A stretch of DNA of 46,528 bases from a virus: IMG/VR virus record IMGVR_UViG_3300033148_008098, positions 1-46,528 of that record. The stretch is one strand, 5' to 3'. The position numbers and the translations under genes are program-made. The notes beneath the pieces are model-generated. The model was given only the letters and a program-made list of their open reading frames with translations, ran no database searches and was not told the origin of the DNA. How positions within the stretch are numbered: the stretch's first letter is position 1; every line of letters begins with the position of its first letter. Below are positions 1 to 46,528 of the stretch, piece by piece.

Positions 1-126
1 TACGTCGAGGAATACCAGCCGTTTTTCGACCATGAGGATCAGACGATAGTGCCCCATTGGGAAGAAGTGGGGATGTACGATGTCGATCCGGAAACGGGAA
101 ATCCGGGCGAGATGAACAAATTGTAA
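1..126 (+). CDS. C-terminal end of a cut-off hypothetical protein
   Basis: This is the last 41 codons of a gene that begins before the window; frame 1 is open from base 1 to the TAA at 124-126. The visible peptide is acidic and aromatic and ends in DPETGNPGEMNKL. No family is recognisable from so short a piece. Its last 15 codons lie in a 101-bp segment that occurs again at 2800-2900, where a similar tail (DWEVGAYN then the same residues) is found without a complete gene in front. The gene is therefore probably real, and the second copy a remnant of it. Confidence 0.55.
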   Translation, partial: YVEEYQPFFDHEDQTIVPHWEEVGMYDVDPETGNPGEMNKL

Positions 127-180
127 CTACTAGGAGGAGTCGCGGCCTCATCTACCGCGACGGCTACCGCGAGCTATCAC
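80..180 (+). repeat. 101-bp direct repeat, copy 1
   Basis: Bases 80-180 are identical to 2800-2900. The repeat holds the 3' end of one coding frame (stop at 124-126), an AGGAGGAG purine stretch at 132-139 and about 40 bases of leader. Just beyond it each copy runs into a different gene: the tandem-repeat protein at 200 here and a leucine-rich-repeat protein at 2919 at the other site. Upstream of the identical block, bases 64-79 are similar but diverged, so the duplication is larger and partly eroded. Confidence 0.9.
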
Positions 181-199
181 GCGGAGGAGAGACGAGACC

Positions 200-631
200 A
201 TGAGAACTGCATACAGCCCGAAGCCGAAGAGTCACGAGGAATTGGCGAGCGAGCAGTACCATGACGTGGACGTGGTCGTGTCGCGGCGAGGCGACCGCTA
301 CCGCGTCCATGTATGCGAGTCCTGGGGGATCTGTCAGAGCTACGACGAGGAGCACGGCCGCCGTGAAGTCATTGGCCGCGGCTCGTCGATCGTGGCGGCG
401 TGCCACGACCGCTACCGCGTCCATGTGTGCCAGTCTTGGGGGGCCTGTCAGGGCTACGACGAGGAGCACGGCCGCCGGGAGGTCATTGGCTACGGCCCGT
501 CGATCGAGGCGGCGTGCCACAATGCGCGAGAGCATGCGGAGGCCGACATCAACCACAAGTATCTGATGCAGGCGCTATCGTTGGCTGAGGACGCTGCCGA
601 GGAGACGATCGCCGACATCGACCGTAAGTAA
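200..631 (+). CDS. Hypothetical protein with two tandem 38-residue units
   Basis: Product of 143 residues, start ATG 200 behind GGAGGAGAG. Residues 33-70 and 71-108 are a near-perfect tandem duplication; each unit begins RYRVHVC, has a central W, a YDEEHGRREVIG block and ends in AACH. Three cysteines and the histidines keep their positions in both units, which suggests a small repeated domain of about 38 residues, perhaps metal-binding, although no known motif matches. The last 35 residues are a charged helix. The nucleotide repeats (296-409 and 410-523) are highly similar, so the duplication is recent. I do not recognise the family; it is probably an early accessory protein. Confidence 0.6.
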   Translation: MRTAYSPKPKSHEELASEQYHDVDVVVSRRGDRYRVHVCESWGICQSYDEEHGRREVIGRGSSIVAACHDRYRVHVCQSWGACQGYDEEHGRREVIGYGPSIEAACHNAREHAEADINHKYLMQALSLAEDAAEETIADIDRK

Positions 632-646
632 TTGACGCTTGACCGG

Positions 647-692
647 GCCACCGAGTTTGCGGTGGCAACCTTCCCGTTGGGTTTGCAACGGG
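647..692 (+). other. Two tandem hairpins with similar loops in a leader
   Basis: Between the genes ending at 631 and starting at 733 lie two adjacent hairpins. The first has the stem GCCACCG (647-653) with CGGTGGC (660-666) and loop AGTTTG. The second has the stem CCCGTTG (673-679) with CAACGGG (686-692) and loop GGTTTG. The stems differ in sequence but have the same size and near-identical loops, as expected if the fold is kept. No T-run follows, so simple termination is unlikely; leader regulation or mRNA protection is possible. Confidence 0.5.
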
Positions 693-732
693 GCCTGTAC
701 GGGGTGTGCCGTGCGATGATGGAGGACGTATC

Positions 733-1152
733 ATGTCCAAGCAACTTATCATCAGTCTCACCCTCCATGACCCGGAGGGGAACCGTCGCGGCAAGAAACG
801 CTATGCCGTGACAACGAAGGCTCCCGTCGTCAAGGCCGACTGGCACAGCAACCGCAACATCCCTTGTCAGAGCGATCAATCATGGACTCTCCGGGTGTGG
901 CAGCGGATCGAGGGGCGAGGTTACGTAGCCTCGCTGTCGGGATCTGGGCAGTGGCCGGATTACAGTGACCGCGGCACCTACACGGGTACGGGCGACACGG
1001 CCGAGGCAGCGCTGATGGATGCCTGGCGTGCGGAGTGCACGGACTGCACCGACTGGCTGAGATACCTTGGCCAGACGGAGGAGCTGCCCCAATCACTGTT
1101 ATCCGCGTGCCAGGAGTACGATTGCCAGGCACGTTCACCATCCGTCGAGTAA
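733..1152 (+). CDS. Hypothetical protein
   Basis: Product of 139 residues. The start ATG 733 is chosen because GGAGG (721-725) sits at ideal spacing; the frame is open further upstream but without a site. The protein starts with a basic beta-rich stretch (KQLIISLTLHDPEG), has several tryptophans (SWTLRVWQRIEGRGYVASL) and ends in a cysteine-rich acidic helix with CTDCTDW. A two-hairpin leader lies upstream and a strong terminator hairpin at 1164-1199 ends its transcript, so it may be the last gene of the first unit. I recognise no family. Confidence 0.6.
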   Translation: MSKQLIISLTLHDPEGNRRGKKRYAVTTKAPVVKADWHSNRNIPCQSDQSWTLRVWQRIEGRGYVASLSGSGQWPDYSDRGTYTGTGDTAEAALMDAWRAECTDCTDWLRYLGQTEELPQSLLSACQEYDCQARSPSVE

Positions 1153-1163
1153 TTCTCCCACTT

Positions 1164-1199
1164 CCCCTTCCCCGGCTCTGCTTGCATCCGGGGAAGGGG
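1164..1199 (+). terminator. Strong intrinsic terminator
   Basis: A perfect 12-bp stem, CCCCTTCCCCGG at 1164-1175 with CCGGGGAAGGGG at 1188-1199, and a 12-base loop, follows the stop at 1152 by only 11 bases. It is followed by ATTTGCTTTTG, an interrupted T-rich tract. G+C content, position and tail all fit Rho-independent termination of the unit ending with the 733-1152 gene. Confidence 0.8.
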
Positions 1200-1230
1200 A
1201 TTTGCTTTTGCCTCCCAACGGAGAGAACCG

Positions 1231-1755
1231 ATGAATGCTCGCTTTTGGGTCTACGCCAACGGCGGTCCCGTCAAGCTCACCTTACGCCCCGGGCAAGTAT
1301 TGCATCATGCCGAGGGCGGCCCTGATGAAGAGGGTTACACGATCGACAGCACAACCTGGGAAATGCCGACAGACGAACCCGTGGTCTACCGGGAGTGGTC
1401 GTCTGCTAGCAGGGATTGTGATGGCGAATTGCGAATTTCCGGCAGCGACTGCTGTCCAATCGACCGTTTGGCCGAAGTCGAACCCTCCCATGAGTATGTG
1501 GGCGAATTGGCGTGGCCGGACTGGGCGGAGCATGAGCCGACGATGAGGTCGGAAACGCAAGAACGGCAGTACGTTGGCGGAATGGAAGTCCAGACTGGCG
1601 ACGTGCTAGTGACCGGCCAAAGCGTGGTGTCTGTATTCCCCGATCAGTATCCAGGAGGCACACGCTATCTCGAAGCCACACTTGATGACGGCACGACAAT
1701 GCGGTTCGGGCAGGAATTCCGTTATCTAGTGACTCGCAGACAGGAGACAGCATAA
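1231..1755 (+). CDS. Hypothetical protein
   Basis: Product of 174 residues, ATG 1231 with GGAGAG eight bases upstream. The first 75 residues are beta-rich (MNARFWVYANGGPVKLTLRPGQ) and contain ELRISGSDCCPID; the C-terminal third looks like a small beta barrel (GDVLVTGQSVVSVFPDQ followed by YLEATLDDGTTMRFG). The stop TAA 1753-1755 shares its last base with the ATG of the next gene, so the two are translationally coupled. It lies directly after a terminator, so it needs its own promoter or read-through. No family is recognised. Confidence 0.6.
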   Translation: MNARFWVYANGGPVKLTLRPGQVLHHAEGGPDEEGYTIDSTTWEMPTDEPVVYREWSSASRDCDGELRISGSDCCPIDRLAEVEPSHEYVGELAWPDWAEHEPTMRSETQERQYVGGMEVQTGDVLVTGQSVVSVFPDQYPGGTRYLEATLDDGTTMRFGQEFRYLVTRRQETA

Positions 1756-2423
1756 TGTGCGAATTTCTATCCGGTGTAGTCACGATGGAACGGTACCCTC
1801 GCATACTTTGTGCCGATTTGCGGCACCATGAGCGTACGGTAGAGGCGTTCGGCCTCAAGCCGGAGACGTACCGGGAATGGGAGTGGATTGAAGATGACGA
1901 CGGGGCTAGCCTCATGGTGCGTGCTATACCCGATGAAAATCCCAACGTGCTAAAGTCGGCCATCCTAGCGAAATACCCGACGCGGGAAAAGGTGCTGAAT
2001 GCCTGTATCGCCCAAGCATTAGAGAGGGGTGGTTCACTAGACCTTAGCGGCCGTGCATTGCCTGACGGGCTATTACTACCCGAATCGATGGGTGGTTCAC
2101 TCTACCTTTGCAATTGTAAGCTGCCTGCTGGATTGGTGTTACCCAAGTCAATCGGTGGCTGGCTTAACCTCAGCGGTTGCACATTGCCTGTCGGATTGAC
2201 GATGCCTGAAACGATCGGTGGCTGGCTCGATCTCTGCAATTGCAAGCTGCCTGCCGGGCTGACGCTACCCAAGACGATCGGTGGTTCACTTGACCTCAGT
2301 GATTGCCTATTGCCTATTGGTCTGACACTACCCGAGACAATAGGCAGCACGCTCTATCTTCATGGCTGTACGCTAGCTGAGGGTTTAACACTGGACCTGA
2401 GCAAATATTGTGTGATCTGCTAG
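1755..2423 (+). CDS. Leucine-rich-repeat-like protein, six 21-residue units
   Basis: Product of 222 residues, start ATG 1755 overlapping the preceding stop by one base (ATG 1785, MERYPRIL, is an alternative start). An acidic N-terminal part of about 90 residues is followed by six repeats of 21 residues with the consensus LDLSGCxLPxGLxLPExIGGS/W. Leucines at fixed positions and the IGG turn resemble the short LRR-like solenoids common in phage and prophage proteins. Most units carry a cysteine at the same place, which would line up as a ladder on one face. A paralogue with about eleven units is at 2919-3662. The role is unknown; such solenoids usually bind proteins. Confidence 0.7.
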   Translation: MCEFLSGVVTMERYPRILCADLRHHERTVEAFGLKPETYREWEWIEDDDGASLMVRAIPDENPNVLKSAILAKYPTREKVLNACIAQALERGGSLDLSGRALPDGLLLPESMGGSLYLCNCKLPAGLVLPKSIGGWLNLSGCTLPVGLTMPETIGGWLDLCNCKLPAGLTLPKTIGGSLDLSDCLLPIGLTLPETIGSTLYLHGCTLAEGLTLDLSKYCVIC

Positions 2424-2471
2424 GCAAGAGGAGATATCATATGTATCGATTTCTGTAGTCAGGATACAACA

Positions 2472-2570
2472 ATGAACAATTCAGATTGCGTCGAATTGCT
2501 GAGGGAACGGGGTGCCTGCCAACAGGCCCTCGTCTGGTCCGGCAACCGCCAACGAGTGAGAGGAAGGTGA
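2472..2570 (+). CDS. Possible 32-residue peptide
   Basis: A short frame beginning MNNSDCVELLRERGACQQAL and ending in VRGR. Its TGA (2568-2570) is separated by one base from the ATG of the next gene (2572). It fills an otherwise empty space between two genes and contains the short helix-then-cysteine pattern often seen in small phage proteins encoded beside LRR-like proteins. The ribosome site is poor (AGGATACAAC), so it could equally be a truncated gene end. Support is tentative. Confidence 0.3.
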   Translation: MNNSDCVELLRERGACQQALVWSGNRQRVRGR

Positions 2571-2571
2571 A

Positions 2572-2790
2572 ATGAAACGATGCAGCGTATGTGGATCTTG
2601 CAAAGTAAAGCACACACGACGGCTCGGTCCTGCCAGAAGTGGCAAAGTCGAGCATACTGACGCCGCAGGAAGGAAGGGTCCTGCCAAATGTGATGGCCCC
2701 GCAGAATACTACTGCCGCCGATGCTATGCGGAGGCACGAGTGCTCCGTGCCGAATCGTCTCGCTCGGCGAGAGTCCCGACTGGGAAGTAG
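2572..2790 (+). CDS. Small zinc-ribbon-like protein
   Basis: Product of 72 residues, start ATG 2572 with GAGAGGAAGG upstream. Two CxxC pairs are present, CSVCGSC at residues 4-10 and CRRC near residue 50, separated by a basic linker, so a structural zinc site is likely. The C-terminal 20 residues are Arg/Ser-rich. The stop (2788-2790) falls within the diverged edge of the duplicated segment, which continues in another frame as the remnant at 2778-2846. Possibly a small DNA- or RNA-binding protein; the exact family is unclear. Confidence 0.5.
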   Translation: MKRCSVCGSCKVKHTRRLGPARSGKVEHTDAAGRKGPAKCDGPAEYYCRRCYAEARVLRAESSRSARVPTGK

Positions 2791-2846
2791 GGGCATACAA
2801 TGTCGATCCGGAAACGGGAAATCCGGGCGAGATGAACAAATTGTAA
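2778..2846 (+). pseudogene. Remnant of the gene ending at 126
   Basis: Frame 2778-2846 reads DWEVGAYN followed by VDPETGNPGEMNKL and a stop. This matches the end of the partial protein at 1-126 (HWEEVGMYD followed by the same residues). Here only about 23 codons of homology remain, out of frame with the overlapping zinc-ribbon gene and without a start of their own. It is the 3' scar of a duplicated gene. Confidence 0.6.
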
Positions 2847-2900
2847 CTACTAGGAGGAGTCGCGGCCTCATCTACCGCGACGGCTACCGCGAGCTATCAC
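2800..2900 (+). repeat. 101-bp direct repeat, copy 2
   Basis: Identical to 80-180. It carries the tail of the remnant coding frame, the AGGAGGAG stretch and a leader that runs into the LRR-like gene at 2919. Two identical 101-bp blocks 2.7 kb apart could recombine and delete or duplicate the genes between them. Confidence 0.9.
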
Positions 2901-2918
2901 ACAAACAGGAGATGAGAG

Positions 2919-3662
2919 ATGGATGCCCATAGTGAGGAGACAATCGATCTCCGCGGCTGTAAATTATCAACAACCTTAAAGCTACCCGAGTCGATCGGTG
3001 GAGGACTCAACCTCAGCGGCTGTGTATTGCCCGACGGGGTGAAGCTACCCAAGTCGGTGGGCAAGTGGCTCGATCTTCGCGGCTGTGTATTGCCTGCCGG
3101 GGTGAAGCTGCCCGAATCGGTGGGCAAGTGGCTCGACCTCAGTTACTGCTCCACGTTGCCCGATGGTTTGATGCTGCCCAAGACAGTAGGCGATTCGCTT
3201 GACCTTCGCGGCTGTGTATTACCTGCTAATCTGACGCTACCCAAGTCGATCGGTGGAGGACTCGACCTCAGCGGTTGCTCATTGCCTGTTGGTCTAACGC
3301 TGCCCGAGTCAGCAGGCGGTTGGATTGACCTTCGCGGCTGTGTATTACCTGCTAATCTGACGCTACCCAAGACAGTTGGCGATTGGCTCAATCTTCACGG
3401 TTGCGTGCTACCCGACGATTTGAAACTGCCCGAGTCGATAAGCAGTTTCCTTGATCTCGGCGATTGCAAGCTGCCCGTTGGGTTGAAACTACCCAAGACA
3501 GTGGGCGCGTGGCTTGACCTTCGCGGCTGTGCGCTGCCCGTTGGTCTGACGTTGCCCGAGTCAGTAGGCGGCAAGCTCTATATCGACGGTTGCACACTAG
3601 CTGAGGGTTGTACGACTGTCGATCAACTGTATCGCTGCATTCATGCAGCGGAGGCTCACTAA
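2919..3662 (+). CDS. Leucine-rich-repeat-like protein, about eleven 21-residue units
   Basis: Product of 247 residues, ATG 2919 behind AACAGGAGATGAG. Almost the whole protein is a solenoid of about eleven 21-residue repeats with the consensus LDLRGCVLPxGLxLPKSVGGW. Nearly every unit has Cys at position 6 after the two ladder leucines. Unlike the paralogue at 1755 it has no long N-terminal domain; the final unit (LYIDGCTLAEGCTTV) is capped by a short helix with a Cys and two His. Adjacent units such as RGCVLPANLTLPK recur nearly unchanged, which suggests expansion by unequal recombination. It probably acts as a binding scaffold; no enzyme motif is visible. Confidence 0.7.
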   Translation: MDAHSEETIDLRGCKLSTTLKLPESIGGGLNLSGCVLPDGVKLPKSVGKWLDLRGCVLPAGVKLPESVGKWLDLSYCSTLPDGLMLPKTVGDSLDLRGCVLPANLTLPKSIGGGLDLSGCSLPVGLTLPESAGGWIDLRGCVLPANLTLPKTVGDWLNLHGCVLPDDLKLPESISSFLDLGDCKLPVGLKLPKTVGAWLDLRGCALPVGLTLPESVGGKLYIDGCTLAEGCTTVDQLYRCIHAAEAH

Positions 3663-3697
3663 AAGCGGCTAGAAGGAGTCCAATCTTGGAGAAGACC

Positions 3698-3859
3698 ATG
3701 ACAACTTTCAAAATCATGTTGGAGCTTGCAGTTGATGAACGCTGGCTCAAACGCTTTGCTCCAAACGAAGAGATTGCTGTTGGAAACACCGTTCTCGAAC
3801 TGTTAGAGACCCCCGATTTCGTTCCAGACAGCCATATCGAAGTCAGACAGATTGACTAA
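3698..3859 (+). CDS. Small hypothetical protein
   Basis: Product of 53 residues, MTTFKIMLELAVDERWLKRF at the start, with ATG 3698 chosen for the GGAGAAG site just upstream. It is acidic and predicted alpha/beta with no cysteines. It follows the long LRR gene and precedes a charged helical protein. The family is not recognised, but codon use and ribosome site support a real gene. Confidence 0.5.
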   Translation: MTTFKIMLELAVDERWLKRFAPNEEIAVGNTVLELLETPDFVPDSHIEVRQID

Positions 3860-3938
3860 CCACGCCAAAACGAAGAGGTGTCGAAGTAGCATTTCACGGT
3901 TCACGGTTTTGTGTTTCTCAAGCATGAGGAGAGTAGAG

Positions 3939-4337
3939 ATGAAAGGTCAGAAGAGTGAAGGTAGCGTAGATGTGGCGGCCGGGAAGCCCAAGGTCAAGAA
4001 GCCCAAGGTCGAGAAGAAGCCATTGGATCCGGCAACGCTTAAGCCGGAAGCGGCTGAGCACTTGGCGAAGGGTGATGATGTCAAGCACAAGTTGGAGGTA
4101 GCAGCCGAAGCCTTGGAGATCCTTGGACTCGAAGGTTCGGCCAGACGAATGTGGAAGGAGGCCGAGCGGGCGTACAAGGCGGCCGAGCGAGAGGCCCGAC
4201 GTATCCAGAGAGACGGGACGAGGCGAGAGAGGGAGGCGGCCATCAGAGCGAAGAAGCAAGCGAAGATTGCCAAGCTACGGGAGCAGCTTGAGAAGCTGAT
4301 GGCCGAAGATGCCGAAAACGCTGAGTCCGAAGCCTGA
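3939..4337 (+). CDS. Highly charged helical protein
   Basis: Product of 132 residues; ATG 3939 fits the GAGGAGAG site best (ATG 3924 in the same frame is an alternative). The N-terminus is Lys/Pro-rich (KPKVKKPKVEKKP), then comes an amphipathic helical part (ALEILGLEGSARRMWKEAERA) and a long Glu/Arg/Lys coiled coil ending in an acidic tail. The design suggests a nucleic-acid-associated or structural coiled-coil protein. A hairpin terminator follows at 4354-4378. No family is recognised. Confidence 0.5.
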   Translation: MKGQKSEGSVDVAAGKPKVKKPKVEKKPLDPATLKPEAAEHLAKGDDVKHKLEVAAEALEILGLEGSARRMWKEAERAYKAAEREARRIQRDGTRREREAAIRAKKQAKIAKLREQLEKLMAEDAENAESEA

Positions 4338-4353
4338 GTTACGACGAGCCGAA

Positions 4354-4378
4354 ACGCCCCGGAGCAACTCCGGGGCGT
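4354..4378 (+). terminator. Hairpin, probable terminator
   Basis: A perfect 10-bp stem, ACGCCCCGGA (4354-4363) with TCCGGGGCGT (4369-4378), and a 5-base loop lies 17 bases after the stop at 4337. No T-run follows (CGCTGTGG), so the strength of termination is uncertain; it could instead be an mRNA 3' stabiliser. Confidence 0.5.
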
Positions 4379-4451
4379 CGCTGTGGTATGGCAGACCACG
4401 GCCCGATGATGGCAGGCCGAACGAAAGCAGTGGAAGGGAGATCTGAAGAAG

Positions 4452-4709
4452 ATGAAGAGGACTAAGACACCAAAGGACGTAGCCCGCCTATTCATCCGGG
4501 GGTACAAAGCTATCTGTAGTGATGGTCGGTGGGAGAAGGAACTGACATTGCTTTGCAAAGATTTTGACGACATGTCTATGTTCCTCAGCATGGAGGCAGA
4601 GGAAGGAGATCCATCTGGACAGATCATGCGAGATGCGAAGTGGCTCGCCGATTTGTCCGATGCTTTGTTGGATTCGTTGCAGACCAATGAAGTTGTGAAA
4701 AGTCGGTAA
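4452..4709 (+). CDS. Hypothetical protein
   Basis: Product of 85 residues, start ATG 4452 with GGGAGATCTGAAG upstream. It begins with a basic helix (MKRTKTPKDVARLFIRGYKA) and is otherwise acidic and helical, with several Met and Asp. No motif points to a function. It is the first gene of a closely spaced run leading to the AAA+ module, 13 bases before the next start. Confidence 0.5.
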   Translation: MKRTKTPKDVARLFIRGYKAICSDGRWEKELTLLCKDFDDMSMFLSMEAEEGDPSGQIMRDAKWLADLSDALLDSLQTNEVVKSR

Positions 4710-4722
4710 GGGAGAAGTAACG

Positions 4723-5181
4723 ATGGGTTGGAACAGCAAAGACGCCTGGCCGGAGCCGAACAAGCTGGTAGTCAGGCGTCGAGTGAAAGAAATCCAACAG
4801 CAGACGAAGACTGTTGAGCAGCAAGTTGAGGCTAGAACCAAAAAGATCAAGCAACTCCGCCGGCGGATCGCCGAGTTGGAGCGGGAGGAAAAGATGTCGA
4901 CGCAAGCTATTCCAGATGTGAACGAAACGTTCTCCAGACTCTGCTCCGATATGCTCACCATCATGCAGGAGGAATGTGGGAGCGGCAGGGCTTGGCCCAC
5001 GCCGGACGGTGTCTGCTGGCCGGATCGTCGCTTTCGCTTACGAGTGATCGGCCGTCTAGCCAGGAGCGGCTACACGCTCCGACGATTCGTGATCGAGCTG
5101 AAGCAGCGGACGAGCGAGCGGTGGGTGCGCTTCGGACCGTTCGGATTGTTGGAGCAGTTTGCCGAATGTTTGGAGGTCTGA
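4723..5181 (+). CDS. Coiled-coil hypothetical protein
   Basis: Product of 152 residues, ATG 4723 behind GGGAGAAG. Residues 15-60 form a clear coiled coil (heptads in VKEIQQQTKTVEQQ and KIKQLRRRIAELERE). Residues 70-152 form a compact basic domain with CSDM, CGSG and CWPDRRFRLR followed by RSGYTLRRFVIELK. The C-terminal part could bind nucleic acid, but no named domain is recognised. It sits between two small orphan genes in the operon leading to the ATPase. Confidence 0.5.
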   Translation: MGWNSKDAWPEPNKLVVRRRVKEIQQQTKTVEQQVEARTKKIKQLRRRIAELEREEKMSTQAIPDVNETFSRLCSDMLTIMQEECGSGRAWPTPDGVCWPDRRFRLRVIGRLARSGYTLRRFVIELKQRTSERWVRFGPFGLLEQFAECLEV

Positions 5182-5203
5182 TCTCGTTGATGGAGACTCG
5201 GAG

Positions 5204-5380
5204 ATGAAAACAGAAACAAAACAAAGACCATTGACTGTCCGTCGCCGCATTTGGCATAAGAACGAACCAAAGCTAGAGATGTTGACGACCAATGGCTGGC
5301 ATCCGACGCCGACTTACGAAGCCGCTCGACGGTATGCCAAACGATATGGATACTCCGGCATTCGAGTGAGAGTGGTCTAG
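5204..5380 (+). CDS. Small basic hypothetical protein
   Basis: Product of 58 residues; ATG 5204 is chosen because GACTCGGAG lies upstream and the frame before it overlaps the previous gene. It is basic and aromatic (RRRIWHKNEPKLE, then YEAARRYAKRYGYSG). The next gene is of the same size and has a similar alpha/beta pattern (an EARR helix near the C-terminus), so the two may be distant relatives. Function unknown. Confidence 0.45.
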   Translation: MKTETKQRPLTVRRRIWHKNEPKLEMLTTNGWHPTPTYEAARRYAKRYGYSGIRVRVV

Positions 5381-5383
5381 AAG

Positions 5384-5566
5384 ATGATGATGAAAACAAA
5401 AACTCAGCCGATCAGCGGTCGATGCCCGGCAGTTGTGATCGAATACGATTGCCGAGATACTCGGAAGATGAAACGATTCGAGAATCCGTTCGAGGCCCGT
5501 CGGTTCTGGATTGCAAAGGACAAGGCGGGGAAGAATCCACGAGTGAGAAAGGGAGACCTGAGATGA
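5384..5566 (+). CDS. Small basic protein coupled to the ATPase gene
   Basis: Product of 60 residues with three possible ATGs (5384, 5387, 5390). It reads as a small beta-alpha unit (VVIEYDCRDTRKMKRFE, then NPFEARRFWIAKDKAGKNP). The pattern of an ARRFWIAKDKAG helix is seen in many small phage proteins of unknown role. Its TGA (5564-5566) overlaps the ATG of the ATPase gene (5563), so translation is coupled. Function unknown. Confidence 0.5.
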   Translation: MMMKTKTQPISGRCPAVVIEYDCRDTRKMKRFENPFEARRFWIAKDKAGKNPRVRKGDLR

Positions 5567-7035
5567 ATGTAGTAGAACGATTCCGGCATGCTCGTCGTGC
5601 CGGGGTGCCTTTGGTGGCAATCAACACGCCAGACCCGAGGGGTACGATGGAGATGTTGGCTATGCTGGCCAACAGTAAGAGTCCGATTGTATGTTGGGAC
5701 TGCATTGCGGGACTGCGGCCAGTCAATGACGCCGGACGAGAGGCTGTTGCGGGGGTCAACGCTGAGCAGGCCGAAGGCAATCCAATCGGATTCTTGGAAG
5801 TGGCAGCGGACCTACCCGATGGCACGGTCGTTTGCTTTCTCCAAGCAGACGCTTGGATAAATGAGCCACCAGTGATTCAAGGTGTCTGGAATCTCCGTGA
5901 GCCATACAAGCGAAGTCGCAGAACGTTGGTGTTACTGGCCCGGCAAATTCGACTACCGATCTCCTTACAGGGAGACGTGGTGGTGATGGACGAAGACTTG
6001 CCAGACCGAGAGACTTTAGAAACGATCGCACGTTCAATGGACGAAGCTGCTACAGATGCCAACCCGGAACGGCCGAAGGTGAGTGATGGCACAATTCAGA
6101 AGATAGTGGACAACACAGTCGGACTGTCCGCCTTCCTTGCCGAACAGGCTGTAGCTATGAGCTTGCGAAAGGATGGGTTCGATTTCAAGATGCTCGCCGA
6201 GAATCGCCGGATGATGATCGAGCAAACTCGTGGCCTTAGTGTAGACCGTGGACGGGAGACGTTCGATGATATCGGTGGATTGGAGCAAGCAAAGCGATTC
6301 GGCTGCGCCTTGTTTGAAGGTCCTCACCCACCGGCTCTGGTCGTGCGAATCGAAGAGATCGAGAAGGTAATGGCTGGCTCGCAGGGGGATACAAGTGGCA
6401 CAAGTCAAGACGCTCTCCAGGTTGTGCTCAACTCGATGGAAGACAATGATTGGGACGGCATCGTGGCGTTTGGTTGTCCTGGTGCTGGCAAGTCCCTATA
6501 CTCCAAGACCCTGGCCAACACGTTTGGAGTGTTGAGTTTGGCACTGGATTTGAACGCAACGAAAGGGTCGCTTGTGGGGGAATCGGAAAAGTATGTACGG
6601 GAGGCTATGAGTGTGATCGAAGCCATCGGTGGAGATCGAGTGTTCTTCGTTGCCACAGCCAACCGACTGAACACGATTCCCGGAGAGTTACTTCGACGAT
6701 TCCGAGGTGGGATTTGGATGTTCGATTTCCCAGGAGATGAGGAACGAGAACGAATCTGGCCAATCCACCTCGGTAAGTTCGACCTCGATGATGATGGGAG
6801 ACCGGATGATCGAATGTATGCCGGTTCGGATATCCGAAACTGTTGCGAACGTGCTTGGAAAATGGGCAACACGTTGCAGTATGCTTCACAATTCATCGCT
6901 CCGGTTGGCAAGACGGCTCGAGAGGTGATCCGCGATGCTCAGAAGTTGGCCGATGGCAACTTCCTGTCTGCTTCTCAGCCTGGTCTGTATCGAGGACCCA
7001 AAGCCGAAAAGAAGGGACGGAGTGTGGAGGTGTGA
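5563..7035 (+). CDS. AAA+ ATPase, apparently circularly permuted, Ycf46-like N-terminus
   Basis: Product of 490 residues, ATG 5563 behind GGGAGACC. The N-terminal region (RFRHARRAGVPLVAINTPDPRGTMEML, read in two blocks) resembles the pre-ATPase domain of Ycf46-type AAA proteins. Walker A is GCPGAGKS (residues 304-311), sensor 1 is ATANR (364-368) and an ELLRRFR arginine region follows. Nothing resembling Walker B lies between Walker A and sensor 1. Instead a Walker-B-like strand, ALVVRIEEIEK, with the usual downstream sequence MAGSQGDTSGTSQ, lies before Walker A (about 258-278). That order suggests a circular permutation of the AAA+ fold. Neighbours resembling DUF3150, DUF1257 and DUF2997 follow. 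A remodelling ATPase is likely; its target is unknown. Confidence 0.8.
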   Translation: MNVVERFRHARRAGVPLVAINTPDPRGTMEMLAMLANSKSPIVCWDCIAGLRPVNDAGREAVAGVNAEQAEGNPIGFLEVAADLPDGTVVCFLQADAWINEPPVIQGVWNLREPYKRSRRTLVLLARQIRLPISLQGDVVVMDEDLPDRETLETIARSMDEAATDANPERPKVSDGTIQKIVDNTVGLSAFLAEQAVAMSLRKDGFDFKMLAENRRMMIEQTRGLSVDRGRETFDDIGGLEQAKRFGCALFEGPHPPALVVRIEEIEKVMAGSQGDTSGTSQDALQVVLNSMEDNDWDGIVAFGCPGAGKSLYSKTLANTFGVLSLALDLNATKGSLVGESEKYVREAMSVIEAIGGDRVFFVATANRLNTIPGELLRRFRGGIWMFDFPGDEERERIWPIHLGKFDLDDDGRPDDRMYAGSDIRNCCERAWKMGNTLQYASQFIAPVGKTAREVIRDAQKLADGNFLSASQPGLYRGPKAEKKGRSVEV

Positions 7036-7062
7036 TTAACTTTCGCTATAGGAGACCTGAGT

Positions 7063-7980
7063 ATGAAGAGTCAATTATTCGACAACACAGTGTGCTTGGC
7101 AGTGACGTTTCACCGTGCTGGTCAGCATCGAAGAGTGCGTCGAGGTGAGGCTGAAGTGGTCAATGCTTTCAATCAAGGCAAAAAGCCAGATCAGGACCGG
7201 TTTTCGATTGGGAAGAGGATTTTCGATAGCGAGCACTATCGAGCTGCGATGAGGATCGCCTATGAGTTTGATGTCTGGGTCCAGCGTCGATCGGTTCCCT
7301 GCCCTTTGAGGCGGGGAACACACTTGATCCCGATTGACTTGCTCGACGAGATCTGTGCTCGCTTAGATGAAGCTCAAGCCAGATATGCTACCGAAGCAGA
7401 TGCTTTAGTGGCTGAATATGACGAGTTGAAGCAAGCCGCCCGGATGGGGCTTAAGGATCTGTATCGGGAAGCGGATTATCCGGCTCCCGAGCAGTTACGG
7501 CAATCGTTCTGGGTTGAGCGGCGGATGTTCGACTTCTCTCCGCCTAGCGAGACAAAGCTCAGCGAAGCTGTGTACCAACAAGAGCGGAGTCGTTGGCAGC
7601 AGACGTTCGCAGAGGCTGAGAATGAAGTGCGGCAGGCCTTGCGAGAGTCGATGCTGACGCTGGTGTCACATTTGGCCGAGCGGTTGGAGCCGTCGCCGGA
7701 TGGGAAGAAAAAAGTCCTCCGCGACTCGGCCGTCGATAAGGTGGTGGAATTCTTGGAGTTGTTTGATCGACGGAACGTGCTGAATGACAAGGAGTTGAAG
7801 GCTCTGGTCGTTCGAGCCCGTCAAGTGCTGAGTGAAGATAGTGTGATGGCCGAAGCGCTTCGGCAGGACGGGGCCGTTCGCGAGATCGTCCGTCGAAGGA
7901 TGGAGGAAGTCAAGACACGACTGGATGCGCTTGTTGAAAGCGGTCCGGCACGAGTGATTACTTTTGATGAGGAGGTCTGA
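7063..7980 (+). CDS. DUF3150-like helical protein
   Basis: Product of 305 residues, ATG 7063 behind ATAGGAGACC. The N-terminus (NTVCLAVTFHRAG) is a short beta unit, then a helical region with WVQRRSVPCPLRRGTHLIP and long charged helices (residues about 95-290). The overall size, N-terminal strand, central aromatic turn (YPAPEQLRQSFWVE) and helical tail resemble the DUF3150 family, which is often encoded next to AAA+ ATPases in phages. It lies directly downstream of the ATPase gene and is a likely partner. The family match is from memory and tentative. Confidence 0.55.
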   Translation: MKSQLFDNTVCLAVTFHRAGQHRRVRRGEAEVVNAFNQGKKPDQDRFSIGKRIFDSEHYRAAMRIAYEFDVWVQRRSVPCPLRRGTHLIPIDLLDEICARLDEAQARYATEADALVAEYDELKQAARMGLKDLYREADYPAPEQLRQSFWVERRMFDFSPPSETKLSEAVYQQERSRWQQTFAEAENEVRQALRESMLTLVSHLAERLEPSPDGKKKVLRDSAVDKVVEFLELFDRRNVLNDKELKALVVRARQVLSEDSVMAEALRQDGAVREIVRRRMEEVKTRLDALVESGPARVITFDEEV

Positions 7981-7983
7981 ACC

Positions 7984-8304
7984 ATGCCATGCTGGGAAGT
8001 CAGGACGATGAGCGTTGAGTTCAAGGTCAAGCATGTAGCATTGCTGCGAGAGGCAGTCAAAGCTCTTGGGTGGTTTTACGAGAATATGCCTACCGGGTTG
8101 AGAGTCAGGGCATCAACTTCGGAGACATTCGAGATTGATTTCACATTGGGGAGAGCAGAGATACAGACAGAGCAATTGCCGCGGTTGAACCAACTCAAGC
8201 GGCAGTATAGCAAAGAGGCATTAAAGCGGGCCGCCAGGTTGCGTGGTTGGCAATTCAAGCAACAGTCTGGACAACAGCTAGCGAAAGGAGTACTTCGGAA
8301 ATGA
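7984..8304 (+). CDS. DUF1257 (Ycf35-like) protein
   Basis: Product of 106 residues; ATG 7984 follows the GAGGAGG that ends the previous gene (ATG 8008, MSVEFKVKH, is an alternative). It has the DUF1257 pattern: a start of the type MSxxxxVKHVALLREAVKALG, a central beta region with a Glu/Asp pattern, and the C-terminal helix QLKRQYSKEALKRAARLRGW. Ycf35 is a small plastid/cyanobacterial protein of unknown function. It overlaps the next gene by ATGA, and together with the AAA+ protein forms a compact module. Confidence 0.6.
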   Translation: MPCWEVRTMSVEFKVKHVALLREAVKALGWFYENMPTGLRVRASTSETFEIDFTLGRAEIQTEQLPRLNQLKRQYSKEALKRAARLRGWQFKQQSGQQLAKGVLRK

Positions 8305-8507
8305 ACGACAAGATCAAGTGGGAGATTCTCGAAGATGGCACAGTCTCGATCGAGACCGACCAGATAAGCGGGCAGAATCACTTGTCTGCGGACGAGTTGT
8401 TGGAAAGCCTTGCTGACATGCTTGGTGGCCCAGTGAAGATCAAGGAACGGAAGGGGCATATACACAAACATCGGCATGCTCAGCATGAGCAACTCCACCG
8501 TCACTAG
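8301..8507 (+). CDS. DUF2997-like small protein
   Basis: Product of 68 residues, ATG 8301 overlapping the previous TGA. The first 45 residues (IKWEILEDGTVSIETDQISG, then a Ser/Leu helix ending LADMLGG) follow the DUF2997 pattern: a beta hairpin with the G-T/E-V core and a conserved helix. The tail is His-rich (HIHKHRHAQHEQLHRH), an unusual metal-binding-like addition. Small DUF2997 proteins are typically encoded beside DUF1257 proteins, which fits here. Function unknown. Confidence 0.6.
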   Translation: MNDKIKWEILEDGTVSIETDQISGQNHLSADELLESLADMLGGPVKIKERKGHIHKHRHAQHEQLHRH

Positions 8508-8563
8508 GTTCTCTCTCGGCTTGTCTGAGGGATCGAAATACTTTAACGGAGGAGCCAACAGGA

Positions 8564-9094
8564 ATGGAAACGAAAGAATCAGCAGGAATGGAAGAGACTT
8601 ACCAGGACGTGGGGATGATGATCCACAGTGTCACCCACGCCTTTCTTCGACAGAAGGACATATCGGAAAGAGAATATGAGGAATGGCACGGTGAAGCATG
8701 TATGGCCTTTGCCAATGCCTATCAATCCTTTGACTTGAGACGAGAGATCAGGTTCACGACCTGGTTATGGCAATGCATCTGGTATGCTCTTTCAGATAAG
8801 CTTCGAAGAGACGCAGTGCACTGGACAACCCCTCGACTCAACGAGCAGGCAGCGTTCATGATGATCGAGAGTGGGTGTTCTAAGTCTGAGATAGAACTCA
8901 GACTTTGCATGCTGACGCAGGATGCCAAAACAGTGGTTGAGATTGTGCTCAGTACGTTTGGTCATGTGGATGAGAAAGAAGCAGACCCTGAAGAAATCCG
9001 CCTAGCTCTCTATGCCCTGCTTTCCAGCATGGGATGGTCAGCACGACGAATCGTTGAGTCGTTTCACGAGATTCGCGTTGCCTTAACAGAGTAG
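8564..9094 (+). CDS. Sigma-factor-like protein (region 2)
   Basis: Product of 176 residues, ATG 8564 behind ACGGAGGAGCC. The segment around residues 35-85 (EEWHGEACMAFANAYQSFD, then REIRFTTWLWQCIWYALSDKLRR) has the region 2 pattern of sigma-70 family factors: an entry helix, an aromatic FTTW block for the -10 element and a basic recognition helix. A recognisable region 4 is weak; the C-terminal third (LLSSMGWSARRIVESF) may be a degenerate one. It could redirect host RNA polymerase to phage promoters such as the two TATAAT-containing sites in this window. The family call is moderately firm. Confidence 0.6.
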   Translation: METKESAGMEETYQDVGMMIHSVTHAFLRQKDISEREYEEWHGEACMAFANAYQSFDLRREIRFTTWLWQCIWYALSDKLRRDAVHWTTPRLNEQAAFMMIESGCSKSEIELRLCMLTQDAKTVVEIVLSTFGHVDEKEADPEEIRLALYALLSSMGWSARRIVESFHEIRVALTE

Positions 9095-9114
9095 GAGACG
9101 AAAGAATACAGAAC

Positions 9115-10482
9115 ATGAAAGCCAGTCCCCTTCCGTATCAGCTTGAGTCGATCAAGCTGATAGACGATTTCCGTGGTCGTTGTCTGCTAGCCCACGAGAT
9201 GGGTCTTGGCAAGACTCTCATCTCGTTGTGGTGGTGGGAACAACATGCCGAAGCTTGCCCTGGGTTAGTCATCTGTCCAGCTTCGACGAAGTATGTTTGG
9301 GAGCACGAGGCAGTGCAGAACTTGGGTATTCGTCCCTACGTCATTGAGGGGATGAAGCCAAAGCCTCTGCTCGGTGGCAAGCCGGAGCTAATCATCATCA
9401 ACTATGACGTTCTACATCGGTGGGTGAGCCAACTCAAGCAATTTGGCTTCCGTTCGCTGTTCATTGACGAGTGCCACTATTGCAAGAACACTTCGGCGAA
9501 GCGGACCAAGGCCGTTCGAGCGATCGCAAAAGGAATCAAGCATGTGATTGCTATTTCTGGCACACCACTGCTTTCTCGTCCGATCGAGCTATTTCCGACA
9601 CTACAAATGCTTCGTCCGAGTGTTTTCTCAAGCCGTTGGGCTTACGCTCACGAATACTGCAAGCCACGGTGGACACCGTGGGGTTGGAAGTATGATGGGG
9701 CTTCCCGTATCCCGGAGTTGCATGATTTGCTGGAGCAGTTGTGCATGGTCCGGTATTTGAAACGAGACGTGTTGCCAGAGCTTCCGGAAAAGAATCGACG
9801 GGTATTGCCGTTTGCTCTGACCAACGAAGATGAATACCGCGAAGCATCCGATTCATTCTTGTCCTGGATCGGGAGAACAAACCCGGCTCGATTGCTTACT
9901 GCGAAGCGTGCAGAGACGTTGGTGAAGTTGGGCGAACTCAAACGCCTGGCAGCCCGATTGAAACTTCGAGCCGTTGTGGACTGGACGAACGAATGGCTTG
10001 AGAGCTATCCAGACGAGAAGATCGTGTTGTTTGCAGTGCATCGAAAGATGATAGAAGCTCTGGCCCGTCGCATCATATCGAAATCAGTTGTAGTAGATGG
10101 TTCCATCACTGGGCGAAAGCGGAAGGTGGTGATCGACCAGTTTCAGCGAGATCGTAAAACGAGGGTATTCATAGGCAACATCCGAGCAGCCGGCGTCGGT
10201 ATCACGTTGACTGCTGCAAGTACAATAGCCTTTTGCGAGTTGGATTGGGTGCCTGCCAATATGATGCAAGCCGAAGATCGAATCCACCGAATCGGTCAAA
10301 CTGTGCCATCTTGGTGCTGGTATTTGGTAGCAGCCGGGACAATCGAGAGCCACTTGTGCGAAATCCTGGAGAAGAAGCAACGAGTGGTTTCTGGGGTGCT
10401 CGATGGTGATGACACTACGGACGAGTTGGACGTATACAAACAGTTGATGGAGGGACTTGCATTGAGAGGAGAAAAGAGATGA
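9115..10482 (+). CDS. SNF2-family DNA helicase/translocase (first copy)
   Basis: Product of 455 residues, ATG 9115 behind GTAGGAGACG. Motif Q-like LPYQ lies at residues 6-9, Walker A is MGLGKT (29-34), motif II is DECH (118-121) and motif III is SGTP; the C-lobe has GITLTAAS and the motif VI block AEDRIHRIGQT. It is a compact SNF2 ATPase with no extra nuclease or HNH domain visible. A second SNF2 protein of the same length is at 25995. Phage SNF2 proteins act in replication initiation or fork restart. The stop overlaps the ribbon-helix-helix gene. Confidence 0.85.
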   Translation: MKASPLPYQLESIKLIDDFRGRCLLAHEMGLGKTLISLWWWEQHAEACPGLVICPASTKYVWEHEAVQNLGIRPYVIEGMKPKPLLGGKPELIIINYDVLHRWVSQLKQFGFRSLFIDECHYCKNTSAKRTKAVRAIAKGIKHVIAISGTPLLSRPIELFPTLQMLRPSVFSSRWAYAHEYCKPRWTPWGWKYDGASRIPELHDLLEQLCMVRYLKRDVLPELPEKNRRVLPFALTNEDEYREASDSFLSWIGRTNPARLLTAKRAETLVKLGELKRLAARLKLRAVVDWTNEWLESYPDEKIVLFAVHRKMIEALARRIISKSVVVDGSITGRKRKVVIDQFQRDRKTRVFIGNIRAAGVGITLTAASTIAFCELDWVPANMMQAEDRIHRIGQTVPSWCWYLVAAGTIESHLCEILEKKQRVVSGVLDGDDTTDELDVYKQLMEGLALRGEKR

Positions 10483-10664
10483 GTGTGAAATCCAACCCTC
10501 CCGATAATAGTAGGGGAGGGGAAAAGGAAAACTGCACAACTTTACTCGTGTGTGGCATTGCGGAACCTCTCAAGACGAAATTCAAACTGCACTGCGTTCG
10601 AGAGGGGGTGTCGATGAGTGAAGTGCTTGTCGAAGCTATTCGCCGATTGGTCGAGAACGACTAG
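10479..10664 (+). CDS. Ribbon-helix-helix DNA-binding protein
   Basis: Product of 61 residues, ATG 10479 overlapping the helicase TGA. After a 20-residue polar tail comes a ribbon-helix-helix core: strand TTLLVCGIAE, helix 1 PLKTKFKLHCVREG and helix 2 SMSEVLVEAIRRLVEND, as in the CopG/Arc family. Such proteins dimerise and bind operators. The first codons contain an inverted repeat, CCCTCCC ... GGGGAGGG (about 10497-10521), which could be an operator or attenuator for its own mRNA. It probably regulates the adjacent replication genes. Confidence 0.7.
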   Translation: MSVKSNPPDNSRGGEKENCTTLLVCGIAEPLKTKFKLHCVREGVSMSEVLVEAIRRLVEND

Positions 10665-10676
10665 CGAAGACAAAAG

Positions 10677-11549
10677 ATGGACCTGAAGCAACTGCTGACT
10701 GAGCATGGCATTCGGTATGTCGAGGGTGGCACGCACCACCATGTCCGCGAAGATTGGTTAGGATTGGACTGTCCCTGGTGTGGGAGTGTTGGAAAGTATC
10801 ATTTCGGCATCCATCTCGGCAGTCTCCAGGCTTCCTGTTGGCGGTGCGGACGAAAAGACTTGAGGGAAGCCCTCGTACTGCTCACACAATTGCCATCTTG
10901 GAAAGTTGGAGCCCTCGTCAGAAACTTCCCCAGGGCCCGTAGGATCGCACCCAAGACGCACATACGACGGGGAAGACTCCGAGTCCCAAGCGGATTGGAA
11001 CCGCTGACGAAGAGACACAGAAAGTGGTTAAAGGGTCGGGGTCTCGATCCCGATCTGATGGTGCAACTTTGGGGCCTGCAAGGCATCTGCCTGTCGGCCA
11101 GACTCGGTTGGAGGATCTGGGCACCGGTGCACTTGGATGGCGAGGTGGTGTCTTGGACTACCCGTTCGATCGGTACTCAAGCAGGACGGTGGATTCATGC
11201 CAATCCGGAAGAAGAAGTATTGTCCATCAAAACTTTGCTCTATGGATGGGATTATGTGCGAGCGTCCGTCGTTGTTGTCGAAGGTCCGTCTGACGTTTGG
11301 CGAGTCGGACCTGGAGCCGTGGGTTTGTTTGGCATGGTGCCGACTGCGTCGCAGGCGTATCTGTTGTCTTCCGTTTCGCATAGAGTGATCTGCTTTGATC
11401 GAGAGCCAGCGGCACAACGTGCTGCTAGACGTCTGGCCGAGCAGTTACAGGCGTTTCCTGGAGAGACGCTCGTCATGGAGTTGGCTTCCGCCGATCCAGG
11501 CGAGGCCACCGATGAGGAAGTGGCAGAATTGAGATCGTATCTCGAGTGA
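10677..11549 (+). CDS. dnaG: DnaG-type primase
   Basis: Product of 290 residues, ATG 10677. The N-terminal zinc ribbon has CPWC at about residues 31-34 and CWRC at about 57-60, with an HFG strand between. A catalytic core of the RNA-polymerase-domain type follows (KRHRKWLKGRGLDPD, then GRWIHANPEEE). The TOPRIM block starts VVVVEGPSDVW and continues with VICFDREPAAQRAARRLAEQL. It is shorter than cellular DnaG (about 600 residues) because a C-terminal helicase-interaction domain is absent. It would make primers for the phage fork together with the DnaB-like helicase at 14328. Confidence 0.8.
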   Translation: MDLKQLLTEHGIRYVEGGTHHHVREDWLGLDCPWCGSVGKYHFGIHLGSLQASCWRCGRKDLREALVLLTQLPSWKVGALVRNFPRARRIAPKTHIRRGRLRVPSGLEPLTKRHRKWLKGRGLDPDLMVQLWGLQGICLSARLGWRIWAPVHLDGEVVSWTTRSIGTQAGRWIHANPEEEVLSIKTLLYGWDYVRASVVVVEGPSDVWRVGPGAVGLFGMVPTASQAYLLSSVSHRVICFDREPAAQRAARRLAEQLQAFPGETLVMELASADPGEATDEEVAELRSYLE

Positions 11550-11568
11550 GCACGAGGGAATTGAGCCG

Positions 11569-11763
11569 ATGTATTCATACTACGGCACAAATCGGTGGAT
11601 AACTGGCAGTATCCCGGCTGGTAGCAATCGGATGAATGCTGGCCGTACAGGCTGCATCAGGAAGTTGCAGACCGGCCAAGATATTGAGTGGCCTACACTA
11701 CTCAATTCCAAATGGCAGTACAAAGATACGATTCCGACGAAGTGTCTGGCAATGTCTCAATGA
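11569..11763 (+). CDS. Small hypothetical protein
   Basis: Product of 64 residues, ATG 11569 with GAGGGAATTGAG upstream. It is aromatic and polar, with no transmembrane segment (MYSYYGTNRWITGSIPAG). It ends just before the TM protein at 11790. No family is recognised; the weak ribosome site leaves doubt. Confidence 0.4.
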   Translation: MYSYYGTNRWITGSIPAGSNRMNAGRTGCIRKLQTGQDIEWPTLLNSKWQYKDTIPTKCLAMSQ

Positions 11764-11789
11764 TGATGTGTACCCTATCTAGGAGAGAA

Positions 11790-11987
11790 ATGATGAAATC
11801 TGTGACAATCTTTTTCGTGGGATTGGGGTTGGTGCTCGCCTTGATCGTCGGGCTTGTGGTCCGAGATAGGATCAACGAGGCCAAGGCAATGAAGGCCGTC
11901 GAGCAATTTCGCCAAGAGCAAGATGAAGCCCTGAAAGAAACAGAGCAGCAGTTTCAGCTCATGTTTGACAAGCTGAACGAAGACTGA
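11790..11987 (+). CDS. Single-span membrane protein
   Basis: Product of 65 residues with AGGAGAG right before ATG 11790. Residues 3-22 (KSVTIFFVGLGLVLALIVGL) are a strong transmembrane helix, followed by a charged, coiled-coil-like cytoplasmic tail (EQFRQEQDEALKETEQQFQ). Small phage membrane proteins of this design often affect host division or exclude other phages; no specific family is recognised. Confidence 0.55.
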   Translation: MMKSVTIFFVGLGLVLALIVGLVVRDRINEAKAMKAVEQFRQEQDEALKETEQQFQLMFDKLNED

Positions 11988-12010
11988 ACTCAGCCGAAGA
12001 GGGAAGTGCG

Positions 12011-12223
12011 ATGGGAAACATCTACATCGACAATCGAGGATCTACCACCACCGCCGGTGGATGCTTGCCGGCGATCCTCTCGTTCTTCGTGCCCGGCCTC
12101 GGCCAATTGCTGCTGGGCAGGATCGGACGAGCGATCGGTCATTTCATCATTGCTCTGCTGCTTTGGCTGGTGCTGCTCGGCTGGATCGTCCACATCTGGT
12201 CTGCCGTGGACGCTTCGCGGTGA
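12011..12223 (+). CDS. TM2-like small membrane protein
   Basis: Product of 70 residues, ATG 12011 behind GAGGGAAGTGCG. After a soluble start come two hydrophobic segments separated by a glycine-rich turn (LSFFVPGLGQLLLGRIGRAIG, then FIIALLLWLVLLGWIVHIW). The PGLGQLLLGR turn is the core of the TM2-like domain. It is likely an inner-membrane protein with both ends on one side. It is the last gene before the promoter and noncoding region at 12244, so it closes this transcription unit. Confidence 0.6.
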   Translation: MGNIYIDNRGSTTTAGGCLPAILSFFVPGLGQLLLGRIGRAIGHFIIALLLWLVLLGWIVHIWSAVDASR

Positions 12224-12243
12224 AGATATTTCTGGAAAATCCG

Positions 12244-12273
12244 CTAGGTAGATTTTCAATCTTCCCTTATAAT
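12244..12273 (+). promoter_or_regulatory. Promoter, copy 1 of a conserved phage promoter
   Basis: CTAGGT (12244-12249), an 18-base spacer and TATAAT (12268-12273), then GGGG. The 34-base region aligns with 42608-42641, where the same CTAGGT-18-TATAAT-GGG arrangement is found, including shared TTT and TTCC blocks in the spacer. The -35 element differs from TTGACA, so a specialised factor or phage activator may help. It precedes a noncoding stretch ending in a strong terminator. Confidence 0.7.
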
Positions 12274-12279
12274 GGGGAT

Positions 12280-12513
12280 GTGCTTCGGGCACGGGTGTTG
12301 TGTCCTCTCTCGGGAGGCCCGCCCCGGAGCAGGGAAGAGGCCGCGTTGTGTTGAGGTCGGATTGGGTTCGGAAGGCTGGAGAAGCAGAGAGTAGATAATG
12401 ATTGTCATCATCGCTTACAATCCGTCAGGAGGTCATCGTCTGTTCTCTGCAGGCTCTTGCACCTCCGAACCCAAGAGCCCACCCCGGCTGCACAACCGGG
12501 GTGGGTTTCTTTT
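12280..12513 (+). ncRNA. Probable structured noncoding RNA (about 235 nt)
   Basis: A conserved-type promoter (TATAAT 12268-12273) and a strong terminator (12478-12505) bracket a 235-base stretch with no convincing gene. It contains an 11-bp perfect long-range stem, TTGGGTTCGGA (12362-12372) with TCCGAACCCAA (12464-12474). Nested inside is GCAGAGA (12384-12390) with TCTCTGC (12444-12450), and an ATGAT/ATCAT hairpin lies inside that. Together they give a long rod with bulges, reminiscent of regulatory RNAs such as 6S, although no family match is claimed. The short ORF at 12398 runs through the terminator and is unlikely to be real. Confidence 0.55.
12478..12513 (+). terminator. Strong intrinsic terminator
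   Basis: A perfect 10-bp stem, CCCACCCCGG (12478-12487) with CCGGGGTGGG (12496-12505), and an 8-base loop is followed directly by TTTCTTTTTT. This is a textbook Rho-independent terminator and marks the end of the noncoding transcript starting near 12280. Confidence 0.9.
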
Positions 12514-12628
12514 TTATCGTATTATCATGTAGGGAAGGGATCATGCAGCAGATGAGATAAAACCGACGGTGGACGGGTGAAATGAAGCTATTTGCTTGCT
12601 ATTGAAAAAGGAAAGGACGGTTTGCACA

Positions 12629-13825
12629 ATGGGACAAGAATCAATCGGCACGCCACCATCTGTCGAGGAAAGGCATGAGAAAGGATTCAACGGGATCTAC
12701 ATCCCGTGGCACGTTTTCGAGCTGATTGAGCTGAAAAAACTGAAAGCAATAGACGTCTTGATACTGTGCACGATTCATTCGTTGTGTCACAAAGGTCGAG
12801 GATGCTTTGCATCGAATGCCTACTTGGGCAAGTGCGTTGGAGTGAGTGAGAAGCGGGCTAGCGAAATCATATCAAAACTGCGGCAGTTGAATCTTGTCAT
12901 GACCACTGCCTACGACGGAAGGCGGCGGACGCTGCAAGTAATTTACAACATGAACCCGGCGGAGTTGCAACGAGAGACTCCCGAAAAACGGGGAGTCAGA
13001 CTCCGAAAGACTCCCGAAAAACGGGGAGTCAGACTCCGAAAGACTCCCGAAAAACGGGGAGTCTGGTTCCCGAAAAACGGGGAGTCTGGTTCCCGAAAAA
13101 CGGGGACAGAGATTATAAGGGGAGAGTCCTCAGAAAGAGATCAAGATCATAAGTCTATGTCCGAGGGAAAACCCTCGGACCGAACAAGCGAGACTTCATC
13201 TCTTTCAGACGAAGGAAAACAAGCAGTTTCTCCGTCGTCTGAAAGCAATGGCTCGCATCGTCGAAGAAAGAAGAAAAGGCAGCCGTCGGCGTGGGATGAA
13301 AGAGCAGCCCACAAGTTCGCCGAAGTGGTGAAGACCTATCGTAAGGTTCAAAAGAACAGTGATCTGCGTCAGTGGGCCAACGTCTTTCGCCAGATGAGGG
13401 AAGTAGATGGCACGTCGAAGAAAGACATCGGCGAGACAATCGTATGGTACAGAAAGCACATCGGGGAAGATTATGTGCCGGAGGCGTTTTCTGCTGCTAC
13501 ATTTAGAAAGAAGTTCAACGAGGGAAAGTTCAAATCTGCCATGCGGCGATCGCAGAATGGTTCTGCTTCTAACGGTCGTCGCCGTCTCACCCGCGAGAAC
13601 ATGTGGAACGATCCGGATAATATACTCCCGTGTGGTATCTTGAAGATCGAAATTGGACGGGACGGTCGAGAGTACGACGGGTTGCTGCTGCACAAGATTC
13701 GCCGTCGTGTGTCGGAGAGATTCGGCCGTGGCCGCCCGCTGCCGGAGGAGTTGAAGATGTTGCTGGAGGAAGAGTTCCCGGGCGTAAAAGATGTGACGCC
13801 CTCGATAATAGGGGCGGTTCAGTAG
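12629..13825 (+). CDS. Replication initiator-like winged-helix protein
   Basis: Product of 398 residues; ATG 12629 is preceded by AGGAAAGGACGG. Residues 20-115 form a winged helix like phage replication-organiser proteins (FNGIYIPWHVFELIELKKL, then ASEIISKLRQLNLV and a wing at YDGRRRTLQVIYN). Residues about 117-160 are five short units of TPEKRGV/PKNGES type, encoded by a DNA repeat resembling iterons. A Ser-rich linker and a C-terminal helical domain (AAHKFAEVVKTYRKVQKNS) follow, like a helicase-loader region. The gene sits upstream of a DnaB-like helicase. An initiator whose binding sites lie inside its own gene parallels lambda O. The role is inferred, not proven. Confidence 0.65.
   Translation: MGQESIGTPPSVEERHEKGFNGIYIPWHVFELIELKKLKAIDVLILCTIHSLCHKGRGCFASNAYLGKCVGVSEKRASEIISKLRQLNLVMTTAYDGRRRTLQVIYNMNPAELQRETPEKRGVRLRKTPEKRGVRLRKTPEKRGVWFPKNGESGSRKTGTEIIRGESSERDQDHKSMSEGKPSDRTSETSSLSDEGKQAVSPSSESNGSHRRRKKKRQPSAWDERAAHKFAEVVKTYRKVQKNSDLRQWANVFRQMREVDGTSKKDIGETIVWYRKHIGEDYVPEAFSAATFRKKFNEGKFKSAMRRSQNGSASNGRRRLTRENMWNDPDNILPCGILKIEIGRDGREYDGLLLHKIRRRVSERFGRGRPLPEELKMLLEEEFPGVKDVTPSIIGAVQ
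12976..13105 (+). repeat. Five iteron-like repeats, candidate replication origin
   Basis: The 14-base core CCCGAAAAACGGGG occurs five times, at 12980-12993, 13013-13026, 13046-13059, 13069-13082 and 13092-13105. The spacings are 33, 33, 23 and 23 bases, roughly helical multiples. Each core is flanked by GACTC/GAGTC halves, so copies can form hairpins. The array keeps the reading frame of the initiator gene. This is the arrangement of lambda-type origins, with iterons in the initiator coding sequence. Confidence 0.65.
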
Positions 13826-13841
13826 TAAGTAGGGTCGATTC

Positions 13842-14024
13842 GTGGATGAATTTCAGATGTCTTGCTCGCGGATGACAGTATTGGTCGTGGTAGATCACTC
13901 TGGCAGGATCGTCGAAACGGCTCCGATTGTGCAAAAGTTTGTCGGGCAGGGATTCGACGACTTGCGAGGGTGGATGCAGAAGATTGGTGGAAGTGTAAGA
14001 GTGACAAGATTGGGAGGAGAGTAG
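13842..14024 (+). CDS. Small hypothetical protein
   Basis: Product of 60 residues with a GTG start (13842), AGTAGGG upstream, or ATG 13857 as an alternative. It is a short alpha/beta protein (MTVLVVVDHSGRIVETAP, then FDDLRGWMQKIGG). It ends two bases before the GTG of the acidic peptide gene, with GGGAGGAGAG inside its tail as that gene's ribosome site. Function unknown. Confidence 0.45.
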   Translation: MDEFQMSCSRMTVLVVVDHSGRIVETAPIVQKFVGQGFDDLRGWMQKIGGSVRVTRLGGE

Positions 14025-14025
14025 G

Positions 14026-14148
14026 GTGAGAGGGCAAAACGAGTCGCGACGAGAGATTGAAGAGGGGTTGGTAGAATTGCCGGAAGATGGAGAATGGGAA
14101 GACGAGGAATGGGAAGAAGAAGAATGGGAAGAATCCCAAGGAGACTGA
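14026..14148 (+). CDS. 40-residue acidic Trp-Glu peptide
   Basis: GTG 14026 with GGGAGGAGAG nine bases upstream opens a 40-codon frame to TGA 14146-14148. The product starts with a basic stretch (RGQNESRRE) and ends in a run of tryptophans spaced by five residues in acid-rich sequence (GEWEDEEWEEEEWEESQ). Such tails may mimic DNA or the acidic tails of ssDNA-binding proteins. Its strong ribosome site, codon use and position between two replication genes support a real gene that is easily missed by size filters. Confidence 0.5.
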   Translation: MRGQNESRREIEEGLVELPEDGEWEDEEWEEEEWEESQGD

Positions 14149-14180
14149 TGGTCCTTAGTTGTTTTCCCCAAAGGGGGGTC

Positions 14181-14272
14181 GATCCCCTGGTTTCGATTCT
14201 AAGGGGTTTCTCGAGGCTCCCCTTCCCCCAAGACCTTTTCGGAGAACACCCGCCCAGAATCGAAGCCAGGGG
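14181..14272. repeat. Dispersed inverted-repeat element, copy A
   Basis: Bases 14181-14235 are, as reverse complement, closely matched by 31554-31609: 16 of 16 bases at one end (14220-14235) and 25 of 26 at the other (14181-14206), with a diverged middle. Copy A also holds an internal inverted repeat, CCCCTGGTTTCGATTCT (14184-14200) with AGAATCGAAGCCAGGGG (14256-14272), one G-T pair in 17. A CCCC-AAA-GGGG hairpin lies just upstream at 14166-14176. The element stands in the gap before the helicase gene. Confidence 0.75.
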
Positions 14273-14327
14273 AAGGGTGGCGACGATAGAAGAGGTTAAG
14301 TAGCAGTAAGGGAGGGAATGACGTTGA

Positions 14328-15692
14328 ATGAAGACTGTGCGATACAGCGGAGACGTTGCCAGACGAGTACTGATCGGCATGGTCACCGATCGTACGGTCT
14401 GTGCGAGGGTAGCTTCGCGGTGGACTCTAGATGGCCTCTTTGCCAACCGGTGGGAGAATATGGTGGGGGCTTGGTGTGTAAGGCATTTTGCTCGGTATGG
14501 CCAGCCGATTGGTCGGGCTATCGAGGCGACGTTCCAAGAATGGGCGGACAAGAGGACGGACGAGGAGACGATCAGACTGGCCGAGCGATTTCTCAATGCT
14601 TTGAGCGACGAGTACGATCGAGAGGATTGTTTGGCTTCGGATTATCTGCTCGATCAGGCAGGACGGCATTTCAATGCAGTACGGATGAGACGTCTCATGG
14701 AGGAAGTAGAGACGGACATCGAGTTGGGCCAAGTGGACGACGCAGCCGAGCGACTCCAATCGTTCCGCCGGGTGGAGTTGGGACTTGGCTCTGTTTGCTC
14801 TCCAGCTTTGGAGTTTGGGCTGTGGGCGGATGCTTTCGATTCCGAGCAAGCTCGCCCGTTAATCGAATATCCGGATCCGTTCGGCGAATTCGTCGGCGAT
14901 GTGTTCTCCCGAGATTCGTTTGTCTCGATTGTTGGAGCTTTCGCACGAGGAAAGTCGTGGTGGTTGCAGGACATCGTCTTTCGGGCCGTCCGGCAAAAGC
15001 GGCGGGTGTTGATGGTGGATTGTGGGGACATGACTCGTCGTCAGGTGTTGAAGAGGATGGGACAACGAGCTGCTCGGAGACCGAAGCGAACAATGGTTGT
15101 GGAATGGCCTGTCCGCTTCGAGTCTATAGAAGAAGGACCGATAATAGAGAAGAGGAAGTTGAAGGCGGTCGGGGCGAGAGAAGCGTTTCGAGCGTGGAGT
15201 CGATTTGATAGAGTAGGGAGGTTTCGATTGGAAGTTCATTCGTCCGGATCATTATCAGCAGAGCAGCTCGCAGCTCATGTCGCGAATGGAGAGCGAGAAG
15301 GATGGGTGCCGGATGTCGTTGTGGTGGACTACGCTGATCTTCTCGCTCTCCCTCGCGGCATGGAAAAGAGAGACGGGATAGATGAGACATGGCGTCGATT
15401 GCGAAGAATGTCACAAGATTTCCATTGTTGCGTTGTGACAGGCACGCAGGCAGACGCTGCTTCCTATCGAGCCGGCTTGGTTCGGGCTGGAAATTTCTCT
15501 GATTCGCGAACGAAGAATGATCACGTTACGGCTGCTTTCGGGCTGAATGTTGGAGACGAAGATAGGGAAAAGGGTGTGACTCGTGTGAACTGGTTGAAGC
15601 GACGAGACGAAGCGTTCTCGGAGAATTGGCAGGTGCATGTGGCAGGTTGTTTGGCTGTCGGTTGTCCGTTGGTGGTGAGTTGCAGTGAATGA
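14328..15692 (+). CDS. DnaB-like replicative helicase
   Basis: Product of 454 residues, ATG 14328 behind GGGAGGG. The N-terminal 180 residues are helical (primase/helicase N-domain type). Walker A is GAFARGKS (203-210) and Walker B is VVVVDYADLL (Asp at 334), followed by a THxxR-like HCCVVTGTQAD block and an Arg region near the end. The VDYADLL pattern is typical of phage RecA-fold replicative helicases. With the primase at 10677 and initiator at 12629 it completes a replisome entry set. There is no intein, and length is normal for phage DnaB relatives. Confidence 0.8.
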   Translation: MKTVRYSGDVARRVLIGMVTDRTVCARVASRWTLDGLFANRWENMVGAWCVRHFARYGQPIGRAIEATFQEWADKRTDEETIRLAERFLNALSDEYDREDCLASDYLLDQAGRHFNAVRMRRLMEEVETDIELGQVDDAAERLQSFRRVELGLGSVCSPALEFGLWADAFDSEQARPLIEYPDPFGEFVGDVFSRDSFVSIVGAFARGKSWWLQDIVFRAVRQKRRVLMVDCGDMTRRQVLKRMGQRAARRPKRTMVVEWPVRFESIEEGPIIEKRKLKAVGAREAFRAWSRFDRVGRFRLEVHSSGSLSAEQLAAHVANGEREGWVPDVVVVDYADLLALPRGMEKRDGIDETWRRLRRMSQDFHCCVVTGTQADAASYRAGLVRAGNFSDSRTKNDHVTAAFGLNVGDEDREKGVTRVNWLKRRDEAFSENWQVHVAGCLAVGCPLVVSCSE

Positions 15693-15694
15693 TC

Positions 15695-15810
15695 GGCTCC
15701 GTGGTGGAATGACAGACATAGGGCGAGACGCATGATGGTAATCGTCCTGCCTTTGGGTTCGCGAAGATCGTGCCCTTAACAGGTTGCAGGTGCAAGTCCT
15801 GCCGGAGCCA
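15695..15810 (+). tRNA. tRNA-like element with an enlarged anticodon region
   Basis: Acceptor GGCTCCG (15695-15701) pairs perfectly with CGGAGCC (15803-15809), with discriminator A15810. A D-arm GTG/CAT with a GAATGACAGA loop resembles leucine tRNAs. The T-arm is GCAGG-TGCAAGT-CCTGC (15786-15802). The middle does not fold normally: AGGGCGAGACG (15720-15730) and CGTCCTGCCTT (15743-15753) pair over 11 positions with one mismatch and leave a 12-base loop. At 116 nt it is too long for a standard type II tRNA, position 55 is G instead of T, and no CCA is encoded. It could be a degenerate tRNA-Leu, a tRNA mimic or a tRNA with a small insertion. Confidence 0.45.
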
Positions 15811-15813
15811 TTT

Positions 15814-15933
15814 GGACAGACGAGGGATTTGTGTGGGTTGAGTTTCGGTGTAGCCCCACACTGGGAGGTAATAGGGAGTGGAGTAAGGCCGGAGAATAAA
15901 CCGGCGCCAGGTCGATACTCGTGTAGTTTGTCC
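15814..15933 (+). ncRNA. Second foldable RNA next to the tRNA-like element
   Basis: GGACAGAC (15814-15821) and GTTTGTCC (15926-15933) pair with one G-T and close a domain. Inside are hairpin GTGTGGG (15831-15837)/CCCACAC (15855-15861) and hairpin GCCGG (15888-15892)/CCGGC (15901-15905). This three-way arrangement lies between the tRNA-like element and the gene at 15978. Frames in the region have no good start sites. It may be part of the same transcript or a leader structure for the downstream operon; no known RNA family is identified. Confidence 0.4.
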
Positions 15934-15977
15934 TGTTTTGGTTGGTTCCATGGTTTGCGCATACACAGGAGAACAAA

Positions 15978-16787
15978 ATGAGGGTGAGTACAGAAGATGC
16001 TGTTGCCATCTGCCAGGATTATGGATTTCTAACGGCAGATGGATGGACGGAAGAGAAGCTGTCGAAGAAGTTGGGTGAGCTGGTGCAGCTCTACCGCTCC
16101 GGCGAGTTTGAGGTAGGGGATAACAGATTGGAGGACCTGTTGAAGCAATTGGCTGTGGCAGATGAGGCTGGAGAGCAGTTGGAGATCGGTGATGGAGAGG
16201 ATCTTGGTCCGAAAGATGAAAAGGCTGTTGTTGAGGGCTGTCCGTTGGGAATTAACGATCGCGTGATCGTGCGGGATGGTGATGTTGATTGGAAGGGGAT
16301 CGTGGACGAGGTTCTTGGGCCGGATTATGTGATGGTCCGTGATCGGGCAGGGGAAACTTGGGAGGTGGCAGTGGAGACGTGTGAGCTGAAGAAGCGAGCT
16401 TCCGAGAGCGAAGTTTCCGAGCCGACAGTTGAAAAGTCTGAGCGGGAACGGAAGTCTCCGAAAGATGAGGATGAAGCGGAGATCCGTAGTCTTCAGGAGC
16501 GCATTCGGGCTTTGAAGAAGAAGAAGAAGAGGAATAGTGGAGGCAGGAAGACGAAGCCCAAGAAGTTGCGACGGGATGAGATCGCCATCCGTGTGCTGCG
16601 AGCGCATCCAGAGGGGGGCATTTTAGAGCATCTGGCTGAGGAGGTGGAGGAGCGGTGGGAGAAGCAGGGACGTCAGGCCAATCTCCAAGCGTCGACATCG
16701 ACGCTCAAGCGATTGGTGAAAGCCGGCATTTTGTTCGGACTGCTCAAGATGGACGGGAGGAAGGTGTTGTGGATCGATTCCGAGTGA
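15978..16787 (+). CDS. KOW/Tudor-like plus winged-helix protein, function unknown
   Basis: Product of 269 residues; ATG 15978 follows ACAGGAGAAC. The N-terminus is acidic and helical. Residues about 95-140 form a small beta barrel (INDRVIVRDGDVDWKGIV, then DYVMVRDRAGETWEV), like KOW or Tudor folds. A Lys/Glu-rich coiled linker (IRSLQERIRALKKKKKR) leads to a C-terminal winged-helix unit (EIAIRVLRAHPEGGILEHLAE, then STLKRLVKAGILFGL). It overlaps the queD start and opens the deazaguanine operon. It may be a regulator or nucleic-acid adaptor; the family is not recognised. Confidence 0.55.
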   Translation: MRVSTEDAVAICQDYGFLTADGWTEEKLSKKLGELVQLYRSGEFEVGDNRLEDLLKQLAVADEAGEQLEIGDGEDLGPKDEKAVVEGCPLGINDRVIVRDGDVDWKGIVDEVLGPDYVMVRDRAGETWEVAVETCELKKRASESEVSEPTVEKSERERKSPKDEDEAEIRSLQERIRALKKKKKRNSGGRKTKPKKLRRDEIAIRVLRAHPEGGILEHLAEEVEERWEKQGRQANLQASTSTLKRLVKAGILFGLLKMDGRKVLWIDSE

Positions 16788-17185
16788 CGAGACGATTCGA
16801 GTTTGACTCTGCCCATCGGCTCTGCGGTTATGATGGGCCGTGTGGACGAATACATGGCCATCGTTACGTGTTGGAAGTCACGTTGGAAGGGCAGGGTCTG
16901 GACGAGATGGATATGCTTGTTGACTTTGCACAAATCAAGTCTCTGGTGCAACCTTTGATTGATGGATGGGACCACAATTCTTTGCTTTGGCACGCCGATC
17001 CGTTATGCGAAAAGGTAAATGCCGTGGTGCCGTTGTCTTCGCAGCCGACAGCGGAGACAATAGCCCGGCTGGTTTGGTGGTTCGTCGTCGAAACTATGGA
17101 GTGGGCAGAGATTAAGGGTGTTCGTTTGGTGAACGTCCGACTTTATGAGACTCCTGATTGTTGGGTGGACTACAGCGATGTCTGA
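16769..17185 (+). CDS. queD: QueD, 6-carboxytetrahydropterin synthase
   Basis: Product of 138 residues with a GTG start at 16769 (GGGAGGAAGG upstream; GTG 16784, overlapping the previous TGA, is an alternative). The PTPS/QueD fold is evident: RRFEFDSAHRL near the start, Cys25 followed by RIHGH (His29 and His31 for zinc), LVDFAQIK, WDHNSLL, the PTAETIA motif and RLYETPD. It converts 7,8-dihydroneopterin triphosphate to 6-carboxy-5,6,7,8-tetrahydropterin, the second step to preQ0. It is the first of seven overlapping deazaguanine genes. Confidence 0.9.
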   Translation: MDRFRVTRRFEFDSAHRLCGYDGPCGRIHGHRYVLEVTLEGQGLDEMDMLVDFAQIKSLVQPLIDGWDHNSLLWHADPLCEKVNAVVPLSSQPTAETIARLVWWFVVETMEWAEIKGVRLVNVRLYETPDCWVDYSDV

Positions 17186-18071
17186 CGTGATGGACCTGAC
17201 GAATCTGTCGTGCGGTATGTCTTATGCTGATCAGTATGGGAAGTGGCTTGAGTTGTTCAAGCGGGTAGCGGAAGCTAGGGATATCCAGGTGATGAACTCA
17301 CCAAGATCGTGGCGACCGCTGCTTCTGTATTTGGGAGCAGATACGTTTGGAGAGCGAGTCCATTTTGTGGAAGACGAATTGGTTGGGGACACACAGTTAG
17401 GATTTGCTACGGCCGAGCGGAAAGGTATGGAGCGAGAGTATGTGGAGAGCGTGTGCTCACTTCGGCCAGAACTTGCGGACGCATTGTGGAAGAGCGATTG
17501 TCAGTGGCAGACGGTTGGCCGTCGTCACACTATGAAGAGGGAATTCGTAGTGGCCAATTATCTTGCCTATTATCGACCGGAGATCTTGGAATATTTGACT
17601 CTGCTGGAGTCGTATGAGAAGCCGAATCATGTGCAGAACTGCGTCGTGACGAGTTGTAGTGCAGACAAGCCTTATCCTGCAGTGTTGCACAAAGCTATAG
17701 CGTCAGTGCTTCCAGATGATTCGTGGCATCAAGTTATTGCGACGGGCGTTCTAGGCGTCGTGCCACAAGAGCTTTGGAGTCGGATGCCATTATACGATTC
17801 TGGTGTTGCTAACAAGTGGCGATGCCAAGTAGCATGGGAAGGCTATTTGGCAAAGACTTCGTATCGTAGGGTTGTTCTCTATACGGAGTTCTATGCTTCG
17901 TGTGTGATGCGTGCTGCATCACACATGATAGCTGCTGGTTCAATAGAGGCCGTGCTGCCAGTTGGAGGTCAGAATGACTACGTAGATTTGGTTGCACCGG
18001 AGTGGCTAGGGCGTTTGGAAGCTGTGCTTCAAGTAGAGCCGCCTCGTGCTTCTGCTCGATTTCTTTTGTGA
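17178..18071 (+). CDS. ArcS-core-like protein acting on deazaguanine (DpdL-like?)
   Basis: Product of 297 residues, start ATG 17178 overlapping the queD stop by eight bases (ATG 17190 is an alternative). The segment VTSCSADKPYPAVLH (Cys160, Lys164, Pro165, Tyr166, His171) matches the C-x3-KPY-xn-H signature of the archaeosine synthase (ArcS) core, although the final His is one residue closer than in archaeal ArcS. ArcS changes the nitrile of preQ0 in tRNA to a formamidine with lysine as cofactor. Phage relatives are thought to modify the inserted preQ0. Substrate and product here are inferred from context only. Confidence 0.65.
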   Translation: MSDVMDLTNLSCGMSYADQYGKWLELFKRVAEARDIQVMNSPRSWRPLLLYLGADTFGERVHFVEDELVGDTQLGFATAERKGMEREYVESVCSLRPELADALWKSDCQWQTVGRRHTMKREFVVANYLAYYRPEILEYLTLLESYEKPNHVQNCVVTSCSADKPYPAVLHKAIASVLPDDSWHQVIATGVLGVVPQELWSRMPLYDSGVANKWRCQVAWEGYLAKTSYRRVVLYTEFYASCVMRAASHMIAAGSIEAVLPVGGQNDYVDLVAPEWLGRLEAVLQVEPPRASARFLL

Positions 18072-18085
18072 ATGGGAACGGATGA

Positions 18086-18739
18086 ATGAAGAAGAGCGTT
18101 TTAATCTACTCTGGTGGTTTGGATTCGACAGTGCTACTTTGTTCACTGCTGGATGAAGGGCGGCAGCTGAAGGCATTGGGATTCGACTATGGCCAGCGGC
18201 ACAAGCGAGAACTGGCTGCGGGAGCGTCGATAGCGGCAGATCTTGGCGTCGACTATCGAGTCGTCGAACTCCCATTGGGTTCACTCTTAGTGTCAGCCTT
18301 GACTCGTCTGGAGTTGGACGTGCCGGAGGGACATTACGAGGATGAGAATATGAAGCGTACTGTAGTACCGAATCGGAATATGATTATGCTTGCTATAGCG
18401 ATCGGCTACTGCTCGAGCATCAAATTCGATTCAGTTTGTTTTGCTGTTCATACTGGGGACCATGCTATCTATCCAGATTGTCGACCTGAGTTTGTGGCAG
18501 CCATGAAGAAAGTTGCTCGACTTTGCGATTGGCGATCGATAGAGGTCGAAGCTCCGCTTCTTAGTTTGTCGAAAGCGGACATCGTCGTTTTGGGTTCTCG
18601 TATATCAGCACCTTTCGCACAGACATGGACTTGCTATCTAGGATTAGACAAGCATTGCGGGAAGTGTGGTTCGTGCATCGAGCGGCGGGAAGCATTCATG
18701 CTGGCGGGAGTAGAAGACCCAACGCAGTATATCGCATAG
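18086..18739 (+). CDS. queC: QueC, 7-cyano-7-deazaguanine (preQ0) synthase
   Basis: Product of 217 residues, ATG 18086. The PP-loop SGGLDS is at residues 9-14, and a zinc site at the C-terminus uses Cys183, Cys191, Cys194 and Cys197 (HCGKCGSC), as in bacterial QueC. The mid-region YGQRHKRELAAG and PNRNMIML are also canonical. It converts 7-carboxy-7-deazaguanine to preQ0 with ATP and ammonia. No glutamine amidotransferase domain is fused, so it is not a Gat-QueC. Confidence 0.95.
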   Translation: MKKSVLIYSGGLDSTVLLCSLLDEGRQLKALGFDYGQRHKRELAAGASIAADLGVDYRVVELPLGSLLVSALTRLELDVPEGHYEDENMKRTVVPNRNMIMLAIAIGYCSSIKFDSVCFAVHTGDHAIYPDCRPEFVAAMKKVARLCDWRSIEVEAPLLSLSKADIVVLGSRISAPFAQTWTCYLGLDKHCGKCGSCIERREAFMLAGVEDPTQYIA

Positions 18740-18748
18740 GGAGTGGAT

Positions 18749-19246
18749 ATGCATCTCATGATGGAGTACACGTTCCATGCTAGTCACTGGAACGAAGAGT
18801 TCTTCGAAGTTGAGAAGATCTATCAAGCACATGCTTTCGAGTTATTACGGAATCAGCATGGGCATTTATGGACTGTGAGGGTCGACGTGAGTGGTGATGC
18901 TCCGGGTGGTGTTGTATGCGACTACAATGATGTGCAAGCCCTGATTCATACGTTGGATTTCACTTTTCTACCGCTTCACCCTTTGACGTTAGGGTATCTG
19001 GCTGCTCGCGAGGGAGTGACAGTAGAGGAGTTGATGCTTCTACCAGTCTGGGGAACGTGTGGAAAGTTGGAGGTGTTGCTTGCTGCTCTTACGAGAAGAT
19101 TGGCGAGCTTGATCGCTAGACCTGGCTTGAAGCAGATGGTAGTGCATCTGTATGAGACGGGGCCGGAAGCGGCAAGAAATGTTAAGTCTCTAAGTGCTAG
19201 CGAGTTGGTGGTATTCGATATGGATGGGAAACCGAGCTATGTCTGA
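18749..19246 (+). CDS. Second QueD/PTPS-like protein without the catalytic Cys
   Basis: Product of 165 residues; ATG 18749 is preferred, five bases after GGGAG (GTG 18743 is in frame). The PTPS fold is recognisable: YTFHASHW at the start, QHGHLWTV in place of CGRxHGH, a CDYNDVQALI block like VDFxxIK, and VVHLYETGPE at the end. The Cys four residues before the first His of HGH in queD is Leu here, so ordinary QueD chemistry is doubtful, while the zinc histidines look kept. It may be a diverged partner, a lyase with another substrate, or a structural subunit. It lies inside the operon between queC and queE. Confidence 0.75.
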   Translation: MHLMMEYTFHASHWNEEFFEVEKIYQAHAFELLRNQHGHLWTVRVDVSGDAPGGVVCDYNDVQALIHTLDFTFLPLHPLTLGYLAAREGVTVEELMLLPVWGTCGKLEVLLAALTRRLASLIARPGLKQMVVHLYETGPEAARNVKSLSASELVVFDMDGKPSYV

Positions 19247-19859
19247 GTTGCTGGAAGTTGTGGATATTTGGAAGACAATCCAAGGGGAAGGCCCCTTTGT
19301 GGGCCATCCAGCAGTATTTGTCCGCCTTGCTGGATGTAATCTGAGTTGCCCGTGGTGTGATACAGATCATCAGACGGGCAAGCAACAGATGTCTCCGCAG
19401 CAGATCTGCGATAGAGTAGACATGCTAGGGGACAATGCCCGTCTTGTAGTGGTGACCGGAGGGGAGCCTTTTTTTCAAGATGGAGTCTGTGATCTGTTAG
19501 CAATGCTCGCTTTGTATCATGCGGTGCAGGTAGAGACGAATGGGACGATTTATCCGTTGGAGAAAGTGCCTCGGTCGGTCAAAGTTGTCTGCTGTCCAAA
19601 GCCGGAGAGTAAGGTCAGTCCGCATTGGCGTTACCGAGTCGATGCGTGGAAGTACTTGGTGCAGGCTGGCTGCTTGTCGGGTAGAGGATTGCCGATGGAC
19701 GTTGAGCCCCCACCTGGAGGTGTGCCAGTTTACTTGCAGCCGATGGATGAGCGGGATGATGAGAAGAATCGGCAAAACCTTGAGGAGGCAGTCCGGGCTT
19801 GCCTTAATTGTGGGTATGTGCTCAGTGTCCAGCTACACAAGATTATAGGGGTGGAGTAG
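19239..19859 (+). CDS. queE: QueE, 7-carboxy-7-deazaguanine synthase
   Basis: Product of 206 residues, ATG 19239 overlapping the preceding stop. Radical-SAM cysteines are CNLSCPWC (Cys33, Cys37, Cys40); the substrate loop IQGEGPFVGHPAVFVRLAG precedes them and the SAM-binding VVVTGGEPFFQ follows. It turns 6-carboxytetrahydropterin into 7-carboxy-7-deazaguanine. The length is close to that of typical bacterial QueE. It is part of the operon with 8- to 10-base overlaps and short gaps. Confidence 0.95.
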   Translation: MSELLEVVDIWKTIQGEGPFVGHPAVFVRLAGCNLSCPWCDTDHQTGKQQMSPQQICDRVDMLGDNARLVVVTGGEPFFQDGVCDLLAMLALYHAVQVETNGTIYPLEKVPRSVKVVCCPKPESKVSPHWRYRVDAWKYLVQAGCLSGRGLPMDVEPPPGGVPVYLQPMDERDDEKNRQNLEEAVRACLNCGYVLSVQLHKIIGVE

Positions 19860-19870
19860 GAGATGAAGGG

Positions 19871-20752
19871 ATGGCTACACTTGAGCTGAGTTGGGCGGAA
19901 GTGATCGAGCGGGCAGAGAAGCTGTCGAGGAGAATACCAGACCACTCGTTCATCTACCCGATCCCTCGTGGGGGTATGTTTGCTGCGCTAGCTATCGCCG
20001 CTGTCGATAGAAGGAGTTGCTTTACGATTGTGGCAAAGAGGGAGCAAGCGACTGCCTATGTGGATGATGTTGTTGATTCGGGGGAAACGCGAAGGCGATA
20101 TGCAGATAAGCCGTTTTACGCTCTCGTGAACAAGCCAGTCGAGGGTATCGGTGAGTGGGTCTCGTTCCCGTGGGAGAGAATAGATGGAGAGGTGGCGGGC
20201 CCTGAGGAGAACATCCGGCGGTTGATTGAGTATATCGGAGACGATCCAAATCGGGAGGGATTGCGGGAGACACCACAGCGAGTGATTCGTAGTTACGATG
20301 AACTCTTCTGTGGCTATTCTCAAGATGCTTCTCGTGTGCTGAAAGTGTTTAATGATGACAGTTGTGATGAGATGGTGGTGGTTAAGGACATCGAGGTATA
20401 CTCGATGTGTGAGCATCACATGCTGCCGTTCTTCGGTCGTTGTCATGTGGCGTACATTCCAGATGGCCGGGTCGTAGGAGTGAGCAAGCTCGTGAGGCTG
20501 GTAGAGATCTACGCTCGTCGCCTCCAAATCCAAGAGCGTTTGTGTGAGCAAGTGACCGAAGCTTTGGACAAACATCTGAAGCCGAAGGGTTCGGCGTGTG
20601 TGATCGAGGCAGTTCACTTCTGCATGACGAGCCGTGGAGTGCAGAAGCAGCACTCGAAAATGATCACGTCGAGCCTTACTGGGGGGTTTCGTGTTGCAGA
20701 AACTAGGATGGAATTGTTTGGCTCTCTGCAGATGGCATCGAGAGTACGATGA
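19871..20752 (+). CDS. folE: Phosphoribosyltransferase-FolE (GTP cyclohydrolase I) fusion
   Basis: Product of 293 residues, ATG 19871. Residues 1-100 are a type I phosphoribosyltransferase: PPi loop PIPRGGM (30-36) and PRPP loop DDVVDSGET (65-73). Residues about 110-293 are GTP cyclohydrolase I with REGLRETPQRV, zinc ligands Cys180, His183 and Cys251, the SKLVRLVEIYARRLQIQERL helix and the C-terminal SRGVQKQHSKMITS block. FolE makes dihydroneopterin triphosphate from GTP, the first step to preQ0. The fused transferase could salvage a purine or deazapurine base. No linker is obvious, so both domains were read as a single frame. It overlaps dpdA. Confidence 0.9.
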   Translation: MATLELSWAEVIERAEKLSRRIPDHSFIYPIPRGGMFAALAIAAVDRRSCFTIVAKREQATAYVDDVVDSGETRRRYADKPFYALVNKPVEGIGEWVSFPWERIDGEVAGPEENIRRLIEYIGDDPNREGLRETPQRVIRSYDELFCGYSQDASRVLKVFNDDSCDEMVVVKDIEVYSMCEHHMLPFFGRCHVAYIPDGRVVGVSKLVRLVEIYARRLQIQERLCEQVTEALDKHLKPKGSACVIEAVHFCMTSRGVQKQHSKMITSSLTGGFRVAETRMELFGSLQMASRVR

Positions 20753-21867
20753 GTTTGATTTTGGATAGTGGCGCTTATTCAGCATGGACGAGTGGGACCG
20801 AGATTTCGCTGGATGACTACATTTGTTTCTGCAAAGATCATCCTGAAATAAGCTACTATGTCTCTCTCGATGTCATCTCTGGCAAGCCTACGGATCGTAA
20901 AGTCAGACGAGAAGTAGTGGAGGAAGGAAGCGATCGGAGCTGGAAGAACTACCAGAGAATGATTCGGGAGCTTCCTTTTGAGAAAGTGATCCCTGTTTTT
21001 CATCAAATCGATTCTCTACGCTGGTTGGATCGCTATCTGGGGTTTGGCGTGCCTTATCTTGGGATAAGCCCTAACCAACGGTTCAGTTCGAAGCTTCGGC
21101 TAGATTGGTTGTTGTATACGGTGAAGCCTCGACTCCCATCAGCACTGAAGACGCATGGATTTGGATTCACTTCACTTGATATGTTGGCTTTGGGATGGAC
21201 GTCAGTGGATTCTGCCCGTTGGATACATATGGGTGCTATGGGATCGATACTAGTACCGAAGAGGACGAGAGGACAATGGGATTTCTTGAAGACACCGACG
21301 CAAGTGGCCGTTACGAGTAATCAAAGCAGGGGATTTACTGGAGCGGCGTTGTTTGATGGGGCGTTGTACAGCGTGGCGGATACGAGATATCCTCACTATT
21401 CGAGCTTGACCCCTTTAGTGCGAGCTGAGTTTGATGAGTGGTTGCTGGAGAACAATATGTCACTTGGGGATTTCGAGATTGTGGAGGTTCCTGATAATTA
21501 CAAGCTCATACGAAAGCGGGGTGGTTGGAGTGAATGCTTCGTGGGTCCGAGGACGATAGTTCGGCCGACGAAGGCTGGTGTTGTGTCGAATCATCTTTGT
21601 CGAAAGTGGATGAACATGATGTTCACGATTAGGCTAGCGGAAGTAATTCCTGTAGAGAAGCTGTACTTCGCTGGGCATACTGGGTACTTTTCTTCGAGGA
21701 GATTTGAAGAGCACATGCCGAATCGGTTGCTATCGTATTTCTACTGGCTCAGGCGAGGTTCGGAAATCAGCAAGACGTTTGAGTATCATTTTGCTCGAAT
21801 GCGAGAGGAGCAAGCAGATGTTGGTTCTCAGCCGGAAGAAGAACGAAAGTATCGTCATCAACGATGA
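20749..21867 (+). CDS. dpdA: DpdA-like DNA guanine transglycosylase
   Basis: Product of 372 residues, ATG 20749 overlapping the folE TGA. The start LILDSGAYSAW is the TGT-fold substrate-loop motif, with SLDVISG and GISPNQRFSS further on, as in phage DpdA relatives of tRNA-guanine transglycosylase. The zinc CxCxxC of bacterial Tgt is not seen. DpdA exchanges guanine in DNA for preQ0. As the last gene of the preQ0 operon it is the step that moves the base into phage DNA and probably protects it from host nucleases. Confidence 0.85.
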   Translation: MSLILDSGAYSAWTSGTEISLDDYICFCKDHPEISYYVSLDVISGKPTDRKVRREVVEEGSDRSWKNYQRMIRELPFEKVIPVFHQIDSLRWLDRYLGFGVPYLGISPNQRFSSKLRLDWLLYTVKPRLPSALKTHGFGFTSLDMLALGWTSVDSARWIHMGAMGSILVPKRTRGQWDFLKTPTQVAVTSNQSRGFTGAALFDGALYSVADTRYPHYSSLTPLVRAEFDEWLLENNMSLGDFEIVEVPDNYKLIRKRGGWSECFVGPRTIVRPTKAGVVSNHLCRKWMNMMFTIRLAEVIPVEKLYFAGHTGYFSSRRFEEHMPNRLLSYFYWLRRGSEISKTFEYHFARMREEQADVGSQPEEERKYRHQR

Positions 21868-22000
21868 CATCACGATCGTCGTGGTGGAGATTCGGGGGGA
21901 CAAGGTGCGTCTCGGGGTCGAGGCTCCGAAGGAGGTGCCCGTCCATCGGAAAGAGGTTTTTGATGCCATCCGTCATCAGGAGGGAGGTTTGGGTCGATGA
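21818..22000 (+). CDS. csrA: CsrA/RsmA translational regulator
   Basis: Product of 60 residues, ATG 21818 within the end of dpdA in another frame, behind GAGAGGAG. MLVLSRKKNESIVIND, the strand VVVEIRGDKVRLGVEAP and the VPVHRKEVFDAI helix match CsrA throughout. CsrA dimers bind GGA motifs in leaders and block or stabilise mRNAs. A phage copy could redirect host metabolism or time phage genes with GGAG leaders. The stop overlaps the clamp gene. Confidence 0.95.
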   Translation: MLVLSRKKNESIVINDDITIVVVEIRGDKVRLGVEAPKEVPVHRKEVFDAIRHQEGGLGR

Positions 22001-23040
22001 TTATGCTAAAGCGGGATGAGTTACTCAAGAGTTTGGCGGCGGTTGAGGCCGGGCTTTCGACTCGGGACATCATTGAGCAGTCTTCTTGCTATGTGTTTCA
22101 AGGCGGGAGGGTTTGGACATTCAACGATGATGTGGCATGCAGTGCTAGTATTCCCTCTGTGATGGAGGGGATGGAGTGTGCCGTGCCGGCCATTGAACTC
22201 CGCAGTTTGCTGCTCAAGCTCGACGACGAGAACATTGATGTTAGTCTTGAAGGTGGTGGCTCGGCGGACATAGGACAGCTCGTTTTGAAGACGAAGCGGC
22301 GTCGAGCGGGGTTGAGAGTCCAGACGCAGATAATCTTACCGGTGGGAGAGGTTGGTCTGCCGGATTCATGGGATAATATGCCGGACGGATTGCTGGAAGC
22401 GATTGAGACCGTTCAGGGCTGTGCTAGTGGAGATGAATCGGCGTTTGTGCTGACTTGTTTGCATTTGACTCCAGCAGGGATCGAGGCGAGTGATTGCTTC
22501 CAAGCTATCCGGTATCGTTTGAAGACTGGTCTAGAGGGACCTGTATTGGCGAAGCGAGATGAGTTGGTGAAGATTTCCAAGTTGGGGGTGGAAGAATGGG
22601 CTGTGACGGATTCATGGATTCACTTCCGCAATTCGGCCGGTTTGGTGGCGAGCTGTCGTCGATGGGATGAGAGGTTCCCGAATCTGTCGCCATTCTTTGA
22701 AGTCAGTGGACAAGAGACTTCTTTGCCTAAGAGCCTCGTTGAAGCGGCAAACAAGGCAGAGGTTTTCGTTGATTCCAAGCAAGATCTGGCGGGATTGGTG
22801 GTGGATTTGAACTCCTCCCGTTTGTTGCTGCGTGGAGAAGGTCCTCTGGGATGGTATGAAGAGCGGCAGAGGACGAGCTATTCTGGTGAGCCGTTGCAGT
22901 TCCGGATTGCTCCGCGATTGCTGCGAGAAGTTTGTGGACGATCTGAGCAATGCGTGATCGGACGGGACAAGTTGTATGTAAGCGGGGATCGGTTTGTGTA
23001 TGTGAGCTGTCTAGTTGTCGAAGAGGAGAAGTTGGATTGA
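21997..23040 (+). CDS. dnaN: Sliding clamp (DnaN-like)
   Basis: Product of 347 residues, ATG 21997 in ATGATTATG overlapping csrA's TGA. The N-terminal part resembles the beta-clamp fold (MLKRDELLKSLAAVEAGLS, then a strand with GGRVWTFNDDVACSA); three similar segments of about 110 residues can be followed. Together with the clamp loader at 28327 and the polymerase at 24559 it forms a processive replisome. Sequence similarity is weak, so the call relies on pattern and context. Confidence 0.75.
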   Translation: MIMLKRDELLKSLAAVEAGLSTRDIIEQSSCYVFQGGRVWTFNDDVACSASIPSVMEGMECAVPAIELRSLLLKLDDENIDVSLEGGGSADIGQLVLKTKRRRAGLRVQTQIILPVGEVGLPDSWDNMPDGLLEAIETVQGCASGDESAFVLTCLHLTPAGIEASDCFQAIRYRLKTGLEGPVLAKRDELVKISKLGVEEWAVTDSWIHFRNSAGLVASCRRWDERFPNLSPFFEVSGQETSLPKSLVEAANKAEVFVDSKQDLAGLVVDLNSSRLLLRGEGPLGWYEERQRTSYSGEPLQFRIAPRLLREVCGRSEQCVIGRDKLYVSGDRFVYVSCLVVEEEKLD

Positions 23041-24251
23041 TGCCATTGTTCTCGTCTTCCGTTCTGGGCTCGGAGCCTATCGATCCGCGGTTGGCTCGTT
23101 GTGGGAGATGCGGACTCCACGCCGGTTGCCGATCGCCGAAGATGTCTGTCACTGGCGAGGGGAGGATGGGTGTGTTGGTGGTGGCCGAAGCGCCAGGGCG
23201 GGAGGAGGATAAGCGAAACACCCAGTTAATCGGACCTGCCGGTCAGACACTCCGACGTTATCTGAGAGAGTTGGATGTGGATTTGGACCGAGATTGTTGG
23301 AAAACGAACGCCGTGATTTGCTATCCAGGTCGCAATCCGACGGCGGAGGAAGTGCGAGCTTGTCGGCCTAACTTGTTGAGGGATATTCGCGAGTTGGAAC
23401 CGAGGATGATCCTACTGCTCGGTGGTTCGGCGGTATCTTCGTTGATCGGATGGCTGTGGCGAGAAAATCCGGGCAAGGTGGGACGGTGGGTGGGGTGGAG
23501 GATACCGAGCCAGCGACTCAATGCTTGGGTGTGTCCAACTTACCATCCATCTTACGTGATGCGTACTGAGAATACTGGTGAGTGGACAAAAGACAGAGAG
23601 CGGATGCGAGTTGTCTCCGTCATGTTTCGTGAGCATCTGCGACGAGCGTTCGAGTTGAAGGGAAGACCGTGGTCGGAGCGACCGAAGTTTGAGAAGCGAG
23701 TGCGGATGTTACTGACTGTTGAAGAGGCGGTGAGAGCCGTAGATTCGTTTCCCTGCGGTAAACTCGACGTTCCGGTGGCTTTCGATTTTGAGACGAACAT
23801 GCTCAAGCCGGATTCTGAGCAGGCTGAGATAGTTTCCTGCTCGATGTCGAATGGTGTAGAGACGATAGCTTTTATGTTGCATGGGGCTGTGTCCGATGCA
23901 TTCAAGAGGTTTCTCCGCTCTTCGGTGCCGAAGATTGCTCACAATGCAAAGTTCGAGGACCGCTGGAGCCGTCGGGTGTTGAAGACTCCGGTGAGACGTT
24001 GGCACTGGTGCACGATGCAGGCGGCCCATGTGCTTGACAATCGGCGGGGGATTTCGGGGTTGAAGTTCCAGGCGTTCGTTCGCCTTGGGCAGGAAGCATA
24101 CGACGATCATGTGGCTCCGTATCTGGAGGGCAGTTCCAATCTGCCGAATCGGATTCGACAGCTCGATGTGCGGGATTTGCTCTTGTACAACGGACTGGAT
24201 TCGCTGCTGGCTTGGCGTTTGTATCGTAAGCAAGAGGAGGACTTCCGATGA
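23040..24251 (+). CDS. Uracil-DNA glycosylase (family 4) fused to 3'-5' exonuclease
   Basis: Product of 403 residues, ATG 23040 (TGATG with the clamp). Residues 20-200 are a family 4 UDG: CGRCGLHAGC (Cys21, 24, 30) for an Fe-S site, VVAEAPGREED, the GPAGQTLRRYL loop, VICYPGRNPT and HPSY. Residues about 245-400 are a DnaQ-like exonuclease: FDFETNM (Asp249, Glu251), AHNAKFEDRW, and YNGLDSLLAWRLY. SPO1-type polymerases carry a UDG-like N-domain followed by exonuclease and polymerase; here the polymerase is in a separate gene. The two enzymes together would remove uracil or errors at the fork. Confidence 0.85.
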   Translation: MPLFSSSVLGSEPIDPRLARCGRCGLHAGCRSPKMSVTGEGRMGVLVVAEAPGREEDKRNTQLIGPAGQTLRRYLRELDVDLDRDCWKTNAVICYPGRNPTAEEVRACRPNLLRDIRELEPRMILLLGGSAVSSLIGWLWRENPGKVGRWVGWRIPSQRLNAWVCPTYHPSYVMRTENTGEWTKDRERMRVVSVMFREHLRRAFELKGRPWSERPKFEKRVRMLLTVEEAVRAVDSFPCGKLDVPVAFDFETNMLKPDSEQAEIVSCSMSNGVETIAFMLHGAVSDAFKRFLRSSVPKIAHNAKFEDRWSRRVLKTPVRRWHWCTMQAAHVLDNRRGISGLKFQAFVRLGQEAYDDHVAPYLEGSSNLPNRIRQLDVRDLLLYNGLDSLLAWRLYRKQEEDFR

Positions 24252-24397
24252 AAGATTGCTTTTCGCCGAAGTGTTTGGCGTTCTGGCAACCGACTGCGGA
24301 CAAGAAGTACACACCCGAACGTCCATCGTTGTATGTTCTCCGTCTTCGGAGCGGCCCGAGGCGCAGAGTTACGACTAGGAAGAGAGTGGGGAGGTGA
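24248..24397 (+). CDS. 49-residue basic peptide between exonuclease and polymerase
   Basis: ATG 24248 (ATGA with the exonuclease stop) opens a 50-codon frame to TGA 24395-24397. The product starts MKDCFSPKCLAFWQP and ends in a basic Arg-rich tail (RRRVTTRKRVGR). A CFSPKC motif could hold half of a metal site. It was too small for the length filters. Its ATGA coupling and position make a real gene likely; function unknown, perhaps a polymerase accessory. Confidence 0.5.
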   Translation: MKDCFSPKCLAFWQPTADKKYTPERPSLYVLRLRSGPRRRVTTRKRVGR

Positions 24398-24400
24398 TGG

Positions 24401-24562
24401 ATGAAAGATCTGAGGCAGCGGGTCTGTTTGAAGTGTGGGAAGAAGTTTCCCAGTAGGGGACCTGGCAATAGGATATGCAAGGGGTGCAAGTCAAAGAATC
24501 GAAATGCGTACGTGCCGGTAAAAGCCAGTGGGGTGATGCGAGCGATAGAGAAGAGGACATGA
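24401..24562 (+). CDS. 53-residue zinc-finger protein before the polymerase
   Basis: ATG 24401, with GGGGAGG upstream, opens a 54-codon frame to TGA 24560-24562, which overlaps the polymerase ATG (24559). The product has CLKCGKKFPS, then a GPGNRICKGCK loop: two CxxC pairs, a typical small phage zinc finger, with a basic tail. It sits between the 3'-5' exonuclease and polymerase genes, so it may be a linker or clamp-like accessory. Such peptides are often missed in annotations. Confidence 0.65.
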   Translation: MKDLRQRVCLKCGKKFPSRGPGNRICKGCKSKNRNAYVPVKASGVMRAIEKRT

Positions 24563-25956
24563 AGGCTATTCGGGAGGATGCACGGAGATTGATGCTTGAT
24601 GGGGCTCTTGCCTTGTCTCGCGTTGAGGAGAGCGGTATTCGGATCGATGTAGATCTGCTAGATCGAACGATAGCAAAGGTTAGTCGCCGTATCGAGGCTC
24701 TGACCGAAAGGCTGAAAGACGGTGAAGAGTGGGCAGAGTGGCGTCGAGCGTTTGGCTTGAAGGCATCGTTGGGTTCTCGTTTGCAGTTGAGTAAGGTGTT
24801 GAAGCGGATGGGGCATGAGTTGTCTGGTGAGAAGACTCGATCGGGTAGTCGGGAGAAGACAGACAAGCTATCGTTGGAGAGGTTGGATATACCTTTTGTG
24901 CGAGACTATCTGGAGGTGGAGAAGCTGAAGAAGCTGCATGGCACGTATCTTCTCGGCGTTCGTCGGGAGGTGGTGGATGGGTTGCTTCGACCGTTCTTCA
25001 ATCTTCACACGGTGGTCACTTATCGTTCGAGTTCCGATCGTCCGAACTTCCAGAACGTTCCGATACGGGACAAGATGATTGGCAAGTTGATTCGGCAATG
25101 CTTCGTTCCTCGGAAGGGGCATGTCTTGGTGGAGGTAGATTTCAAGCAACTCGAAGTGTCGATCAGCACGGCTTACCACCGTGATCCGAGGATGATCGAA
25201 TATCTGGAAACGGGTTACGATTTTCACCGATCTTTGGCTGCTGAGCTGTACATGCTTGAAGAGGGTGAAGTCAGTGCGGATGTTCGGTACTGTGCTAAGA
25301 ACAGATTTGTCTTTCCAGAATTCTACGGAAGCTATTTTGCTCAGTGTGCCTTGAGTTTGTGGGAGGCGATAGACTCGATGGAATTGAGGACGGTTGGAGG
25401 GAGGCCGTTGAAGGAGCACTTGGCCGAGCAGGGGATTGTCAGATTGGGGGAGACCAGATCTGATTGGCGCAAAGGGCGGATTGAAACTGAAGGCGGTACT
25501 TTTACGGGTCATGTTCGCGAAGTGGAGCGGGTGTTTTGGAGTGAGCGGTTTCCGATCTATGCCGAATGGAAGGAACGATGGTGGCAGAAGTATTTGAAGC
25601 GGGGTTGGTTTGAACTGCTGACCGGCTTTCGGGAGGACGGGCTTTACAAGCGGAACGATGTGATCAACCATCCTGTGCAGGGATCTGCTTTTCATGTTCT
25701 GTTGTGGAGTTTGGTGGAGATGGTCAAGTGGTTGTCAAAGAATAAGATGCGTTCGATGGTCGTGGGGCAGATCCATGATAGTATGTTGTGTGACGTGCAT
25801 CGAAGTGAGTTGGACGACTTCTTGGTGAAAGTACGAGAGATAACGTCTGTTCGGTTGCGGGAGGCATGGCAATGGATAGTCGTTCCCCTCACTGTGGACG
25901 TAGCGATTGCTGAGGAGAACTGGTTTGAGAAGAGGAGTGTAGAGGTTGAGATATGA
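24559..25956 (+). CDS. polA: DNA polymerase, family A (polymerase domain only)
   Basis: Product of 465 residues, ATG 24559. Motif A is VDFKQLEVS (Asp194), the O-helix is RYCAKNRFVFPEFYG and motif C is QIHDSML (His406, Asp407). The usual Pol I order, thumb then palm/fingers, is visible. No exonuclease residues are present; that domain is in the UDG fusion at 23040. The O-helix has one extra residue compared with E. coli Pol I, so the Phe/Tyr sugar-selection position cannot be assigned safely. It is probably the main phage replicase, working with clamp and loader. Confidence 0.9.
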   Translation: MKAIREDARRLMLDGALALSRVEESGIRIDVDLLDRTIAKVSRRIEALTERLKDGEEWAEWRRAFGLKASLGSRLQLSKVLKRMGHELSGEKTRSGSREKTDKLSLERLDIPFVRDYLEVEKLKKLHGTYLLGVRREVVDGLLRPFFNLHTVVTYRSSSDRPNFQNVPIRDKMIGKLIRQCFVPRKGHVLVEVDFKQLEVSISTAYHRDPRMIEYLETGYDFHRSLAAELYMLEEGEVSADVRYCAKNRFVFPEFYGSYFAQCALSLWEAIDSMELRTVGGRPLKEHLAEQGIVRLGETRSDWRKGRIETEGGTFTGHVREVERVFWSERFPIYAEWKERWWQKYLKRGWFELLTGFREDGLYKRNDVINHPVQGSAFHVLLWSLVEMVKWLSKNKMRSMVVGQIHDSMLCDVHRSELDDFLVKVREITSVRLREAWQWIVVPLTVDVAIAEENWFEKRSVEVEI

Positions 25957-25994
25957 GTGGGACTCAACGCCGAGAATTAGGAGGAGGAGGATGA

Positions 25995-27362
25995 TTGTTG
26001 AGTGAGTCGAACGGAGATTATGCTGCATTCTTGGCGAGGAAAGCCCAGATGCGGGCGGATTGCGGGTTTGAGCCTTTGTGGATGCCGGATTTTTTGTTTG
26101 GCTTTCAGCAGGTACTCACTGAGTGGGCCTTGCGGAAGGGGCGGGGAGCGATCTTCGCCGACTGTGGGCTGGGAAAGACTCCGATGTCACTCGTTTGGGC
26201 GGAGAATGTTGTCAGGAAGACGAATCGTCCAGTGTTAATCCTGACGCCGTTAGCCGTTGCTCGTCAGTTCGTTCGGGAGGGAGAGAAGTTCGGCATCGAG
26301 GTGAAGCTGGCTAGGGACGGCAGGGTGAGGAAGGGGATCAATGTAGTTAACTATCAGATGCTTCACCACTTCGAGCCGAGGGACTTTGCGGGGCTGGTGT
26401 GTGACGAGTCGGGAGTGTTGAAACACCACGACGCAAAGACTCGCAGAGAGGTGTCGGAGTTTGCTTTGAAGGTGAGGTATCGACTGCTAGGTACGGCGAC
26501 ACCAGCTCCGAACGATTATATGGAGTTGGGCAATTCGTCCGAAGTGCTTGGTGTGATGGGCTATTCTCAGATGTTGGCCATGTTTTTCGTGAATGATGGT
26601 GACACGACGCAGAAGTGGCGGTTGAGGGGACATGCCAGAAAGAAGTTTTGGCAGTGGCTCTCGGGTTGGGCTAGGGCTGTTCGGAAACCGAGTGATCTTG
26701 GATTTGAAGATGGCGAGTTCGTATTGCCGAAGCTGATTGTCAAGGAACACTTTGTGCCCAGTGGAAGAAAGCCAAAGGGGTTGTTGGTGTTGCCGGCAGC
26801 CAACTGGGCGGAGCAGAGAGCTGAAAGAAATGCTACAGTAAGGGAGAGGTGCGAAAAGGTGGCTGAGCTGGCCCCGACGGATCGACCGTACATTGCGTGG
26901 TGTCACTTGAATGCTGAGGGAGATTTGTTGGAGCGATTGATCCCGGATGCAGTGCAAGTAGCTGGGAGCGACGAGGATTCTAGGAAGGAGGCAGTGCTGA
27001 ACGACTTTGCTATGGGCAACGTTCGCGTGCTGGTGACGAAGCCGAAGATCGGAGGCTTTGGATTGAATTTTCAGCATTGCTCTGACTTGAGTTACTTTCC
27101 GAGCTATTCATGGGAGCAATGGTACCAAGTTGTGCGTCGGTGTTGGCGGTTTGGGCAACGGCAGGAGGTGAAGGTCAGCATCGTTGCAACGGAATCCGAG
27201 TCCAAAGTGAGCGAGGCTATGTGGAGGAAGGAAAGGCAGGCAGTAGTTTTCTACGATTCGATAATAAGGGAAATGAATAAGTTTCAAGCAGTGGATCGAA
27301 AGACGGCGATTCGGAGAGATGTGGTGAAGGTGTGCGTGCCTGCATGGCTGGGAGAGGGATAA
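25995..27362 (+). CDS. SNF2-family DNA helicase/translocase (second copy)
   Basis: Product of 455 residues with a TTG start (25995) five bases after GGAGGAGG; the only nearby ATG (25991) is closed by an early stop. Motif I is DCGLGKT (56-62) and motif II is DES (137-139), followed by GTATPAPNDY; motif V/VI reads GGFGLNFQHC and VVRRCWRFGQ. It differs clearly from the copy at 9115 (motif II DECH there, DES here), so the two are not a recent duplication. SNF2 proteins of this type are common in phage replication modules. Confidence 0.85.
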   Translation: MLSESNGDYAAFLARKAQMRADCGFEPLWMPDFLFGFQQVLTEWALRKGRGAIFADCGLGKTPMSLVWAENVVRKTNRPVLILTPLAVARQFVREGEKFGIEVKLARDGRVRKGINVVNYQMLHHFEPRDFAGLVCDESGVLKHHDAKTRREVSEFALKVRYRLLGTATPAPNDYMELGNSSEVLGVMGYSQMLAMFFVNDGDTTQKWRLRGHARKKFWQWLSGWARAVRKPSDLGFEDGEFVLPKLIVKEHFVPSGRKPKGLLVLPAANWAEQRAERNATVRERCEKVAELAPTDRPYIAWCHLNAEGDLLERLIPDAVQVAGSDEDSRKEAVLNDFAMGNVRVLVTKPKIGGFGLNFQHCSDLSYFPSYSWEQWYQVVRRCWRFGQRQEVKVSIVATESESKVSEAMWRKERQAVVFYDSIIREMNKFQAVDRKTAIRRDVVKVCVPAWLGEG

Positions 27363-27364
27363 TC

Positions 27365-28330
27365 ATGGTGGCGAAGAAACAGAAGATCACGAAGGTGTTT
27401 GCTTTGTACTGCGGAGATTGCTGCGAGGTGCTGCCGAGCTTGCCGGAAGAGTCTGTCGGTTTGAGCGTTTTCAGTCCTCCGTTCGCCGACTTGTATACTT
27501 ACACGGATGATTCGAGGGATATGTCTAACAGTAGCTCCTACGAGGAGTTTTTCGGACATTTTTCGTTTCTTGTGGAGCAATTGGAGCGGTTAATGATGCC
27601 AGGGCGGATCGTGGCCGTCCATTGCATGGAATTGCCGACACACAAATCTCGCGGTGAGGAGATTGGCATCAAGGATTTCCCCGGAGACATTGTACGGTGT
27701 TTTCTGCGGTATGATTTCGTGCAGCACTCGCCGAGGATCACGATCTGGAAAGATCCGCTGTTGGCGGCCGTTCGCACGAAGGCGATCGGTCTGGCACACA
27801 AGCAGATTGTCAAAGATTCGGCGTTCTGTCGAACCGGGATACCGGATTATATCATAGCGTTTCGCAAGCGAGGAGAAAATCCGGTGCCGGTTCGGCATGT
27901 AGATGGATTGACGGAGTACTGCGGGTCCAGGCGGGTGCCTGCAAAATTGGATGGATTTATCGGCTGGGGAGGTGAGCAGAAGAGAAACAAGCGGTCGCAT
28001 TGGATATGGCAACAGTACGCGAGTCCAGTGTGGTTTGACGTTCGTCAGACAAACGTACTCTCGCATCGGGAGGCAAGAGATGGGGATGATGAGAAGCACA
28101 TCTGCCCACTTCAACTCGACGTGATCGAGCGGTGTGTAGCCTTGTGGAGTGCCCAGGGAGATGTGGTGTTGACTCCGTTTATGGGAGTCGGATCGGAAGT
28201 GTATGTGGCTGTGAAGAATCGGAGGAAGGCGATCGGCGTCGAGTTGAAGGAATCGTACTTTGATCAAGCTGTGAAGAACTTGGAAATGCTTAGAATCAGA
28301 AAGAAAAGGGAAGCGAGACTGAATCTATGA
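27365..28330 (+). CDS. DNA methyltransferase (SPPF-type, N4/N6 class)
   Basis: Product of 321 residues; ATG 27365 follows the helicase stop. Motif IV is SPPF (37-40) near the N-terminus and motif I is FMGVGS (272-277) near the C-terminus, the beta-class order. The last 30 residues (AIGVELKESYFDQAVKN) are the SAM-binding tail. SPPY/F motifs fit cytosine-N4 or adenine-N6 chemistry. No restriction partner is nearby, so it is probably an orphan enzyme that adds a second protective mark besides deazaguanine. Confidence 0.8.
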   Translation: MVAKKQKITKVFALYCGDCCEVLPSLPEESVGLSVFSPPFADLYTYTDDSRDMSNSSSYEEFFGHFSFLVEQLERLMMPGRIVAVHCMELPTHKSRGEEIGIKDFPGDIVRCFLRYDFVQHSPRITIWKDPLLAAVRTKAIGLAHKQIVKDSAFCRTGIPDYIIAFRKRGENPVPVRHVDGLTEYCGSRRVPAKLDGFIGWGGEQKRNKRSHWIWQQYASPVWFDVRQTNVLSHREARDGDDEKHICPLQLDVIERCVALWSAQGDVVLTPFMGVGSEVYVAVKNRRKAIGVELKESYFDQAVKNLEMLRIRKKREARLNL

Positions 28331-29259
28331 TTGAAGAACTTTACAAGAAACATCGTCCGAGCAGTCTCAAGCAGGTGATCGGGCAAGATGACGTGGTTCG
28401 GCAGCTTGTGGATTGGGGACGCAGGAGAGTGGTACCTCACTTCTTGTTGTTCACCGGTCCGAGCGGGGTGGGAAAGACGACCGTGGCTCGCATTCTTCGG
28501 AGGAAGCTGGGTTGTGGAGATGCAGATTATACGGAGGTGAATGCAGCAGACGCTCGCGGTATCGACATGGTACGGACTATTCGGTCCAATCTGATGCTGG
28601 CCCCGATCTCGGGCAAGTGTCGATTTTGGACGATTGACGAATCTCATCAGTTGACTTCTGAAGCACAGAACTCATTCTTGAAGATGTTGGAGGATACGCC
28701 AGAGCATGTCTGGTTTGTCTTGTCGACGACCAATCCACAGAAGTTATTGAAGACGATCGTCACCCGGGCCACCGAGTTGAAGTTTCGATCATTGTCGAGT
28801 AGGGACTTGGAACTTGTGATTGCGACGGTGATGGCGGCTGAGAATCAGAAGTTGCTTTCTCGCGATGTGATGGATCGGTTGGTGGACGCCGCCGAGGGCT
28901 CTGCTCGCAAGGTGCTAGTTTTATTGCACGCGATAATAGGGTTGAAGGACGAGGATGAGCAACTCGATGCGATCGCCAAGGGAGACCACAAGTCTCAGGC
29001 GATCGAACTTGCTAGATTGTTGATGCGTCCGGGAGTGTCTTGGTCGGAGGTAGCCAAGGTGCTAAAGAGTGTAGATGAGGAGCACGAATCATTGCGTCGT
29101 ATTGTTCTCGGGTATAGCCGCTCCGTTCTTTTGGGTGGTGGAAAGGCGAGTCGTCGAGCTGCTGTGGTGATCGACCGATTTCAAGATGCTTTGTATGAGT
29201 CGGGAGCTGCTGGACTCGCTTTGGCATGCTACGACGTTGTTTGCCCAGAAAGGGAGTGA
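28327..29259 (+). CDS. Clamp loader AAA+ subunit
   Basis: Product of 310 residues, ATG 28327 (ATGA overlap). The RFC/DnaX pattern is clear: LYKKHRPSSLKQVIGQ at the start, Walker A GPSGVGKT (44-51), DES Walker B (104-106), then NSFLKMLEDTPEHVWFVLSTT and an Arg finger-like VTRATEL. It loads the clamp encoded at 21997. No second loader subunit is visible, so it may act as a homo-oligomer like T4 gp44. Confidence 0.9.
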   Translation: MIEELYKKHRPSSLKQVIGQDDVVRQLVDWGRRRVVPHFLLFTGPSGVGKTTVARILRRKLGCGDADYTEVNAADARGIDMVRTIRSNLMLAPISGKCRFWTIDESHQLTSEAQNSFLKMLEDTPEHVWFVLSTTNPQKLLKTIVTRATELKFRSLSSRDLELVIATVMAAENQKLLSRDVMDRLVDAAEGSARKVLVLLHAIIGLKDEDEQLDAIAKGDHKSQAIELARLLMRPGVSWSEVAKVLKSVDEEHESLRRIVLGYSRSVLLGGGKASRRAAVVIDRFQDALYESGAAGLALACYDVVCPERE

Positions 29260-29260
29260 G

Positions 29261-29467
29261 GTGAGTAAGGCCAGAGTTGACTATTCGTTGGCGCGTACGC
29301 TGAACATGGGCAATTACGAATCGACGAAGATTGCCATCGGTTTGTCTCTTGAGTGCGGAGCATCGAAGGATGAGATCGAGTGGGCCTTTGTTCGAGCCAA
29401 GCGATTTGTAGACGGTGAGATAGCGAAGCAAGAACACGAGTGGAAGGTGGGAGGAGAAGAGATATGA
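29261..29467 (+). CDS. Small conserved phage protein (NMGNYES type)
   Basis: Product of 68 residues, GTG 29261 with AAGGGAGTGAG upstream. ARTLNMGNYESTKIAIGLS is a pattern I associate with small proteins beside phage ssDNA-binding and recombination genes. A helical acidic C-half follows. It precedes the UvsY-like gene (ATG 29464 overlaps its stop). The role is unknown; a recombination accessory is likely by position. Confidence 0.6.
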   Translation: MSKARVDYSLARTLNMGNYESTKIAIGLSLECGASKDEIEWAFVRAKRFVDGEIAKQEHEWKVGGEEI

Positions 29468-29958
29468 GCGAAGATGCGAAGTCGGTGGAGTCGGTCCTGG
29501 AGATCGACGAGCACAATCTGGACCGAGAGTGGACGAGGCAACCGAAGCTCTATTTCCGATGGGCTGAACAGGCTGCCGACGCACGTCTCGCGATGGATGA
29601 GGCCAAGGCAGCCGTCGAGGTTGCCCGAGCAGTAGTGGACAGTGAGATTCGAGCCGATCCGGAGCGATACGGAATTGAAGGCAAAGTGACAGAGAAGGCT
29701 GTGGAGGCCTCGGTTTCTCGGTCCGCAGCGTGTGTGGGAGCTGTCCGTAAGTTTGGGAGAGCTAAGCATCGTTACGAGATCATGACAGCTTTGGTCTCGG
29801 CTTTGGAGCAGAGAAAGTCAGCTTTGGAGAACCTTGTCCGGTTGCATCTGGCAAACTATTACTCCGAGCCTCTGGCACCGAAGGAGCATCGCGAAGAGTT
29901 GGAGGAGATGCAGAAGGATCGGGCCTTCCATCCTCGGAGGAAAAGAGAAGATGGCTGA
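29464..29958 (+). CDS. UvsY-like recombination mediator candidate
   Basis: Product of 164 residues, ATG 29464. The order of DEHNLDREWTRQPKLYFRWAE (N-terminal), a long helical part (residues about 40-110) and ALEQRKSALENLVRLHLANYY resembles phage proteins annotated as UvsY-like or as the gene before ssDNA-binding protein. It is entirely helical and charged. Its position between the NMGNYES-type gene and the ssDNA-binding protein supports a mediator that loads the RecA-like protein. The match is from memory and needs a profile search. Confidence 0.5.
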   Translation: MSEDAKSVESVLEIDEHNLDREWTRQPKLYFRWAEQAADARLAMDEAKAAVEVARAVVDSEIRADPERYGIEGKVTEKAVEASVSRSAACVGAVRKFGRAKHRYEIMTALVSALEQRKSALENLVRLHLANYYSEPLAPKEHREELEEMQKDRAFHPRRKREDG

Positions 29959-30103
29959 AGCGTTGGTGTGGTTGCTGATCGTGCTTAGTTTGCCATGGGC
30001 TGTGTTCATGGCAGTGAAGTTGGGCACGTATGCGTTTTTCAGGGGACGTGCATTGTATTACCACTACGAAGAAGAGGAGAGAATCAATGGGAAGAAGTCG
30101 TAA
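29951..30103 (+). CDS. Single-span membrane protein
   Basis: Product of 50 residues, ATG 29951 overlapping the end of the previous gene. Residues 4-25 (ALVWLLIVLSLPWAVFMAV) are a transmembrane helix and the rest is acidic (YHYEEEERINGKKS). It overlaps the ssDNA-binding protein gene start. Small membrane proteins sit in many phage replication clusters; a specific role cannot be given. Confidence 0.5.
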   Translation: MAEALVWLLIVLSLPWAVFMAVKLGTYAFFRGRALYYHYEEEERINGKKS

Positions 30104-31289
30104 GAGAAAACCGGTTTCGGCACGCCGATGGCGAGAGGAGAGCCGTGGAGGTAGTAACTATCTACGTCTACCAGAGGGGCTCAAGACATTCTCGGGAAAG
30201 CCAGGTACGTACAGGCTGGATTTTATGAGTTACATTGCTGGCAAGGGAAATCCGCGAGCGGAGCCGGGCGAGCCGTACTTCGAGCGGACGTTTTTCGTTC
30301 ATCAGGGGATCGGACCCAATCAGGATTGGCACCTTTGTTCCGCTCGGACGTTCAAGAAGCCGTGTCCGGTGTGTGAGTATCGAGCCAAGATGTCTGCTGA
30401 TCCAGACGCCGAAGAGGATCTAATCAAGAAGCTGGCTCCGAAGGAGCGGCAACTATGGTTGGTCAAGGACTTGATGAACGATCCGGATAGTGTGTTGCTT
30501 TGGGAGGTGTCTTATCACCTCTTCGGCAAGTATTTGAGGGTCAAGATCAACAATTCCGACGAGGAGGACGGGTACGACCTCTTTGCGGACCCAACGGAGG
30601 GACTGACGATGCGTCTGGCCCTCCAGCAGTCCGACAGAGGGAAGTGGTCGGACGTTGGTGACATCGAGTTTCGTGCTCGCAAGCGGCAGTATGATCCGGA
30701 GATTATTGAAGAGATGCCTTGCTTGGACGAGCTTCTAGTAGAGACGCCGTATGACGAGTTGAAAGCTTTGTTCTTGCAGATTGAGAAAACAGACGAAGAC
30801 GAAGAGTCGGAAGAGTCGGAGGGGAAGACTCGTCATCGGGATCGGGACAGGAAGGATCGGGTCAGGGAGGAAGAAGCTTCCGAAGAGAGGCCAAAGAAAG
30901 AAAAGCGACGTCGGGGTGTCTCGGTCGGAGACGAAGTCTGGTTCGATGGCATGGAGTGTGAAGTCGTTCATGTTTCTGGCGATGGGACGAGCCTGATATT
31001 GGAAGACGAGTATGGCACAATACATAAGGCTGTCGGGTATGAAGATCTTGAGGATGCGCCGTCCTGGGCGTCCAAGCCGTCCAAGCCGTCCAAGCCGTCC
31101 AAGCCGTCCAAGCCGTCCAAGCCGAAGAAGGAAGAGGATGATTGGGATGATTGGGATGATGAGGACGAAAAGCCAAGTAAGCCAAAGCGGGAGCATGTGA
31201 CGGAGGATTCGGACGATGAGCTTGAAGAGAGGCCGTCCAAGTCGAAGAAGAAGAAGGAAGAAAACGAAGACGATTGGGATGATTGGTAG
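30087..31289 (+). CDS. ssDNA-binding protein (gp32-like) with long acidic tail
   Basis: Product of 400 residues; ATG 30087 follows GAGGAGAG. The N-terminal basic region (GRSRKRKPVSARRWRE) precedes an OB-like core. The zinc element is CSARTFKKPCPVC (Cys84, 93, 96), as in T4 gp32-type proteins, and DLMNDPDSVLLWEVSYHLFG follows. A KOW-like barrel (VGDEVWFDGMECEVVHVSGDG) is inserted near residue 275. The C-terminal tail has (PSK) repeats and acidic DDWDDW clusters, typical of ssDNA-binding tails that bind replisome partners. It serves replication and recombination. Confidence 0.75.
   Translation: MGRSRKRKPVSARRWREESRGGSNYLRLPEGLKTFSGKPGTYRLDFMSYIAGKGNPRAEPGEPYFERTFFVHQGIGPNQDWHLCSARTFKKPCPVCEYRAKMSADPDAEEDLIKKLAPKERQLWLVKDLMNDPDSVLLWEVSYHLFGKYLRVKINNSDEEDGYDLFADPTEGLTMRLALQQSDRGKWSDVGDIEFRARKRQYDPEIIEEMPCLDELLVETPYDELKALFLQIEKTDEDEESEESEGKTRHRDRDRKDRVREEEASEERPKKEKRRRGVSVGDEVWFDGMECEVVHVSGDGTSLILEDEYGTIHKAVGYEDLEDAPSWASKPSKPSKPSKPSKPSKPKKEEDDWDDWDDEDEKPSKPKREHVTEDSDDELEERPSKSKKKKEENEDDWDDW
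31071..31124 (+). repeat. Six tandem 9-bp repeats coding Ser-Lys-Pro
   Basis: TCCAAGCCG is present six times head to tail at 31071-31124, coding for SKP units in the tail of the ssDNA-binding protein. The copies are identical, so the array can expand or shrink by slippage without breaking the frame; length variants among related phages are expected. Confidence 0.95.
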
Positions 31290-31444
31290 TGGACAGTGAT
31301 CCTATCGGGTGAGCCAGCAGAGCCCGAGAACGTTGAGAGAGTATTGAGATGATCGAGGCGTTCAAAACGACCAGCCCTTCAGCTCTTCGTGGGCTTGCAG
31401 ATAGAGGGGTGTGCTCGACGCATGAGCGGGTCTCCAGGTGCTTG

Positions 31445-31483
31445 GCCCCGGCACCGGTCATCGCTGGCGGGGCATTCATTTTA
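31445..31483 (+). terminator. Possible terminator after the ssDNA-binding protein
   Basis: Stem GCCCCG (31445-31450) with CGGGGC (31468-31473) and a 17-base loop is followed by ATTCATTTTA. The stem is short for such a large loop, but the T-rich 3' side and location downstream of the ssDNA-binding protein gene favour termination. Confidence 0.35.
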
Positions 31484-31553
31484 CTACGAGGACTGACTCC
31501 CTACTTGGGGGACAGTCCTTCAGGGCGGCGTTTGAGGCAGGGTTGCGGGAGAG

Positions 31554-31609
31554 GGTCTTGGGGGAAGGGAAGGGCCTCTGGAGCCCCTTAGAATCGAAGC
31601 CAGGGGATC
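31554..31609. repeat. Dispersed inverted-repeat element, copy B
   Basis: Reverse-complement match of 14181-14235: bases 31554-31569 match exactly, and 31584-31609 with one mismatch in 26. In both places the element lies in the gap before a core DNA-metabolism gene (helicase, RecA-like). Opposite orientation means that recombination between copies would invert the 17-kb segment between them. Confidence 0.75.
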
Positions 31610-31684
31610 TGAGAGGGTCTTTTGAGAAGGACTTAGAGAAGCGGGAGGACAGGGTGGTAAGTCCCCTATTATGGGGGGTCTAGA

Positions 31685-32755
31685 GTGGCAATGATATCAG
31701 TGGAAGAAGTCAAGCAGATGATGCGGCGATCAAAAAAGCGAAGACCGGAGAAACGATTGCTTTTGAGCAGCGGCTCTACGTTGGTGAACTTGGCTTGTTC
31801 GGGTAGCATCGAAGGAGCGTTTCCTGCTGGCCATTATTGCTTCATTCCAGGCGATTCTATGTCGGGTAAGACGTGGCTCGGCATGTCCTGCTTTGCTGAG
31901 GCTGCGAACGATCGACGGTTTGCTCAGTATCGTTTGATCTACGATCCGACGGAGAGCGGGGCTATGATGGATCTGGAACGGTTCTTCGGCAAGCGAGCTG
32001 TGGAGAGAATCGAATGGATGGATCCGCCGAGTTGCACCGTTCGCGAGTTCTACTTCAACGTGGACGATGCTTTGGAAGAAGGACGCCCGTTCATCTACGT
32101 GCTCGATTCGCAGGATTCATTGAGCAGCGAGGAGGAGCAGCAAAAGTTTGAGGAAATCAAGACTGCACATCGCAAAGGCAAGACGACGACGGGCAGTTAT
32201 GGGGACTCGAAGGCCAAGCTTCACTCGGCGAATATGCGGAAGCTGATGACTCCGCTTCGTGAGAGTGGTTCGATTCTGATCGTACTGAGTCAGACTCGCG
32301 ACTCATTTGATCAGTTCAAGCCGGCTGCCTACTCGGGTGGTCGAGCTTTGTTGTTCTATGCCACACTGCAATTGTGGAGCAAGGTGAAGTCACGGATCAA
32401 GAAGAACGTGCGGGGAAAACCTCGACAACTTGGTGTGGTGGTGAAGGTCACGGTGAAGAAGAATCGCTTGACGGGCAAAGAAAGCTCTGTGGAGGTACCG
32501 ATCTTTCATTCCTACGGGATTGACGATATTGGTAGTTGTGCCGATTATCTGGTTGACGAGAAGGTGTGGACGAAGTCTGGGAACGGTTTTGTTGAGGCTT
32601 CTGGGCTGGGCCCGACAATGAAGCTGAGGAGAGACGAGCTAGTGCGAAAGATTGAGCAAGAGGACCTCGTGGACGACCTGCGGGCTTTGGTACAGAGAAC
32701 TTGGGATGAGGTGGAGCGAGAATGCGAGGTGGTGAGGAGGAAGAGATATGAGTGA
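31685..32755 (+). CDS. RecA/UvsX-like recombinase
   Basis: Product of 356 residues; GTG 31685 follows GGGGGG at good spacing (ATG 31691 is an alternative). Walker A is GDSMSGKT (56-63), Walker B is FIYVLDSQDS (Asp141), and a glutamine-containing switch VLSQTRDSF follows near residue 200. The KKNVRGKPRQLGVVVKVTVKKN loop fits the L2/DNA-binding region. The C-terminus is charged and helical. Order and length fit phage RecA-like strand-exchange proteins. It lies downstream of the UvsY-like and ssDNA-binding genes. Confidence 0.8.
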   Translation: MAMISVEEVKQMMRRSKKRRPEKRLLLSSGSTLVNLACSGSIEGAFPAGHYCFIPGDSMSGKTWLGMSCFAEAANDRRFAQYRLIYDPTESGAMMDLERFFGKRAVERIEWMDPPSCTVREFYFNVDDALEEGRPFIYVLDSQDSLSSEEEQQKFEEIKTAHRKGKTTTGSYGDSKAKLHSANMRKLMTPLRESGSILIVLSQTRDSFDQFKPAAYSGGRALLFYATLQLWSKVKSRIKKNVRGKPRQLGVVVKVTVKKNRLTGKESSVEVPIFHSYGIDDIGSCADYLVDEKVWTKSGNGFVEASGLGPTMKLRRDELVRKIEQEDLVDDLRALVQRTWDEVERECEVVRRKRYE

Positions 32756-32888
32756 GCGATTGGTCCAGGGAAACCGGAACGTATACTGCTTTTGAGAATG
32801 AGCGATTGCCCGGGTGAAATCGAAAGGAAACGTGCTTTAACCGAAACCCGGAATTGGAATCTGGCAGTTTACGAAAGGAGCGGTTATC
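32756..32888 (+). other. Short gap, no gene
   Basis: About 130 bases between the RecA-like gene and the next start hold no open frame with a ribosome site until GAAAGGAGCGG before ATG 32889. No hairpin with a T-run is seen. Confidence 0.5.
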
Positions 32889-33338
32889 ATGTCGACGACA
32901 CACGAGCGAGACGAGTTCGCATTATTGGAGGAGTTCGAGCGGGACCTGCCATCTGTCGCATGCTGGGCGGCAGTCGAACTACACAACCTCCTGCGAAACG
33001 GAGGTGAACGATTACGCGCTGTGCAGACGCTCGTATCCGACATTGAGGATTCGTTCGGCGCGCTAACGGAGCCAACAGCACCTGCTTCGCTGCTAGATCC
33101 TACAACCGCCGTCGTCATGAACGGCGCTATACACCAGACCATTTCCCAGGAACCGTTGAACACTGTCCGCGATCTGGCTGGGCGGGTCATGGAAGTTATG
33201 GAAGACCTCAAGGCGCTGCTCGCCGACCCCAGAGGATTCACCACTGGGAAGCTCGATAAAGTGAAACAACTGCGCGACTTCTGTGTGGCTGTGTCAAAGC
33301 ATGCCTCTGGATTTGAGCCATCACCCTTTCGGGGTTAG
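32889..33338 (+). CDS. Hypothetical helical protein
   Basis: Product of 149 residues, ATG 32889 behind GAAAGGAGCGG. It is almost entirely helical with an acidic start (MSTTHERDEFALLEEFERD) and a hydrophobic helix near residue 90-115 (LAGRVMEVMEDLKALLADP). Codon use looks more like the small genes at the left end than like the surrounding recombination genes, so it may be a later insertion (moron). No family is recognised. Confidence 0.55.
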   Translation: MSTTHERDEFALLEEFERDLPSVACWAAVELHNLLRNGGERLRAVQTLVSDIEDSFGALTEPTAPASLLDPTTAVVMNGAIHQTISQEPLNTVRDLAGRVMEVMEDLKALLADPRGFTTGKLDKVKQLRDFCVAVSKHASGFEPSPFRG

Positions 33339-33342
33339 GATA

Positions 33343-34206
33343 GTGACCAAAGCAAGAAAGACGTTGCCTGAGCTTTGGATGGTTCTTGACTGTCCGTTCC
33401 TCGCCCATCGAGCCGACGTTGCCGTCGAAGGGTTGGAATACGATGGGGAGGATACTTCTGTGCTGTTCGGCCTGTTGCGAGATCTGGTCGTGTGGCGAGA
33501 CGTGTTCTCGACGGAGCGGTTCGTCTTTTGTTTTGATGCTGGAAAGAATCGGAGATTAGAGATCTACCAGCGATACAAGCAAAATCGTGTACCCAAGGAG
33601 GACGAGCCGGAGGAGGACAAGATCAAGAGACAAAGATTCCGAGAGCAGGTCAAGCGGCTTCGAGAGGAGGACCTGTTCAAGTTGGGCTTTCGGAACGTGC
33701 TCTGGGCAGATGGTTATGAAGCAGACGACGTGATTGCTTCTGTGTGCCTCTTTTCGCTGCCGGAGAAAGACCAAGCGATAGTGGTGACGAGTGATGCCGA
33801 TCTCTGGCAGTTGATCTCGCCGTATGTATCGGTGTTCGATCCGAGGAATGGGCGACGACGAACGCTTCAATGGTTCTCCCATCAATACGGGCTGAGTCCG
33901 TGCCAGTGGGCGGACGTGAAGGCGATTGCCGGATGTTCGTCTGACAACGTGCGGGGAATCGAGGGGGTGGGCGAGAAGTCGGCCGTGGCATATCTGGCTG
34001 GCAGGATGAACACCGAGCACAAGCGGTACAAGAGAATTGTAGACGGGAATGATCGGTGGCGAAGGAACTTGCGGTTGGTGCAATTGCCGTTCGAGGGTTG
34101 TCCGCGGTTCGAGTTGCGAGAAGATCGGCTGACGAGAAGGAGATGGCGGAAGACATGCGAGCAGTGGGGCATGAAGAGTTTAAGAGGGATGTATCCAGGG
34201 AAATGA
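33343..34206 (+). CDS. 5'-3' exonuclease (flap/RNase H-like)
   Basis: Product of 287 residues; GTG 33343 is used, ATG 33379 (MVLDCPF) being the alternative. FEN/T5-type motifs are present: VLDCPFL (Asp16), FCFDAGKNRR with YKQNR, GYEADDVIAS, VTSDADLWQL and a helix-hairpin-helix-like VRGIEGVGEKSA. This separate gene supplies the 5'-nuclease domain that cellular Pol I carries at its N-terminus, for removal of RNA primers and flaps. Confidence 0.85.
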   Translation: MTKARKTLPELWMVLDCPFLAHRADVAVEGLEYDGEDTSVLFGLLRDLVVWRDVFSTERFVFCFDAGKNRRLEIYQRYKQNRVPKEDEPEEDKIKRQRFREQVKRLREEDLFKLGFRNVLWADGYEADDVIASVCLFSLPEKDQAIVVTSDADLWQLISPYVSVFDPRNGRRRTLQWFSHQYGLSPCQWADVKAIAGCSSDNVRGIEGVGEKSAVAYLAGRMNTEHKRYKRIVDGNDRWRRNLRLVQLPFEGCPRFELREDRLTRRRWRKTCEQWGMKSLRGMYPGK

Positions 34207-34670
34207 ACATTCTCGCATTGGATCTTGGAACGAAAACGGGTTGGGCTATCAGTGATGGAGCCTCCGGAGTGCAGAGCTTCAAGCCTCGACGCGGGGATTC
34301 CCCGGGCATGCGATACCTGAACTTGCGTGCTTGGCTGTTGAGGGTATATGAGGTCTCTCCGTTCGAGTTGGTCGTCTATGAGCAGCCTCACCATCGGGGT
34401 GGCTACTCGACGGAGGTTTTGGTGGGGATGGCGACGCAAGTGCAGGCTTGGGCTGCTGAGCATGGAGTGGAAACGACCACGAGACAATCGTCGGAGATCA
34501 AGCGGTATGCCTTGGGCAGGGGGAGAGGATCAAAGTTGGCCATGATGCTAGCGTGCGAGAAGAGATTTGGATTTGAACCGATAGACGACAACCATTCGGA
34601 CGCGTTGTGGCTTTTGTCGTTGGTTCAGTCGGAGCTTGAGGATGTTGGACGGGAGAAGATGGTATGCTGA
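34203..34670 (+). CDS. RuvC-like Holliday junction resolvase
   Basis: Product of 155 residues, ATG 34203 (ATGA overlap). It starts MNILALDLGTKTGWAIS with Asp7, followed by VVYEQPHHRG (catalytic Glu), then SSEIKRYALGRG and DDNHSDALWLL with the final Asp pair. These are the four acidic positions of the RuvC/RNase H-fold resolvases. Length fits the family. It would resolve replication or recombination branches before packaging. Confidence 0.8.
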   Translation: MNILALDLGTKTGWAISDGASGVQSFKPRRGDSPGMRYLNLRAWLLRVYEVSPFELVVYEQPHHRGGYSTEVLVGMATQVQAWAAEHGVETTTRQSSEIKRYALGRGRGSKLAMMLACEKRFGFEPIDDNHSDALWLLSLVQSELEDVGREKMVC

Positions 34671-34942
34671 GCAAGTCTGAGGCCAAGCGATTGCTGGATG
34701 AGATGAACTGCTTTGTTCCGCAGCATGCCGATGGGTTGAAAAGACCGTTCAGAATCGTCCGCAAGCTGGGCGAGGATGAGGTGAGGTATTGTGCTAGATG
34801 GGTGAGCCATGATGTGCAGTCTGGAGCGATCTATTGTGGTCGGGTGGCAGAGTACGAGTGTTTGGACCGAGGCGGATTGAAGTTGTTCTTGTGTGAAAAA
34901 CATGCGTGCATGGAAAGGGGATGTCTAAGGCCGACACTTTGA
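34664..34942 (+). CDS. Small cysteine-rich protein, probable zinc-binding
   Basis: Product of 92 residues, ATG 34664 overlapping the previous stop. Residues about 42-90 have Cys, His and Cys at zinc-like spacings (YCARWVSHDVQSG, then IYCGRVAEYEC and FLCEKHACMERGC). The first 40 residues are a helix plus strand (SEAKRLLDEMN). Related zinc proteins occur next to phage resolvases. Function unknown. Confidence 0.55.
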   Translation: MLSKSEAKRLLDEMNCFVPQHADGLKRPFRIVRKLGEDEVRYCARWVSHDVQSGAIYCGRVAEYECLDRGGLKLFLCEKHACMERGCLRPTL

Positions 34943-34961
34943 GGGAGGATATTCAGGGGCG

Positions 34962-35039
34962 ATGGACGGGTTGATGCAAGCCGACAAGGATTGGATCGAC
35001 GGGAGGGTGTTTGCAAATCGAGAAAGGAGAGTGGGATGA
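34962..35039 (+). CDS. Possible 25-residue peptide
   Basis: ATG 34962 opens MDGLMQADKDWIDGRVFANR, ending at TGA 35037-35039, which overlaps the ATG of the next gene. The ribosome site is poor (AGGGGCG). ATGA coupling to the downstream gene is the main support; it could be a leader peptide. Confidence 0.3.
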   Translation: MDGLMQADKDWIDGRVFANRERRVG

Positions 35040-35224
35040 CGCCTCTGTTGGATGAATGGCTGAGAGCCGTCAATCAGCCGGTAGTGGATGACGTGACGGA
35101 CCAGATGAGACGGACGATGAAAGTGGTATCCGACAATGGGAACTTCTCGGAAAATCAGTGCAAGCTGATAATCAGGGGTTTGTTGGACGATGCTCCGTTT
35201 GGATTTTGGTTGGAAAAGAGGTAG
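35036..35224 (+). CDS. Small hypothetical protein
   Basis: Product of 62 residues, ATG 35036 behind AAGGAGAGTGGG. It is helical with a VDDVTDQMRRTMKVV helix and a C-terminal LIIRGLLDDAPFGFWLEKR. It is four bases before the SbcC-like N-terminal gene and probably cotranslated. Function unknown. Confidence 0.5.
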   Translation: MTPLLDEWLRAVNQPVVDDVTDQMRRTMKVVSDNGNFSENQCKLIIRGLLDDAPFGFWLEKR

Positions 35225-35227
35225 AAA

Positions 35228-36115
35228 GTGCCTCTTGAACGCATGAGGGTCCGAAACTTCCAGAGACATGAGGACTTCCGCGTCGTGTTCGATGAGCGGG
35301 TCACCACCTTTGTCGGTACGAGTGATGCGGGCAAGTCGTCAATCCTTCGGGCTTTGAAGTGGACGATGACGAACCGGCCGTCCGGTTCCGCTTTCGTTCG
35401 GCATGATACAAAGGAAGCATCGGCAGTGCTTTGGTTGGATGGACATCGGCTTTCTCGCCGGAAGGGAAAGGGTGTGAACAAGCTCGTGCTGGACGGCATG
35501 GAGTTGGAGGCGTTCGGCACCGAACTTCCTGAGCCAGTCCGGCTATTGTGCAATGTGGATAGAGCGAACTTTCAAGGTCAGCATGATCCACCATTTTGGC
35601 TTTCGCTCACTGCGGGGCAAGCGAGCAAAGAACTCAATGCTGTGGTGAACTTGGACGAGATCGACCGTACGCTAGCTGCGGTGCTGCGAGTGGAGAAGAG
35701 AGCGAAGACTGAAGTAGAGCTGTGCGAGAAGCGGGAGAAAGAGGCCGAGCGGGACTGTGAGATGCTGCGGTGGGTGACGGAGATGGAGGTGGAGTGGCAA
35801 AAGTTGGAGAAAGAGCAGAAGAGGTTCGATTGTGCAGAGGGGAAGTTGGAGCGGTGCAAGGAATTGCTTGGAGAGGTGAAGCGATTTCGCCGGCATGTTG
35901 AGATGGAGGTGCCAAATACAGAGGAGTTGGACGTCTTGATAGTGGAGTTGGAGGAGGTGGAAGATGAGTTGAGGAAGGCAGAGAACATGATGGAAGAGAT
36001 CAGCCGTTTAGATTGTGGTGAGGAGATTGAAGCTGAAATCGACGATTTGCGGGCACAGCTCTCGGTCGAGACGGGTGGAGTCTGTCCGTTGTGTGGAGGA
36101 GTGTTGGAATGTTAG
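35228..36115 (+). CDS. SbcC/Rad50-like ATPase, N-terminal half ending in a zinc hook
   Basis: Product of 295 residues with a GTG start. Walker A is GTSDAGKS (30-37) and a Q-loop-like NFQGQHDPP follows. From residue about 155 a coiled coil runs to the end, where CPLC (286-289) followed by GGVLEC is the zinc-hook motif. In Rad50/SbcC the hook lies in the middle of one chain; here the protein stops there. The second half, with signature and Walker B, is encoded at 37581. The gene overlaps the SbcD-like nuclease, its expected partner. Confidence 0.85.
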   Translation: MPLERMRVRNFQRHEDFRVVFDERVTTFVGTSDAGKSSILRALKWTMTNRPSGSAFVRHDTKEASAVLWLDGHRLSRRKGKGVNKLVLDGMELEAFGTELPEPVRLLCNVDRANFQGQHDPPFWLSLTAGQASKELNAVVNLDEIDRTLAAVLRVEKRAKTEVELCEKREKEAERDCEMLRWVTEMEVEWQKLEKEQKRFDCAEGKLERCKELLGEVKRFRRHVEMEVPNTEELDVLIVELEEVEDELRKAENMMEEISRLDCGEEIEAEIDDLRAQLSVETGGVCPLCGGVLEC

Positions 36116-37113
36116 AGAAGATTGCGATTCTGTGCTCGGATCTGCATCTTTCACACGTTCCGCCGATGGCTCGGAGTGGGGAACCAGACTGGTACGAGGC
36201 GATGGCACGACCGTTGCGAGAGGTGAGCCAGTTGGCCGAAGACGGGGATTTGCCGGTGCTGTGCGGCGGAGACGTTTTCGATCGATGGAGCAGCCCGCCG
36301 GAGTTGGTCAACTTTGCCATGAAACATCTGCCGTGTCGCTTCTGGTCGATCGCCGGGCAGCACGACCTGCCGTACCACAGTTGGGAGAACAGAAGAAAGT
36401 CGTCCTTCTGGACGTTGGTCTTGTCTCAGACGATTCGCGAGTTGTGGGACGGTGGTTGTGGCTTGGGAGTTCCGGTGAAGAGTCAGATTCGTGCCTGGGG
36501 ATTTAACTGGGGCGAGGAGTTGTTGAACGGCGAGCCCGAAGATTGTGCCTCTGTTGTGAAGGTGCTTGTCGCTCATCAATACGTTTGGCTTCCTGGGTAT
36601 GGGCATCCTGGGGTGTCTTCCGAACGGAACGAGCTTCTGCATTTTCTTGAGCGATTGCGGGGGTACGACGTAGCTTTGTTTGGTGACAACCACAAGGGAT
36701 TTTTGAGGTCGCTCCGTAGGCTCAAGGTTGAAGTTTCCAACGCCGAAACGATGGTGCGGAAATGTGTAGATGAGGCGGAATATATCGAAGTCTTCAACGC
36801 TGGAACGATGATGCGGAGGTGTGTGGACGAGGTGAACTACCGGCCGATGGTGGGGGTTCTGTTCGAAGACGGCTCTGTGGAACCGCATCATTTGGACACG
36901 TCGCAAGATGTGTTCGATTCGTCTGACGAGATGCGAGAGGCCGAGCAGGTGGTTCTGAATCTCGATTCGTTTTTGAATGAGTTGCAGGGGTTGGGTGGGA
37001 CAGGATTGGATTTTCGCCGGGCGGTGGAGATCGCCATGAATCGCGAGCAAGTGAGCCTAGCGGTGCGAAAGATTATTCTAAACGCGATGGAGAAAGATAG
37101 CAGTGGAAGTTGA
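36109..37113 (+). CDS. SbcD/Mre11-like nuclease
   Basis: Product of 334 residues, ATG 36109 overlapping the SbcC-like N-half stop. Metallophosphoesterase motifs: SDLHLSH (Asp11, His13), GGDVFDRW, GQHDLP in place of GNHD, and later VAHQYV and FGDNHKG. Residues about 205-260 hold a repeated segment (ETMVRKCVDEAEYIEVFNAG and TMMRRCVDE). The C-terminus is acidic and helical. It should process DNA ends together with the split ATPase. Confidence 0.85.
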   Translation: MLEKIAILCSDLHLSHVPPMARSGEPDWYEAMARPLREVSQLAEDGDLPVLCGGDVFDRWSSPPELVNFAMKHLPCRFWSIAGQHDLPYHSWENRRKSSFWTLVLSQTIRELWDGGCGLGVPVKSQIRAWGFNWGEELLNGEPEDCASVVKVLVAHQYVWLPGYGHPGVSSERNELLHFLERLRGYDVALFGDNHKGFLRSLRRLKVEVSNAETMVRKCVDEAEYIEVFNAGTMMRRCVDEVNYRPMVGVLFEDGSVEPHHLDTSQDVFDSSDEMREAEQVVLNLDSFLNELQGLGGTGLDFRRAVEIAMNREQVSLAVRKIILNAMEKDSSGS

Positions 37114-37354
37114 GGAGTATGTTCGTCTGAAGTCCAGGATAGATGCCCTTCGACAGCGAAAGGCTCGAGCCGAGGGAGCGTTGGAGCAAGCTGAGAAGAG
37201 GTTGGAAGAAGAGTTGGGAGTACCTGCATCGGAAGCCGGAAGTCGGATCGTTGCTCTAGAGGAAAAGGTGAAGCGGTTGCGTCGGCAGATCGAGCGAAGA
37301 TTGGAAGCGTTTGCGGAGAAGTGGGGCGAGAAGTTGGAGAGAGAAGTGAGATGA
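37103..37354 (+). CDS. Coiled-coil protein inside the SbcCD locus
   Basis: Product of 83 residues with a GTG start overlapping the SbcD stop. It is a nearly pure coiled coil (RIDALRQRKARAEGALEQAE, then VALEEKVKRLRRQIER). Given its place between the two SbcC halves, it could be a detached piece of the missing coiled-coil arm, a spacer that pairs with the arms, or an unrelated helical protein. Confidence 0.6.
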   Translation: MEVEEYVRLKSRIDALRQRKARAEGALEQAEKRLEEELGVPASEAGSRIVALEEKVKRLRRQIERRLEAFAEKWGEKLEREVR

Positions 37355-37384
37355 AAATGATTTTGTGGAGAGGAGAGTAGTAAG

Positions 37385-37663
37385 ATGGATTTCAAAGAGG
37401 AGTTGGTTGTTGTGCTGAACCGTCATTCTGCCGAGAATAGTAGTGATACGCCGGATTTCGTCTTGGCAGAGTACATGCTTCTGTGCTTGGAAGCGTTTGA
37501 CAAGGCAGTGCGGCGACGCGAAGCATGGTACGGAAGGGAAGTAGGGGATTGGATGAAGGAAAAGGTGGAGGAGAAGAAGAGTGAGGGATTGGAAGAGGTT
37601 GGTCGATCGAGCGGTAGCCTCCGAGGTTCGAGCCCGTCAGCGTCTAACGGAGACGAAGAATGA
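37385..37663 (+). CDS. Conserved phage-type small protein
   Basis: Product of 92 residues, ATG 37385 behind GGAGAGTAG. DTPDFVLAEYMLLCLEAFD and RRREAWYGREV form a pattern I know from many small phage proteins in replication loci. The tail is a linker with Glu and Ser. It overlaps the start of the SbcC-like C-half by 83 bases in another frame. Confidence 0.6.
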   Translation: MDFKEELVVVLNRHSAENSSDTPDFVLAEYMLLCLEAFDKAVRRREAWYGREVGDWMKEKVEEKKSEGLEEVGRSSGSLRGSSPSASNGDEE

Positions 37664-38141
37664 AGTGGTGGAAGCGAAGATGAGGGCCGGTGAAGCCGAG
37701 ACGGCTAGGAGATTGCTTCAAGGTGTGGCATCGGCCGTCCAGCAGAAGGCTCACGGACAGATAGCTTCGGTTGTGTCCCGTTGCTTAGAGGCAGTGTTCG
37801 ACGATCCCTACGAGTTCAGAGTAGAATTTTTGGAGAAGCGGGGCAAGACAGAGGCAAACATGCTATTTGTGAGAAGTGGCAATCCGGTGGACCCGATGTC
37901 AGCCTCCGGTGGCGGAGTGGTGGATGTGGCAGCATTTGCAGCTCGGTTGGCATGTCTGATGCTGTCTCGTCCGGCGAGAAGAAGGTTGCTAGTGCTGGAC
38001 GAGCCGTTTCGTTTTGTCAGCCGTGATTTGCGTCCGAGGGTGCGGGAGTTGGTTGAAGTATTGGCTGGCGAGATGCAGATGCAATTCGTGTTGGTCACAC
38101 ACGATCCGCAGTTGGCCGTCGGAAGGGTGGTGGGAGTATAG
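37581..38141 (+). CDS. SbcC/Rad50-like ATPase, C-terminal half
   Basis: Product of 186 residues; GTG 37581 is preceded by GGAGGAG inside the previous gene (overlap 83 bases). Residues 1-60 are a coiled coil. The ABC signature is SASGGG (107-112), Walker B is LLVLDE (136-141), and a D-loop and H-loop (LVTHD, His174) follow. These are exactly the elements missing from the N-half at 35228. The two proteins would dimerise into a composite nucleotide site. Confidence 0.85.
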   Translation: MRDWKRLVDRAVASEVRARQRLTETKNEVVEAKMRAGEAETARRLLQGVASAVQQKAHGQIASVVSRCLEAVFDDPYEFRVEFLEKRGKTEANMLFVRSGNPVDPMSASGGGVVDVAAFAARLACLMLSRPARRRLLVLDEPFRFVSRDLRPRVRELVEVLAGEMQMQFVLVTHDPQLAVGRVVGV

Positions 38142-38218
38142 ACAGATGTGGATTTAGTTTGGAGAAGAGTTGTGGGTGGAACGTACAGAGCAACAGTTTC
38201 TAGCTGAAGGAGAAGATC

Positions 38219-38593
38219 ATGATTGACGGCTGGACGATCTATTGGATTACACGGCTCGACGCTGTGGATGCTTGGCTTACTGGTACGCTGATAGTATTCG
38301 CGCTCATGACTGCTGTGGGTGCAATGATAAGTTTACTTTGGGTGATAGAGTACGAGAAATGGCCGCGGTTTGGCACGCGGGGCTTGTCTGTTGGCGTTGT
38401 CCTCTGTCTCTTGCTTAGCGTGGCGATCGTGTTTGTGCCGACTACTAAGGAGGCTGCCGCCATTGTGGTGATTCCCGCTGTTGCGAACAACGAGACGGTC
38501 CAGGGAGAGGTGAGCGAGTTGTATACGTTGGCGAAGGAGTGGTTAGAGAAGCAGATGACTGAGGAAGAGGAAGGAACCGGAGACAATGAGTGA
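38219..38593 (+). CDS. Membrane protein with acidic tail
   Basis: Product of 124 residues, ATG 38219 behind AAGGAGAAG. Two transmembrane segments (TGTLIVFALMTAVGAMISLLW and GVVLCLLLSVAIVFV) are followed by a TTKEAAAIVVIPAVANNE block of a kind common in small phage membrane proteins and a charged tail ending WLEKQMTEEEE. The same tail sequence occurs at the end of the gene at 38672, as part of a 41-bp duplication. It is likely an early membrane protein. Confidence 0.6.
   Translation: MIDGWTIYWITRLDAVDAWLTGTLIVFALMTAVGAMISLLWVIEYEKWPRFGTRGLSVGVVLCLLLSVAIVFVPTTKEAAAIVVIPAVANNETVQGEVSELYTLAKEWLEKQMTEEEEGTGDNE
38533..38573 (+). repeat. 41-bp direct repeat, left copy
   Basis: Bases 38533-38573 match 39367-39407 with one difference (38540 T against 39374 C); the core of 33 bases is exact. 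The left copy encodes the tail of the membrane protein. The right copy ends the A+T-rich gene at 38672. The pair brackets that gene, as expected after insertion by recombination or slippage. Confidence 0.9.
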
Positions 38594-38671
38594 ACCGCGA
38601 CCGAAGAGCGTAGCCGACGTAGCTGAGTGAACCGTGAAGGGTAAGCATAGCCGAAATGTTGGAATGTACCG
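38594..38671 (+). other. Short gap with two GAGTGAACCG copies
   Basis: The 78 bases between the membrane protein and the A+T-rich gene hold the word GAGTGAACCG twice, at about 38587 and 38625, 38 bases apart. No gene or terminator is seen. It may be debris from the insertion that brought the following gene. Confidence 0.4.
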
Positions 38672-39448
38672 ATGGATATAGTAAGTTTTAGCGGTGGTAA
38701 AGACTCAACTGCAATGCTGCTTCTTATGATAGAAAAGAGCATGCATATAGATCGGATTGTTTTTGTGGATACTACTAAAGAGTTTCCTCAAATGTATACT
38801 CATATAGAAAAGGTTAAGTCATTCATTAAACCTTATGAAATCGAAACGGTTAAAATTGACTATGACTATTGGTTTGCTGATCACATCAAGACAAGAGGTA
38901 AGAACAAAGGAAAAAAGGGGTACGGCTGGCCGGATTTTAGAAATAGGTGGTGCACGGCATTGAAGCGAGAAGCCTTTTTATCACAAGTTAATAGTAATAG
39001 TTACAACCCAAGAAAACGTGGATGTCAAGTTAGAAAACGTGGATGTATAGAGATAATTGAACATCACGGTATCGCCTATGATGAAAAGAACCGGTGCAAA
39101 AAGAACGAAGGTTGTATCATAAAATATCCTTTGGTAGACTGGAAGATAACGGGAAAACAAGCTCTTCAATATTGTTATTCCAAAGGTTTTGATTGGGGCG
39201 GTCTATATGAAAAAATGCATAGGGTCTCTTGTTGGTGTTGCCCTTTATCACGGATAAGCGAACTAAGAATTTTGCATAACGAATTTCCGGAGTTATGGGA
39301 TGAACTAATTCGAATGGATAAAAAATCATTTCGCAGGTTCCGAAGCGATTACTCTATTGAGCAGTTGAAGGAGCGGTTAGAGAAGCAGATGACTGAGGAA
39401 GAGGAAGAGGAGGAAGAAGGAAGTGGAGGCGTTCAGGTAGTGAGATAG
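38672..39448 (+). CDS. PAPS-reductase/PP-loop family protein, probably acquired
   Basis: Product of 258 residues, ATG 38672. The PP-loop is FSGGKDSTA (residues 5-13), followed by VDTTKEFPQMYTHIE and a Cys-rich lower part (WCTALKR, then VSCWCCPLS). This fits the phosphoadenosine phosphosulfate reductase superfamily, which in phages and DND-type systems can act in sulfur transfer. A short internal repeat lies around residue 113 (RKRGC twice). The gene is clearly A+T-richer than its neighbours and has other codon use, except for the final WLEKQM-like tail, which is shared with the membrane protein at 38219. Confidence 0.7.
   Translation: MDIVSFSGGKDSTAMLLLMIEKSMHIDRIVFVDTTKEFPQMYTHIEKVKSFIKPYEIETVKIDYDYWFADHIKTRGKNKGKKGYGWPDFRNRWCTALKREAFLSQVNSNSYNPRKRGCQVRKRGCIEIIEHHGIAYDEKNRCKKNEGCIIKYPLVDWKITGKQALQYCYSKGFDWGGLYEKMHRVSCWCCPLSRISELRILHNEFPELWDELIRMDKKSFRRFRSDYSIEQLKERLEKQMTEEEEEEEEGSGGVQVVR
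39367..39407 (+). repeat. 41-bp direct repeat, right copy
   Basis: Copy of 38533-38573 (one mismatch). It makes the final codons of the PP-loop gene read RLEKQMTEEEE, like the neighbouring membrane protein. From here on composition returns to that of the rest of the phage. Confidence 0.9.
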
Positions 39449-39467
39449 AACTGGAGGGCTGTAGGAA

Positions 39468-40181
39468 ATGTTGTTGATCAGACCGAGTTTCGAGATCTTG
39501 ACGCAGATCGATCGGGTGGCAATCTTGAAGCGGATCGAGCTAGCTGGAAGAACCTGTTACAAGTCGGAGGGTCGGATCACCGAAGATTCTGCCCCATCAT
39601 TTGTGAAAGGGATCATCGAAAGCGGCCATGAGTCGGTGATCGAGCACGCGTCCATTTCCGTCAAGTTCATCGTGGATCGCGGAGTATCACACGAGTTGGT
39701 GCGACACAGGATCGCCAGTTATTCGCAAGAAAGCACACGGTTTTGTGATTACATTGGTAGTCACATGGCCACGACGATCACTGGGTGCAGCACTTACGGC
39801 ATCATCTTTGGTGGTCACGTGTGCTTCGTGATTCCGTCATGGGTTAGAACAGAATTGCCGGAGAAGATGGAGGACGATGCATTTTCTCCTGATTGGGAGC
39901 CAAGCGTCGGTAAGTGGCTTTCTGCGATGCGGACGGCGGAGATTGCCTATCAGGACTTGCGGGGGATGAGATGGACACCTCAGCAAGCCCGCTCCGTCTT
40001 GCCCAACTCGCTAAAGACGGAGATCGTGACGACGATGAACTTGCGAGAATGGAGGCATGTGCTGCGATTGAGAACGAGCAAGAGGGCGCATCCACAGATG
40101 CGAGAGGTGATGATTCCGTTGTTGGAAGAGTTGAAGAAAGTCTTGCCAGAGGTGTTTCAAGACGTGGCTGTACCCCTATGA
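39468..40181 (+). CDS. thyX: ThyX, flavin-dependent thymidylate synthase
   Basis: Product of 237 residues, ATG 39468. The ThyX motif RHRIASYSQEST is at 79-90 (RHR-x7-S), with SGHESVIEHASISVKF before it and the LRLRTSKRAHPQMREVM substrate block near the end. It makes dTMP from dUMP with FAD and methylene-tetrahydrofolate. It fits with the UDG domain at 23040, which implies pressure against uracil in DNA. The stop overlaps the small terminase start. Confidence 0.95.
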   Translation: MLLIRPSFEILTQIDRVAILKRIELAGRTCYKSEGRITEDSAPSFVKGIIESGHESVIEHASISVKFIVDRGVSHELVRHRIASYSQESTRFCDYIGSHMATTITGCSTYGIIFGGHVCFVIPSWVRTELPEKMEDDAFSPDWEPSVGKWLSAMRTAEIAYQDLRGMRWTPQQARSVLPNSLKTEIVTTMNLREWRHVLRLRTSKRAHPQMREVMIPLLEELKKVLPEVFQDVAVPL

Positions 40182-40903
40182 TGGGGGATGGCCAAAACCG
40201 AAACATCAGAAAATCAAAGAAAAGGCAAAAAGTGGGTCGTTGCAATTACCTCTTGACGAAAGCGGAAGAGAAAGAGCTCCAGCAGAAGCTCCAGCGTGAA
40301 TATCTGGCCGGAGCGTGGCCGACATACCACGAAGCAGCTCTCAGGCATGGCGTGCCAGATTCGATCGTAAGTCGTCTGATGCGCAAGATCAAGTTGGGCA
40401 TACGGGAGACACTCGAGGAGCAGAGGGAGGAAGAAGTCAACCGTACGCTGTTGCAGATCGAAGGTACGATTGGAAAGGCTCTGGAAGCGTTTGAAATCAG
40501 CCGAAAAGCGAAATTTCGTTGCAAGCAGTGTAAGGGATTGGGAGAGAACGAGAATGGAGACGTGTGTGAGCTGTGCGATGGAGAGGGTTGGATTGAGGAG
40601 GTTCGTCCTGGAGATTCCAAGCATTTGTTGGTGGCGTTGAAGGCATTGGAACAGAAGGCAAAGATCTATGCAATGTACCCCGAGAGGAAAAGGACGACGA
40701 TCAGGCAGTACAATTTGATCCAGGGTGGGGAAGAGCAGAACCCGTTGGTGGGAGCTTCGACCGAGTTGTTGATTCGTGCCAGACGGTTGTTGTTGGAGTT
40801 GCAGGGAGGGGGTGGAGACGGGCAGGTCTTGGACGTCGAAGCTATAGAAGTGGTAGATGAGAAGAAAGAAGATCTTGGCAGGAGCACAGGAGAAGGAACA
40901 TGA
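40178..40903 (+). CDS. terS: Terminase small subunit-like protein with a DnaJ-like zinc motif
   Basis: Product of 241 residues, ATG 40178 overlapping thyX. Residues about 25-70 form a helix-turn-helix (LLTKAEEKELQQ, then WPTYHEAALRHGVPDSIVSRL), as in terminase small subunits. In the middle is CKQCKGLG ... CELCDGEG (Cys115, 118, 130, 133), two CxxCxGxG modules as in DnaJ. The C-terminus is helical and acidic. Place immediately before TerL supports packaging. The zinc module is unusual for TerS and suggests another binding function. Confidence 0.65.
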   Translation: MMGDGQNRNIRKSKKRQKVGRCNYLLTKAEEKELQQKLQREYLAGAWPTYHEAALRHGVPDSIVSRLMRKIKLGIRETLEEQREEEVNRTLLQIEGTIGKALEAFEISRKAKFRCKQCKGLGENENGDVCELCDGEGWIEEVRPGDSKHLLVALKALEQKAKIYAMYPERKRTTIRQYNLIQGGEEQNPLVGASTELLIRARRLLLELQGGGGDGQVLDVEAIEVVDEKKEDLGRSTGEGT

Positions 40904-40906
40904 TAA

Positions 40907-42547
40907 GTGAATGAAGACCCTCCTCTTTCTCTTCCTTTTTCCGAACAACAGCTTTCGGAAGCTATAGTAGATCGAGTCCGAGACGATTTCACCGTCTTCG
41001 TTCGGATTTTGGTCATTCCATCCGCTTCTGGACCGATGCTGCTCGAAGATGCGATGCAAGAGTACGAGCATCGGGGAGCGGAGCCGTTCCAACGAAGATT
41101 CTTCGAGGATGTGGCGTTGTCTCTCCACGCTGTGCGAATTGGAGGCATACCGCCTTGCCGTCGCTTTTGGCTGGAGAGGACGAAGAAAGCCTCGAAAGAC
41201 AGCGATCTGGCTGTCTGCATTCTCTGGCTGATGGCTTTTCCGAAGCGACCGATCTTCTGCCAGATTGTAGCTGCTGATAGGGATCAGGCAGGAATCATCA
41301 AGCGTCGGGTTGAAGATATTCTTTTCTACAATGAATGGTTGAAGGAGTTTGTTCGGGTTACGGTGAACAAGATTATGAGTACTGATGGGCTCGGAGTGAC
41401 GGTAATTGAAGCAACGGACAGATCTTCGGCTCATGGTGAGACTCCGGCTTTGCTGGTGTTGAATGAGTTGGTTCATGTGGCGAAGTGGGAGGTGATGGAG
41501 GCTCATTACAACAACGCTGCTGGCGTGCCTCGCGGAATAATGATCGTTTCGACCAATGCCGGATATAGAGGTACTAAGGCGGAGAAGTGGAAGCAGAATG
41601 CTTTGGATCAACCGGATCGTTGGCATATACACACTTGGCGGGAGAAGGCTCCGTGGCTAAGTGATGAAGACGTGGCGGACGCGAAGCGAATTAACCTGCC
41701 ATCTGAATTTGCTCGATTGTTTGGTGGACGGTGGCCGAGTGGGCAGGGAGATGTTCTTACTGAGGAAGCAATAAATGGCATATTTCGTGGAGATCTGGAC
41801 TGGATGAAGGGAGACGAGGAAGGCTGGGAGTTTGTAGCAGGGTTGGATCTCGGACGTACTCACGATCATTCCGGAGTGCTTGTGTTGGGAGTAAGCACGA
41901 AGGAAAGGCGAATTCGGGTGGCATATCTTCGCGATATAGAGCCTACGTTGTTGAACAGCGTGGGATTGAAGCAAGTGGATGTGGAGGAGGTGAAGCGAGA
42001 GATTGTTTTTGTGCATCAGCAGTTTTCTCCGCTATGGTTTGGCTACGATCCAGCAGAAGGAGCGTTTCACTTCGAGCAAGAATTGCGGACGCATGGCATC
42101 GGAATGGTGCAGGTGACGTTTTCTGGCAGTAGTTTGAGGGAGATGGCCGAAGCGTTCACGAAGTGCGTTCCCTGCCTGGAATCGCCGGAGAGTGAGGTTT
42201 TGCGTCGAGACTTTGGAAAGTTTTCTTGGAAACACACTCCACCGGACAAGGTGAGGATCGTCTCATTGCGAGATGAACATGGGCATGCTGATGTGGGAAC
42301 AGCCCTGCTCATCTGCCTGCCGAAGGCTGTGGAGCTGATTGGAGGGGGATTGGTGTCGGGAGATCTAGGTGAATTTTTCCACCCTTCCGGGGAGTTGAAG
42401 GAAGAGGATGTGGTAGCTGCTCGAAAGACAGATCCATTCTTGGATGAGTTGTTGGGTGGGCATGGAGAGATGGAAGAGGAAAGATTGCATCGAGAAGCTA
42501 GCAGAGAGAGGCTGAGCAGAGATTTTGACTTTCCGGATTTCTGGTGA
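40907..42547 (+). CDS. terL: Terminase large subunit
   Basis: Product of 546 residues with a GTG start. A weak Walker A is found at TKKASKD (92-98); Walker B is LLVLNE (182-187), Asn replacing Asp as in some phage terminases. The nuclease domain starts VAGLDLGRTHDHSGVLVLG and continues with the RNase H-like acidic positions. The protein ends in an acidic-basic tail (FDFPDFW). It cuts and pumps DNA into the prohead with the small subunit at 40178. Confidence 0.85.
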   Translation: MNEDPPLSLPFSEQQLSEAIVDRVRDDFTVFVRILVIPSASGPMLLEDAMQEYEHRGAEPFQRRFFEDVALSLHAVRIGGIPPCRRFWLERTKKASKDSDLAVCILWLMAFPKRPIFCQIVAADRDQAGIIKRRVEDILFYNEWLKEFVRVTVNKIMSTDGLGVTVIEATDRSSAHGETPALLVLNELVHVAKWEVMEAHYNNAAGVPRGIMIVSTNAGYRGTKAEKWKQNALDQPDRWHIHTWREKAPWLSDEDVADAKRINLPSEFARLFGGRWPSGQGDVLTEEAINGIFRGDLDWMKGDEEGWEFVAGLDLGRTHDHSGVLVLGVSTKERRIRVAYLRDIEPTLLNSVGLKQVDVEEVKREIVFVHQQFSPLWFGYDPAEGAFHFEQELRTHGIGMVQVTFSGSSLREMAEAFTKCVPCLESPESEVLRRDFGKFSWKHTPPDKVRIVSLRDEHGHADVGTALLICLPKAVELIGGGLVSGDLGEFFHPSGELKEEDVVAARKTDPFLDELLGGHGEMEEERLHREASRERLSRDFDFPDFW

Positions 42548-42607
42548 TGAAGGGTGAAAGAAGGGGACCGATGAGTCGATCTGGACGGTGTTGACGTTGG
42601 AAATTGA

Positions 42608-42637
42608 CTAGGTGGGCTTTTGGTTTTCCATTATAAT
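42608..42637 (+). promoter_or_regulatory. Promoter, copy 2 of a conserved phage promoter
   Basis: CTAGGT (42608-42613), an 18-base spacer and TATAAT (42632-42637), then GGGA. It aligns with 12244-12277 over 34 bases with most positions equal, including the TTT and TTCC stretches in the spacer. TTGACT overlaps at 42604-42609. AAGGAGG at 42641-42647 lies very close to the expected start of transcription, so the leader is extremely short. It should start the post-terminase unit. Confidence 0.7.
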
Positions 42638-42652
42638 GGGAAGGAGGTAGGG

Positions 42653-43006
42653 ATGGGGCGCACACGAAAGAGAAGCTCGACAGAGTGGATGATCAAGGCT
42701 TTGGCCAAGGCAGACAGGACGGATGTGTCCCTACCGCCGGAGTTTCTTTGTGGGCTGCGTGGTGCTTTGGAGGCAGGTTTGAGCTGTGAGGAGATTACCG
42801 CTTTGCTCGTGTTATTCACGGGAGTCTACGAGGCGGGAGAGAGGATGACGGGGTCGGAGCTGGTGGAGAGAGCGAAGCATCTGGCGGTCTCGATGAAAGG
42901 GGACATTTGCCTACGTGCTGACGAACGTGCACAGAGGCGGAAGAATAGGGAGGCTCTGCTAGCGAAGAGAAGACGGAAACGAGGAACAGTTGGGGGAGGT
43001 ATTTGA
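42653..43006 (+). CDS. Hypothetical basic protein
   Basis: Product of 117 residues, ATG 42653 six bases after AAGGAGG. It is helical: a basic start (MGRTRKRSSTEWMIKALAKA), a hydrophobic helix (ALEAGLSCEEITALLVLFTG) and a very basic C-terminus (RAQRRKNREALLAKRRRKR). It is the first gene of the unit behind the conserved promoter. It might bind nucleic acid; no family is recognised. Confidence 0.5.
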   Translation: MGRTRKRSSTEWMIKALAKADRTDVSLPPEFLCGLRGALEAGLSCEEITALLVLFTGVYEAGERMTGSELVERAKHLAVSMKGDICLRADERAQRRKNREALLAKRRRKRGTVGGGI

Positions 43007-43049
43007 CCTTTCGTTTTGTTGTATGAGACATGAGAAGGGAGGAAATGAG

Positions 43050-43481
43050 ATGAGTTGGTTTCAGATTCTTGTGATGGCCATGCTGGATTTGGCTAAGGCG
43101 ATCTTTCGCTTTCCGGTCGATTGGTCCGACGAAAAGCAAGTCCAGGAGTGGCTTCGTGGAATGGAGGAGCATCTGGCTCTCATCATCACGATGTTGCTGC
43201 CAGATGAAGAGGTAGAGCCAGCAGTTAAGGCTCCGGGTCGTTCCAAAGTCTGCTGCGAGTATACCACACGTTTCAACGGTGCCACGTTGGAGTACTTTCG
43301 CGGCAAGACGTCTGATGGGATTGACTTCGACCAGATTATTGATTGGGTGGCAGATTTGCTTTGCACTTGGTGGCCCAGTCGCTGTGCGTTGATCAAAATC
43401 ATCGCTTCGTTGGCCAAGCAGATTTTCAAGTGGCTGGCTGATGAAGAGAGAAAGGTCCCAGTCGAAGCGAAGTTGGGGTGA
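43050..43481 (+). CDS. Hypothetical protein
   Basis: Product of 143 residues, ATG 43050 behind GAGGAAATG. The first helix is amphipathic and hydrophobic (SWFQILVMAMLDLAKAIF), the middle has CCEYTTRFNGATLEYF and the C-terminus has a hydrophobic helix with tryptophans (DWVADLLCTWWPSRCALIK). It could be membrane-associated. The GTGA at its stop couples it to the next frame. No family is recognised. Confidence 0.5.
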   Translation: MSWFQILVMAMLDLAKAIFRFPVDWSDEKQVQEWLRGMEEHLALIITMLLPDEEVEPAVKAPGRSKVCCEYTTRFNGATLEYFRGKTSDGIDFDQIIDWVADLLCTWWPSRCALIKIIASLAKQIFKWLADEERKVPVEAKLG

Positions 43482-43714
43482 GCAAGATGAGGGATTTCTG
43501 CAAAGCGTTCGCATGTGCTATGAATGTGCCCGCATGTGCTGTTTGTGAGGAGTTCGCCGATGAGGAAGACCTTGATAGTGTTGTGGATGATGCTGATCGC
43601 CAGTGTAGCGATGGCTCAGCAAACTTACATCGAGGCGGAGGGAAAGTTGCATCCCCGCTCGTTGCCGACGACGAAGGTTGCAACGGTGCTGCCGGCGAAA
43701 GTGCCTGGGGCTGA
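43478..43714 (+). CDS. Possible small Cys-rich protein overlapping the signal-peptide gene
   Basis: GTG 43478 (GTGA with the previous stop) opens a 78-codon frame, or ATG 43487. The product has CKAFACAM, CAVCEEF and acidic stretches. It overlaps the secreted protein at 43560 over 155 bases in another frame; that gene has the better ribosome site and codon use, so only the first 80 bases would be free. It may be a leader frame that couples translation rather than a functional protein. Confidence 0.25.
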   Translation: MSKMRDFCKAFACAMNVPACAVCEEFADEEDLDSVVDDADRQCSDGSANLHRGGGKVASPLVADDEGCNGAAGESAWG

Positions 43715-44840
43715 CGGTCTGGATATTGATGGTCCCAGTATCGCCGATGTTGATGAGTATGTCCATCTGGAAGTGATTGGACTGCCCCCGATTGACTCGT
43801 CCCAGACGTTGGAAGAGGCTTTGGCCTGGACGCGGAACATCGCTATGCAGGTGCAGCAGCCGCCTGAGTCTAAGGAAGTGGACTTCGACGTCACGTTGGG
43901 ATTTCGGTTGCTCCCTGTGCTGAGATGGAAGTTAACGCTCGATTTGAAGGCCAGCGCCGCTGGTGACTATGCAGTAGCGTTCGCTATGCCGGGTGTCGAT
44001 GGCGGTCCGGTCCAACTGGCGACGCATGGTGTAAGGTTTGGTGCTGGTCCGATTCCGCCTGAGCCGGACCCAGTACTCCAAGTGAGTCCCGAGGAGCTTT
44101 TTGCTTCACGAGGCCCGCCGGGTGGGCCGTTTGATCCACCTGGGAAGCCGTATCTGGTGACGAACGTAGGCCAAGGCTATCTAAACTGGGGTGTTTCCAT
44201 CTCGGAACCATGGCTTTCTGTGAGTCCCTCGTCGGGTGTGTTGGGGCCGGGGCAGTCCACGGAGGCGATCGTTGGTCTCACCAAACTGGCGGAAACACTC
44301 CCGGTCGGCATTCATGCCAGTGCTGTCTTGTTTCAGAATGTCACGAATGGCAAGGGAAACACTCCGCGTTTGGCTGCCCTGACGGTGCAAGGCGAACCGC
44401 CTCCACCGCCGGTCAGGGAACTGTGGGGTGTGGTCGTCTATGAGGGTCACGAGCCGGACACCGCGGTGGAAGTAGAGGATTGGATACAGTGGACTAAGGT
44501 GTTGACGTCTGAACGGATTGATGGCCTGTTCGAGTCAGGTCACTATCGCAAGATCGACAAAGATGAGGACGTCAGCGAGTCTCTTCAGTCCTATGTAGAC
44601 CACGCTGAAAGTAAGCCTTTGCCCTACTTCATGCTTGTGAATGAGGAGGGTGAATTTGTTTGGGAAGGAGTCCTGCCCAAGTCCATTGATGCGACGGTGC
44701 AGATCATTCAGAAGTATTTACCTGAGCACAAGGATCACCGCAAGGAACACAGGGAGCTTCCTCGAAGTTCGGAAGTGGTTCCGCGAATCCGAATCTGTAC
44801 GCCTGGTGGATGCTTACTGGTTCCTATGCAGCCGAAATAG
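43560..44840 (+). CDS. Secreted BACON-like protein with a thioredoxin-like end
   Basis: Product of 426 residues, ATG 43560 behind GTGAGGAG. A signal peptide is clear (MRKTLIVLWMMLIASVAMAQ). Residues about 175-285 form a BACON-like beta domain (LQVSPEELFASRG, then VTNVGQGYLNWGVSISEPWL and SPSSGVLGPGQSTEAIV). The C-terminal 130 residues include ALPYFMLVNEEGEF-like text (read as KPLPYFMLVNEEGEFVWEG), resembling a thioredoxin-type strand without a CxxC. It is probably exported or in the virion; BACON domains bind carbohydrate or mucin in known phages. It precedes a papain-family peptidase. Confidence 0.6.
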   Translation: MRKTLIVLWMMLIASVAMAQQTYIEAEGKLHPRSLPTTKVATVLPAKVPGADGLDIDGPSIADVDEYVHLEVIGLPPIDSSQTLEEALAWTRNIAMQVQQPPESKEVDFDVTLGFRLLPVLRWKLTLDLKASAAGDYAVAFAMPGVDGGPVQLATHGVRFGAGPIPPEPDPVLQVSPEELFASRGPPGGPFDPPGKPYLVTNVGQGYLNWGVSISEPWLSVSPSSGVLGPGQSTEAIVGLTKLAETLPVGIHASAVLFQNVTNGKGNTPRLAALTVQGEPPPPPVRELWGVVVYEGHEPDTAVEVEDWIQWTKVLTSERIDGLFESGHYRKIDKDEDVSESLQSYVDHAESKPLPYFMLVNEEGEFVWEGVLPKSIDATVQIIQKYLPEHKDHRKEHRELPRSSEVVPRIRICTPGGCLLVPMQPK

Positions 44841-44849
44841 GAGACTGCG

Positions 44850-45713
44850 ATGAGTCGTGAACTAGCTGATCTTGCGTTTCAGAAGCAGATACACGATCGT
44901 CATGCGGAATTGCTGAAGCGGTATCTGGACCCGCCTTTTTCAAGGCGGGTGATGAATCTTGATTTGGAAGCGGAGTTGGATGAAATCGAGACTTTGTTGC
45001 TCGACAGACCACCGCTTTACAAGGCGCCGAACGGTTCGCTCTGTCGCAGACGCCCTGGTCTCCTTGTGGAGAACAGACTGCCTCCGCCCCAACTGACGAG
45101 CATGGCTACCATTCCTGTCTCCGAATGGACGGACCTGATTGAGGATCCGGACGCAGCCGATTTCCAGCAGTACAACAGATTCACTTTGGATCAGGACGGG
45201 GTTGGGTCTTGTGGTGCAGAGGGTGCCACGGGACTCTTGATGGACACGCGTCATTTCACGTTGCAGGAGCCGGTGAAGCTGAACCCGTGGTTTGTTTACC
45301 ACACGACTTCTGGTGGGCATGATGGTGGCAGCAGTCTTCAAGACAATGTGGCATTCCTTCAGAAGTATGGAGCTGCTTCTCAAGAAGTCTGGCCGCGGAG
45401 TAAGGGTTGGCGAGCCGAGCCAAGTGATGAGGCAAAGCAAGATGCTTTGAAGTATCGGCTGACAGAGGTTGCCCGGGTGTCGTCCAAGCAAGAGTTTGGT
45501 ACCTGCTTGTTGCTGGGGCGAGGGGTCTATTTTGGCTATTCGGGCCACGCGATCTACGCCACGAAACTGCTTTCTACGACGCGGTTTGTTTACAAGAATA
45601 GTTGGGGTGATTGGGGGGATGACGGATTCGGTACGTTGTCGTTCGATCGCGTTCATTGGGGCTACGGGGCTTACTGCTTTTTGAGTGTGTTACATTCGAC
45701 TCCTTTCATGTGA
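44850..45713 (+). CDS. Papain-family (C1) cysteine peptidase
   Basis: Product of 287 residues, ATG 44850. The catalytic triad is visible: Gln115 and Cys121 in QDGVGSCGAEG, His233 in SGHAIYATK, and Asn250 in YKNSWGDWGDDGFG. The first 90 residues form a helical prodomain-like region with a DLEAELDEIETLL helix. No signal peptide is seen. C1 peptidases are unusual in phages; possible tasks are cleavage of virion proteins, host protein processing or lysis. It lies next to the secreted BACON-like protein. Confidence 0.8.
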   Translation: MSRELADLAFQKQIHDRHAELLKRYLDPPFSRRVMNLDLEAELDEIETLLLDRPPLYKAPNGSLCRRRPGLLVENRLPPPQLTSMATIPVSEWTDLIEDPDAADFQQYNRFTLDQDGVGSCGAEGATGLLMDTRHFTLQEPVKLNPWFVYHTTSGGHDGGSSLQDNVAFLQKYGAASQEVWPRSKGWRAEPSDEAKQDALKYRLTEVARVSSKQEFGTCLLLGRGVYFGYSGHAIYATKLLSTTRFVYKNSWGDWGDDGFGTLSFDRVHWGYGAYCFLSVLHSTPFM

Positions 45714-45734
45714 CATTTGTTGGAGGGTTGGTTC

Positions 45735-46151
45735 GTGGCGCGTTTGACCCCTGTGTTTGCAATCATCTTGTTCAGTGCTGCTGAGCTGTCTGAAGCTTCG
45801 GCGGGAATTTTCAAACTCGTTGGTGAGTTGGGGGCCGTTGGAATCCTGGGTTGGTACTGTTGGTATGTGACGAAGAAGGCAATGCCGGGGCTGACCCGCG
45901 AATACCGTGAGGAGGTCGCGGCAGAGAGGAGAGAGTCTGCGGAGACACGCCGAGTTTATCGCGAAGAAACGGCAGAGTTACGAGCACACAACGAGGCGGT
46001 GGTCGATAGGATGATGGCGAAGTGGGGGGCTGTGCAGGACAAGCAGCATGAGGACAATGTAGAGATGGTCAAGGCGATCCGTGAGTTGGTTATCAAGGTG
46101 TCTGAGTGTTCTTCTTGTCCCGACAGAAGACCTAGAGATGACTTTCGGTGA
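45735..46151 (+). CDS. Membrane-anchored coiled-coil protein (holin- or spanin-like?)
   Basis: Product of 138 residues; GTG 45735 has GGAGGG at ideal spacing. A hydrophobic start (VARLTPVFAIILFSAAELSEA) may be a signal sequence, then comes a transmembrane helix (AVGILGWYCWYVTKKAM) and a charged coiled coil (EEVAAERRESAETRRVYREE) to the end. Such one-span coiled-coil proteins are frequent next to lysis or tail genes. A lytic role cannot be shown from sequence. Confidence 0.55.
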   Translation: MARLTPVFAIILFSAAELSEASAGIFKLVGELGAVGILGWYCWYVTKKAMPGLTREYREEVAAERRESAETRRVYREETAELRAHNEAVVDRMMAKWGAVQDKQHEDNVEMVKAIRELVIKVSECSSCPDRRPRDDFR

Positions 46152-46266
46152 GAGAATAGACCAATCGCACGTGCATGCTTCGTGCGGCAAGATACCGTGC
46201 CCGAAGTGCGGCGGCAGCGGGCGGGGCTACGCGACGAAGAAGACCGGCCGGGCCGGAGTGAAGTAA
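46138..46266 (+). CDS. Small CxxCxGxG protein
   Basis: Product of 42 residues, ATG 46138 overlapping the previous gene. CPKCGGSGRG is one DnaJ-like CxxCxGxG module, with an extra Cys and two His before it (HVHASCGK). The tail is basic. It may be a small zinc protein; similar modules occur in the small terminase here. Confidence is limited by size. Confidence 0.5.
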   Translation: MTFGERIDQSHVHASCGKIPCPKCGGSGRGYATKKTGRAGVK

Positions 46267-46269
46267 ACC

Positions 46270-46467
46270 ATGGCGACTATCCTCGACCACTGGCAATCGT
46301 GCGACGGCTACAACGCTGCGTGTCTGCTCTCCAACGGCGAGCGGATGACGTTTCACTGGCTGGCGAAGCCCAAGGACGTGCAGGTCGCAGCGGACAAACT
46401 GGAGGCTGCGCACTTGGCACGGCTGGAGGACCAGGACGAATGGGAAGTAATCGGAGAGCAGTTGTAA
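46270..46467 (+). CDS. Small hypothetical protein
   Basis: Product of 65 residues, ATG 46270 three bases after the previous stop; GGAGTGAAG is upstream. It is an alpha/beta protein (ATILDHWQSCDGYNAACLL, then VQVAADKLEAAHLARLEDQ). Codon use and coupling to the previous gene support a real gene. No family is recognised. Confidence 0.5.
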   Translation: MATILDHWQSCDGYNAACLLSNGERMTFHWLAKPKDVQVAADKLEAAHLARLEDQDEWEVIGEQL

Positions 46468-46528
46468 GGGAACGCCGTCGTTGCCGGACGATCGACCTGC
46501 GAATATCGCGGGGCCGGCACGTCTCCAC

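Follow-up and report, generated by a model that had tools for sequence, protein, structure and literature searches.

A Predicted Ycf46-like AAA+ ATPase of Phages with a Core Probably Rewired by an Internal Segment Swap

Introduction

One invariant motif order is regarded as the hallmark of AAA+ ATPases: Walker A first, then Walker B, then sensor 1. In the 46,528-nucleotide stretch of viral DNA analysed here (IMG/VR record IMGVR_UViG_3300033148_008098, referred to as the window), the gene at 5563–7035 on the + strand encodes a protein of 490 aa in which a Walker-B-like strand stands before Walker A. The question raised by this locus is whether the core of the enzyme has really been reordered, and, if so, in what way. 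The first-pass annotation suggested a circularly permuted fold, and offered as an alternative that the early strand is fortuitous and that the enzyme lacks Walker B. As set out below, the protein is very probably a Ycf46-like AAA+ ATPase whose core has been rewired by an internal segment swap, and a function is proposed for it in outline.

Gene and Motif Order

The start of the gene at 5563 agrees with that of its relatives, and a further in-frame ATG lies upstream at 5422. The protein begins with an N-domain (residues 1–228; 5563–6246, + strand), which matches positions 19–258 of the canonical family in hhalign (E 2.1e-20) as well as phrog_8638 (E 2.5e-39), and which is probably AAA-like but degenerate, with no Walker A. 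It is followed by the α0 region (residues 229–257, FDDIGGLEQAKRF; 6247–6333, +), with a weak hhalign match in the canonical position (prob 83) and a helix at 241–252 in the AlphaFold2 model. Next comes segment B, the transposed piece (residues 258–297; 6334–6453, +), comprising β3, Walker B and α3 (GDTSGTSQ...MEDN); then segment A (residues 298–357; 6454–6633, +), with β1, Walker A, α1, β2, the pore-loop region, VGESE and α2; and finally segment C (residues 358–477; 6634–6993, +), with β4/sensor 1, the candidate arginine finger R379, β5 and the lid.

Walker A (GCPGAGKS) occupies residues 304–311 (6472–6495) and sensor 1 (ATANR) residues 364–368 (6652–6666), exactly where the first-pass annotation had placed them. 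The Walker-B-like strand and its downstream text, which it had also put ahead of Walker A, are found there, with VVRIEEIEK at 260–268, the stretch VVRIEEIEKVMAGSQGDTSGTSQ starting at residue 260, and GDTSGTSQ at 275–282, so that the motif order of the window protein is Walker B (within 258–297), Walker A, sensor 1. Likewise, as had been said, Walker A is followed by no acidic strand ahead of sensor 1: the two motifs are 60 residues apart, compared with about 98 in canonical relatives. The match of Pfam PF00004 to the protein is confined to 302–352.

Conservation of the Order among Homologues

Relatives of 30–80% identity were fetched by IMG/VR and genome scans. The family scans took as seeds motifs that lie beyond the core, namely AEQA[VT]AM and Q[GA][VIL]WNLRD in the N-domain and GWTG.. 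in the lid, so that retrieval carried no selection for motif order. The order Walker B, Walker A, sensor 1 was scored automatically in 151 of 159 distinct homologues; two more (L271 and L274), missed by the pattern, proved permuted by eye, and the remaining six are truncated or frameshifted. That is to say, all 153 non-truncated homologues have the rearranged order, and the canonical order occurs in 0 of the 159. In the same 159 sequences, a further Walker-B-like motif was nowhere found in the stretch from Walker A to sensor 1, and no intermediate, whether with two Walker B copies or with canonical order inside the clade, was found among them. In the first homologue set, Walker B lies 43–51 residues before Walker A, and sensor 1 lies 49–66 residues after it. 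Order and spacing are therefore conserved among phage relatives, a point that had been proposed for checking, and the early Walker B strand is not a chance resemblance.

The family members come from tailed-phage contigs, from the isolate Tunturiibacter phage Tunturi_3 (gp103) and from Nitrospira moscoviensis, the complete chromosome of which carries two permuted copies. An IMG/VR scan for close relatives that started from the Tunturi_3 protein was too specific and confirmed none. In one contig (L030, 3126–4082), the permuted gene is frameshifted after segment B.

Comparison with Canonical Ycf46-like ATPases

Canonical-order relatives were found in Rhizobium, Agrobacterium, Rhodobacter and Aeromonas phages as well as in IMG/VR, and in these phage relatives Walker A and Walker B are 55 residues apart. 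The phage form corresponds to phrog_8638 (Rhizobium phage L338C gp50, Aeromonas HJ05, Rhodobacter RcTiptonus), and the bacterial form used for comparison is the 517-aa Ycf46 of N. moscoviensis (Walker A 293, Walker B 348, sensor 1 394). In two of the canonical-order relatives (L172, 3974–6532; L173, 2374–4911), an intein/HNH-like insertion of about 270 aa splits Walker A between GPPGC and TGKS.

Homology of the N-domain to the Ycf46-like family was found by hhalign, by phrog_8638 and by tblastn to isolate phage relatives. The permuted and canonical profiles align in hhalign over 3–473 (E 4.5e-55), and in a separate second alignment residues 256–297 alone match canonical 354–395 (E 1.3e-11). 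When searched alone, block B falls on canonical 356–394 (E 4.9e-17), block A on 297–355 (E 3.6e-26) and block C on 396–478 (E 8.2e-16). Each block thus maps to its canonical place with B and A exchanged, which means that a segment of about 40 residues has been swapped with the adjoining block, and that the profile alignments do not yield the collinear core of a canonical Ycf46. Moreover, the permuted protein of N. moscoviensis can be aligned over its full length with the organism's own canonical Ycf46 (E 1.6e-26), with gaps at both sites, where segment B is absent in one case and inserted in the other.

A circular permutation of the whole domain was considered and rejected: the N-domain, α0, sensor 1, β5 and the lid stay collinear, the termini are unchanged, and the joined old termini and internal new termini of a strict circular permutation do not occur. 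Judged by these alignments, two adjacent blocks inside the domain have changed places, and the domain as a whole has not been circularly permuted. The earlier proposal is therefore upheld as to a permuted fold, which profile alignment, fold comparison, covariation and conservation all favour, and corrected as to its circular nature. A DE pair between Walker A and sensor 1 in homologues had been named as evidence against reordering; it was found only in the separate canonical-order Ycf46-like sister group, which serves as an ancestor-like reference and not as a refutation.

Predicted Fold and Covariation

AlphaFold2 predicted the window protein with a pLDDT of 86.3 (21 family sequences); for another member, L025, it predicted the AAA domain with a pLDDT of 91.7 and a pTM of 0.87 (46 sequences). 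The order of elements in the models is α0, β3, α3, β1, α1, β2, α2, β4, β5, lid. In VIA-align, the first model matches p97 D2 (Z 15.4, 202 residues, 3.1 Å), and the L025 model matches fidgetin-like 1 (Z 16.7, 212 residues, 2.6 Å) and Vps4 (Z 17.0), so that an AAA+ α/β core with a helical lid is recovered at Z 15–17 and 2.6–3.2 Å. The whole model also aligns to p97 D1-D2 over 1–467 with an rmsd of about 7 Å, and the nearest viral models by fold are phage Ycf46 proteins. The length aligned to AAA domains is approximately that of the domain minus the transposed 40-residue segment, presumably because the aligner follows chain order.

The new joints (295–297 and 357–359) are loops of about three residues in the models. 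At these joints, α3 would run on to β1 rather than to β4, and α2 to β4 rather than to β3; since both joints shift by one strand in the same direction, crossover handedness should be kept, as deduced from established AAA+ topology. There are strong grounds to hold that the sheet keeps its usual 5-1-4-3-2 strand order, and that a trans arginine finger comes together with Walker A, Walker B and sensor 1 as it does in AAA+ proteins generally.

Covariation was calculated from 154 sequences (Neff 109; 29,890 pairs). Among the top pairs, which were chosen after inspection, I263-A366 (the residues before the Walker B D and before the sensor 1 N) ranks 10, A258-G357 ranks 12, L259-G356 ranks 23 and L259-L324 ranks 32. 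A258 and G356/G357, which follow one another in the canonical chain, are 99 residues apart here, so that former chain neighbours still co-vary. Block shuffles gave P(max) of 0.018 for the old α2-β3 joint, 0.026 for β3-β4 and 0.039 for β3-β2, with P(mean) of 0.04 to 0.12 and block-level P of 0.02–0.15 overall; at the old joints α3-β4 and α0-β1, the 154 sequences gave no covariation signal. These data support, without proving, a position of β3 beside β4, β2 and the C-end of α2, its usual slot.

Probable Origin of the Rewired Core

In a tree of 60 permuted and 17 canonical rows, from which segment B was excluded, the two groups part at one branch with support of 100, the join between them involving long branches. 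The permuted family is a single clade, and the best reading is that the rewired topology arose once. The swap would have converted [β1(Walker A)-α1-β2-α2][β3(Walker B)-α3] into [β3-α3][β1-α1-β2-α2], the remainder staying in order, and the simplest route would be a tandem duplication of β1 to α3 followed, once, by loss of the outer halves. It is likely, on the whole, that through such a single ancient duplication and loss a phage Ycf46-like ATPase became a working motor of new topology, which replaced the canonical one in an equivalent cassette and spread in phages of Acidobacteriota, Nitrospirota and other hosts.

Gene Cassette and Proposed Function

Downstream of the ATPase gene, three genes follow on the + strand: a DUF3150 family protein (7063–7980; PF11348, E 4.4e-7), a DUF1257 (Ycf35)-like protein (7984–8304) and a DUF2997-like protein (8301–8507, within the listed ORF 8247–8507; start inferred at the ATG at 8301). 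The latter two have no direct Pfam match and were assigned by cluster hhalign, the former to DUF1257 clusters (prob 94 and 91) and the latter to the DUF2997 cluster (prob 82, E 1e-5). Across 131 permuted loci, same-strand neighbours include DUF3150 in 112, DUF1257-like in 110 and DUF2997-like in 106, and all three are present in 96. At 20 canonical-order phage AAA+ loci searched with cassette HMMs, DUF2997 occurs in 20, DUF1257 in 19 and DUF3150 in 3. Since DUF2997 and DUF1257 stand beside both gene types, the rewired and canonical ATPases occupy equivalent cassettes. In cyanobacteria, the ferredoxin gene fed7 clusters with DUF2997 and ycf35 (PMC4284462).

The two permuted genes of N. moscoviensis lie in chromosomal islands (L289, 5497–14807, and L288), the content of which is ribonucleotide reductase, a hypothetical protein, the permuted AAA+, DUF1257/DUF2997-like and DUF3150-like proteins, a DnaG-type primase and a helicase. 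In Tunturi_3, gp96 (L005, 9696–10655), annotated as an HNH endonuclease, matches a DUF3150 protein with 85% coverage and 36% identity.

It is proposed that the ATPase would hydrolyse ATP as a ring, that this ring would remodel a protein target together with its DUF1257, DUF2997 and DUF3150 partners, and that it would thereby do the job of the canonical-order AAA+ of equivalent phage cassettes. As a first guess, which is much more likely to prove wrong than right, the substrate might be a replication or ribonucleotide reductase (RNR)-related enzyme, because ribonucleotide reductase (adjoining the permuted gene in Nitrospira), an NrdG-like radical-SAM activase (in 29 loci) or replication genes are neighbours at some loci.

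Elsewhere in the window, the genes at 16655–21867 belong to a 7-deazaguanine pathway (QueD, ArcS-like, QueC, FolE, TGT-like), which suggests that the phage modifies its DNA with deazaguanine. The window also encodes a repeat protein with about ten LPxSIGGxLxLxGCxLP-like units (2919–3662) and a PAPS-reductase-like protein (38672–39448; PF01507).

Catalytic Residues, Selection and Alternative Explanations

The catalytic residues are kept throughout the family. The Walker A lysine, K310, within a GxxxxGK[S/T] motif, is present in 155 of 156 members, the sensor 1 asparagine N367 in 153 of 155, and the candidate arginine finger R379, identified from sequence, in 154 of 154. The reading that the early strand is fortuitous, and that the protein is an ATP-binding pseudo-AAA, draws on the fact that the window protein has RIEEIEK and not hhhhDE, with E replacing D at 264 as in 5 of 157 members. 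But the family as a whole carries hhhhDE there (D in 152/157, E in 157/157) and the segment is homologous to the canonical Walker B-α3, so this reading is hardly credible and was rejected. Even less credence is due to a gene in decay or to an artefact of sequencing, assembly or recombination, for which a near-copy from the same metagenome as the relatives of the window, and the frameshifted L030, could be cited. The same order recurs in 153 distinct homologues drawn from many samples, and its carriers include the isolate Tunturi_3 and a complete bacterial chromosome with two copies; moreover, pN/pS is far under 1 (window against L003, whole gene: pN 0.129, pS 0.754; segment B alone: pN 0.086), and the gene is under purifying selection. 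These independent isolates, substitution ratios and homologues refute the artefact and the pseudogene alike.

Two further readings accept the rewired core. Covariation and conservation do not distinguish contacts in cis from contacts in trans, and segment B of one protomer could in principle complete the sheet of its neighbour, with the active site formed in trans; such a subunit swap is improbable, because joints of about three residues make the reach across the protomer distance sterically hard and two monomer predictions are both confident for the segment. The other concerns function: with the fold correct, the protein may be a replisome loader or an anti-defence/host-takeover factor rather than a chaperone-like remodeller, which is a serious though not a favoured possibility. 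This reading draws on the clamp, polymerase and helicase (SNF2-type and DnaB-like) genes nearby in the window, on the primase and helicase that adjoin in Nitrospira, and on Rhizobium phage L338C, where a helicase and DNA polymerase I lie close to the canonical relative. Against it, the cassette partners are not among known replication proteins, the phage has its own clamp loader at 28327–29259, and the padloc matches to the AAA+ protein IetA are weak and local to Walker A. The chaperone-like remodeller with a segment-swapped core stays the preferred reading.

Relation to Known Systems

The permuted family shares with Ycf46-like ATPases a homologous N-domain, α0, Walker A block, Walker B-α3 block, sensor 1, lid and much of the C-terminus, as well as DUF1257 and DUF2997 neighbours in phages; the difference lies in the exchanged order of the Walker A and Walker B blocks. 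With the classical AAA clade (p97/CDC48 D2, Vps4, fidgetin, katanin, spastin), it shares the predicted fold, Walker A/B, sensor 1, the candidate arginine finger and the lid, but not the core topology. Generic AAA models match about 50 residues (22–32 bits) of the permuted protein versus about 240 (127 bits) of the canonical relative, and the CDC48, FtsH and IetA models match only its Walker A block.

Natural reordering of the core motifs of a P-loop NTPase with retention of the active site is also seen in the circularly permuted GTPases RsgA/YjeQ, YlqF and YqeH, the nearest known parallel. These, however, are GTPases with a whole-domain permutation, whereas the present protein, an ATPase, belongs to the AAA+ (ASCE) division and shows an internal segment swap. 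The MoxR-DUF3150-vWA set of Synechococcus phage MinM2 likewise has an AAA+ gene adjoining a DUF3150 gene, but combines a MoxR-type ATPase with vWA, unlike the permuted Ycf46-like ATPase with DUF1257/DUF2997; no vWA partner was found among the recurrent neighbour clusters scanned by Pfam, which are part of the neighbours. The literature searched, which lay largely outside the subscription journals, gave no earlier description of a permuted AAA+ core, and within it the present case would be a natural non-cyclic permutation of that core.

Significance

Annotation models rely on motif order, and Pfam and NCBIfam recognise just a fragment of about 50 residues here; genuine AAA+ proteins thus escape filters based on the order of motifs. 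That a large conserved family has kept all catalytic residues indicates that the central strands can be reconnected without loss of the AAA+ fold. Tunturi_3 gp103 and the two N. moscoviensis copies, which exist alongside a canonical paralogue, offer culturable test systems, and the family lets one ask, in a natural variant, which connections are required for the motor to transmit ATP hydrolysis.
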